Shown here: positions 1 to 44,324 of the stretch, piece after piece
Layout: each line of letters starts with the position of its first letter
Numbering within the stretch: position 1 is the first letter of the stretch
Assembly (NCBI GenBank): GCA_030625085.1
Contig: DAOURK010000021.1
Location: 1-44,324, forward strand
DNA length: 44,324 nucleotides
Direction of reading: 5' to 3'
From: Pseudomonadota bacterium
GTDB taxonomy: Bacteria > SZUA-182 > DTGQ01
Made by a program: the position numbers and the translations under genes
Notes under the pieces: model-generated
The model's database searches: none
The model's input: the letters and a program-made list of their open reading frames with translations, nothing else
What the model was told of the DNA's origin: nothing

Positions 1-200
1 AGTAATTGCCAGTTAAAAATGAATGCCCTACTATTTTTAATAGGTTATACTGCTTTTCCCCCAAAAGAATGCGAAAAAATATTTTTATTACACCTCATAT
101 GCCCCGTATATATTGCTCTTTCTTTTCGTTCGTCAGAGCTGACTACAAATAAGCAATTATCATTATAAAAAATAGAGGGGTGTTGGCAAAAATTAAACGG
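1..200. other. AT-rich edge without a recognisable gene
   Basis: No open frame with a ribosome-binding site and recognisable protein is visible before the stop codon of the MFS gene. The DNA is AT-rich and would be downstream of that minus-strand gene. Confidence 0.4.
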
Positions 201-1487
201 TTATGTCTCGCTTTCCTCAGATAAGGTTTCCTTAATAAAAAGACTGGCCACAAAAGCGATTACACCGCAGATAAACATGGCTGTAAAGGCATGCTGATAC
301 CCGGATACAGTGAAGGCTTCGCCGTGTCTGCCACATTGTTCAAGCAAATATCCCATAAATGGTTGCAGAATGGCTCCGCCCAAGAAGGGAAAAAGATTAA
401 CCAGGCCGGTTGAGGTTCCGGCTATTTGAACTGGAAACAGTTCCTTGATTGATGTGAATCCAATAACCACAATGGCATTGGTAAAAACACCCATAAAAAA
501 ACAAAGCAGGTAAAGGACCGGGATCGATAGCCCATCGGTGTGGAAGGCCAAAATAGAGGTAATTGAAAGCGTTATTAAGCTGGCGATTACCAAAAGTGGC
601 TTCCGCGCCTTAAATATCCGGTTTGATAGAAAGCTCAAAAGCGGACTGCCCATTACCATGCCGATAGCTGACATCATTAAGATGTTGCCGGCCTGGGGTT
701 TGGTTAACCCATAGACTTGCATGAGATAAGGGCCTCCCCATAGTCCGATAAAAGCAAAAAATACGGCGCAGCCAAAAAAAAACCAGATGGCCAGTGGCCA
801 GAAAGGCCAATATCCCAATACCTTCTTAATGCCTTCCCATAATCCAATGGAAGATTGCTCGATTTTCGTGTTCTCCAAGGGTGAGGGCCAATTCATGACA
901 GCCGGACGATCTCTCACTATAAGCCAGAGTAGAAGGCTCAGGGCCAAGGTGACCAAACCTACAATAATAAATGAATAACGCCAGCCCACAGCTTTACTTA
1001 AATACGCTAAAGGGGATGTGGCGGTCAACGACCCAACGCCTCCCATGGCAACCAGGATTCCAGTCATATTGGCAAATTCATTTTTGCGAAACCACTCAGC
1101 TAAAATCTTCATGGTGGGAACAAACAGCATTGAAACACCAAGTCCTACTAAAGTTCGCCCGAGAATGGCCCAAAAAACTGAAGGAGCCCAGCCCAAAATA
1201 ATTGAACCCGCAAAAGCCACCATAAAAAAAGTAGTGATTGATTTACGAGGCCCCCAGGAATCAGCAAGAAGGCCTGCTGGAAGCTGCATCAGAGCGTAAG
1301 GATAAAAATATGCTGAGCCCAAAAGTCCCACTAAGACTCCACCGGCCTTGAGATCGCGCATCATGTCCTCAGCTACCACAGCCGGACATAATCGATGGAA
1401 GTAAACAAGCATGTAGCTTACAGCCAGAACAGAAAAAATAAGCCAGCGGTAGCGAAGGGCCTTGTTAAGGCCGTCAGATAGTTCCAT
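201..1487 (-). CDS. Major facilitator superfamily permease
   Basis: A 428-residue inner-membrane secondary transporter. The hydrophobic pattern fits 12 transmembrane helices. The MFS motif A is present in the loop between helices 2 and 3 (GLLADSWGPRK, about residues 74-84). The N-terminal part (YFHRLCPAV, then GWRYSF near helix 5) resembles the sugar-phosphate / organophosphate:phosphate antiporter-like branch (COG2271), but no substrate can be deduced. The ATG start is supported by GGAAAGGAAC just upstream. The gene stands alone: downstream is the window edge, and upstream is a gene-free, repeat-rich gap of about 850 bp. Family assignment is firm; substrate is unknown. Confidence 0.85.
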   Translation of the reverse strand: MELSDGLNKALRYRWLIFSVLAVSYMLVYFHRLCPAVVAEDMMRDLKAGGVLVGLLGSAYFYPYALMQLPAGLLADSWGPRKSITTFFMVAFAGSIILGWAPSVFWAILGRTLVGLGVSMLFVPTMKILAEWFRKNEFANMTGILVAMGGVGSLTATSPLAYLSKAVGWRYSFIIVGLVTLALSLLLWLIVRDRPAVMNWPSPLENTKIEQSSIGLWEGIKKVLGYWPFWPLAIWFFFGCAVFFAFIGLWGGPYLMQVYGLTKPQAGNILMMSAIGMVMGSPLLSFLSNRIFKARKPLLVIASLITLSITSILAFHTDGLSIPVLYLLCFFMGVFTNAIVVIGFTSIKELFPVQIAGTSTGLVNLFPFLGGAILQPFMGYLLEQCGRHGEAFTVSGYQHAFTAMFICGVIAFVASLFIKETLSEESET

Positions 1488-1610
1488 GTATGTTCCTTTC
1501 CAAAATTGCGCTCACCATTATTCCCGGGAAATAACCATATAACACTTTATAAAATACCATTTTTATCATTCTATACTCAGCGAGGGCATAAATTACGCTT
1601 TTTAAATTTC

Positions 1611-1684
1611 ACCACAGAGGACACAGAGAGCACAGAGTTTTAAATTTTATTACTGAACTCAGTGTCCTCTGCGTACTCTGTGGT
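1611..1684. repeat. CACAGAG-type inverted repeat
   Basis: Two arms of about 29 bases, beginning ACCACAGAGGACACAGAG and ending in its imperfect complement (GTACTCTGTGGT), are separated by a short AT-rich loop. The imperfect hairpin lies between the MFS gene and the next operon. Similar CACAGAG hairpins are common intergenic repeats in environmental bacteria (general knowledge). No coding function is seen. Confidence 0.7.
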
Positions 1685-1817
1685 TTATTTAGCAATTTTT
1701 GAAAATCACAATTATGGCCTTGCCAAGTATAAATGGCTCAGAGCCATGAGTGTTTGATTTGAGTAGAAGTGTATTTCAATAAGAAAAATATAATGTATTA
1801 CTAAATTTGTCAATTTA

Positions 1818-1935
1818 AATCATAATGGTCTCGTAAAAGGTCGTTTCGAGCAAATTTTTCATTTCGATCATAGAGAGAAATCTTATATTTTTCAGCATAT
1901 TGTGCAATATAGATTTTATAATATCTATTATAACC
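1818..1935. repeat. Degenerate copy of the R2 palindromic element
   Basis: It starts with AATGGTCTCGTAAAAGGTC, close to the termini of the elements near 15.5 and 22.0 kb. It continues with a CATTTCGATC...GAGAGAAATCTTATA core that those elements share. The second terminus is not recognisable, so this looks like a decayed or half copy. Confidence 0.5.
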
Positions 1936-2063
1936 CAGCGGCTTTTACCTATGATCTAGGTCTTGAAGCCTCCTTGGGGGGAATAATGAATTTTTGGATG
2001 GGTTTTTTTGAAAACCTTAACGAAGACGATGATCATAATTAATAGGGATAATTTATAATTTTT

Positions 2064-2136
2064 ATTTGGCGCAAGGCTTTAGCACTGCCAATATAATAAT
2101 AAGCATAAGGGGCTAAGCTAAGCTGAAGCCCTACGT
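2064..2136. repeat. R1-like AGGCTTTAGC repeat, degenerate
   Basis: GGCGCAAGGCTTTAGCACTG is followed about 30 bases later by GGGGCTAAGC and GAAGCCCTACG. This resembles the AGGGCTTTAGCCCT hairpins at 18.5, 22.8, 25.6 and 43.8 kb but is more diverged. A further partial copy (ACGCAGGGCTAAAAGCTCTA) lies at 2290-2310, in the leader of the next operon. Confidence 0.45.
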
Positions 2137-2184
2137 TCAATATTAATAAAATCCTTCCAAATAAACATATTTTCCATTCTTGAC

Positions 2185-2213
2185 TTGACCATAGCATCTG
2201 CCTGATGTATATT
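2185..2213 (+). promoter_or_regulatory. Candidate sigma-70 promoter for the permease operon
   Basis: TTGACC at 2185-2190 and TATATT at 2208-2213 are separated by 17 bases, about 130 bases before the first gene of the operon (2341). Assignment is by consensus match only. Confidence 0.35.
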
Positions 2214-2340
2214 CCTGAAATATATTTTTTTTAGACTGAAAACTATGAGGTTTTAGATATTAAGTTTTATACGCCAATTTTTTAGATTTAACGCAGGGCT
2301 AAAAGCTCTACTCTACTATTACCTTAATTAAGGAGCCTTT

Positions 2341-2499
2341 ATGGATGCTGATGGCATAGCAGGATGGATAATTATTGCGGCCGCTTTGGGATTTATTACC
2401 TACCTGCTTATATGGAGTCATTCAATGATTGAGCGTATTGCCAACAAAAAGCTTCGCTCGATCCGCGAAATCATGAAAAATTTACATAATGGAAGATAA
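2341..2499 (+). CDS. Small single-span membrane protein
   Basis: A 52-residue protein, preceded by AAGGAG seven bases before the ATG. Residues about 6-26 form one transmembrane helix (IAGWIIIAAALGFITYLLIW), followed by a basic amphipathic tail (RIANKKLRSIREIMK). Its last 11 bases overlap the start of the amino-acid permease gene, so the two are very probably translated as a coupled pair. A role as a small accessory subunit of the permease is inferred from this arrangement; I do not recognise the family. The good ribosome site and the overlap make it likely to be real. Confidence 0.65.
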   Translation: MDADGIAGWIIIAAALGFITYLLIWSHSMIERIANKKLRSIREIMKNLHNGR

Positions 2500-4756
2500 A
2501 TCCACAGTTTCAGCAGAACTTTCCCGAGAACTGGGCCTTTTCCCTATCACGATGATGGGGTTGGGTATGATGATTGGGGCTGGTGTTTTCCTCGGATTAG
2601 GTAATTCAATTTTTATCGCCGGACCAGGCGGCGGAATGCTTACCTTTGCACTGAATGGTGTTATAGCCATGTTTACAGCCATGTCCTATGCAGAGTTAAG
2701 CTCAGCCATTCCCCGCGCTGGTGGAGCTTATAATTATGCGCGTTTGGCATTTGGTCGGGGCACCAGCTTTATTGCCGGTTGGATGGAATGGTTTGCCTCA
2801 ACTGTTGCCGGAAGCCTCTATGCTGTAACCTTTGCCATTTACATGGTCCGGTATTTTGAGGGATTGGGAATACTTACCTGGGTGCCATTCTCCACAGTTA
2901 TTAATGAAAAAATCCTAGCCGTTATAATAGCCTGTTTTTTTCTTTATATTAATTATAAAGGGGCCTCTACAACCGGAAAAGTCGGCGCTATTTGTACCCT
3001 TGGACAAACGCTTTTCCTTGTCTTCATTGGTTTGGTCGGCATTTTTGTGGCCATAAAAGATCCTTCACGTTTACAAAATTTTTCTCCATTTTTACCCTAT
3101 GGCTGGTCAAAGCTCTTAGTTACTATGGGTTTTACTTATGTGGCTTTTGAGGGATATGAGGTCATTGCTCAGACCGGAGACGAAGCCATAGACCCAAGAC
3201 GTAATCTTCCCAAAGCCATGTTTTACTCTGTTTACATAGTAACCCTTACCTATATAGTCGTCTCATTTGCCACCTTGGTGGCCGTGAAAGCAGGATCACC
3301 CGGAGTAGTCGGAGCACCTTGGTTTTGGATCGGGCAATTTAAGGAAAGGGGTTTTGGCGAGGCTGTGTCCCGTCTGATGCCGGCGGGGAATTTTCTCTTG
3401 ACTCTGGCTGTGATATTTGCTTCAACCTCCGCCTTAAATGCCACCATATATTCGGCCACCAGAGCTTCATATGCCCTGGGTCGAGATCATATGTTGCCAA
3501 GCTTTTTTGCTAAAATTTCCAAAAAACGGAAAACTCCCTGGGCAGCCTTGATGATGACCGGTGCTGTACTTATCCTTGTGGCTACTGTCCTTCCCACTAT
3601 GGATGTGGCTTCAAGTGCGAGCATTTTGTTTCTCTTTTTATTTTTTTTAGTGAATATTTGCGTAATTAAGATTCGCTTGAATATGGCTGATGAATTGACC
3701 TATGGTTACATAATGCCATTTTTCCCTGTATTTCCGGTGATTGCCATTATTTGCCAGGCTGTTCTTGCCGTCTGGCTGGTACATATGAGCTTAATAGCTT
3801 GGATAGTATTGCCGGTTTGGATATGCAGCGGTATAGGAATTTATCATTTTTACTCGAAATATCGCGCTGTAACCACTGAAGACGAGATACAAATATTAGA
3901 AGAGGAAAAAGCCCCGGAAGGTGAAGGGAAAGAATACAGCATTATGGTCCCTGTGGCCAATCCCAAAAACGCGCTTGATATCGTGCGCACCACCTATATG
4001 CTTTGTGGCGCCAAGAAGGCCAGGGTTGAACTCCTCCACATGGTGCCGGTCCCTGACCAGGCTCCATTGACCAGCGCAGATGAATATATGTTGGAAGGGA
4101 AAGAAGGAATTGTTGAGGCCATGCTCTATCTGGCGCCTCTTTTCCCTCTGAGCACAACCATACGCTATTGTCGTAACATTGCTCGCGGCATTGTAAGCGC
4201 CGTTCGGGAAAAGAAAACCGATATGCTAATCATGGGATGGCACGGAAAAACAAAAACCTATGGATTTAATTTAGGCAGCACTGTTGATCCCATTATAGAG
4301 CGATCACCTTGTAATGTGGTAATATTAAAAAATATTGGCCGACGTAAATTTAAAAAAGTTCTTGTGCCTTTGGCCGGTGGGCCAAATGGAGCATTTGCCC
4401 TTGAAATCGCCAGTATTCTGGCTGAAAAAGATGACGGCCAAATTGTTATCTTCACCGTGACTGACGGCAGAAAGCCCTTTGATCCCAATCAATTTATGGA
4501 CGAACATCAAGACAAAATAAATCTTTCCCGGAAAAAAATTGCCATTAAAACAGCACATACTCACAAAGTTGCTCAAGCTATTTTAAAAGAATCAAAAAAT
4601 TATGACTTGATTGTGCTCGGCTATACAGGACGACCAATGATTTATCAGGTTGCCGGAAATTCAATACCTGAAATTGTGGCACGGAGAAGCACAACCCCTC
4701 TGCTTATAGCCAAAGCAGCGGGTGGAATCAGATCATGGATCCATCGATGGATTTAA
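2489..4756 (+). CDS. APC-superfamily amino-acid permease fused to two universal-stress domains
   Basis: A 755-residue protein. Residues 1 to about 460 are an amino acid-polyamine-organocation permease with about 12 membrane helices and a typical early motif (GLGMMIGAGVFLGLG). Residues about 475-755 are cytoplasmic and contain two UspA-like domains. The first ends with G-x2-G-x9-G-S (MGWHGKTKTYGFNLGST), the ATP-binding form of the USP loop. The second has a shorter, altered loop (LGYTGRPMIYQVAGNS), so it may not bind nucleotide. Permease-USP fusions are known; the USP part is thought to gate transport according to ATP or energy state. The start overlaps the upstream small membrane-protein gene and has only a weak ribosome site, which suggests translational coupling. 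The substrate is not determinable. Confidence 0.88.
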   Translation: MEDKSTVSAELSRELGLFPITMMGLGMMIGAGVFLGLGNSIFIAGPGGGMLTFALNGVIAMFTAMSYAELSSAIPRAGGAYNYARLAFGRGTSFIAGWMEWFASTVAGSLYAVTFAIYMVRYFEGLGILTWVPFSTVINEKILAVIIACFFLYINYKGASTTGKVGAICTLGQTLFLVFIGLVGIFVAIKDPSRLQNFSPFLPYGWSKLLVTMGFTYVAFEGYEVIAQTGDEAIDPRRNLPKAMFYSVYIVTLTYIVVSFATLVAVKAGSPGVVGAPWFWIGQFKERGFGEAVSRLMPAGNFLLTLAVIFASTSALNATIYSATRASYALGRDHMLPSFFAKISKKRKTPWAALMMTGAVLILVATVLPTMDVASSASILFLFLFFLVNICVIKIRLNMADELTYGYIMPFFPVFPVIAIICQAVLAVWLVHMSLIAWIVLPVWICSGIGIYHFYSKYRAVTTEDEIQILEEEKAPEGEGKEYSIMVPVANPKNALDIVRTTYMLCGAKKARVELLHMVPVPDQAPLTSADEYMLEGKEGIVEAMLYLAPLFPLSTTIRYCRNIARGIVSAVREKKTDMLIMGWHGKTKTYGFNLGSTVDPIIERSPCNVVILKNIGRRKFKKVLVPLAGGPNGAFALEIASILAEKDDGQIVIFTVTDGRKPFDPNQFMDEHQDKINLSRKKIAIKTAHTHKVAQAILKESKNYDLIVLGYTGRPMIYQVAGNSIPEIVARRSTTPLLIAKAAGGIRSWIHRWI

Positions 4757-5071
4757 TATCCATATAGCTTCTATTGCATTGTTTTATTAATCAATACCCA
4801 TAAATTTCTCCTCAACCAAGACTAAACTCTTTATTTTTTAATAGCTTTTTTAGATAAAAAATTGCAAAATCCCATACCCTTCGCTTCTCTTTTTAATATT
4901 TTATTTTGTTCATAAATGTAATAGAATAAAGTAAGTAAGCACAAAAACAAAAATTATAAATGTTCAAAATTTTAGGCGTATTGTTATTTATGGAGCATAG
5001 GGGTTTTTTTCAAGAAACATTTCAACAGTGACACTTTACATAACAGAATTGCAGATATAAAGAGAACAATA
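4757..5071. other. Gene-free AT-rich spacer
   Basis: No open frame, strong hairpin or repeat shared with the rest of the window was noticed between the permease and the M48 protease gene. It presumably carries the promoter of the latter. Confidence 0.4.
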
Positions 5072-6475
5072 ATGAAAAGAAAAAATAGAGGTAATTTAAT
5101 AATTTTTTGCTGCCTGTGTCTTTTTTTCTCTAATTGCTCGATGCATCGTCCCATTCACGATGCGCATGTTGACACTTCTTCTGAGTCAGGTAAACCATCG
5201 GACTCTGATAAACTTCCTGAATCAAGAAAACCTCCTGAAGTAGAATTAGGAAAAAAAATCTTTGAAGAGCTCAAACAGCAATTAGAATTTACTGATAATC
5301 CCCTAATCCAAGCTTATGTTAATCGAATTGGGGAAAAAATTTTACATCAGGTCCCACCCAATCGCTTTGATTTTCGATATTTTGTAATAAAATCAGATCA
5401 ATTAAATGCCTTTGCTCTGCCCAATGGACATATATGTTTTACTGAGCGTCTTCTCAATTCAGTGAGATCTGAAGATGAACTTGCTTTTGTATTATGCCAC
5501 GAAACCGCCCATGTTACTCAAACTCATTTTCGAAGATTGATGAGTAAAAAGTCTAAAGTTGATATAGCAACTATGGCCGCTATGGTAGCGGGTATACTTG
5601 TTGCCAAAGATAGTGAAGTGATGACAGCCATTCAGGCATTTAGCCTGGGTACTAATCAAACTTTTCTTCTTAAATATAGCAGAGAATTTGAAAATGAAGC
5701 AGATGGGGTGGGATTTAAATATTTTACCGGGGCTGGATATCGAGCCCAGGGGGCTATTGATTTTATGAGAACACTTCAAAGACTCGAGCGAATCACCATT
5801 GTGCCTCCAGCCTACCTTTCTACCCACCCTCCTACAAACGCTCGAATTTATCACCTGGAACAACTTAATAAAAAAAAGAAGGCTTCACCCTCAAAGACGC
5901 AAAGCATTGGCAATTTTCGTCGATTCCAAATTTGGAACCGAATTGAAACCGAATACCCTCAGGATTATCTCCACGATCTCCAACAAGATTATAAAACCAA
6001 CCCTCAAAACCCTGATGTCCTCTATGGACTGGCTATGGTTTATGAAAAGCTTGGTAACACAAAAGAATCAATTAATTTTTTTCAAAAATGCCTCAAACTA
6101 AATCCCCATGATATTGATGCACTCCGTGATTTTGGAATCTTTCTCTTTCGCCGGAATAAATATGCCGAAGCGGAAAAATATCTGGAACAAGCAACAAAAA
6201 TTGACCTCGTGGGGTTTTTAGCTTTTCATTATTTGGGTAGGAGCCAATATAAAAAAGGACAACCTGAAAAGGCTATCGCTAACCTGACACAATCTAAAAA
6301 ATTGGAGCCATCTTTTCCGGGAAACTATTACTTTCTTGGTTCAATTTATCAACAAAAGGGGCAGTTAAAAAAGGCCCATAAAAATTTTGGTAAGCATTTT
6401 TCTCTTAAAGGTAATAAAAAAGCCGCTGAATTTCATTTCAAAGAAGCAAAAAAAATAAATAAAAATCCCGCCTAA
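5072..6475 (+). CDS. M48-family zinc metalloprotease lipoprotein with C-terminal TPRs (BepA-like)
   Basis: A 467-residue protein. The N-terminus is a lipoprotein signal with basic residues, a hydrophobic stretch and a lipobox ending in Cys (FFSNC, Cys22), so it is probably anchored to the outer membrane. The peptidase M48 domain spans about 55-270 with zinc motif HETAH (His143, Glu144, His147) and the downstream third-ligand region FENEADGVG. Residues about 290-460 hold roughly four tetratricopeptide repeats. This is the BepA/YfgC/LoiP layout, which in other bacteria assists or degrades misassembled outer-membrane proteins. The low-complexity Ser/Pro/Lys spacer after the lipobox looks like a tether. 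It stands alone, upstream of the secreted propeller genes. The ribosome site is weak (AAGAGAACAATA). Confidence 0.87.
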   Translation: MKRKNRGNLIIFCCLCLFFSNCSMHRPIHDAHVDTSSESGKPSDSDKLPESRKPPEVELGKKIFEELKQQLEFTDNPLIQAYVNRIGEKILHQVPPNRFDFRYFVIKSDQLNAFALPNGHICFTERLLNSVRSEDELAFVLCHETAHVTQTHFRRLMSKKSKVDIATMAAMVAGILVAKDSEVMTAIQAFSLGTNQTFLLKYSREFENEADGVGFKYFTGAGYRAQGAIDFMRTLQRLERITIVPPAYLSTHPPTNARIYHLEQLNKKKKASPSKTQSIGNFRRFQIWNRIETEYPQDYLHDLQQDYKTNPQNPDVLYGLAMVYEKLGNTKESINFFQKCLKLNPHDIDALRDFGIFLFRRNKYAEAEKYLEQATKIDLVGFLAFHYLGRSQYKKGQPEKAIANLTQSKKLEPSFPGNYYFLGSIYQQKGQLKKAHKNFGKHFSLKGNKKAAEFHFKEAKKINKNPA

Positions 6476-6522
6476 ACATCAAAATTTCTCTCTACTCTTA
6501 TCTTTTTTCTCTATTTTTTATT

Positions 6523-6686
6523 AAATTAGACAGGATCTACAGGATTTATGAGATTTTTTTATCCTGTTCAATCCGGTTTATCCTGTCTAAACACTCATGA
6601 ACGAGTTGTTCGCCCCCGAGGATAAAAAATCCGATTTTTTCAGTGAAGTCTGTTTTTCAAAATGCGTTTTCATGGTAAAAAATTAA
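6523..6686 (+). repeat. R3 dispersed repeat, copy 1, with mini-ORF
   Basis: About 165 bases resemble 18768-18944 in the same orientation. Both contain TTTATCCTGTCTAAAC, then CTCATGAACGA, then TTTTTCAAAATGCGTTTTCA. The first part is itself a hairpin (ACAGGAT...ATCCTGT). From 6597 to 6686 the copy encodes a 29-residue frame starting MNELF, and the second copy keeps the same frame. No ribosome site precedes it, so I list it as a repeat rather than a gene. Confidence 0.65.
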
Positions 6687-6831
6687 TAAGTTTATCATTT
6701 CTATGCTTCTCAAAATGATACTTAAAATTATAGAGACATATGTAATGGAATAATCTATAAAATACGAATAGATATAATATATTATGTATTATTTTTTAAC
6801 TTTATAACCAAAAGAGGAATAAGAAAATTTT

Positions 6832-8188
6832 ATGGGGAAATTTATTGTTGGAATCAAAATCTTTTTAAGTTCCCTCCTATTAATCGCTATCATTTATCAT
6901 TACGCAAATGCAGAATCCTGGAAAAAAGTAGCGTCAATGGGTTTTGATGACCCGAGAAATGATTATGCCTGGTGTATGGAAACCTTTAAAGGCAAAATAT
7001 ACGTGGGTACGCTTAATGGCTTGGGGGGAGCAGAAATATGTTCCAGTTTCCAGGGAGAAGTGGGGACATGGGAGATGGTTTATGATACTCGTCCTCTTTC
7101 TAATAGGCATACGTTGCCTTTATAACGATAGAGACATGTATTTATATGCCAGCTCTTTAAATTTACAGGGGGCCCAAATATTACGATCAACTGATGGTGA
7201 AATTTGGGAAACACTTCTTAAAAATGGATTTGGGGATAAAAGGAATACTACCATTCGATGTATCACTCGATTTAGAGAATATCTCTATGCAGGAATGGGA
7301 AATAACGGTGCCAAACTTTATCGAAGCATTGACGGATCAAACTGGACACAAGTTTATACCAATCCAAGTTTTGAATCTACAAAGGTAGTTGACCCGGAAA
7401 CAAATAACGAGGTCATTAATAATGTAATGATAGGTGAACTAAAAGTCTTTAATGGTTATTTATATGCCTTTACCTGGACAATGGATATTGATCCTAAGGC
7501 TTTGAAAAAAATTATTGATATAGACGACGTCCCAAACCCAAATACACCCTATTTTCCACCAACGCCCGGGGCCTTCGAGGTATGGCGAAGCCATGATGGA
7601 GTTAACTGGGAAAAGGTAGTGGGAAAAAATGATATCTATGATAATGGTCTAGGATTTTGTTTTTATGATCATGAAAATTTGCACAATGACGCGGTCACCT
7701 CAGTAACCATTTTTAAAGGCCAGCTATATCTGGGAACAGCCAATTCCTGGAAAAAATCCTCTATCTGGAGAACATCTGAGGGGACCCATTGGGAAAAGGT
7801 CCTAGATTTTTTTAAATTAGGAGAAGAATACAATTATTACATTTGGCGCATGATTTCTTTTAATAATCGCCTCTTTATCGGCACCATGAATACCGGTCCT
7901 TCACTAGATTCGGATTCAACCGGCGCCCAAATCTGGGTTTCCGATTCCGGTGAAACCGGCAGTTTCACTAATCTTATCCACAATGGTTTTGATGGTGAAA
8001 CCATTACTGTTATGGACAGAATAATACCAAAAAATATAGGTATTCGTTGTATTACCGAGTTCAATGGCCATCTATTTGTAGGCACGGCAACAATTTTTAG
8101 TATTCCCGTGCAAAAATCCAAAGGAAAACGTGGAATGACTATTGCCGGCAAAAATATTGGCTGTGAAATATGGAAAATGGTTCCATGA
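6832..8188 (+). pseudogene. Secreted Asp-box beta-propeller paralog 1, frameshifted
   Basis: First of three tandem paralogs. The start (AGAGGAATAAG upstream) encodes a Sec signal peptide ending ANA-ES and the family opening (PRNDYAW). The first frame stops at 7125. The rest of the protein continues in another frame to 8188 and ends with the family signature GCEIWKMVP. Against the paralogs, which read N-F/L-G-I/V-R-C-L-Y, the junction is at about 7100-7106. There the DNA reads AATAGGCATACG, whereas AATATAGGCATACG would restore N-I-G-I-R, so loss of one TA dinucleotide explains it. The downstream half contains intact Asp-box-like motifs (RSTDGEIW, RSIDGSNW, RSHDGVNW). It is either a recent pseudogene or a sequencing/assembly error. 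Confidence 0.75.
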
Positions 8189-8426
8189 ATTACCAGAAAA
8201 TAAAAATTTGATATAAAAAATTATTATTTTATATAACAGCTAAACAGAGTTAGACAGCTAATGAGGTTATTACTTTTAATTTTGAATTACTGATCGGCTG
8301 GGAAACCGAAAAAAATTGGGGATTCCTAGTCTTTAAATTGTATAGCATGGAATTATCAAAACCAGTATGAAAGTTTGGAGGCAACAAATTTAGGCATCGA
8401 ATAAATTTTATTACAAGGAGAAAAAT

Positions 8427-9803
8427 ATGAAGAGATTGATCAAATCATTACTGTTAATTATTTTTTTTATCCTTCTTCTTTCTCATAATTCTCATGCAGA
8501 AATCTTGGAGAAGGTTATTGATATGGGATTCGGCAATCCGAGAAATGATTATGCCTGGAGCATGACAACCTATAAAGACAAATTATATGTCGGAACACTT
8601 AATACCTATGGTGGGGCACAAATTTGGCGTAGTGAAAGCGGTGAGCAGGATTCCTGGCACAGGGTCGGACCCCGATTCAGTCGCAATTTAGGGGTAAGGT
8701 GCTTGTATGCCGATGGTGATCGGGCTATATATGCCTGTACATCAAATAACTTAGGGGCCCAAATTCTCAGGTCGGAAAATGGGGAAATATGGACCTCTGT
8801 TGTAAAAAAAGGGTTCGACAATATGAGGAATTCCACCATCAGATGCATGATGAGATATAAGGATTATCTTTATGCAGGATGTGGATGTAACGGTGCCAAA
8901 TTCTATCGAAGCAAAAATGGATTTAATTGGGAATTAGTTGAGACCAATCCATCCTTTGAATCTACACAAATAAAAATTCCCGGCACTAGCAAACCGATCA
9001 TCAATAACACCATGATTGGAGAGCTGGCTGTTTTTAATAATGATCTTTATGCCTTCACCTGGACCAAAGACGCTGATCCCCGCAGCATGCTGGTAAGTTT
9101 AAGAAATCTTAATATACGAGAAAATTTTCGGGAATTAGGCGACTTTTTTCTTTTTCCGGCGCCTGGGGCCTTTGAAGTATGGAGAAGCAATGATGGTATA
9201 AATTGGGAAAAGGTCGTGGGCAAGAATGATTTATATGGGAATGGATTAGGTTTCAGTCGTCATAATCCTGATAATCTAAATAATGATATGGTGACCTCAG
9301 TAACTATTTTCCAAGGACAGTTATATTTAGGAACGGAACATGACTTTGGGAAAACCAGTATTTGGAGGACATCTGAGGGTACCAGGTGGGAGAAGGTTCT
9401 TGATTTTTACGAATTGGGTGAAAAATTTAATTACTATGTGTGGCGTCTCATGCCCTTCAACGGTAAATTGTATGTGGGGACTGCAAATTTGGGATCATGC
9501 AAAAGCAGTGGTGTAACCGGAGCTCAAATATGGGTATCCGATTCCGGTGCTGCAGGGACTTTTTATAATCTTGTCCACAATGGCCTGGATGGAGAAAAGG
9601 TCAATGTTATGGGAATTGAAATACCCAAAAATTATGGCATCCGCTCATTAGCCAATTTTCGTAACATGCTCTTCATAGGTACAGCTACCTTATTAGATTA
9701 TCCTGTGCGGAAATCCAGCCCATCTGAAAATATGAGAAGAAGCCGTATGAACCTTGGAAGTAGTACAAAAGTTGGTTGTGAAATTTGGAAAATGATCCCA
9801 TGA
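8427..9803 (+). CDS. Secreted Asp-box-like beta-propeller protein, paralog 2
   Basis: A 458-residue protein with a clear Sec signal peptide (cleavage about residue 24, SHA-EI) and a strong ribosome site (AAGGAG, 7 bases from the ATG). The mature part is built of repeats of the form LYVGT...GAQIWRS..G..W. These carry degenerate Asp-box/BNR motifs (RSENGEIW, RSKNGFNW, RSNDGINW, RTSEGTRW), typical of blades in sialidase-like or sortilin-like propellers. The C-terminus (LFIGTAT...GCEIWKMIP) matches the paralogs and may close the propeller with the N-terminal strand. Exported to periplasm or outside. No catalytic residues could be identified, so enzyme and binding roles both remain open. The neighbours on either side are paralogs. 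Confidence 0.8.
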   Translation: MKRLIKSLLLIIFFILLLSHNSHAEILEKVIDMGFGNPRNDYAWSMTTYKDKLYVGTLNTYGGAQIWRSESGEQDSWHRVGPRFSRNLGVRCLYADGDRAIYACTSNNLGAQILRSENGEIWTSVVKKGFDNMRNSTIRCMMRYKDYLYAGCGCNGAKFYRSKNGFNWELVETNPSFESTQIKIPGTSKPIINNTMIGELAVFNNDLYAFTWTKDADPRSMLVSLRNLNIRENFRELGDFFLFPAPGAFEVWRSNDGINWEKVVGKNDLYGNGLGFSRHNPDNLNNDMVTSVTIFQGQLYLGTEHDFGKTSIWRTSEGTRWEKVLDFYELGEKFNYYVWRLMPFNGKLYVGTANLGSCKSSGVTGAQIWVSDSGAAGTFYNLVHNGLDGEKVNVMGIEIPKNYGIRSLANFRNMLFIGTATLLDYPVRKSSPSENMRRSRMNLGSSTKVGCEIWKMIP

Positions 9804-10024
9804 AAAACATTCATGCCTCTTTGAGGCACCACTAATTATGAAAATTTTATTTTTCAAAGTGTTATATGGTTATTTTCGAAACAAAATATGGGAAAAGGAT
9901 AAAATATTTCTATGTAAAATTATATCAGTAATGATAATTTAGTAAAAATTACGAGTAAATAAACATCGTAAAATTTAATTATATTCCTAACTGATCATAA
10001 TCAGTCAAAAAACAGGGGGAGCAA
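9804..10024. other. Spacer between propeller genes with a small hairpin
   Basis: A perfect 6-bp hairpin (TGCCTC TTT GAGGCA, 9814-9828) follows the stop codon of paralog 2. It has no adjacent T-run, so a terminator is not convincing. The rest is AT-rich, as is the 8189-8426 spacer, suggesting each paralog may have its own promoter. Confidence 0.3.
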
Positions 10025-11386
10025 ATGAAAAAATTTATTCAATCATCTATTATAGCTATCATAGTCATCGTTTTCATTTTCTTTTTAGCCCATTATTCAA
10101 ATGCACAATCCTGGCAACGGGTTGGTGATGCTGGATTCGGGAACCCTAGAAATGATTATGCCTGGTGCATGACAACATTCAAGGGGAGGTTGTATGTCGG
10201 GACACTTAATCTTATGGGAAGAGCAGAGATCTGGCGAAGTCAAAGTGGAGAGCCGAATACGTGGGAACAGGTGTATAATGCCCGTCTTATGGGAAATTTT
10301 GGAATACGATGTCTTTATGCTGATGGCGACCAAGCTTTATATGCCGGCACATTAAATCAAAGGGGAGCGCAAATTTTAAGGTCCACCAATGGATACTCCT
10401 GGCAAACTATAGCCAAAAGAGGAATTGGGAATCGAAAAAACAGAAACATACGATGCATAACGCGTTTTGGTGAATATCTTTATGCCGGAGCAGGATCTGA
10501 CGGCGCTAATCTTTTTCGAAGCAAAGAGGGAATACAGTGGGAGATGGTCGAAACCATCCCTGATATTAAATCTACAATGGTTTTTAATACATCCGGGGAT
10601 ACCCCAATCATGAATAATCTCATGATCGGGGAACTTACTGTCTTTAAGGGGCAATTATATGCCTTTACCTGGACAAAAGACGTGGATTTCCGAAGCATGA
10701 AAAATCTTGATAGAAATAGAGAAGGACAAAAGCCCCCTGAAGCAAATCTCCCTCCAGCTCCCGGCGCCTTTGAGGTGTGGAGAAGCAGTGATGGAATAAA
10801 CTGGGAAAAAGTAGTGGGTCAAGATGATGAATATAGAAATGGAATGGGCTTTAGTTTACATGACCCTGAAAATTTAGATAATGATGTAGTTACCTCTGTA
10901 GCAGTTTTTGAAGGGAATTTATACTTGGGTACCGGACATGATTATGGCAAAACAAGTATTTGGAGGACAAATGATGGGACCAAATGGGAAAAAGTCCTTG
11001 ATTTTTTTGAATTGGGAGAAAAATTTAATTTCTATATTTGGCGAATGCAACCTTTTCACAACAAATTATTTATCGGCACCCTGAACTTAGGAGATGCGGC
11101 AAACCCTGGAGTAACCGGGGCCCAAATTTGGTTTTCAGAGACCGGTACTCTCGACTCTTTTTATCCTCTTATTCTTAATGGTTTTGATGGAGAAACTGTC
11201 TTCTTTACCAAAAATTTGGATTTACCTAAAAATTGCGGCATCCGTTCAATGGCTGTCTTCAATGATGCTCTCTTTGTAGGCACGGCAACAGTTCTCAGTG
11301 TTCCTGTGTCAAGGCGAGGCGAACGTTTCGGACTTTACATAGTCGGCAAAAATGCCGGATGCGAAATTTGGAAAATGATCCCCTGA
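10025..11386 (+). CDS. Secreted Asp-box-like beta-propeller protein, paralog 3
   Basis: A 453-residue protein with a signal peptide (cleavage after SNA, about residue 27) and an excellent ribosome site (AGGGGGAGCAA before the ATG). It shares with its two upstream paralogs the opening GFGNPRNDYAW, the MIGEL.VF...YAFTWTKD segment, the APGAFEVWRS segment and the terminal GCEIWKMIP. Asp-box-like motifs include RSTNGYSW, RSSDGINW and RTNDGTKW. Compared with paralog 2 the surface loops after FTWTKD differ in length and sequence, the pattern expected if those loops contact the ligand. The function is unknown; an extracellular recognition or glycan-related role is only a guess. Confidence 0.8.
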   Translation: MKKFIQSSIIAIIVIVFIFFLAHYSNAQSWQRVGDAGFGNPRNDYAWCMTTFKGRLYVGTLNLMGRAEIWRSQSGEPNTWEQVYNARLMGNFGIRCLYADGDQALYAGTLNQRGAQILRSTNGYSWQTIAKRGIGNRKNRNIRCITRFGEYLYAGAGSDGANLFRSKEGIQWEMVETIPDIKSTMVFNTSGDTPIMNNLMIGELTVFKGQLYAFTWTKDVDFRSMKNLDRNREGQKPPEANLPPAPGAFEVWRSSDGINWEKVVGQDDEYRNGMGFSLHDPENLDNDVVTSVAVFEGNLYLGTGHDYGKTSIWRTNDGTKWEKVLDFFELGEKFNFYIWRMQPFHNKLFIGTLNLGDAANPGVTGAQIWFSETGTLDSFYPLILNGFDGETVFFTKNLDLPKNCGIRSMAVFNDALFVGTATVLSVPVSRRGERFGLYIVGKNAGCEIWKMIP

Positions 11387-11418
11387 TGAATTAAAACTAA
11401 ATAAGATTAAGCGGGAAG

Positions 11419-11457
11419 ACGTATAAATAAAATAAAAATCCCTATGCTATTAAATTA
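11419..11457 (+). repeat. Short dispersed repeat (about 40 bp), copy 1
   Basis: GCATAAATAAAATAAAAAT-like sequence followed by CTAT.CTATTAAATTA occurs here and again at 18946-18985. This copy lies between the convergent propeller and Hsp70 genes. No function is apparent. Confidence 0.5.
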
Positions 11458-11464
11458 AGTAAAT

Positions 11465-14446
11465 TTATTTCACTTGTAAACCCTTGGGTAAAGATTCTCC
11501 AAAAATAAGGTCCTGTTCCCCGGATTGATAATGACTAACTTCCCGAATACTTTGAATGGACCGATCAAGGTTAGCAATTTCAGTTTTTCCGGGCTGGTTA
11601 GATAAGCATTTTTCCTTTGCTTGAGTTAAAAAATCAATTACCCTTTGTCTCATTTCTTCTCCCACATTGCGAGACCGATCTAAGGTTTTTCGAGTAAGCT
11701 GAGTTAAAGTAAAGATTTTAGTTGCTTCAGGTAATCTTTCATTAATCAACAGTTTATCAATCCATTCTTTAACCACATCGACTGACACTACAGTATGCAG
11801 ACTTCCATATAAGGGTTGTCGCGCGCCCAGGCGAGCCAAGGCCCATAGGTCGGTAGGTAAAAACCTTCCTTGAGTCAGCCGATCCAATAAAACAAAACCC
11901 ATTTTTTCCTTAATGCTTTCTGCCAATTGTTCCAAACTTGCGGCCAGCCGCCACAATTCATACAATTCATGGGAAGAAGGTTTAGGGCCGAGAGGAATTT
12001 TTTTCTGAGGCAGTAAATAGGGAGCAATCTTTTTATAAATTTCTGTTTGCTGTTTTTGATTCAGCCCTCCAGCCAGGCGGCGCCAAAGAATCCACCACTG
12101 AATGCGAGTCTCTCGATTCTTTAAGAAAGTCGGACCCGGAGGAAATATCTTCCATATCTTTTGAATTCGCCATTCATCAAGGGGATAGCCAAATCCGGGC
12201 CGTAAACAAAAACCGACTAAATTGAACCAGCGGGCCTCATGTTCTGCTGAAGGTTGCCTTTTATCCAAAAACTCAAGGAGCATTTTAGCGATTTTACGTA
12301 AGGTAAAAATAGGCCAATTTTGCCGGCGGGCTTTGAGGACTTTTTCCATTAGTTTAAATAAATTTTCAGGTGTCGGTTTTTTGAATTGCGGGTGTAGTGT
12401 ATATTCTTTCAATTTACCTGCAAAAACCACCAAAAATAAAGGCCCTACCCTTCCCACGTCTAAAGATTCATCCTCAGCCGCCGCCACATGATCAATTACA
12501 TCTGAAGGCGCTGGTTTGGATTTTCCTGCCTGTCGAATACCAAATTGCAACCTCCATTGACGATCTCCCTCATGGGTGACAAACCATAATTCTATGGTTC
12601 CGATCTCAGTCAATCTTGCGCGCAAATGCACCGGCACTTCCCTGACTTTGGCTCTTCCTCTGCGTAAAATTGTTTGAAGGGGGGGCAGAGAATTCAGAGT
12701 ATGTATGGTTTCCTCATCAACAGGCAGAATGTCTCCTGCCTGATCAAGCAAACGAGAACTCGAGTCGTAAAGAGGGAAACTTACCGGTTCTCCAATTAAT
12801 AAGGTGAATTCTTTATCTTTAATTTCAATTTCCTGGCCCTCTTCCATTTTTCGGGGGACTACACATAATGCCTGCACAGAATGCTCTTTACCAGTTGCTC
12901 CTTCTTTTTTTGCACTTCCAAGGCCAATATAATAAGATCTTCCAATTCCACCGCGTATAAAAACTCCTTTCCCTTGCCGGACAAGGCCATAATAGGCGGC
13001 GCCATATGCTACAGCCAAATCAGCCATTTTATTCGATAATACTAAGGGTTTCCATCCCTCCCCCTCTCCGGGTGCTGAACCTGCAACAGAAATAAACCAG
13101 TTTTCCATGGCCTGCGTGATTCTTTTTTGTAAAAAAGGAGGTTTTAAAGCCCCCCCATTAAAGAGAATAGCCTCGGGCATGATAATGTCACAGTGAGGCT
13201 TCCCGGCTTTTTGGCACATATCTTTCATTTCGGCCTGATGCTTTTGTAAAAAGGAAGATAAATGGTGTGATATGGCTGTATCCTGGGCATAGGGGAGCCC
13301 CCACTCCTGCAATCCCACGCGGGAGGTTTTAGCCGGCGCTTCTTCTCCCCCGGTTATAGGGAAAAAACCTTCTTCAATAATTTGCATCATTTCTTCTTTA
13401 GTTAATTCATATTTCAGGGTGCCGGCAATCAGGCGACTAGTTCTGTCCTGAACCACAATTGGATATATATCTCGTTCATGATTATGGGTATGCCGGGTAT
13501 GGTTTTCGGACAATAACTCCTCCTTGGCCATCCGGCAATTATGGGAAAGCATGGTCCATTGGCTTGAATCCAATTTATCTGATTGACCCATTAATTTGAT
13601 TTCAATATGCCTGGCCAGGGCCATATCAATATTGTCTCCACCTAAAATCAAATGATCGCCCACAGCCACACGGGTAAATAGGGGTTTCCCCTTTTCTTCC
13701 TGTACGCTGATTAAGCTGAAATCGGAGGTCCCTCCTCCCATATCACAAATTAGGACAATTTGACCATTATGTAAATGGTGATGCCAGGTGTCACAGTTGG
13801 TAGCAATCCAGCAATAAAAGGCTGCCTGGGGCTCTTCCAATAGAGTGATTTTCCTGAGGCCAATTTTTTGAGCGGCCTCTAAGGTTAATTCCCTGGCTGC
13901 TTCATCAAAGGAGGCGGGAACAGTTAAAATAATCATTTGATTTTCCAGCAAATACTCCTTTTTCCCCTGAGCCATTTGATGGTCCCAACTGTTTTTGATA
14001 TGCTGTAAATAGCGGGAAGATGCCTCAACAGGAGAGAGTTTTATTAAATCCTTGCCTGCACCCCAGGGTAAGATAGCTGCCTTGCGATCTACGCCTGCAT
14101 GACAGAGCCACGATTTGGCAGATGAAACCAGACGAGCCGGCACCTGAGCGCCAAGCTTTTTCCCCAATTCTCCAACAACAAAATTTATCTCGCTATTCCA
14201 GGGCAGGCGAATATTTTCCTGTAACAACTCATGTTGGCTAGGTAGATACAGATATGAAGGGAGTAAAGGCAGATGGGACAGGTTTCCCTCGGAAACCAAC
14301 TGCAGAATATTAAAAATTTGAATATTTTCTTCTTGGCCTGAGTCAGTCTTGACATAGGCAACAGCACAATTGGTGGTGCCAAGGTCAATGCCGATTATAA
14401 ATGGGGATTGATTTTCTTGAGGAAAATATTTTTGCTGATGTTTCAT
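11465..14446 (-). CDS. Long Hsp70-like ATPase with extra C-terminal domain (DUF3731-type)
   Basis: About 993 residues from the ATG at 14446; a GTG at 14494 would add 16 residues and overlap trpS by 22 bases. The actin-fold ATPase has phosphate-1 motif GIDLGTTNCAV (residues 19-29), phosphate-2 motif CDMGGGTSDFSL (about 235) and adenosine motif LFNGGALK (about 428). A beta-rich substrate-domain-like region follows to about 620. The remaining 370 residues are helical and rich in Trp, Arg and Leu. They match my memory of the DUF3731 region found on such Hsp70 relatives; a profile search would settle this. It differs from DnaK and HscA in sequence and length. It forms a cluster with a second Hsp70 and a DUF2760 protein. 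Ribosome signals at both starts are weak. Function unknown; presumed ATP-dependent cytoplasmic chaperone. Confidence 0.82.
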   Translation of the reverse strand: MKHQQKYFPQENQSPFIIGIDLGTTNCAVAYVKTDSGQEENIQIFNILQLVSEGNLSHLPLLPSYLYLPSQHELLQENIRLPWNSEINFVVGELGKKLGAQVPARLVSSAKSWLCHAGVDRKAAILPWGAGKDLIKLSPVEASSRYLQHIKNSWDHQMAQGKKEYLLENQMIILTVPASFDEAARELTLEAAQKIGLRKITLLEEPQAAFYCWIATNCDTWHHHLHNGQIVLICDMGGGTSDFSLISVQEEKGKPLFTRVAVGDHLILGGDNIDMALARHIEIKLMGQSDKLDSSQWTMLSHNCRMAKEELLSENHTRHTHNHERDIYPIVVQDRTSRLIAGTLKYELTKEEMMQIIEEGFFPITGGEEAPAKTSRVGLQEWGLPYAQDTAISHHLSSFLQKHQAEMKDMCQKAGKPHCDIIMPEAILFNGGALKPPFLQKRITQAMENWFISVAGSAPGEGEGWKPLVLSNKMADLAVAYGAAYYGLVRQGKGVFIRGGIGRSYYIGLGSAKKEGATGKEHSVQALCVVPRKMEEGQEIEIKDKEFTLLIGEPVSFPLYDSSSRLLDQAGDILPVDEETIHTLNSLPPLQTILRRGRAKVREVPVHLRARLTEIGTIELWFVTHEGDRQWRLQFGIRQAGKSKPAPSDVIDHVAAAEDESLDVGRVGPLFLVVFAGKLKEYTLHPQFKKPTPENLFKLMEKVLKARRQNWPIFTLRKIAKMLLEFLDKRQPSAEHEARWFNLVGFCLRPGFGYPLDEWRIQKIWKIFPPGPTFLKNRETRIQWWILWRRLAGGLNQKQQTEIYKKIAPYLLPQKKIPLGPKPSSHELYELWRLAASLEQLAESIKEKMGFVLLDRLTQGRFLPTDLWALARLGARQPLYGSLHTVVSVDVVKEWIDKLLINERLPEATKIFTLTQLTRKTLDRSRNVGEEMRQRVIDFLTQAKEKCLSNQPGKTEIANLDRSIQSIREVSHYQSGEQDLIFGESLPKGLQVK

Positions 14447-14472
14447 AAAAATGCTGAAAAAAAGTCCCTTTT

Positions 14473-15432
14473 TTAAACGCCGACTTTTCGGCACACTTCT
14501 TTCATCGTTTGCACAGCAACAGCTCGGGCCTTTTCAGCGCCAATTTCCAAAATTTTTTTTACAGATTCACTATCCTCATCCAAAGCCCTTTTCTTTTCCC
14601 TGTAGGGTTCGAAATAATTCCAGATGGTTTCCAGCAATTCCTTTTTCACATCTCCATATCCCAGGCCACCTTGCAAATATCTTTGACGTAAGGCTTCGCT
14701 ATCGTCTTTGGAAAGAAATAAGCTATATAATTTAAAAACATTACAATTATCAGGATTCTTTGGCTCATCCAGGGTTTTAGAATCAGTGACAATACTCATG
14801 ACCTTTTTCTTTAATTGTTTTTTATCAATAAAAATCTCAATGGTATTATTATAGGATTTCGACATTTTTTGGCCGTCAATTCCGGGCACCACAGCAACCT
14901 CCTCATTTATTTCCGGTTCAGGAATAGTGAATACCTGGCCATGCTGATTATTAAATCTTATGGCAATTTCGCGGGTCACCTCCAGGTGCTGTTTTTGATC
15001 TTTACCTACAGGCACTCTATCCGACTGAAACAGAAGGATATCAGCAGCCATCAAAATAGGATAGGTGAACAATCCGGCATTTGGGCTAAATCCTCTGGAA
15101 ATTTTATCTTTATAAGAATGGCACCGCTCCAATAATCCTATAGAAATATAATTGGATAAAATCCAGGTGAGTAAGGTCACTTCTTTCACCTCAGACTGAA
15201 CCCAGAAAGTAGATTTTTCAGGATTCAAGCCCAAAGCCAAAAAAGTTGTAGCTGCATCCAGAGTTTGTTTAGCTAATAACTCCCCATCCTTTACTGTAGT
15301 CATGGCATGAAGATTTGCCATAAAACAGAAAAGCTCATGTTGCTCCTGGTATTCAATCATTTTTCTCATCATGCCAAAATAATTACCAAGATGAAAGGCG
15401 CCCGAGGGTTGAATTCCGGATAGTATCCGCAT
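14473..15432 (-). CDS. trpS: Tryptophanyl-tRNA synthetase
   Basis: A 319-residue class I aminoacyl-tRNA synthetase that charges tRNA-Trp in the cytoplasm. The HIGH-type motif appears as HLGN (residues 14-17, within SGIQPSGAFHLGNYFG), the KMSKS motif as KMSKS (about 188-192), and the Trp/ATP site segment GKDQKQHLEVTREIA is intact. Length is normal for the bacterial enzyme. The ATG is preceded by AGGAGTAAATTGAATC. It is placed, unusually, between two Hsp70-like genes on the same strand. The downstream Hsp70 starts 26 bases after its stop, so the two may share a transcript, while a 400-bp repeat-bearing gap separates it from the upstream Hsp70. Confidence 0.95.
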   Translation of the reverse strand: MRILSGIQPSGAFHLGNYFGMMRKMIEYQEQHELFCFMANLHAMTTVKDGELLAKQTLDAATTFLALGLNPEKSTFWVQSEVKEVTLLTWILSNYISIGLLERCHSYKDKISRGFSPNAGLFTYPILMAADILLFQSDRVPVGKDQKQHLEVTREIAIRFNNQHGQVFTIPEPEINEEVAVVPGIDGQKMSKSYNNTIEIFIDKKQLKKKVMSIVTDSKTLDEPKNPDNCNVFKLYSLFLSKDDSEALRQRYLQGGLGYGDVKKELLETIWNYFEPYREKKRALDEDSESVKKILEIGAEKARAVAVQTMKEVCRKVGV

Positions 15433-15491
15433 GATTCAATTTACTCCTTTTTATTATTATAATTGTGATGATGATTACATTAATTAAGTCA

Positions 15492-15670
15492 TTATTGCTG
15501 GTCTTGTAAAAAGTCTCATTAAGTTGTCATTTAGAAGAATGTGAAAAATCTAAACAAGACAATGTGTTGAAAAATATAAGATTTCTCCCGGAGTTTACAC
15601 TGAACTTAGTGAATGTGGTCGAAATGACAGATTTGCAATATCCGACTTTTTACGAGAGCATCATTATTAA
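15492..15670. mobile_element. R2 palindromic MITE-like element, copy A
   Basis: The left end TCTTGTAAAAAGTCTCATTA is matched in inverse orientation by the right end CCGACTTTTTACGAGA. Inner arms GTTGTCATTT and AAATGACAG also pair, around a core containing GATTTCTCCCGGAG. The whole element could fold into a long hairpin and contains no open frame. An element with the same ends and core lies at 22011-22160. It lies in the gap between trpS and the 619-residue Hsp70. Confidence 0.65.
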
Positions 15671-15739
15671 TTTCCATAAAAGATTACCACATTTTTTAAA
15701 AAATTATAACAGAAAGTGATTTAAGCAGGCAATTAAAAA

Positions 15740-15826
15740 AGGCGAAGGGCTTACAGTATAGGGCTAAGGTCGTAGGGGGAAAGAAGGATGTAGGGGATAG
15801 GGCTTAGGGTGCAGGGGATAGGTAAA
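15740..15826. repeat. TAGGG-rich low-complexity tract, downstream of the Hsp70 gene
   Basis: Degenerate tandem units such as GGGCTTACAGTATAGGGCTA and GTAGGGGATAGGGCTTAGGG. The complementary C-rich version (CCTATCCCCTATGCCTTACG and relatives) lies on the other side of the same gene at 17722-17875, so the two tracts form inverted flanks. Confidence 0.6.
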
Positions 15827-15830
15827 CTGA

Positions 15831-17690
15831 TTACGTTGATGGCATTGGCTTTCGAACAGTAAACTCTAATTTCCAGCGGTTTTGTCCGTCTCTGGCAACA
15901 AGCCATAACTCCAAAATCCCAATTTCAGTAAGATGAGCATGAAGGCGAACGGGAATAATTGTGCCCTCTTCACCCTCTAAAGTTAACTCTGTCTTTAAGG
16001 AGGTGATTTCTTCAATCTCTTGCTGCCACTTTTCAATTAAATCTCCAGTCATGTCCTCGCGCCTGGTTGAAGATCCCAAAAATCGGAACTCAACAGATTC
16101 ACCTACAATCAGTCCAAATTCCTGCCCCGGGACCTCTACCTCTGTTCCTTCTTCCATGCTAAAAGGTACGACACACAGGGCTTTCATTGGAGGAGTAAAT
16201 CCGGGAACTGAGGGCATAGAGGTTTCAATGCCAATATAATATGAATGGGCAGCCCCTCCTCGAATCCTGATACCTTGCCCACTGCGAGCCAAACCATAAG
16301 AAACCGCTCCATAGGCAACCGCCATGTCTAAATCAGTTTCCTTTAAAACCTTTACAGCACTTCCGCCCTCTTCAGCTATCCAACTATTCAAAATAGTGAT
16401 TAATTTTTCTTGAAGCAACTCGGCTTTAAAAACACCCCCATTAAAAAGAACGGCAGTAGGATGAATGAACTTTTTCCCGGGATTCAACTTGCGCAATTCA
16501 GGGAACTGGGCTAAAGCCTGACGTTGAGATCCGAGAAAATTAGCTATATGTCGAGTAACAGCAGCATCGGCGGCGTAGGGCAATCCCCATTCCTGTAATC
16601 CAATAGCGCTCTGCATTTTAGGACGATCTTTCGCTCTGCATTCAGGGAAAAATCCACCCAGCAAAACCGATTCTATCATCTGGCGACTCAATTGAGTAGA
16701 TAGGGTCCCGCCAATTAAATTACTTCCATGACCAGGGATAGTAATAGAATACTCCTGACAGGACGAGTCGTTTAAAATGGTTTCTTTAGCTATTCGACAA
16801 TTCTGCCATAAGACCCGATTTTGCCATGTATCTAAGTCTGATATTCCCTCTTCTTTCATCTTATTTTGAAGAGTCACCGACAGGGCTAAATCCATATTAT
16901 CACCACCCAATAAAATATGCTCTCCAACAGCCACTCGATTTAAAACCAGATTGCCGGCTTCTTCATCTACTGCAATGAGACTTAAATCGGTTGTGCCGCC
17001 TCCCATATCACAAACCAAAATCAAATCTCCCAGTTTAACTTTTGCTCGCCATTTTTCATTGGCATGAAGCCAGGAATAAAAGGCCGCCTGGGGCTCTTCC
17101 AATAAAATAATATTCTCCAAACCGGCCATCTGGCCAGCCTCTACGGTCAGTTCTCTAGCCACGGCATCAAAGGAGGCTGGCACAGTCAAAAAAAGTTGCT
17201 GATTATAAAGGAAATTTTTCTCATCATTTTCACCCTTCAGATGGTTCCAGGCTTCGCGGATATGCTCCAGATAACGTTTAGTTGCCTCCAGAGGTGAAAC
17301 CTTTTCTGTTTCCCGGGGACTACCCCAGGGCAGGATGGGAGCTTTTCGATCCACCTTTCCATGACATAGCCATGATTTAGCTGAAAAAACTAACCGCTGG
17401 GGAACTTCTGCTCCTCGTTTTTCGGCTAATTCACCAACAACAAAATTTTGATTTGAAGCCCAGGGAAGATCCAGACTCCCTTCAGGCAAGTCATATTGGC
17501 CAGGGAGGTATAAAAAAGAGGGAAGGAGATTCCTGCTTTGTACCGATCCTTCATGAACTAATTGAGGGATTGGTAAATACTGTATTTCAAGGGCCCCCTT
17601 TTCCTCTGTAAAGGAATTCCTGTCAATAAAACTGACTGCACAGTTGGTAGTGCCTAAATCGATACCCACTATATATCGCGAATCATTCAT
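15831..17690 (-). CDS. Hsp70-like ATPase, short paralog
   Basis: A 619-residue protein from the ATG at 17690, which has AGGAG eight bases upstream; a TTG three bases earlier is less likely. It has the Hsp70/actin ATPase signatures GIDLGTTNCAV (residues 9-19), CDMGGGTTDLSL (about 228) and LFNGGVFK (about 415). A short beta-rich C-terminal part corresponds to the equivalent region of the 993-residue paralog, but it ends where that protein continues into its helical extension. The two are clear paralogs along their first 600 residues. No EEVD-like tail or DnaJ is present. It lies 178 bases downstream of the DUF2760 gene. Such Hsp70 pairs with DUF2760 are known as a conserved but uncharacterised neighbourhood. 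Cytoplasmic; client unknown. Confidence 0.87.
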   Translation of the reverse strand: MNDSRYIVGIDLGTTNCAVSFIDRNSFTEEKGALEIQYLPIPQLVHEGSVQSRNLLPSFLYLPGQYDLPEGSLDLPWASNQNFVVGELAEKRGAEVPQRLVFSAKSWLCHGKVDRKAPILPWGSPRETEKVSPLEATKRYLEHIREAWNHLKGENDEKNFLYNQQLFLTVPASFDAVARELTVEAGQMAGLENIILLEEPQAAFYSWLHANEKWRAKVKLGDLILVCDMGGGTTDLSLIAVDEEAGNLVLNRVAVGEHILLGGDNMDLALSVTLQNKMKEEGISDLDTWQNRVLWQNCRIAKETILNDSSCQEYSITIPGHGSNLIGGTLSTQLSRQMIESVLLGGFFPECRAKDRPKMQSAIGLQEWGLPYAADAAVTRHIANFLGSQRQALAQFPELRKLNPGKKFIHPTAVLFNGGVFKAELLQEKLITILNSWIAEEGGSAVKVLKETDLDMAVAYGAVSYGLARSGQGIRIRGGAAHSYYIGIETSMPSVPGFTPPMKALCVVPFSMEEGTEVEVPGQEFGLIVGESVEFRFLGSSTRREDMTGDLIEKWQQEIEEITSLKTELTLEGEEGTIIPVRLHAHLTEIGILELWLVARDGQNRWKLEFTVRKPMPST

Positions 17691-17721
17691 CAAAGTACTC
17701 CTGCCCTCATAGGATTCATTA

Positions 17722-17875
17722 TTCCCTCATATCCTATCCCCTATGCCTTACGCGTTATGCCCTAAGCCTTATGCCTTACGCCCTTCTCTTTCCCCTAAGC
17801 CTTAAGCACTATGCCCTAAGCCATTTTCCCTACGCCTTTCTTTTTCCCTAAGCCTTACGCCCTATGCTCTAAGTC
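17722..17875. repeat. CCTAAGCC/TTATGCC low-complexity tandem tract
   Basis: About 150 bases of imperfect units (CCTATGCCTTACGCG, CCCTAAGCCTTATGCC and similar) repeated roughly every 10-20 bases. The tract runs up to and slightly into the 3' end of the DUF2760 gene. It is the inverted counterpart of the tract at 15740-15826. Likely slippage-generated. Confidence 0.7.
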
Positions 17876-18375
17876 CGCCTTTTCCCTCCATTCTCTTCCG
17901 GCAATTTGGTAATCTCCACCTCAGCGGGTGCAATTATATCAACGCCCTGCCCTTTTGCTACATCCGGGAATGTAATGCCCATAATACGCCAGCCATGATG
18001 CTTTAATATCCCTGTAAAGGGAGGGTCACCAAATACATGACCAGTCAGCCGTATAGAGGCAGGATCAAAATCTTTTTCTATGGTTATTATGTTCCCTTCA
18101 GATTCCTTTTGGATAGCTTCGATGGTTAAAATCTCTTCCAGGGCTTTCCTGCAACCGGAGTGTACAGTTCGAGCAGCCGCACCAATTTGAGAATCTGAAT
18201 ATCGTGAAACATCTTCCTCAAGAAAATCAACGAGTCTTCCCTCTCTTTGTAAAATAGAAAGTATTTGAATACCCTCAGAAGGTGCTCCAGAGAGAATACG
18301 CCGGATTTTTTGTGCTTTTTCCTTATTCTTAAGGATAGAAAAAAAACTCTTGAAGGCCAAACCCAATCTACACAT
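17869..18375 (-). CDS. DUF2760 domain protein, partner of the Hsp70 cluster
   Basis: A 168-residue protein from the ATG at 18375, chosen because AAAGGAG lies nine bases upstream. An in-frame ATG at 18408 lacks a ribosome site. The N-terminus is helical and basic (LAFKSFFSILKNKEKAQKIR). The middle resembles DUF2760 (FLEEDVSRYSDSQIGAAART). The C-terminal half contains the diagnostic small beta domain with RLTGHVFGDPPFTGILKHHG. DUF2760 proteins are found next to unusual Hsp70 genes, which is exactly the situation here, so a role as regulator, adaptor or co-chaperone is inferred. Its 3' end runs into a low-complexity tract. No catalytic motif is visible. Confidence 0.78.
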   Translation of the reverse strand: MCRLGLAFKSFFSILKNKEKAQKIRRILSGAPSEGIQILSILQREGRLVDFLEEDVSRYSDSQIGAAARTVHSGCRKALEEILTIEAIQKESEGNIITIEKDFDPASIRLTGHVFGDPPFTGILKHHGWRIMGITFPDVAKGQGVDIIAPAEVEITKLPEENGGKRRT

Positions 18376-18495
18376 ATCCTTTTTCTCCTTTCGTTCAGCA
18401 CCTTTCATTTCGGGCTATTAGACCAAAAAAAATGCTCCCTATAGCATAGGGCCATAGTTTTTTTGCTTAGAATATCATAAAATTGATTTTTTTTT

Positions 18496-18519
18496 GGCAG
18501 GGCTAAAGCCCTGCGCTAC
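18496..18519. repeat. R1 hairpin repeat
   Basis: GCAGGGCTAAAGCCCTGC is a perfect palindrome around a short centre, followed by GCTAC. The same core occurs at 22.8, 25.6 and 43.8 kb, in both orientations. Confidence 0.75.
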
Positions 18520-18615
18520 ATATAAAATAAAGCTGTATAAAAATAATATATTTATTCGGTTATCAAAAATAAAATCTATTCCTTTAATTTTAAATTAGAA
18601 TTCGCCCCTTTTCCA

Positions 18616-18667
18616 ATTAAAAAGGCTGAGTAATTGAATATACCTTGATACTCAAAGCTCAGCCTTT
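18616..18667 (-). terminator. Possible terminator after the fusA/P-loop operon
   Basis: Perfect 10-base arms AAAGGCTGAG (18621-18630) and CTCAGCCTTT (18658-18667) flank a 27-base loop that can itself pair (TGAGTA/TACTCA). On the minus strand the stem is followed by TTTTTAATT. It is about 360 bases past the stop of the P-loop gene, so its use by that operon is uncertain. Confidence 0.4.
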
Positions 18668-18767
18668 AACTGTTTTATAATTTGTCTTTCCTGCTTTTAT
18701 CTCTTTTAGGGTCTAATTCCCCGAAAATTATCTCGTTATGAAAGTGACTGATTTTATTTAAATTTAT

Positions 18768-18944
18768 TTAATTAGCCAGAATTATCAAGATTTATGAAAT
18801 TTTTCTTTTTTTATCTTGTTTAATCCAGTTTATCCTGTCTAAACGCTCATGAACGAATTGTTCAGCCCTGAAGATAAAAATTTTGCCTTTTTCAGTAAAG
18901 CCTATTTTTCAAAATGCGTTTTCAGGGTAAAAAAATTGCTCCGA
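18768..18944 (+). repeat. R3 dispersed repeat, copy 2, with mini-ORF
   Basis: Same orientation as 6523-6686: TTTATCCTGTCTAAACGCTC, then ATGAACGAATTGTTC, then TTTTTCAAAATGCGTTTTCA. The frame beginning at 18849 (MNELFSPEDK) aligns without gaps to that of copy 1 for about 28 codons before running on. Confidence 0.65.
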
Positions 18945-19026
18945 TGCCGCATAAATAAAATAAAAATTTCTATACTATTAAATTATTCACAGCTTGCTGC
19001 GGAGAGGAGTTATTCTTTTAGTTTAT

Positions 19027-19734
19027 TTAAGTATAGCGGTGTTTTATCAGAAGGCTTTTGGGATCTAATTTAAGGTGTAGATTGGCTAAGTCCGGATTAT
19101 TATGATCCTTTAAAAGTTTCATAAAAATAGCATCCTGAATTGGCTCCAATAAAACAATAACACTCAACTGATCCTCAAATTGATCATAGGGAGCCGGAAT
19201 ATGGCCTTTAAATATGGCATTTTCTCGATGAATTCTAGCTGCAAACCATACTTCTAAATTAAATTCTTGGGCAATTTTTTTTAATATTTCCACCTCTTCC
19301 CTGGTAGCGTTTTCAAAATCAAAGCCATCAACTATTACCATTTGCGGCATAAATTTACCTTGATTAACAGCATTCTGAATACCAGCCTTCATTTTATCAG
19401 GGGTAAAGGAGTGGTTTACATAACTCATAATAATAAGATTTTTTTCAATCAGTTCGTGCAATTCAGCAATGTCTGTTAAATGAAAAAATTCGACCAGGTG
19501 ATTGGCAATTTCATTATACCAGGCCCTAATTTTGTTTACACTCTTTTCAACCCCAAAATGCAACACCTTATTTCCTCTCACCATTTCATCCAAGGCAAGA
19601 TAAACCAGGCAGGCTGTTTTACCGACCCCGGCCCTGGCCATAAAAGCCCCGATATTACCCTTGCCTAAGCCTCCATGGATAGACTTTTCAAAAATTCTAA
19701 CAGGACTTTTTTGTCCCATTTCACGAAGAAGCAT
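19027..19734 (-). CDS. RecA/KaiC-like P-loop ATPase of unknown role
   Basis: A 235-residue cytoplasmic protein with Walker A ARAGVGKT (residues 33-40) and Walker B-like MVIVDGFDF (about 134-142), on a RecA/DnaB-like core. There is no DNA-binding or second ATPase domain. The segment FEDQLSVIVLLEP matches the late beta-strand region of such folds. AAAGGAGATCTA precedes the ATG. It starts 40 bases after the stop of fusA on the same strand, so the two are probably cotranscribed. A link with translation is possible from this context but not shown. The exact family is not recognised. Confidence 0.72.
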   Translation of the reverse strand: MLLREMGQKSPVRIFEKSIHGGLGKGNIGAFMARAGVGKTACLVYLALDEMVRGNKVLHFGVEKSVNKIRAWYNEIANHLVEFFHLTDIAELHELIEKNLIIMSYVNHSFTPDKMKAGIQNAVNQGKFMPQMVIVDGFDFENATREEVEILKKIAQEFNLEVWFAARIHRENAIFKGHIPAPYDQFEDQLSVIVLLEPIQDAIFMKLLKDHNNPDLANLHLKLDPKSLLIKHRYT

Positions 19735-19774
19735 TAGATCTCCTTTCTCATAGTATTTTTTGTTTCTTATTTCT

Positions 19775-21862
19775 TTATTTTTTGGATTGTTTTAGATTCT
19801 TCTCCAGATATTTCTTTTTCAATTCTTCAGCGATATTTTGCGGCACGGGGCTGTATTTGTAAAATTCCATGGTAAATTCAGCCTTACCTTGGGTACTTGA
19901 TCGTAAAACTGTTGCATACCCGAACATCTCCGCTAAAGGCACCTCAGCATCAACAACACTCCATATTCCATCTTCAGAAGTACTGATAATAATACCCCGA
20001 CGTTGATTTAATCCCGCAATAACAACGCCCTGAAATTCCGAAGGGCCTTCAACCGAGACCTTCATAATCGGCTCCAGAATAATTGGCCTGGCTTTATCAT
20101 AAGCCTGTCGGAATGCTCCCTTAGCTGCTTGTTGAAAGGCTATATCCGAAGAATCAACCGCATGGGAAGATCCGTCATTAATGGTAATTTGAATACCGGT
20201 AATAGGGTATCCAATCAACTTCCCTTTTAGTAAGCAGAACCGGAAACCTTTATCACAAGAGGAAATATATTCTCTTGGAATCGATCCGCCAGTAATCTTA
20301 TCAACAAAAATATATTCTTCCTGACTTGGTTCCATAAAGCCGGCTACTCTGCCGAATTGACCTGCCCCGCCGGTTTGTTTTTTATGGATATAATTAAATT
20401 CCGCTCTTCTGGAAATAGCTTCCCGATAGGCAACCTCAGGTATGCCTGTTTCAACCTCTGCCTTGTATTCTCTGCGAATTCGTTCAACATAAACATCAAG
20501 ATGTAACTCTCCCATGCCGCAGATGATGGTTTCATCTGTTTCGTGATCAGTATAAGAACGAAAGGTAGGGTCCTCTTTGGTGAATCTATTCAAGGCTTTG
20601 GACATATTGACTTGAGATTTGTTATCTATAGCTGCAATCTTAAGTTTAATTACAGGTTCGGGAACATGCATAGAAGTCATGGTATAGTTAATTTCCTCGG
20701 AGGTAAAGGTATCGCCGGAGGCACAATCTATGCCAAAAAGAGCGACAATATCGCCACTGTCACTTTCAGTAATCTCCTCCATCTGATCTGCATGCATACG
20801 CGTCAGGCGCCCTACTCTTACTTTCTTTCCATTGCGGGCATTCACTATGATATCTCCCTTGCGGAGTGTACCTTGATAAACCCGAACATAGGTCAATTGC
20901 CCATATCTGCCCTCTTCCAACTTAAAAGCCAGGGCAACTAAGGGTTTATTTGAATCAGGATACAAAATAATATTTCCACCGCCATTGCTTAAATCCATGG
21001 CCTCATTTTGAATATCCTCAGGATTTGGAAGATATCTGCATACAGCGTCCAGCAAGGGGCGAACACCCTTATTTTTATAAGCAGATCCAATAAATACCGG
21101 CGTTAACTCCAAAGACAGGGTTCCTTTCCGAATGGCCTGGATGATAAGATCTTCAGTTACCCGTTCTTCGATAATAGCTTCAGTCAATTCATCACAAAAT
21201 AAAGAAACCGCATCAAGCATTTCTTCCCTTTTTATTTCAGCCCGCTCTAGTAAATCATCCGGAATTTTTTCAATACGAACATTTTCTCCCTGAGAAGTAT
21301 CAAAATACATGGCTTTCATGATGATCAAATCAACTATTCCTTCAAAATTGGCCTCAAGTCCGATTGGGATTTGCATAGCTACAGCATTATGATTCAGCTT
21401 ATCCCGCAATTGATTAACAACCCTGATGGGATTAGCGCCGGACCGGTCACATTTATTGACAAAGGCGATTCTGGGGACACTATAACGACGCATCTGACGA
21501 TCCACAGTAATGGACTGGGACTGGACACCCCCGACACCACACAGCACTAAGACAGCGCCATCCAATACACGCAAGGCACGCTCAACCTCAATAGTAAAAT
21601 CTACATGCCCCGGAGTGTCGATAATATTAATAAAATGATCTTTCCATGTACAAAAGGTGGCTGCTGAAGCGATAGTAATTCCTCGTTCCTTTTCCAACTC
21701 CATCGAGTCCATGGTTGCTCCCACGCCATCTTTGCCTTTAACTTCATGAATAGCATGAATTCTTTTGGTATAATAAAGAATTCGTTCAGTAAGTGTGGTT
21801 TTTCCCGAATCAATGTGCGCACTGATTCCAATATTCCGAACCTTGGTTAAATCCTTGATCAT
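19775..21862 (-). CDS. fusA: Elongation factor G, spdEFG1 (mitochondrial EF-G1-like) type
   Basis: A 695-residue translational GTPase that moves tRNA and mRNA through the ribosome after peptide-bond formation. G motifs: AHIDSGKTT (15-23), DTPGHVDF (about 81-88) and NKCDRSG (about 136). Domains II-V follow at normal length. The switch I region ([26 protein letters not shown] as positions about 40-65, key residues KGKDGVGA and MELEKERG) is the form of mitochondrial EF-G1 and bacterial spdEFG1, rather than of canonical fusA, which sits in str operons. In organisms with spdEFG1, a separate spdEFG2 performs ribosome recycling (established). It is not next to rps12/rps7/tuf here. AAGGGG precedes the ATG. 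Confidence 0.93.
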
Positions 21863-22010
21863 AGTAACCCCTTAATAATTCTCCTTTCGAAATGGTTAAA
21901 TTATTATTATAGCATAGTTATCATACTAATTGAAATAATTGAGTGATATAAAGCGGGGATATTACCATAAGAATTGGGTAAAAAGCAACATGCAAATCAA
22001 AATAGCAACA

Positions 22011-22160
22011 GTTGATGGTTTCGTAAAAAGTCTCATTAAGTTGTCATTTCGAACGGATGTGAAAAATTTTTATCGCACAACATGCTGAAAAACATAAGAT
22101 TTCTCCCGTAGGTCGAAATGACAAATTTACCAAAAATGACTTTTTACGAATCCATCAATT
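22011..22160. mobile_element. R2 palindromic MITE-like element, copy B
   Basis: Terminal inverted repeats of about 22 bases: TTGATGGTTTCGTAAAAAGT at the left, and GACTTTTTACGAATCCATCA at the right. Inner pairs are TTGTCATTTCGA and TCGAAATGACAA. The core reads CATAAGATTTCTCCCG, as in copy A. There is no open frame. It lies in the leader of the fusA operon, or just downstream of the 84-residue protein gene, depending on transcription. Confidence 0.7.
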
Positions 22161-22225
22161 ATCATTATGGAAATAAGTATGAAGATTATGGAATCAGTTG
22201 GTAAACGTTATGCCAACGTTAATCT

Positions 22226-22480
22226 CTAATAATATTCTGCCTCTTCCTCTTTTCTGGCCTTTCTTCTTGCTTCCCGATCTTCAATCTCTTTAGCAAAAAG
22301 AGCGAGTGTTAATGGACAGGGAAGAATGTTTTCGTCTATATATTGGCATTCAAATTGATCACATTGCACATACAGTTCATTTTTAAATGTTCGACTAAGA
22401 GTAGGTTTAACTTTTAAACTTATTTTAACTTTTTCCGATACAGCAGTGCAAAAGAAATCTTTGACTTTCCGCGTTGACAT
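22226..22480 (-). CDS. Small four-cysteine hypothetical protein
   Basis: An 84-residue protein with a strong ribosome site (AAGGAGATGCTAT before the ATG). Cysteines at 11, 40, 45 and 55, the last three in a CDQFECQ...LPCPL arrangement, could bind a metal or form disulfides. The C-terminus is a charged helix (KEIEDREARRKARKEEE). There is no signal peptide, so it is presumably cytoplasmic. It lies upstream of fusA on the same strand, with a palindromic element between. Family not recognised. Confidence 0.6.
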   Translation of the reverse strand: MSTRKVKDFFCTAVSEKVKISLKVKPTLSRTFKNELYVQCDQFECQYIDENILPCPLTLALFAKEIEDREARRKARKEEEAEYY

Positions 22481-22902
22481 ATAGCATCTCCTTCTAAGGA
22501 ATATGAGGGCCGGATAAATTTTCTACATTTCTAATAATACCAGGAGAATTTGAATCTGTAAAATAGTCCTGGAAAAACTTATAAAAAAATAAACGCATAA
22601 CCAATCTTGCAACTACAATGTTAAATATAATATAATGGTGCTCTTACTTTTTTAACACTATAAAAAAAAATTGCATTTTCTATTTCGTTGGCTAATAATT
22701 ATTACCAATAATGACCTATAATAAAAGGATATCAGCAAATCTCATTTCAACATTTTTATGTAACATTTTTGTGTGATGGGGAGGCTTTAGCCCTAAAAAA
22801 ATTGTTTTTAGAATGAATAAAGCAGGGCTTTAGCCCTGCACTATAGTTAATTATTTAAAACGGAAAATTCAAAATTTTTATTTTATTTATCAGCTTAAAA
22901 AA
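22481..22902. other. Divergent intergenic region with R1 repeats
   Basis: It separates the minus-strand 84-residue gene from the plus-strand desaturase gene and so should hold both promoters. It contains AT-rich DNA and an R1 repeat cluster (22783-22846). No gene is visible. Confidence 0.5.
22783..22846. repeat. R1 hairpin repeats, double
   Basis: GAGGCTTTAGCCCTAAAAAA and, about 40 bases on, GCAGGGCTTTAGCCCTGC. The second is a perfect palindrome of the R1 type. It is located about 60 bases upstream of the desaturase gene. Confidence 0.7.
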
Positions 22903-24312
22903 ATGACAGATCCCCTTAATAATAAAAAGACAGAATATGACATTGTAATCATTGGCAGTGGATTAGCCGGATTGACTGCGGCTAATCGTTTAGCAAAATT
23001 AGGATATGCGGTTTTAATTGTTGAGCAACACTCTAAGCCCGGAGGATTAGCTACTTGGTTTAAGAGAAAAGGAGGCCATATCTTTGATGTCTCTCTCCAT
23101 GGCTTCCCTGTTGGTATGATTAAAACGTGCCGAAAATACTGGTCCCCTGAAATTGCCGAATCTATTATCCAATTAAAAGCAATTCGATTTGATAACCCTC
23201 AATTTTCTTTTTCTACTACCTTCGACACCCCGGATTTTACCGGAATCCTCCGGAAACGATTTGGGATTGCAAGAGAAAGAGTGGATGATTTTTTTCGAAC
23301 CGTACATAAAATGGATTTTTATGATGATCAAACTATGACCACAGGTGAATTATTTGAGAAATTCTTTCCCGGTCGTGATGATGTAATGAGGTTGTTAATG
23401 GAACCTATTACCTATGCCAACGGTTCCAATTTAGATGACCCTGCTATCACCTATGGGATTGTTTTCTCCAATTTTATGAACAAAGGTGTTTTTACTTTCC
23501 GGGGAGGCACTGATCACTTTTTGCGGCAAATATTAGGTGAATTAGGAAAAAATGGGGCAGACATTTGTTTGAATTGTACGGCTGAAAAAATTTTAATTGA
23601 AAATCAAAAAATAACCGGTCTTAAGGTGAATGGAAGAGTTATACACTGCCGTGCAATATTATCAAATGCTAACTTGTTGTCTACCATTCATGATCTGGTG
23701 GGAGATGAATATTTTTCTAAAGATTTTTTGCAAGAGTCTAGCAAGGTAAAGGTAAATAACAGCAGTTGTCAGGTTTACATAGGTATCCGACAAGGGGAAA
23801 AAATCGATTATGTGGGAGATCTGCTTTTCACTTCCGAGGCGAAAAAGTTTGATCCTACTGAACTTTTGAGTAAAAGGACTACCAGTCGAACTTTTTCCTT
23901 TTACACTCCAGCCATTCGTCCTGATTCTGACCGATTTACTATTGTTGCCTCAAGCAATGCTAATTATGAGGACTGGAGCTCCCTTTCTCCTGAAGAATAC
24001 CAAAGCTCAAAAGTAGAATTAATTGAAGATACCCTTACCTGCCTGGAAAAATATCTACCAGGGGTCAGGGCTGAAATTGATTATGTTGAGGCAGCTACCC
24101 CAAAAACTTTTCAACGCTACACCTTGCACTTGAAGGGCTCTTCTTTTGGAACTAAGTTTGAGGGCTTGAAGGTAAGCACAGGACTCCAAAAACAAATTGG
24201 AGGCCTGTTTCATGCTGGTTCAGTCGGCATAATCATGTCCGGCTGGTTGGGAGCTGCTAATTATGGAGCTATTGCAGCCAATGATATTGATAAATATATG
24301 ACGAATTATTAA
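22903..24312 (+). CDS. CrtI/CrtISO-like FAD-dependent desaturase or isomerase
   Basis: A 469-residue flavoprotein. The N-terminal dinucleotide-binding motif is [15 protein letters not shown] (about 16-30), followed by [12 protein letters not shown] (about 47-58), which is typical of phytoene desaturase and carotenoid isomerase relatives. The C-terminal FAD-contact segment is [20 protein letters not shown] (about 437-456). Such enzymes dehydrogenate or isomerise polyene or lipid chains. The substrate here is unknown, and no phytoene synthase or other carotenoid gene is nearby. Instead it heads an operon with FabG (13 bases downstream), FabZ and probably FabI, so a modified acyl chain is the likelier substrate (inference). 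There is no strong ribosome site before this ATG. Confidence 0.82.
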
Positions 24313-24325
24313 TTCAGGAGTAGAT

Positions 24326-25066
24326 ATGTTTGATTTCTCAGGACAAAAGGTTATTGTAACCGGCGCAGGAAGGGGTATTGGCAAAGGTATTGCTGAATTA
24401 TTTCTTCGTTCTGGAGCTCATGTAATCGGGATCTATCATTCCAATAAGGCCGCAGTAGAAAAGTTTCTTGAAGAAAATCAAAAATTTTCAAAAAATGTAG
24501 ATTTTCAACAAATTGATGTGTCCGATCATGGTCAGGTAAAAGAATTTTATCGCTATCTGGAATCTAAGTATTCGACCTTTCAAATATTAGTCAACAATTC
24601 CGGAATCAGAAAAGATGCTATTGTCGGGATGATGAGAGAAGCTGACTGGAAGGAAGTGATTGAAACCAATCTATCAGGCACTTTTTATATGTGTAAATTT
24701 GCCGTACGTAATTTTATCAGCCAGAAATATGGTAAAATAATCAATATTACTTCACCCAGCGGGAAAATTGGTTTTGCGGGCCAGGCTAATTATGCAGCTT
24801 CCAAGGCCGGATTGGTGGCCTTAACCCGTTCTCTCTCAAAAGAGGTAGCTACCAAAGGTATTACAGTAAATTGTGTATCTCCCGGTTTTATTGATACTGA
24901 ATTTCTTAAAGATCTTCCGGAAAAAAAGTGGGTAGAATACCAAAAGGAGGTCCCTATGAAACGGTTTGGGACCACCAGGGAAATAGCCCAGGCTGTGCTT
25001 TTCCTTGCTTCTGATGAGGCATCTTATATTACCGGAACAACTCTGGAAGTAACAGGAGGTCTGTAA
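24326..25066 (+). CDS. fabG: FabG-like 3-oxoacyl-ACP reductase
   Basis: A 246-residue short-chain dehydrogenase/reductase expected to reduce 3-oxoacyl-ACP with NADPH. The cofactor motif is TGAGRGIGKG (12-21), the NNSG-type segment NNSGIRKD lies near 90, and the catalytic Ser-Tyr-Lys set is TSPSGK (about 141), Tyr155 and Lys159 (NYAASKAG). The C-terminal YITGTTLEVTGG is typical of FabG. AGGAG precedes the ATG. It lies 13 bases after the desaturase and 2 bases before FabZ, so the three are an operon. It may be a pathway-specific paralog rather than the housekeeping enzyme. Confidence 0.88.
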   Translation: MFDFSGQKVIVTGAGRGIGKGIAELFLRSGAHVIGIYHSNKAAVEKFLEENQKFSKNVDFQQIDVSDHGQVKEFYRYLESKYSTFQILVNNSGIRKDAIVGMMREADWKEVIETNLSGTFYMCKFAVRNFISQKYGKIINITSPSGKIGFAGQANYAASKAGLVALTRSLSKEVATKGITVNCVSPGFIDTEFLKDLPEKKWVEYQKEVPMKRFGTTREIAQAVLFLASDEASYITGTTLEVTGGL

Positions 25067-25068
25067 AA

Positions 25069-25500
25069 ATGGATATGGAAAAAATTTATCAAGCCATTCC
25101 TCATCGGCCCCCCTTTTTATTTGTTGATGCTGTTCAAGAACTTTCGGAAAACCGGATTAAAACCACGAAAAATATTTTGCCGGAAGAGTCTTTCTTTGAA
25201 GGTCATTACCCGGGAAACCCTATTATGCCAGGGGTATTAATCTGTGAATCTATATTACAATCAGGTGCCATATTAATCTCAAAAAAAATTCTTTGTAGTG
25301 ACAATAGTATTCCGGTGGTTACCAGAATCCAGGATGTCAAATTTCGTAAACTCGTTAAGCCTGGTGATGTATTGGAAACAGAAGTAGAAATAATCGAGAC
25401 TATTAATGGTGTATATTTTCTTAAAGGAAAGACAATAGTTGCAGGTAAAACAGTGGTGAGTGCTAAATTTGCCTGCACGATGAGAAATAATACCGTCTAA
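25069..25500 (+). CDS. fabZ: FabZ-like 3-hydroxyacyl-ACP dehydratase
   Basis: A 143-residue hotdog-fold dehydratase. Start PHRPPFLFVD and catalytic block FEGHYPGNPIMPGV carry the active-site His (His45) and, 14 residues later, Glu59 (LICESI), as in FabZ. It would dehydrate 3-hydroxyacyl-ACP made by the preceding FabG. The ribosome site (AGGAGG) is within the end of fabG and the gap is 2 bases, so translation is coupled. No ketosynthase or acyl carrier protein follows; a 330-base repeat region separates it from the FabI-like gene. Confidence 0.9.
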   Translation: MDMEKIYQAIPHRPPFLFVDAVQELSENRIKTTKNILPEESFFEGHYPGNPIMPGVLICESILQSGAILISKKILCSDNSIPVVTRIQDVKFRKLVKPGDVLETEVEIIETINGVYFLKGKTIVAGKTVVSAKFACTMRNNTV

Positions 25501-25586
25501 TATATTGATTTTTAGACGTATTTTTCAAAGAATCTATAGCATAAACAAAATATATATATAGATTTTCAGATATTAAATTTTATACT

Positions 25587-25638
25587 GTAGCGCAGGGCTT
25601 TAGCCCTGCATTTTGGCATGGCTAAAGCCCTGCGCTAC
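25587..25638. repeat. R1 repeat as a long perfect hairpin
   Basis: GTAGCGCAGGGCTTTAGCC and GGCTAAAGCCCTGCGCTAC are perfect inverted arms around a short loop that contains one further half-site. It is the most complete R1 copy in the window. The flanking AGATATTAAATTTTATAC is also found before the partial copy near 2260-2275. Confidence 0.8.
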
Positions 25639-25704
25639 TTTTGTTTAAATATCGATTATGAAATCATTTTTATAAAAATTTATAGATATTAACCCCACAA
25701 CAAC

Positions 25705-25798
25705 ATTTGTCATTTCGACCGAAGGGAGAAATCTTTAACCATTTGTTTTATAATAAGATTTCTCGTCGCTTTGCTTCTCGAAATGACATCTTACAATG
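25705..25798. repeat. R2-core hairpin
   Basis: TGTCATTTCGACCGAAGGGA and GCTTCTCGAAATGACA are inverted arms around GAGAAATCTT...AAGATTTCTC. The core is the one seen inside the palindromic elements at 15.5 and 22.0 kb, but the GTAAAAAGTC ends are absent. It lies immediately before the FabI-like gene. Confidence 0.6.
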
Positions 25799-25834
25799 GT
25801 AAGTGACGTTGTAGGATTAAAGAGGAGAGAGAAA

Positions 25835-26650
25835 ATGAGTTTTTTAGCCATGGAAGGAAAAAAAATCCTGATCTTTGGGGTGGCCAATAAAAAAAGTGTA
25901 GCCTTCCATGTAGGAAAAGTATTAGAGCAAATTGGGGCCGAGGTTATTTATGCGGTAAAATCTTCAGCAATCCAAGAGACTGCTCGTAAATTTCTCCCTC
26001 ACCAGCCTATCTATGTGTGCGATGTGGGAAAAGAAGGAGATATTGATAAGCTGGCTTCTGAAATTAAAAATGAATATGATTCCCTGGCCGGTTTTGTTCA
26101 TTCCATTGCTTTTGCCAACTATAGTGAGGGTGTGAAACCCTTTCATGAGACAGGTAAAAAGGATTTTCTTCAAGCTGTTGATATTTCCTGCTATTCCTTA
26201 ATCCGGATCGCTCATGCTTTTCAATCCATCTTAGAACAGGATGCATCAGTAGTAACCATCTCTATCTCCACCACCCGAATGGCTGCTGAAAGTTATGGTT
26301 TTATGGCGCCTGTTAAAGCAGCGTTAGATTCCGCTATTTGCTTTTTGGCCAAGTCATTCAGCGATTTTTCCCGGATTCGATTTAATGCTGTGGGCGCAGG
26401 TTTATTAAAAACATCATCCTCTGCCGGGATACCCGGGTATATTGATTATTACCTGTTCGCCGAACAGTTAACCTTGCGTAAACATGCCTTAGCCACCAGT
26501 GAAGTCGCTGATACCGCAGCTTTTCTTTTAAGCAGCCGTTCAAGCGGTATTAATGCGCAAACATTGATTGTCGATGCCGGCATGTCGGTCAATTATTTTG
26601 ACAAGAATATAATTCAACAGGCAATGCGGATTAATAAAGCTACTCAATAG
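25835..26650 (+). CDS. fabI: FabI-like enoyl-ACP reductase
   Basis: A 271-residue short-chain reductase-fold protein. The ATG at 25835 is chosen over an earlier start at 25796 because AGAGGAGAGA lies just upstream. Features of FabI: the atypical cofactor loop [14 protein letters not shown] (about residues 14-27) with AFHV, the [10 protein letters not shown] segment, and a catalytic Tyr-x6-Lys pair (Tyr153, Lys160 in [11 protein letters not shown]). The C-terminus [14 protein letters not shown] is typical. It would saturate trans-2-enoyl-ACP with NAD(P)H, the last step of chain extension after FabG and FabZ. In a polyene-like pathway an enoyl reductase would set the number of retained double bonds. 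Confidence 0.87.
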
Positions 26651-26841
26651 TAATAACAAGTAAAGAGAATGGTATTGAATTAAATAAGAAAGCCTATATT
26701 TCCCAAAGTGTTATATATATAAAATGTCTACAAGTAACTATAAGTAAAAAGACTAAAATAGGGAGATATATTTAGACAAGTGTTGCCCAAGTTGTTACCT
26801 GAATTTGGTATAAAAATGTCTGGACGGCGGGAGTAGTTTAC
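26651..26841. other. Spacer before the ORF6N gene with a possible coding remnant
   Basis: AT-rich spacer. The last 54 bases read, in one frame, as LPKLLPEFGIKMSGRRE followed by a stop just before the ORF6N gene. This could be the degraded end of another protein. Evidence is only an open stretch. Confidence 0.25.
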
Positions 26842-27366
26842 ATGGATTCAAATTTAATTCCCCAAGAAGCAATACAAAATAATATTTTTTTTATCAGAAA
26901 GAAAAAAGTAATGTTGGATCGGGATCTAGCCATGCTCTATGAAGTAGAGACTAAGCAACTTAAAAGAGCAGTTAAAAGAAATATTGATCGTTTTCCTGAA
27001 GACTTCATGTTTGAATTAACAAAAGAAGAGTATAAATCTTTAAGGTACCAATTTGGCACCTTAAAAAGAGGAGAACATGCAAAGTATTTACCCTATGCAT
27101 TTACTGAACATGGAATTCTTATGCTTTCCAGCGTTCTTAATAGTGAAAAAGCAATTCAAGTTAATATTCAGATTATGCGTACCTTTACCAAAATGCGTGA
27201 ACTGCTTGTAAATTATCAAGAAGTTAAAGAAAAAATTAAGGCTATCGAAAAAAAATATGATTATAAATTTACGATAAACAGCCTTTTAATGGAAGATATT
27301 CTGAGGGATATTGAAAAAATTAAAAAATTTTTAACGCCGCCCAAAAAAGACCGGAAAACGCATTAA
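26842..27366 (+). CDS. ORF6N (KilA-N-like) domain protein
   Basis: A 174-residue protein. Residues about 8-95 match the ORF6N domain: IFFIRKKKVMLDRDLAMLYE, then TKQLKRAVKRNIDRFPEDFM, then YAFTEHGILMLSSVL. A coiled coil (about 120-165, Glu/Lys/Ile-rich) follows. ORF6N/KilA-N proteins are presumed DNA-binding, come from phage and plasmid pools, and are widely scattered in bacterial genomes. Its position between the FAS-like genes and the phosphopantetheinyl transferase may reflect insertion of a mobile gene, or a local regulator. The former is more likely in my view. No phage structural genes are nearby. Confidence 0.83.
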   Translation: MDSNLIPQEAIQNNIFFIRKKKVMLDRDLAMLYEVETKQLKRAVKRNIDRFPEDFMFELTKEEYKSLRYQFGTLKRGEHAKYLPYAFTEHGILMLSSVLNSEKAIQVNIQIMRTFTKMRELLVNYQEVKEKIKAIEKKYDYKFTINSLLMEDILRDIEKIKKFLTPPKKDRKTH

Positions 27367-27389
27367 TAAGGCATAATCTCATTTTTCTT

Positions 27390-27980
27390 ATGACTTCATC
27401 TATTATTACACTTTATCCGGTAATTTCAATTATCGCGGAACAGAATTGCGAAAAATTATCGGGACGTGAAAAAGTTGCTTTTCTTCAAACAATGGCGCGA
27501 AAAGCCTTAGCCTATAGCGCCCAACAAAGCGGGGTTACTCTTGGCCCCCTGACCAAAGATGAAAGAGGTGCACCCCTTCCTTCCAACGGAATTTATTGGT
27601 CTCTATCTCACAAAACCCATTGTGTTGCCGCTGTAGTCAATAGAGAAAAAATTGGGATTGATGTGGAAGAGATTACCCCCCGCAACAGCCGCCAACTCTT
27701 TAATCACTTGGCATCTCCCGAGGAATGGCAGCTTTGTGCAGAACCTACGTGGGAATTTTTCTATCGCTATTGGACAGCCAAAGAAGCGGCAGTAAAGGTT
27801 ACAGGGGCCGGAATTAAAGATTTAAAAAAATGTAGGGTGACAACTATTTTGGACGATAGGCATCTTATCTTGGATTACGATCACCAGCTTTGGACAATTG
27901 AGCATTATTGGTTTCGGAACCATATTATCTCTATAACTGCCGGATCTAAATCAGTCAACTGGATCACAAAATCAATTTAG
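27390..27980 (+). CDS. 4'-phosphopantetheinyl transferase (Sfp-type)
   Basis: A 196-residue enzyme that transfers the phosphopantetheine arm from CoA to a carrier protein Ser. The metal/CoA motifs are IGIDVEEI (about 88-95) and the later WTAKEAAVK (about 128-136). SLSHK, upstream of these, fits the CoA-contact region. Length suits the single-chain Sfp/HetI-type enzymes that serve polyketide, non-ribosomal peptide or dedicated FAS carriers, rather than the small AcpS. It is 23 bases after the ORF6N gene and its stop overlaps the convergent HEAT gene by 4 bases. It suggests that a dedicated carrier protein exists elsewhere for the FAS-like enzymes upstream. Confidence 0.85.
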   Translation: MTSSIITLYPVISIIAEQNCEKLSGREKVAFLQTMARKALAYSAQQSGVTLGPLTKDERGAPLPSNGIYWSLSHKTHCVAAVVNREKIGIDVEEITPRNSRQLFNHLASPEEWQLCAEPTWEFFYRYWTAKEAAVKVTGAGIKDLKKCRVTTILDDRHLILDYDHQLWTIEHYWFRNHIISITAGSKSVNWITKSI

Positions 27981-29764
27981 ATAAGATTAATTAATACCGC
28001 TTCATGGGTTTTAGCAATGTCGTCTAAAGCAGGTTGGTCTTTCAGCTTCTTGGCTGCTTTCTGGCGAATCCATATGATAATTTCATCATTTCCGGCAATA
28101 TCTGCCAGAGCAGCTTGATCTTCCAACTTATTCACTGCTTCTATACGATCATGTACTGGAACTCCATTATTTTTAGCAATGTTTGCCAGAGCAGCTCGAT
28201 CTTTCACCCTTTTCAATGCCTCTTGGCGAATAGATGAATCTTCATCGCTTATAATAATGTCAGCCAGAGCAGCTTGATTATGCAATTTTTTTAGTGCCTC
28301 ATGGCGAATAGATAAGTCTCTATCGTTTCTGGCAATGTCTGCTAAAGTAAATTGATCCTCCAACCTTTTCACTGCTTCTCTACGAACCCAGAAACTAACT
28401 TCATCGTTTTTAGCAATATCTGCCAGAGCAGCTTGATCTTCCAGCTTATTCACTGCTTCTTTGAGAATATGTACACTTTTATCGTTTTTGGCAATATCTG
28501 CCAGAGTATCTTGATCTTGCAATTTTTTTACTGCCTCATGGCGAATAGATGAATCTTTGTCGTTTCTGGCAATGTCTGCCAAAATAGTTTGATCTTTCAT
28601 CCTTTTCACTGCTTCTTGGCGAATTCTTCTATCCTTATCATTTTTAACAATATCTGCCAAAGCAGTCTGATCTTCCAGCCTTTCCACTGCTTCTTGGCGA
28701 ACAAATACATCTTCATCGTTTTTAGCACTATCTGCCAGAGCAGATTGATTTTCCAGCTTTTTCACTGCTTCCAGGCGAGCATACGAACTCGCATCGTTTA
28801 TGGCAATGTCTGCCAAAATAGCTTGGTCTTTTATACGATACATTACGCAGCTTATTAGCTTTTCATGAACGTCCGGATCATCTTTATCATTTTTAGAGAT
28901 GTTTACCAAAATAGCTCGCAAAATGGCTTGATCTTTTATACGGGCTATTACTCCTTTACGAACATATGAACTCTCATCGTTTCTGGCAATGTCTGCCAAA
29001 ATAGTTTGATCTTCCAGCTTTTCCACTGCTTCCCGGCGAACAAATTCATCTTTATCGTTTTTAGCAATATTTGCCCGAGCAGCTTGATCCCCCAGCTTTT
29101 TTACTGCTTCTTGGCGAACATACCAACTCTCATCGTTTATGGCAATATTTGCCAAAATAGTTTGATCTTTCATCCTTTTCACTGCTTCTCGGCGTATTTT
29201 TTTATCCTTAACATTTATGGCAATGTCAGCCAACACAGCTTCGCTTTTGGCAATATTTACCAAAATAGCTGGATCATTTATACACGCTATTATTATTTTG
29301 TGAATATCTAAGCATTTATCGTTTTTAAAAATGTCTACTAAAATAGTTTGATTTTTCAATTTCTTCACTGCTTCCAGGCGAATTCTTTTATCCTTGGCAT
29401 TTTTGGCAATGTCGGCCAAAATATTTTGATCTACCAGCTTTTTCACTGCTTCCCGGCGAATGTTGAAAACAGTGTCATCCTCCATAAGTGTTTCTTCTTT
29501 AATAATTTTCACAAGCAAATCCCGGTTTTTCAACCGCTCGGCCGCCTTACACCTGACGTCATAACTCATATTGCTTCCGGCAATCTCGGTAAGAAAATTT
29601 TGGTCTTCCAGCTTTTTTACAGCGGTCTTTCTAATATCCTCCTCAGAATCGTTCCAGGCGATCCATGCGAGTTTTTTTTGGTTATCCAGTCCCTCTGCGG
29701 CACGAAGGCGAACCTTCTTATCAGAATGCTTCCAATTTGGACGAAAAAAATTTAATAGACTCAT
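27977..29764 (-). CDS. HEAT-like solenoid of about 21 26-residue repeats
   Basis: A 595-residue protein from the ATG at 29764 (AAAGG eight bases upstream); a GTG at 29773 is less likely. After a short N-terminus the whole protein is repeats with consensus DQ..LADIAKNDKDSSIR.EAVKKL and a 26-residue period. I count about 21 units, two with insertions. The Leu/Ile/Ala spacing predicts two short helices per unit, as in HEAT / PBS-lyase-type or LRV solenoids, which serve as binding scaffolds. There is no signal peptide and no catalytic domain. The repeats are very similar to each other at DNA level, so unit number may vary between strains. Partner unknown. Convergent with the phosphopantetheinyl transferase gene. 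Confidence 0.82.
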   Translation of the reverse strand: MSLLNFFRPNWKHSDKKVRLRAAEGLDNQKKLAWIAWNDSEEDIRKTAVKKLEDQNFLTEIAGSNMSYDVRCKAAERLKNRDLLVKIIKEETLMEDDTVFNIRREAVKKLVDQNILADIAKNAKDKRIRLEAVKKLKNQTILVDIFKNDKCLDIHKIIIACINDPAILVNIAKSEAVLADIAINVKDKKIRREAVKRMKDQTILANIAINDESWYVRQEAVKKLGDQAARANIAKNDKDEFVRREAVEKLEDQTILADIARNDESSYVRKGVIARIKDQAILRAILVNISKNDKDDPDVHEKLISCVMYRIKDQAILADIAINDASSYARLEAVKKLENQSALADSAKNDEDVFVRQEAVERLEDQTALADIVKNDKDRRIRQEAVKRMKDQTILADIARNDKDSSIRHEAVKKLQDQDTLADIAKNDKSVHILKEAVNKLEDQAALADIAKNDEVSFWVRREAVKRLEDQFTLADIARNDRDLSIRHEALKKLHNQAALADIIISDEDSSIRQEALKRVKDRAALANIAKNNGVPVHDRIEAVNKLEDQAALADIAGNDEIIIWIRQKAAKKLKDQPALDDIAKTHEAVLINLI

Positions 29765-30613
29765 AATCAACACCTTTCAAGCATACTATTTTATTCACTC
29801 ATATTTATTAGCTGACAGTGTTTAAATAAATCCTGAAAAAAATAAAATAATCATAACTTTTTGATTTCAAGGCAGTTCTCAATTTTTTTACTCCTAATTA
29901 CGTTGTCAGATAAATATGAGCGATTTTATTTTATATGACTATCGCCTTTTACTTGTCATAACAACCAACAAACAACTGTAAAACAAAGGGTAACATTACA
30001 TCAGAGATAGTTAAATTTGTTACCTTTTAAATTGTTTTGACTTTTATAGAAGGAGTATCTCAGGATCGTATAATAGAAATATTTAAGATCTGAAGGGCTT
30101 GAAAAGATTGGTAATTTCCTGTTGAAGGGAAAATATTTTTTTGATGATAAATCAAGATGTTATCCCCCTTCTCAGGAGGTGAACACATAGTTTTTGGATG
30201 GTTGTATGGTTTAATGTGTTTACTAAAAATATATAAGGAAACAAATAAAGGGCATTCCCGTGCGAGGGGAAGGTGGTTTGCCCTCTTATTTATAACTGCA
30301 ATTTGTGTTTGGCTTAATTCCTTTGAATTTTTTGAAAATTCACAAACATCACTACGATGACAACGTATATATCCGGTTGAGTCTATCGAACTTAAGAAAC
30401 AAATCAGGCAGACCAAAAGTAAGCTTTCAAATAAGAATAAAATTTTTGATCTATCCATCTTAACATTCCTCTATTACAGAGAAAAAAGATCCTCTCCGGC
30501 AAATACGTTGAAAATAAACTATACAAATAGCGCCTTTATCCTATGATTTTTTAGCGAAACTATTTATCCCTCATTTATTAAATATACTAATAGCGTTATG
30601 ATTAGTATGAGAT
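29765..30613. other. Mostly gene-free AT-rich region
   Basis: Only one weakly supported minus-strand frame (30060-30458) lies here. No shared repeat, tRNA or strong terminator was noticed. Confidence 0.35.
30060..30458 (-). CDS. Doubtful small exported protein
   Basis: A 132-residue frame with AGAGGAATGTTAAG before the ATG and an N-terminal hydrophobic stretch (ILFLFESLLLVCLICFLSS) that could be a signal peptide or membrane anchor. Beyond residue 40 the composition is not distinctive and matches no family I know. A shorter frame on the opposite strand (30157-30360) also contains a hydrophobic stretch but lacks a ribosome site. Could be a decayed gene. Confidence 0.28.
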   Translation of the reverse strand: MDRSKILFLFESLLLVCLICFLSSIDSTGYIRCHRSDVCEFSKNSKELSQTQIAVINKRANHLPLARECPLFVSLYIFSKHIKPYNHPKTMCSPPEKGDNILIYHQKNIFPSTGNYQSFQALQILNISIIRS

Positions 30614-30745
30614 TCATCCATAGCAATATCCATGCCTATTTGAATTTCTCGCTGGAAATGACAGAAAAATAAATGTAATGGCCAATAGATATGAGCGGTT
30701 CATATTGCTCACTTTCCCCCAGGCACCGATAAATGGAATGGAATC

Positions 30746-30760
30746 GAACACCGGGTGTTC
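30746..30760. promoter_or_regulatory. Perfect palindrome GAACACC-G-GGTGTTC
   Basis: Fifteen-base perfect inverted repeat directly adjoining the R4 repeat. It could be an operator-like site or part of the repeat boundary. The copy of R4 at 38.2 kb lacks it. Confidence 0.3.
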
Positions 30761-30830
30761 AATTTTTTGTCCAAAGGCTAAAAAGAAAGACTGCTTATAC
30801 TTTTTAATTGACTTCATGGACTTCAATCCG
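30761..30830 (+). repeat. R4 direct repeat, left copy
   Basis: TTTTTTGTCCAAAGGCTAAA, then CTGCTTATACTTTTTAATTG, then CTTCATGGACTTCAATCC. A near-identical stretch in the same orientation lies at 38181-38247. Together they enclose the whole signal-transduction block. Confidence 0.75.
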
Positions 30831-31017
30831 AAATATACTCGCAACATAATCGTCAAATAGAAATTTTTTTTACAAAAATACAAGGGGAAATAGGATTATC
30901 TCAAGAGATAATCCTATGGCATCCGATTACATAAAGGTATTAATCCCTTCCCTTAAGATCGTAGTAGTCGAGGTAATTATATTCATAGGTAATCATTTGA
31001 GTTTCTTGTTAATGTGG

Positions 31018-31401
31018 TTATCCCTTTGCTTTTAATTTATCATTCATGATATTTTGAGCAGGAATTCCTATTATCTTCTTTATGCTGCCAAGCAATTCAT
31101 TTGCCTTCATTGACTTGGTAACGTAGTCATCCATTCCGGCATCGATACACTTTTCCCTGTCACCCTTCATTGCAAAGGCTGTTAATGCAATTATTGGAAC
31201 TCTTTCTTTTTGTTCTTGTGTTTCGATATCTCTAATCACTTTAGTTGCTTCAATACCATCTAAAATCGGCATTTGTATATCCATTAAAATCAAATCTATC
31301 GATGAATTAGATTTATATACTGAAATTGCCTCTTTACCATCATTTGATAAAACTACATTATATCCAACCTTCTCTAAAATAGTTTTAGCTACTTCTTGAT
31401 T
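31018..31401 (-). pseudogene. Receiver domain cut off from the hybrid kinase
   Basis: An open frame of 127 codons encodes most of a response-regulator receiver domain: QEVAKTILEKVGYNVV, the phospho-acceptor Asp in LILMDIQMP, the Thr in IIALTAFAM and the Lys in DYVTKSM. It overlaps the last 17 bases of the histidine kinase gene in a different frame and has no usable start: a TAA precedes it in frame, and the first candidate codon is TTG inside the domain. The first beta-strand and the acidic pair that normally opens the domain (as in VEDN) are not found in any frame at the junction. The simplest reading is a hybrid kinase whose C-terminal receiver was separated by a small deletion with frameshift. 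Confidence 0.75.
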
Positions 31402-33814
31402 TTACAACAGCATATTCTTTTAGATTTTTCGTTTCTGTTTCTATTGGTTTATATGGAATTGTAAAATAGAATGTAGTGCCATGGCTACTGACAACATTTG
31501 ATGTCACTTTAATCTCCCCGCCCAGTAACTCAACTAATTTCTTGGAAATTGTAAGCCCAAGCCCAGTGCCTCCATATTTTCTTGTATGACTTACATCTGC
31601 TTGCAGGAATGGTCTAAATATTTCTTCTTGTTTGTCTTCAGCTATTCCAATTCCAGTGTCTCTTACATAAAATTCTAATTTATTTTCATCTCTTAATCTA
31701 ACACCATATTCAATAAATCCGCTATCTGTAAATTTGACAGCGTTACTCACCAGATTATTCATTATCTGTTGCAATCTTGTAGGGTCGGCTATGATTGATT
31801 TGCTTATATTATCAGGATAATTTTCTCTTAATGTAATGTCTTTCTGCTTATGAGTTATGACTGTTTTATAATTAGAATTAACATTTTTAAATATAGACTC
31901 AAGTGATAGTGGAACTTGTTCTACCTCAATTTGCCCAGCTTCAATTTTTGAGAGGTCTAAAATATCATTAATGATTGCTAATAATAGATTTACACTCTCT
32001 TTTATGGTTTCTAAATTTTCTCTATGTTCATCTGAAAGTTCATCTTCAAGCATCAAATCAGTATATCCAAGAATAGGATTCAAAGGAGTTCTTATCTCAT
32101 GAGACATATTGGCCAAAAATGCAGATTTTAAACGGTCGGATTCTTCAGCTTTAGCTAATGCTTTTTTAAGTTCATTTTCTGCCTTACGTTTCTCTGTTAT
32201 ATCTCTAAACACCAGAACCACTCCAATATGGTCCCCTTGAGATGTTATTATAGGAGCAGCGCTAGCAGCAATTGGATATTCATTACCACCTTTGGGAATT
32301 AGGACACTATCATTGCTAAGTTCAATAATCCTTCTCTCCCGAAACACTTTCTGCACCGGGTCTTCTATTGCTTTGCGGATTTTTTCATTGATTACATTGA
32401 ATATTTCTTGTATATCTTTTCCCTTCGCCTCAGCATAGCGCCAACCTGTTAATGCTTCAGCCATAGGGTTCATCAAGGCAATTTTATTTTCCATATCAAT
32501 AGTTATTACTGCATCTCCAATACTTTCAAGGGTTGCTGCCAGACGTATTTCACTATCTCGACGTATTTTACTTTCTCGGAGTTCTTCCTCTCTTTTCATC
32601 CGCACGGTAATCTCTTGGTCACGTTTGACAATAGCCTTCTGCAAACCCTCACTCATTTTATTAAATGAATCCGCTAATATGGCTAATTCATCCTTATTCC
32701 TTAAGTTTATCTTATGGGTTAAATCACCATTTCCAATTATGTAAGTTCCTGCTATCAAAGTATTAATTGGATTTATGATTGATCTCCCTATAATAAATGA
32801 AAAAATAAGGGATAACAAAATACCAACACTGCATACGGCAAAGCTAATGATTTTAATTTCTGTTACTGTTCGTTCTGACTGAGAGACTTTTTGTTCTATA
32901 TCTTTTGTTAGGGTATTAGTAAACTCATCTATCAAGTTTCTTAATTCATCAAGAATTTTTTTTCCAGTGCCCGCCGCAAGTAAATTAGTAATATCATCCA
33001 TAGATCGTGGGGCCTTTTCATACCTTATTCTTGCATGAATCTCCGGCCTTGCAACCTCAGCCAGCCATTCTTCATATAGTTTCTTTAGATTAGATAATCT
33101 TTCAAGATTCTTCTTATCGCCTTGAAGTATTTTTTCTAATTCTTTAGTATGTTTATAAAATTTTATTTGCCCATTGTAAAAAGGCTCAAGAAACCAATCT
33201 CTTCCTGCAAGGAGAAAGCCTCTTTCTCCACACTCAGAGTCTACTATATCCTTTCCTATTTGGGTGGTTAATAAAAGATTGTCTTTTCTGCCGGATTTTT
33301 GGAAATCCTTTGACATTGTGCTTATGATTGCTCTAGTCTTATCTATAATTTTTTTGCCTTTACCCGTCCGAACCATCTCATCTATACTCTTTAGGCTAAA
33401 TTGGGCCTCGTTAATTACCCGTCGCATATTAATCTCAGGTTCCCCAGCGACTCCAATCCATTCATATTGAATGTGCTCTATTTCTTCTAGCATTTTTAAA
33501 TATTTTGGGTGATTTGATAAGTCTTTGCGTAAGTGGCTCAACGTTCCTACAAAGTTTTTAACGGCTTTTTTATAAGGCTCCAGAAACTCGTCTTTTCCTG
33601 TAATAATAAACCCTCGTTGGCCTGTCTCCATATCGACAATATGTTTAATAAGGTTTTGTGATTTGGCAACCACACACTCAAAGGTATTATGTGTATCTCT
33701 AGAGATTTTTATAATTTTTGTTAAGTTTTTCATAAGAAATAATGTAGATGGAATAAATATAAACAAAAACATACCGCATAAAATTGCGATTTTTGCTTTA
33801 ATTGAAAATCTCAT
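31385..33814 (-). CDS. Double-CHASE3 sensor histidine kinase (formerly hybrid)
   Basis: An 809-residue membrane kinase, ATG at 33814 with GAGGGAATTTGGTT upstream. Order: transmembrane helix 1 (about 8-30); an extracytoplasmic region with two CHASE3-like units, signatures DMETGQRGFIITGKDEFLEP (about 60) and DSECGERGFLLAGRDWFLEP (about 195); helix 2 (about 322-346); HAMP; coiled coil; PAS (about 425-545); HisKA with the phospho-acceptor His at about 572 (NMSHEIRTPLNP); HATPase_c with DTGIGIAEDKQEEIF and GGTGLGL. It should autophosphorylate in response to an unknown periplasmic signal. Its receiver domain lies directly downstream out of frame. It starts 26 bases after the stop of the membrane sensor gene, so the two are an operon. 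Confidence 0.9.
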   Translation of the reverse strand: MRFSIKAKIAILCGMFLFIFIPSTLFLMKNLTKIIKISRDTHNTFECVVAKSQNLIKHIVDMETGQRGFIITGKDEFLEPYKKAVKNFVGTLSHLRKDLSNHPKYLKMLEEIEHIQYEWIGVAGEPEINMRRVINEAQFSLKSIDEMVRTGKGKKIIDKTRAIISTMSKDFQKSGRKDNLLLTTQIGKDIVDSECGERGFLLAGRDWFLEPFYNGQIKFYKHTKELEKILQGDKKNLERLSNLKKLYEEWLAEVARPEIHARIRYEKAPRSMDDITNLLAAGTGKKILDELRNLIDEFTNTLTKDIEQKVSQSERTVTEIKIISFAVCSVGILLSLIFSFIIGRSIINPINTLIAGTYIIGNGDLTHKINLRNKDELAILADSFNKMSEGLQKAIVKRDQEITVRMKREEELRESKIRRDSEIRLAATLESIGDAVITIDMENKIALMNPMAEALTGWRYAEAKGKDIQEIFNVINEKIRKAIEDPVQKVFRERRIIELSNDSVLIPKGGNEYPIAASAAPIITSQGDHIGVVLVFRDITEKRKAENELKKALAKAEESDRLKSAFLANMSHEIRTPLNPILGYTDLMLEDELSDEHRENLETIKESVNLLLAIINDILDLSKIEAGQIEVEQVPLSLESIFKNVNSNYKTVITHKQKDITLRENYPDNISKSIIADPTRLQQIMNNLVSNAVKFTDSGFIEYGVRLRDENKLEFYVRDTGIGIAEDKQEEIFRPFLQADVSHTRKYGGTGLGLTISKKLVELLGGEIKVTSNVVSSHGTTFYFTIPYKPIETETKNLKEYAVVKSRSS

Positions 33815-33840
33815 AACCAAATTCCCTCTGGCATAGTTTC

Positions 33841-34689
33841 TTACAGCCTTGTTTTCTTTTCTCTTCTCTTTTTCATATATTCCTGAATTTCAAAATCAAA
33901 TACGTCATCTACGATGAGAACAGATTTCCAAAAAGAAAGCTTTTTTTCCTTTAGCTCATCTGCTAAGGTATTACACTCTTTCATAAGTTCCACAGAATGC
34001 TGCCACAAATCCTCAAATTCCTTAATATAAGGTTTTTCAGTAGCTGTTATATCAAGCTTCTTATACATTTCCCAATATTTATTCACATCTTCTAATTGTA
34101 AGGGAAATTCTCTCCTGGCATCATCAGAGTGGCTATAAAGATAAAAATTAGTTGCGTTGATAGCTTCCCAGATACTTACTTCTATTTCACGCACAAATTT
34201 TTCCTTCTCAATTAGATCAGGAATGCCTTCTATAAAAGTGGGCTGAATTTTGTAGTCAATTATATCATCAGCTTCATGAACAGAATCCCACGCTTTTTTT
34301 GTTATATCTATCATATTTTGACGCAATTTTATAAGTCCCTCAGCCTCAGTTATACTGTCCTTCCAGAGCTTCTCGAGCTTGACCGCTATCCTTTTCTCTT
34401 CTTCGGTATCAATCAAGGCCTTGTATTTAGTCATAAACTTGTCAATCTCCCTGACCTCCTTTTGGTACTGTTTCAAACTAACCGCCGATGGATCAGTCGT
34501 ATAATAAAATATAGCGTTGGCAGCTTCCCAAAAGCTAACCTCTATTTCCCTCACTGTTGGCACTTTGTTCCATGCGACCTCTAATATTTTGTCTACCTTC
34601 TGCCTTTCTTTGCTAATAAATTGATAACCCAGAATTCCGCCGAAAACAATCACAGCCAACAAAATTAGTATAATTACGTTTTTTTTCAC
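33841..34689 (-). CDS. Membrane-anchored helical sensor protein with internal duplication
   Basis: A 282-residue protein from the GTG at 34689, chosen because AAAGGAAGGAAC lies just upstream. An upstream TTG frame has no ribosome site. One N-terminal transmembrane helix (about 3-24) is followed by an extracytoplasmic, all-helical region. Two related halves begin VREIEVSFWEAANAIFYY (about 46) and VREIEVSIWEAINATNFYLY (about 166). The pattern resembles four-helix-bundle ligand sensors of chemoreceptors and CHASE3 regions. There is no cytoplasmic output domain. It lies immediately upstream of the histidine kinase, whose own sensor region is also duplicated, so it probably acts as an accessory ligand-binding subunit of that kinase (inference). 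Family not recognised by name. Confidence 0.7.
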   Translation of the reverse strand: MKKNVIILILLAVIVFGGILGYQFISKERQKVDKILEVAWNKVPTVREIEVSFWEAANAIFYYTTDPSAVSLKQYQKEVREIDKFMTKYKALIDTEEEKRIAVKLEKLWKDSITEAEGLIKLRQNMIDITKKAWDSVHEADDIIDYKIQPTFIEGIPDLIEKEKFVREIEVSIWEAINATNFYLYSHSDDARREFPLQLEDVNKYWEMYKKLDITATEKPYIKEFEDLWQHSVELMKECNTLADELKEKKLSFWKSVLIVDDVFDFEIQEYMKKRREKKTRL

Positions 34690-34760
34690 CTTTTTGTTCC
34701 TTCCTTTCAATCTTTTGTTCTGTTGCAACAAAATGACGATTGATTTCAAAAACTTATTTG

Positions 34761-34791
34761 ATTATAATGTTCATAATCATTAAAATGACAA
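34761..34791 (-). promoter_or_regulatory. Candidate promoter of the sensor/kinase operon
   Basis: On the minus strand TTGTCA (34791-34786) and a perfect TATAAT (34766-34761) are separated by 19 bases, about 70 bases before the GTG start. Spacing is slightly long. Confidence 0.35.
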
Positions 34792-35183
34792 AATCGTTAA
34801 GATATATGACTCTGTTGATTTACTATGGTTTTGAGAAAATGGCAAAATTGCAGTTCAATAAAAACAAAATGTTATGACTGCTATTTTTCAGAAAATTATT
34901 CAATTTTGGACTAAATCAACAGCCTCATATATATTCCAGATTTAAGAATCCAAGGGAAAAGTCTAAACCCAATCAACAATATAAAATAATTTTCTATATA
35001 TTTAATCGGCAACTTTATTCTTATTATTTCCTAATTTATCGGCATATTTCATGACAGGCGAATGATTGGAGATTAAGATTCTAACAAATAACAGGACCTA
35101 GTCAGAGATACTGATAACCATTTGCTTTTAAGGGTGAGAAGGCGAGAGACTAATATTAATAGAAAAGCCGAATAATAATAACT

Positions 35184-35210
35184 ATAAATTATAACCAAGT
35201 TATAATTTAT
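35184..35210. promoter_or_regulatory. Perfect AT palindrome
   Basis: ATAAATTATAA and TTATAATTTAT are perfect 11-base arms around CCAAG. It could be an operator in the divergent control region between the kinase operon and the GGDEF operon. Confidence 0.35.
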
Positions 35211-35325
35211 AACAAAAGAAGGTTTCACTGTATTTGCAATATTTTTCTGATCAGCAATGGATGGAGAAAAGGAAAGTAGGATTCAAAAAAATTATGTCTC
35301 CGGCCTTGCAAACATCCAGAAAACA

Positions 35326-35378
35326 TAGTATAAAGATAGTATAAAGATAGCATAAAGATTGTATAAACATAGTAAAAA
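35326..35378. repeat. 11-base tandem repeat
   Basis: AGTATAAAGAT, AGTATAAAGAT, AGCATAAAGAT, TGTATAAACAT and AGTAAAAAGA follow one another with an 11-base period, about one helical turn. It lies immediately upstream of the leader-like hairpins, so it may also influence transcription there. Confidence 0.65.
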
Positions 35379-35389
35379 GAAGGATAATT

Positions 35390-35466
35390 GCTTTTGAGCT
35401 TCCGGGTTATTTGCTGAAGCTTTACTAAAAAGCCCGAAGAGGCAACTTCGAGCTTTTGTTTTTTTA
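35390..35466 (+). terminator. Attenuator-like leader with intrinsic terminator
   Basis: Hairpin 1: AGCTTC (35397-35402) with GAAGCT (35416-35421). Hairpin 2: AAAAGC-CC-GAAG (35428-35439) with CTTC-GA-GCTTTT (35446-35457), followed by GTTTTTTT, which is a good intrinsic terminator on the plus strand. GCTTTT at 35390-35395 could alternatively pair with AAAAGC at 35428-35433, enclosing hairpin 1 and disrupting the terminator. It lies about 200 bases before the REC-GGDEF gene. A small terminated RNA is the alternative reading. Confidence 0.5.
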
Positions 35467-35670
35467 TCCGGCGCAGGATACTGAAATAAAAACCTCAAAT
35501 GGATTGCACTCGATAAACCTTCTCTGAAAAATTATATCTTATGATGAATGAAGGTGTGATGAAAAATCAAGGGAAGGGTTTTTTTTCTTTGATAGTTAAC
35601 GCGCTTCAGGTCTTCGTGGGCGGATTTAATAAAACTAAACTGTTACCATTCTCCTAGTTGGGAGTAAAAC

Positions 35671-37275
35671 ATGAATGACAATGATAAAAATGATAAATTT
35701 GATATTCTTATTGTGGATGACGTTCCGGTAAACTTGGCATTACTGGCAAAATTATTGGAAGACCTTGACTTAAACGTAGTAAAGGCAAATTCAGGCCAAA
35801 AAGCTTTGGAGTTAATGGAGGAATATGACTTTGCTCTTGTCCTGCTTGATGTTCAGATGCCTGGAATGGATGGTTTTGAGACATCCGAACGTATGAAAAG
35901 CAATGAAAAAACCAAACATGTCCCCATTATTTTTGTAACTGCCGCAAATGAAGAGAAATATATATTCAGAGGTTATGAAACAGGTGCTGTTGATTTCCTT
36001 TTTAAACCTGTGAATAAGTACATATTAAGGAGTAAGGTCTCTATCTTCCTTGACCTGTACAAACAGAAAAAGCAGTTAAAAGATCTTTCAATCCAGGATG
36101 GGCTCACCGGATTATACAATCACCGTCAAATGGATAAGATACTAAAAAAGGAGTTCAGCCGTGCAAATAGATATGGAACCGACCTTTCATGTTTGCTGAT
36201 CGACCTGGATTTCTTTAAAGTTGTCAACGACACATTCGGCCATGCATTTGGTGATTTTGTTCTAAAAGGGTTTGCCGATATTTTGAATGCCCATACCAGA
36301 GAATCAGATTATACCTTTCGATACGGCGGAGAGGAATTCATGATTCTTCTGCCCCAAACCGACATTGTGGGTGCAGAAATTGTAGCAGAAAAACTCTGCA
36401 ATATTTGTGAAGATAATGTCTATACCGATGCTTCCAATTCAACTATAGTAACATTAAGCATTGGTGGTTCTTCGATAGTTCATAACCGGCCCGGGCAACC
36501 CGAGACTCTGTTAGCCTATGCCGACAAGGCTGTTTACCGTGCCAAGGCAGAAGGGAGAAATCGTGTAAAGATCTATATTGAAGACACTTCAAGTAATAAA
36601 CCAGGTGATGCCAAAGTTGATAAAGATATAAACTACCTCAAGGAACATCTTTCATCTGTATTGGAGAAAACAAAAAAATCGTATATGTCATCACTTCAAC
36701 TCCTTGTTCAGGATATGACTGATACAGAGTTTCAAAGTTATAATCAGCGAGTTCTATTATACATGGATTTAATCGGAGAAAAACTACGACTTCCCCAACC
36801 TATTATTGAAACTTTTAAAAGGTCGGCATCTCTTCATAATTGTTTTACGATTTTATTGGGCAAAGATCTCATATCCCGGAAAGGCTCACTAACTGAAGAA
36901 GAAAAAGCTGACCTCGAAGCCCATCCATATATGCTTACTGAGCTGACTTTACTCTTTGATTTTTTTTCTGATGAAAGATCAATTCTTCAATATCACCATG
37001 AAAATTTTGACGGGTCCGGCTTTCCTGAAGGTCTGGAAGGAGATCAGATTCCTCTTGGAGCCAGAATATTCTCGATCGCAGAAGCCATCGTCGAAATGAC
37101 AACTAGCCTGCCGGACAAGCAAGCCCTATCATTGGAAAATGTTATCAAAGAGCTTTCAGATAATATGGGAACCCGGTTTGACCCAATGTTGGTTTCCTCT
37201 TTTCGGGATATAATAAAAGAACAGAACTCACTTATTGAAATTCGGAAAATAAAAAAAATATATAATAAGAGATAA
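35671..37275 (+). CDS. REC-GGDEF response regulator with degenerate HD-GYP tail
   Basis: A 534-residue cytoplasmic protein; GGGAG lies seven bases before the ATG. The receiver domain (about 10-128) has DD at the start (LIVDDVPV) and acceptor Asp about 59 (LLDVQMPG). The GGDEF domain (about 140-305) has an intact active site GGEEF (about 218-222) and an upstream RxxD inhibitory site (RESD), so it is probably an active, product-inhibited diguanylate cyclase. Residues about 330-530 resemble HD-GYP: HHENFDGSGFP and IPLGARIF are kept. The HD signature LHDIGK is replaced by LHNCFT, and DxxD by ExxV, so c-di-GMP hydrolysis is unlikely. It is in an operon with the HDOD gene 2 bases downstream. The phosphodonor could be the neighbouring kinase. 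Confidence 0.9.
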   Translation: MNDNDKNDKFDILIVDDVPVNLALLAKLLEDLDLNVVKANSGQKALELMEEYDFALVLLDVQMPGMDGFETSERMKSNEKTKHVPIIFVTAANEEKYIFRGYETGAVDFLFKPVNKYILRSKVSIFLDLYKQKKQLKDLSIQDGLTGLYNHRQMDKILKKEFSRANRYGTDLSCLLIDLDFFKVVNDTFGHAFGDFVLKGFADILNAHTRESDYTFRYGGEEFMILLPQTDIVGAEIVAEKLCNICEDNVYTDASNSTIVTLSIGGSSIVHNRPGQPETLLAYADKAVYRAKAEGRNRVKIYIEDTSSNKPGDAKVDKDINYLKEHLSSVLEKTKKSYMSSLQLLVQDMTDTEFQSYNQRVLLYMDLIGEKLRLPQPIIETFKRSASLHNCFTILLGKDLISRKGSLTEEEKADLEAHPYMLTELTLLFDFFSDERSILQYHHENFDGSGFPEGLEGDQIPLGARIFSIAEAIVEMTTSLPDKQALSLENVIKELSDNMGTRFDPMLVSSFRDIIKEQNSLIEIRKIKKIYNKR

Positions 37276-37277
37276 AT

Positions 37278-38159
37278 ATGTCTTCTCAAAAAATATCGAT
37301 CCTTACTTCAAAAATTGACTCATTTCCCGTTCTTCCGACAGTAGTAGGACGTGTTATGGAAATTACAGCTGATCCTGACAGTGCCCCCAAGGATCTTATA
37401 AATGTAATTAGTCCGGATCAATCACTTACTACTACAATACTCAAAATGGCTAACTCTGCATATTTCGGGTTGACAAGGGAAGTAAGTTCACTTCAACAGG
37501 CATTGACTATACTAGGGTTTACGGAAATTCGAAATCTTGTTTTGGCAAAAGCAGTCTTCAACAGTTTTAAAAGTCTTAAAAAAGGCAGCAAATTCGATAT
37601 TCGGAAATTTTGGGAGCATTCATTTATTTGCGGTATTGCTGCAAAGATTATTGCAACTGAATTAAAACGTCCCGGTAATGAATTTTTTGTTGCAGGCCTT
37701 ATACACGATATCGGAAAGCTTTTAATATTCATGGCAATGCCTGATGATTTCTTCAAGATAATTGAAGCATCAGAGCCTTTGATTTCTAATACTTACAAAG
37801 CAGAAAAAGATATCCTTGGTGTAACACATGATGAAATCGGCATGGCGCTTGTAAAAAAATGGATGTTTCCTGAAAACCTCATAACTGCAGTGGGTTTTCA
37901 CCATAGACCTGCTGAAGCAGCAAAACAGTCTCTTTTTTCTTTTGTAGTATATGTGGCAGACCTGCTTGCACACTTAAACGAATTTGAAAATAGTGAAGAT
38001 AAAGAGCCCTTATTAAAAGAAAAGGACATATACCCAGAAATTATAAAACTTTCACAATCACAAAATATTGAATGGAATGAATCCGACTTAAAAAGGTTTC
38101 AAGACGAACTTGCCAAGAAAAAAGAAGAAGAGGCAGGAGCCCTAAGCCTGTTTCTATAG
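37278..38159 (+). CDS. HDOD domain signalling protein
   Basis: A 293-residue protein. The HDOD domain covers about residues 10-215, with LPTVVGRVMEITADPDSA, the SPDQSLTTTILKMANSAYFG block, and a residual HD-like site (FVAGLIHDIGKLL, about 133-145). HDOD proteins are signalling modules, usually without proven enzymatic activity, linked to motility, virulence or c-di-GMP networks. The C-terminus is a charged helix. It is transcribed with the upstream REC-GGDEF gene (2-base gap). The right-hand R4 repeat follows 20 bases after its stop. Confidence 0.88.
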   Translation: MSSQKISILTSKIDSFPVLPTVVGRVMEITADPDSAPKDLINVISPDQSLTTTILKMANSAYFGLTREVSSLQQALTILGFTEIRNLVLAKAVFNSFKSLKKGSKFDIRKFWEHSFICGIAAKIIATELKRPGNEFFVAGLIHDIGKLLIFMAMPDDFFKIIEASEPLISNTYKAEKDILGVTHDEIGMALVKKWMFPENLITAVGFHHRPAEAAKQSLFSFVVYVADLLAHLNEFENSEDKEPLLKEKDIYPEIIKLSQSQNIEWNESDLKRFQDELAKKKEEEAGALSLFL

Positions 38160-38180
38160 TGCTTGTCATAAATATGTTCC

Positions 38181-38247
38181 GTTTTTTGTCCAAAGGCTAA
38201 AAAAAAGACCGCTTATACTTTTTAATTGAATTCATGGACTTCAATCC
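38181..38247 (+). repeat. R4 direct repeat, right copy
   Basis: GTTTTTTGTCCAAAGGCTAA, then CCGCTTATACTTTTTAATTG, then TTCATGGACTTCAATCCC. It matches 30761-30830 nearly base for base and lies in the same orientation, just past the HDOD gene. Confidence 0.75.
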
Positions 38248-38337
38248 CATCATATGTTCTTCCGATAAATATGAAAGACCGACGCCGGAATTATGCTCAT
38301 GGCTCAAAAGTAAGCAAAGTACAAAATATCAAACCAT

Positions 38338-41031
38338 TCATCTAACCTTCAGTGTTTTAGTTCCTAAATAATGGATAACAATTTTTCTTGACTCTAATAT
38401 TATATATAAGGTGCAAGATACTAAAATTATTTTAATCCAGTCAAATAATCCAATAGGCACTGTTTTAAAGGCGACATTCAATGGCGTATAAAGCACTGCA
38501 AACTGCATCAGCACCGAAATAATCACCGAGCCTATTAAGAATTTGCTTGTCTTAATATCAATTTTAAAATTTTTTGCCCTGTAGGTCAGCACATTGAATA
38601 ACTGAAAAATAATGAGCGTAGTGAAAGCGATTGATTTTGCCTTAATTGTCTCAATACCATAACTATAAAACATAAACAGGGTGCCTATGCACATCACCAG
38701 ACCGACTATCAAAATATTCCAGATAACCTCTTTTGAGATTATTTTTTCTTCTCTTTTTCTTGGTGGGTTTTTCATAATATCTTTGCTGAAAGGATCTAAT
38801 CCAAGCGCTAATCCAGGCAAGCCATCCGTCAATAAGTTTACCCAGAGTATTTGGATGGCTATCAACGGGAGGGGCCAGCCAATAAGAATGGCCAGGAAAA
38901 TAACGAGTATTTCTCCTAAATTTGAAGAGAGAGTATATTGGATAAATTGTTTTATGCTGTTATAAATGCCCCTACCCTCTTCTACTGCATTTACAATTGA
39001 GGCAAAATTGTCATCTGTCAGCACCATGTCGGCAGCTTCCTTAGCCACGTCAGTGCCTGTAATGCCCATGGCAATACCAATATCGGATTTTTTTAAAGCA
39101 GGCGCATCATTAACTCCGTCCCCGGTCATAGCAACGATATGGCCTTTCTTTTTCAGGGTGTTTAATATCCTTACCTTATGTTCGGGGGTCCCCCTGGCAT
39201 AAATTATGACATCTTCAACAATTTCCTCTAATTCTTCGTCGTTTAATTTATCTAACTCCTCTCCGCTTAACGCTTTATCACCCTCTTTAAATAAGCCCAA
39301 TTCTTTGGCTACCGCAATGGCAGTTAATTTATGGTCTCCGGTTATTAAAACAGTCTTAATGCCGGCTGTTTTACATTTTTCAATGGCTTCTTTAACATGC
39401 TCTCTGGGAGGATCAATCATGGCCTGCAAGCCAACGAAAATTAAATCCTTCTCAATTTCCTCCGGCTTCGGGTTATATTTGCCGGCTAATGGTTTATAAG
39501 CAAACCCTAAAACCCTTAGGGCCTTATTAGCCATATCCTGATTCATCTTCAGGATTGTTTTTTTATCTTTTTCAGTTAGCCTGTCTACCTGGCCATTAAT
39601 ATAAATATATTCACATTTATTGAGAATAACATCCGGCGCTCCCTTAATATAAGCGACATTTTCTCTATTAATCTTATGAATCGTGGTCATGCATTTTCGT
39701 TCGGAATCAAAGGGAATCTCATCTATTCTCGGAAAGTGTTTTTCCAGTTCATTCTTTTTTAAACCTGCTTTTTCAGCCGAGACAAGCAATGCTCCTTCGG
39801 TGGGGTCTCCAAATATTTCCCATCTTTCGTTACGACTTAATATAGAATCGTTGCATAAAGTGCCGATCCTTAATAGTAATTCAATATTTTTATTGTCTAG
39901 TGCCGTCATACTATCTGCAGGAATAAATTGGCCGTCCGGTTTATAACCTTCGCCGGTAAGGTTAATTAACGAATTATTTACATAAATTTGCCTGACGGTC
40001 ATTTCGTTTTTTGTTAGGGTGCCGGTCTTATCGGAACAGATTACATCAGTGCAGCCAAGCGTTTCAACTGCAGGAAGTTGTCTGATCAAAGCATTTCGCT
40101 TGACCATTCTTCTCACACCCAAAGCCAGAGAAATGGTAACAATGGCGGGCAAACCTTCCGGAATGGCGGCTACAGCCAAAGCAACAGCAGCCAAAAACAT
40201 TTCACTTACATAAATTGTTTCAATTAAACCTGTTGCTAAATATTCCCTTAAAACACCGACTCCGAAAACAACAGCACAAATACCTATAGTAACAACCCCT
40301 AACCATCTGCCAAACTGTTTTAATTTTTCTTGTAAAGGGGTGAGTTTTTCCTTTACCTCTTGCACCATTTCTGCAATTTTGCCTATCTGTGTATTCATGC
40401 CTGTAGTAATTATCACAGCCTTTCCGCGGCCCTTGGTAACAATAGTCCCCATAAAAACCATATTCTCTTGGTCTGTTACCGGCGTGCCTTCCTTAAGAGA
40501 CTCGGTAACCTTCTTTGACGGCACAGACTCGCCTGTTAATGACGATTCATCCACTTGTAAGGCAGAAACCCGAATCAACCTTGCATCAGCAGGAACTTTG
40601 CTCCCGGTTTCCAGAAGAATTATATCGCCGGGAACAAGCTCCTTGGAATCTATCTCCATTTCTTTTCCATCTCTGATTACTTTTGCTTTTAGTGCGGTTA
40701 ATTTTCTTAGTGCTTCAATAGCTTTCTCAGCTTTATATTCCTGAACAAAACCAAATATGCCGTTAAGAACAACTATGATTGAGATAACAACCGCATCTAC
40801 TCTTTCTCCGATTAATAAAGAGATAACAATAGCAGCTAAAAGAATTATCACTATAAAGGAGGTGAATTGCCTGACGAATATTTGGATTGGTGTTATTCTT
40901 TTTCTCTTTTGTATCTCGTTAAGACCATATTTTTCTAATTTTTCTTTGGCTCCTTCTTCTGTTAAGCCTTTTTCGGAGCTTTTTAATGATTTTAAAACTT
41001 CCTCTATGTTTAAACTATAATAACCACTCAT
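38338..41031 (-). CDS. Ca2+-type P-type ATPase (SERCA/PMR1-like, P2A)
   Basis: An 897-residue inner-membrane cation pump. It has an N-terminal cation-ATPase domain, about ten membrane helices, an actuator domain with the TGES loop ([10 protein letters not shown]), the phosphorylated Asp in [13 protein letters not shown] (about residue 332), the nucleotide-domain KGAPD, and hinge motifs TGDHKLTA and [10 protein letters not shown]. Ion-site residues match SERCA: Glu in helix 4 (AIPEGLPA), and Asn/Thr/Asp in helix 6 ([13 protein letters not shown]). So it very likely exports Ca2+, although Mn2+ is possible. AAAGGTCGCACA precedes the ATG. Single gene; upstream begins a pair of repeats. Confidence 0.93.
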
Positions 41032-41137
41032 TGTGCGACCTTTTTTATTTTATGGTTTTCAATAAAAAGTCGGTGAAAGTAAGATAAATCAAAATATAAA
41101 TTAGCCGGTGAGTTTGCCTACAATAATTTTTTTCTCA

Positions 41138-41200
41138 TTTCAACCTTTGCTTATTATATCAGGTTTTCGAGAAATTAAAAAAGGAAGAAAATTATGGCCT
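41138..41200 (+). repeat. Repeat A, copy 1
   Basis: TTTCAACCTTTGCTTATTAT, ATCAGGTTTTCGAGAAATTA, AAAAAGGAAGAAAATTATGG. It matches 41988-42045, including the ribosome-site-like AAGGA and an ATG. After the ATG this copy gives only a short frame that soon stops. Confidence 0.7.
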
Positions 41201-41299
41201 TCCTCGCCTTTAGGCAGAGACATTTTTAGCACATGCTCTTTTAAGGACTATGCTTTAGGCACTTAGTTCTGAATTCCGTGCTTTTTATGATAGAAAATT

Positions 41300-41404
41300 T
41301 TAAAACCTTTTTGGTTCCAGCTTGTCCGGGTTAGGTGTATAATAGTCCCAATGTCGTTCAACAATGCCCTGATCGGTAAGTTTGAAAGCAGGATTGACCC
41401 GGCT
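41300..41404 (-). pseudogene. C-terminal remnant of an unknown protein, containing repeat B copy 1
   Basis: On the minus strand an open stretch of 34 codons ends in a stop and looks like real protein: NPAFKLTDQGIVERHW, then DYYTPNPDKLEPKRF. A stop precedes it in frame, and there is no start. Its last 30 bases (GGTTCCAGCTTGTCCGGG on the plus strand) recur at 41858-41889 on the other side of the DUF454 gene. I do not recognise the parent protein. Confidence 0.4.
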
Positions 41405-41461
41405 TTAGGGGACAAAGGGGGCGTGAGACCTTCAATTTACCCGGTGTGATAAAATCATAAA

Positions 41462-41854
41462 ATGCGAAAAACGATATTAATAATATTAGGACTTTGTTTT
41501 GTGGTATTGGCATGTGTGGGGATCATATTGCCAGGTTTACCCACTACGCCGCTCTTAGTTGTGGCGGCGGCATGTTTTGCAAAGTCTTCTCCAAGATTAT
41601 ATGGGTGGTTGTTGAGCAATCGGGTATTTGCGCCGATCATAAAGAATTGGCAAGAGAGTAGGAGTATGCCGAGAAAAACAAAAAGAATGGTATTATTCAT
41701 GATATTTTTAGCGGGAACGTCATCCTTTATATTGATAAAAAATCTTTATCTGAAATTATTCGTCCTTGTGTTGTTATTGTTCCCAATCGGATTCATAAGT
41801 CGGCTGAAAGTGACTGAAAATATTTCTCCATCTAAAAAAGATCCAAAATTTTAA
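41462..41854 (+). CDS. DUF454 (YbaN family) small membrane protein
   Basis: A 130-residue inner-membrane protein. The family block is clear: VGIILPGLPTTPLLVVAAACFAKSSPRLYGWLL (about residues 18-51 by position; core LPGLPTTP and ACFAKSSPRL). Hydrophobic helices follow at about 75-110. The function of YbaN/DUF454 is unknown. There is no good ribosome site before the ATG. The gene is framed by direct repeats in the order A, B, gene, B, A, which suggests it moved or was duplicated as a cassette. Confidence 0.85.
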   Translation: MRKTILIILGLCFVVLACVGIILPGLPTTPLLVVAAACFAKSSPRLYGWLLSNRVFAPIIKNWQESRSMPRKTKRMVLFMIFLAGTSSFILIKNLYLKLFVLVLLLFPIGFISRLKVTENISPSKKDPKF

Positions 41855-41857
41855 AAA

Positions 41858-41889
41858 ACCTTTTTGGTTCCGGCTTGTCCGGGTTAGGG
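41858..41889 (+). repeat. Repeat B, copy 2
   Basis: CCTTTTTGGTTCCGGCTTGT followed by CCGGGTTAGGG begins four bases after the DUF454 stop codon. It matches 41304-41335 with one or two changes. Confidence 0.7.
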
Positions 41890-41987
41890 AACAGAGGTAT
41901 ACACTTTTTTTGACTAATCCTGATCATAATAGTAAAATCATAATTAGATAAATAAATTTTTTTTTATTTCAGTCTTTTTTCATTTCA

Positions 41988-42045
41988 GCCTTTGTTTATT
42001 ATATCAGGTTTTTGAGAAAGTAAAAAAGGGGAAAAATTATGGCTG
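41988..42045 (+). repeat. Repeat A, copy 2
   Basis: TTTCAGCCTTTGTTTATTAT, ATCAGGTTTTTGAGAAAGTA, AAAAAGGGGAAAAATTATGG. It provides the ribosome site and ATG of the 31-residue membrane peptide that follows. Confidence 0.7.
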
Positions 42046-42134
42046 AAAGTAAAAAACCTGTAAGTGGTATTTGGGTATTAATTATTTTTGGCGCTTTATT
42101 AGGATTTGTTTATTTACTCGGCTTTTTGATATAA
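42039..42134 (+). CDS. 31-residue membrane peptide
   Basis: The ATG is preceded by AAAAAGGGGAAAAATT, a strong ribosome site. The peptide has a short polar start (MAESKKPVSG) and a single hydrophobic helix (IWVLIIFGALLGFVYLL), ending GFLI. The ATG and ribosome site are part of repeat A, whose other copy (41138-41200) has lost the rest of the frame. Could be a small membrane regulator or a toxin-like peptide; neither is shown. No antisense RNA was identified. Confidence 0.5.
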   Translation: MAESKKPVSGIWVLIIFGALLGFVYLLGFLI

Positions 42135-42169
42135 AAGCGGCCAATAAAGACAGATAAAAGCATCTTGAT

Positions 42170-43435
42170 CTAAAGGTGCAGACGAGACTGCACCAGGCTT
42201 TTAAACTTTTGTGCTTGATCGGACTCAGGCTTAATATTCAAAGCCTGTTCACAATCTACCAGGGCTTGCGGATAGTTACCCAGACAAAAATAAATCTGTG
42301 CACGGCTATAAAGTGGGTCGTACTGACAAGGATTCAATTCGAGACATCTATTAAAATCCTCCAAAGCCTGAGGGTAATTCTGTAATATATAGTGAACCAC
42401 CCCTCGATAATAATAAGCTTTAAGGTTCTCCTGATCAAGCTCCAGGGCCGCTGAAAAATCCTCTAGCGCTTGACTATAATTAGATTCAGCAACATAAGCC
42501 ATACCACGATGAAGGTGAATGATTGATTGAATATATTTTTGCGGTTCAAGATTTAAGATGGAAGTATATATATCTACAGCCATTTTGAACCGGTTTGAAT
42601 TATGCGCATAAAGCGCTTCCAGCAACAGATCATCAATGTTATTGATAAATTTCTTCCCTATTTCTTTTTTCTTCTTTATTTCCTTCTCCTGAATATGCTT
42701 TCTTCCTGATAACTCCCCCTCCATTATTTCAGAAGACATTAATGCGGCCGTATCGGCCTGAATTTTTTCAAAAAAGTTTTTTCTCCGCTTTTTCAACTGT
42801 GCTCGTAATTGTTTTTGATAATCTCGAATTTCCTGAAAGATGATATCTGAAAGAGTCAAATTAGCATTTAATGCCGCTAGTTTTCGTTTCAGGTGTTCAT
42901 CAAAAGGAGTAAACTCGACCTTATAAACCAACTCGTGTTCAACCTCCGCCCAGGCGTCCTGCAGTAAAGTCCGAAGCTGCAACTCATAAACCAGGTCGGA
43001 TCTAAGCTGAAATTGGGATAAGATCTCAGAGGGTATTTTAATAAGAAAATGAGTTGATTCATATCCGAATTCTTTGAAGGAATAATGAGAACCCTTACGT
43101 TCTATCTCGACTACCTGCAACTTCTCTCTGATGAGAGCTTCTACATTTTGAAGATCTTCCAAGAAGGGCGAAACAATCCGCATACCAAGTATATCAGTAA
43201 TATTGAATGCTTGATCATGTGTTTTAGAATACTGTAAATTTCTCAATATTTTATTGTAATAACTTTCGAAGGACTTGACCCTGACCTTTATTGTCGGATG
43301 AATAGAGATTCGAGTCATAATCATTTTCATTTTTTGTTGAAGCTCATTCAGTATCTTTTCATACTCAGGTCTTTGAGCCTCATATTGCTCTTCCAAAGGC
43401 TTGCGATTTGGAATGGTTATGTTTTTAGGATTCAT
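42170..43435 (-). CDS. RelA/SpoT-type nucleotide synthetase fused to TPRs
   Basis: A 421-residue cytoplasmic protein; ATG at 43435 with GGGGACGCATTTG upstream. Residues about 40-190 form a RelA_SpoT synthetase domain: IKVRVKSFESYYNKI (substrate loop), ITDILGMRIV, FGYESTHFLI and YELQLRTLLQDAWAEVEHEL with the expected acidic and basic residues. There is no HD hydrolase, TGS or ACT domain. A charged coiled coil follows (about 195-255), then four or more TPR units (about 260-415; YYYRGVVHYILQNYPQALED and similar). It would make (p)ppGpp or a related pyrophosphorylated product, with the TPRs as sensor or partner-binding part. Some small synthetases are toxins, so a growth-arrest role is also possible. 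No obvious antitoxin neighbour is seen. Confidence 0.85.
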   Translation of the reverse strand: MNPKNITIPNRKPLEEQYEAQRPEYEKILNELQQKMKMIMTRISIHPTIKVRVKSFESYYNKILRNLQYSKTHDQAFNITDILGMRIVSPFLEDLQNVEALIREKLQVVEIERKGSHYSFKEFGYESTHFLIKIPSEILSQFQLRSDLVYELQLRTLLQDAWAEVEHELVYKVEFTPFDEHLKRKLAALNANLTLSDIIFQEIRDYQKQLRAQLKKRRKNFFEKIQADTAALMSSEIMEGELSGRKHIQEKEIKKKKEIGKKFINNIDDLLLEALYAHNSNRFKMAVDIYTSILNLEPQKYIQSIIHLHRGMAYVAESNYSQALEDFSAALELDQENLKAYYYRGVVHYILQNYPQALEDFNRCLELNPCQYDPLYSRAQIYFCLGNYPQALVDCEQALNIKPESDQAQKFKSLVQSRLHL

Positions 43436-44057
43436 CAAATGCGTCCCCAGTCATACAAGTTTTCAATATCATAATAAATTCCGCAAAAATCATGATCCAA
43501 AAACGAATATTCCTTTTATTTCTTATAGTAACACCAGCATTTAAATATATCAATTGGTATGATTACAAAATTCGGTTGGCACAATACTTTCTCGGGATAA
43601 AATTTCGTACATTCAACTCGCCATAGAGGCAAATAACCAATCAATCGGCCAGCAGCAATAAATCAGTCTCTTTGAGAAGTTGGGCGTATAACCTTTCCTT
43701 TCAGTCAATGATTAAATGGCGCCTTCAGCATATGAAAGCACACGCATTGCATACTTTTTTCCGTTAGGCAGCTTCTAATTTAGCGATTTTATGTAGCGCA
43801 AGGGCTTTAGCCCTAAGTCACAGTAAATCGTTAAAGGTTGAAGTCGGACAAAATTAGATTGCTGGGGAAAAGGATTTATCTATGGTTGAATTTATGAAAT
43901 TTTTGACTATTGGTAAAAATAGGGAGTATTATATCAGTAAATAGCACATGAACGAAAATTAGCCAAAATCGTCATTTCAAGTGGAGCGAGAAATCTTATA
44001 CCAGTGAAAATTATGCCTTCAAAGAACTCATAAACTTTATCAAGGGAGGATGCCAAT
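43436..44057. other. Gene-free region with R1 and R2-core repeats
   Basis: It contains an R1 copy (43793-43814) and an R2-core half (43972-44003, GTCATTTCAAGTGGAGCGAG then AAATCTTATA). A minus-strand stretch at about 43620-43715 is open (TERKGYTPNFSKRL...) but lacks a start and a recognisable family, so it may be a remnant. Confidence 0.4.
43793..43814. repeat. R1 repeat, short copy
   Basis: GTAGCGCAAGGGCTTTAGCCCT: the AGGGCTTTAGCCCT palindrome with the usual GTAGCGC flank. Confidence 0.7.
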
Positions 44058-44213
44058 ATGAATGATATTATACTTCGCGGAATTGTATTACAAAAATTCT
44101 ATGAAAAACGACTGGAAGGTTTTATTGAGATAAATGAATTCGATTTTGAGGAACAATTATCAAAACATGAGATAGCTTACATAAGCAGCAGTTCTAATTT
44201 TAACATTTTTTAA
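44058..44213 (+). CDS. Small hypothetical protein
   Basis: A 51-residue frame with a strong ribosome site (AAGGGAGGATGCCAAT before the ATG). The N-terminal part (ILRGIVLQKFYEKRLEG) is a basic amphipathic helix, followed by an acidic stretch (INEFDFEEQLSKHEI). It could be the truncated N-terminus of a longer helical protein. Family not recognised. Confidence 0.45.
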   Translation: MNDIILRGIVLQKFYEKRLEGFIEINEFDFEEQLSKHEIAYISSSSNFNIF

Positions 44214-44324
44214 GCAATCAGGATAAGATTCCCCCAATTTTTTTGAACTATTGAGGGTGACTTTAGATAAAAATTAGATAAAGGGCTTCCTTATGTCTGT
44301 ATGAGGATGACATTTTGGAAGGTT

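What the first reader, a model, noticed from the sequence alone, without database searches (positions are those of the whole stretch)
31018..33814. Hybrid histidine kinase severed from its receiver by a frameshift and loss of the acidic pocket
The kinase stops at 31385. The receiver continues in another frame from about 31401 with intact Asp, Thr and Lys, but the first strand and acidic pair are missing from all frames. A +1 shift would fuse the two yet still lack that pocket. The phosphorelay may now end at His, or pass to the nearby REC-GGDEF protein.
Basis: seen in the sequence. Interest (0 to 1): 0.55.

Follow-up and report, generated by a model that had tools for sequence, protein, structure and literature searches.

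The report
Kinase cut off from its receiver
A bacterial sensor protein that once carried its own signal-receiving domain has lost a short piece of DNA at the joint, so the sensor now ends early and the receiving domain is left as an unusable, probably recent, remnant; this is an ordinary kind of gene decay.

Summary
The minus-strand kinase (33814-31385; two CHASE3 stretches, HAMP, PAS, HisKA, HATPase) has intact catalytic boxes and stops at 31385. A receiver follows in another frame from 31401 with Asp, Thr and Lys in place. Its acidic metal-binding pair is in none of the three frames, whereas all 82 aligned receivers from relatives have it. A one-base shift would join the two, but without the pair. 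All 82 relatives have five residues between beta1 and the alpha1 Asn, so the smallest fitting lesion is a net loss of 14 nt; linker lengths allow about 90 nt, and a two-receiver ancestor some 450 nt. Whether the first strand also went is unsure. The remnant has no start codon before its middle, yet no stop in 126 codons, so the lesion looks recent or is an assembly fault; reads were not available. Other receivers in this genome are also broken (e.g. contig C46), which fits ordinary decay in a genome with 135 receiver matches. The kinase should now act, if at all, as a plain kinase signalling to another receiver. A link to the nearby REC-GGDEF protein is untested, and no relative in the phylum supports it.

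The parts
31385..33814 (-). Sensor histidine kinase, 809 aa from ATG 33814 (TTG at 33820 also possible): N-terminal hydrophobic segment, two CHASE3 stretches, second hydrophobic segment, HAMP, PAS, HisKA, HATPase_c; all catalytic boxes intact
   Evidence: Pfam; boxes SHEIRTP, NNLVSNAVKFT, DTGIGI, IFRPF, GGTGLGL and two hydrophobic segments
31385..31410 (-). Junction: kinase frame ends ...AVVKSRSS-stop; the receiver frame begins just after a stop with NQEV; no acidic pair in any frame
   Evidence: three-frame translation; sequence
31018..31401 (-). Receiver remnant, +1 relative to the kinase frame, starting at the alpha1 Asn column; Asp, Thr and Lys kept, the usual Pro after Lys replaced by Ser; first in-frame start codon is TTG at 31293, inside the domain
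   Evidence: Pfam Response_reg positions 12-110 of 111; alignment with 82 receivers; ORF list
30891..30918 (-). Stem-loop after the remnant (12 pairs, 4-base loop) with a weak T-rich tail; possible end of the transcript (approximate coordinates)
   Evidence: fold (z-score -1.79 for the 101-nt stretch); not found by the terminator scan
33841..34749 (-). Upstream gene, probably same operon: four-helix-bundle sensor-like protein without output domain, 20 nt before the kinase ORF
   Evidence: Pfam 4HB_MCP_1; spacing
35671..37275 (+).
   Evidence: Pfam; relatives search

Best explanation
A former hybrid histidine kinase (sensor, kinase and at least one C-terminal receiver in one chain) suffered a frame-changing deletion at the kinase-receiver joint. 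The smallest lesion that fits is a net loss of 14 nt that took the five residues holding the acidic, Mg-binding pair. Larger deletions, up to removal of a first receiver, also fit. Shown from sequence: the split, the missing pair, the intact kinase boxes, and the absence of a usable start for the remnant. Inferred: the remnant makes no working receiver; the kinase ends 20 residues after its ATPase domain and behaves as an ordinary, non-hybrid kinase that can autophosphorylate on His and can only pass phosphate to some separate receiver; the event is recent, an early step of gene decay.
For: Relatives carry kinase and receiver in one open frame with E-D or D-D after beta1: 82 of 82 aligned receivers have the pair and all 82 have exactly five residues between beta1 and the alpha1 Asn column. 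The window has 18 residues between the ATPase anchor and that Asn; the 47 measured linkers in relatives give about 27 to 48, so residues are missing even against the shortest, L060. L060 is, with L027, the kinase's nearest kin in the quick tree (SH-aLRT 95). The remnant keeps coding base composition by codon position (0.42/0.29/0.26 against 0.45/0.32/0.27 in the kinase) and is open for 126 codons, while the other two frames of the same stretch hold 17 and 14 stops. Neutral drift would give about 2.2 stops per 0.1 substitutions per site, hence recent. No second copy of the junction exists in the genome.
Against: No close ortholog was found (best about 40-50% identity), so the intact ancestor is inferred from distant kin. 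The kinase groups with single-receiver hybrids, but the remnant is nearest to second receivers of double-receiver hybrids (L056, 122 bits; unsupported in the tree), so the ancestral layout and deletion size are open. The tail YAVV scores worse than any of 79 receiver beta1 strands. Read support is unknown.
Confidence: 0.74

Rival explanations
1. Assembly or consensus fault: the cells carry an intact hybrid kinase and the missing bases were lost in a draft assembly or by mixing strains.
For: The genome is a draft of 247 contigs; the remnant shows no stop or other damage; another receiver, on contig C46, is split by a frame switch with its acidic pocket in the neighbouring frame, a pattern that consensus errors can give.
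Against: At least 14 bases must be missing, not one base in a homopolymer (the junction holds only four A in a row); the spot lies mid-contig; no repeat long enough to collapse an assembly was found around it (the longest is 28 nt at 71%); the Pro after the catalytic Lys is already changed (P in 77 of 82, S in 4).
Confidence: 0.17
2. A selected change: loss of the receiver turned a hybrid kinase into a plain kinase that now drives a separate receiver, possibly the nearby REC-GGDEF protein.
For: The kinase is complete and ends where non-hybrid kinases end (L004 and L005 stop a few residues after the ATPase domain); the neighbour REC-GGDEF keeps an intact receiver; receiver loss occurs elsewhere in the family (L018/L061, first receiver removed in frame by my reading).
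Against: No close relative with the same truncation was found, so there is no sign of maintenance; the kinase is not co-conserved with the REC-GGDEF gene in 8 other genomes of the phylum; the remnant looks recent.
Confidence: 0.07
3. Programmed or leaky +1 frameshifting makes a minor full-length kinase plus pseudo-receiver that lacks the acidic pair.
For: The remnant frame is open right up to the junction and only +1 away.
Against: No known shift signal by eye (no prfB-type stop context or spaced Shine-Dalgarno; these motifs are recalled); the product would still lack the pair; none of the relatives read shows such a shift.
Confidence: 0.02

Closest known systems
Hybrid histidine kinases (HisKA-HATPase-REC; e.g. 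the BarA/TorS/LuxQ models hit, all far below their cut-offs)
   Same: Kinase core and receiver sequence are of this type; relatives have both in one frame
   Different: Here the receiver is in another frame and lacks the acidic pair
Pseudo-receiver domains (passages of PMC12632262 read)
   Same: Lack of the metal-binding acidic pair
   Different: Pseudo-receivers are expressed folded domains; this remnant has no start before its middle and lies out of frame, and it keeps D, T and K
Yersinia pestis rcsD frameshift (PMC10191623, abstract and section list read)
   Same: A frameshift splits a phosphorelay gene
   Different: There a small separate HPt protein and full-length RcsD are made (abstract); here the second part has no start before its middle and has lost residues

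Membership tests
Functional hybrid histidine kinase | HisKA and HATPase domains with intact boxes | tested here: met
Functional hybrid histidine kinase | Receiver in the same reading frame | tested here: not met
Functional hybrid histidine kinase | Receiver with acidic pair, Asp, Thr/Ser, Lys | tested here: not met
   Asp, Thr, Lys present; acidic pair absent in all frames, present in 82 of 82 relatives
Plain (non-hybrid) sensor histidine kinase | Complete kinase that ends soon after HATPase_c | tested here: met
   HATPase_c ends at residue 791 of 811
Pseudo-receiver | Expressed receiver fold lacking catalytic residues | tested here: inconclusive
   No in-frame start before TTG 31293, so expression of the domain is not expected; expression itself was not measured

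The most novel reading that the evidence does not exclude
A natural, recent conversion of a hybrid kinase into a plain kinase by deletion at the joint, now wired to a separate receiver (perhaps the divergent REC-GGDEF protein), so that a phosphorelay became a direct route to cyclic-di-GMP control.
Probability: 0.05. Interest if true: 0.45.

Novelty: new member of a known kind. Interest (0 to 1): 0.14.

Why it matters
It is a clear snapshot of how a hybrid kinase loses its receiver, in a genome rich in such proteins. Unless strain data show that the truncated kinase is kept and rewired, it is ordinary gene decay or a draft-assembly fault, and annotators should not count it as a working hybrid kinase or phosphorelay.

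Tried and rejected
Close orthologs were sought in 60, then 386 relatives, 9 genomes of the phylum and genome contigs: none closer than about 40-50%. A search of the phylum of G087 held one genome and gave nothing at the set threshold. Plasmids gave only distant kinases and receivers. Rfam: no match in the window. A second genomic copy that could explain the junction: none. An internal start for the remnant: the first is TTG 31293, after about 36 codons, so half a domain. Direct repeats that would explain the deletion: none convincing. Deletion size from the ancestral layout (one or two receivers): kinase tree and receiver tree disagree and the latter is unsupported. A structure prediction was not run because it would not tell whether the out-of-frame remnant is made. 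Paper searches: (the last, 'domain loss' with 'hybrid histidine kinase' and 'evolution', found 0 papers); no claim about absence from print is made.

Rows dropped: receivers with under 12 residues upstream, and duplicates (91 hits to 82); kinase rows under 120 bits and identical segments; three receivers without a letter at every beta1 column (82 to 79); only ORFs of 300 codons or more from the loci then held were used, without the window's own loci L001, L044 and L059. Linker lengths were taken by a motif search that caught 47 distinct segments.

Full report
What is there. On the minus strand a gene of 811 codons (TTG 33820; ATG 33814 has the better-placed GAGGG ribosome site, read by eye) runs to a stop at 31385. 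Pfam finds CHASE3 (two stretches), HAMP, PAS, HisKA (565-629) and HATPase_c (679-791). All five kinase boxes read as active, and there are hydrophobic stretches at the N-terminus and near residue 325. Behind it, in the frame shifted by +1, lies a receiver: Pfam Response_reg, E 7e-23, profile positions 12-110 of 111. The receiver frame is closed by a stop directly before its first residues NQEV, and its first possible start is TTG 31293, inside the domain.

What is missing. I aligned 82 distinct receivers from related proteins (91 hits, duplicates and incomplete ones dropped). The second residue of the acidic pair is Asp in 82 of 82 and the first is Glu or Asp in 82 of 82; the phosphorylated Asp is 82 of 82, Thr 76 of 82, Lys 80 of 82. 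The window has the Asp, Thr and Lys, but the acidic pair is found in none of the three frames. All 82 have five residues between the last beta1 residue and the alpha1 Asn column. If the kinase tail KEYAVV is beta1, exactly these five are gone and the net loss is 14 nt. The reading of YAVV as beta1 is weak: it is the best four-residue word of the 27 in the tail, but scores -3.26 against -2.00 to 11.44 in 79 receivers. Measured from the ATPase end, the window has 18 residues to the Asn, relatives about 27 to 48 (47 linkers), so a loss of about 27 to 90 nt fits as well or better.

Ancestral form. Relatives are of two kinds: kinase with one receiver, and kinase with two. In a quick tree of 59 kinase cores (36 single, 18 double, 4 without receiver, the window) the window groups with two single-receiver hybrids, L060 and L027 (SH-aLRT 95). 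The remnant itself is most like second receivers of double hybrids (L056 122 bits, L020 113, L003/L046 112), but the receiver tree has too few columns to support this. A loss of a whole first receiver plus the start of the second, some 450 nt, is thus not excluded. In the same family, G002 contig C443 (L018/L061) shows what reads like a clean in-frame removal of the first receiver (my reading).

Age and reality. The remnant has the codon-position base composition of the kinase and no stop in 126 codons. 65 of 1134 single substitutions would make one, so about 2.2 stops are expected per 0.1 neutral substitutions per site. The lesion is recent or an artefact. Against an artefact: at least 14 bases are involved, mid-contig, without a collapsible repeat, and Lys is followed by Ser instead of Pro (Pro 77 of 82, Ser 4). 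For it: this is a 247-contig draft and reads are not available. In the whole genome 8 of 135 Response_reg matches, the window's among them, begin at profile position 7 or later. I read the 7 others by eye: C46 is split by a frame switch with its acidic pocket in the neighbouring frame, C21 has three stops, C152 lacks its start, C86 lies at a contig start, and C83, C24 and C110 are open through a start without a normal acidic pair, so look like natural pseudo-receivers. Broken receivers are therefore not unique here.

Function. Shown: kinase complete, receiver not encoded in frame and without its acidic pair. From the literature: the acidic pair binds the metal ion that coordinates the phosphoryl group (PMC12632262, passages). 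Inferred: the kinase now acts as a plain kinase or is on its way out. The neighbours (4HB sensor gene 33841-34749, 20 nt upstream; divergent REC-GGDEF-HD gene 35671-37275) have no convincing counterparts in the 8 other genomes of the phylum: none for the kinase at E 1e-66, none for the 4HB gene at 1e-5, and for the REC-GGDEF gene one match in one genome at 36% identity that covers residues 157-518 only. A hand-over to that protein cannot be tested by synteny.

Verdict. Interest is low unless strain data show that the truncated kinase is maintained.

Noticed in passing
G000:C46:5429-5728 (L093): Another receiver of the same genome is split by a frame switch right after its acidic pocket (IDDDSK in one frame, QAQEILKTYL in another).
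   Followed up: partly
L018 / L061 (G002 contig C443): A same-family kinase in which the first of two receivers seems to have been deleted in frame between its beta1 and the inter-receiver linker.
   Followed up: partly
window 35671-37275 (+): REC-GGDEF protein with a degenerate HD-GYP-like end (LHN instead of HD, GSGFP instead of GYP; read by eye), followed by an HDOD protein (37278-38159).
   Followed up: no
window 33841-34749 (-): Four-helix-bundle sensor with two similar halves (by eye) and no output domain, directly upstream of the kinase; no match in the 8 other genomes of the phylum.
   Followed up: partly
window 27977-29773 (-): 598-aa protein made almost wholly of short HEAT-like repeats (ILADIAKND...VRxEAVKKLEDQ).
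   Followed up: no
window 42170-43438 (-): RelA/SpoT synthetase domain fused to TPR repeats.
   Followed up: no
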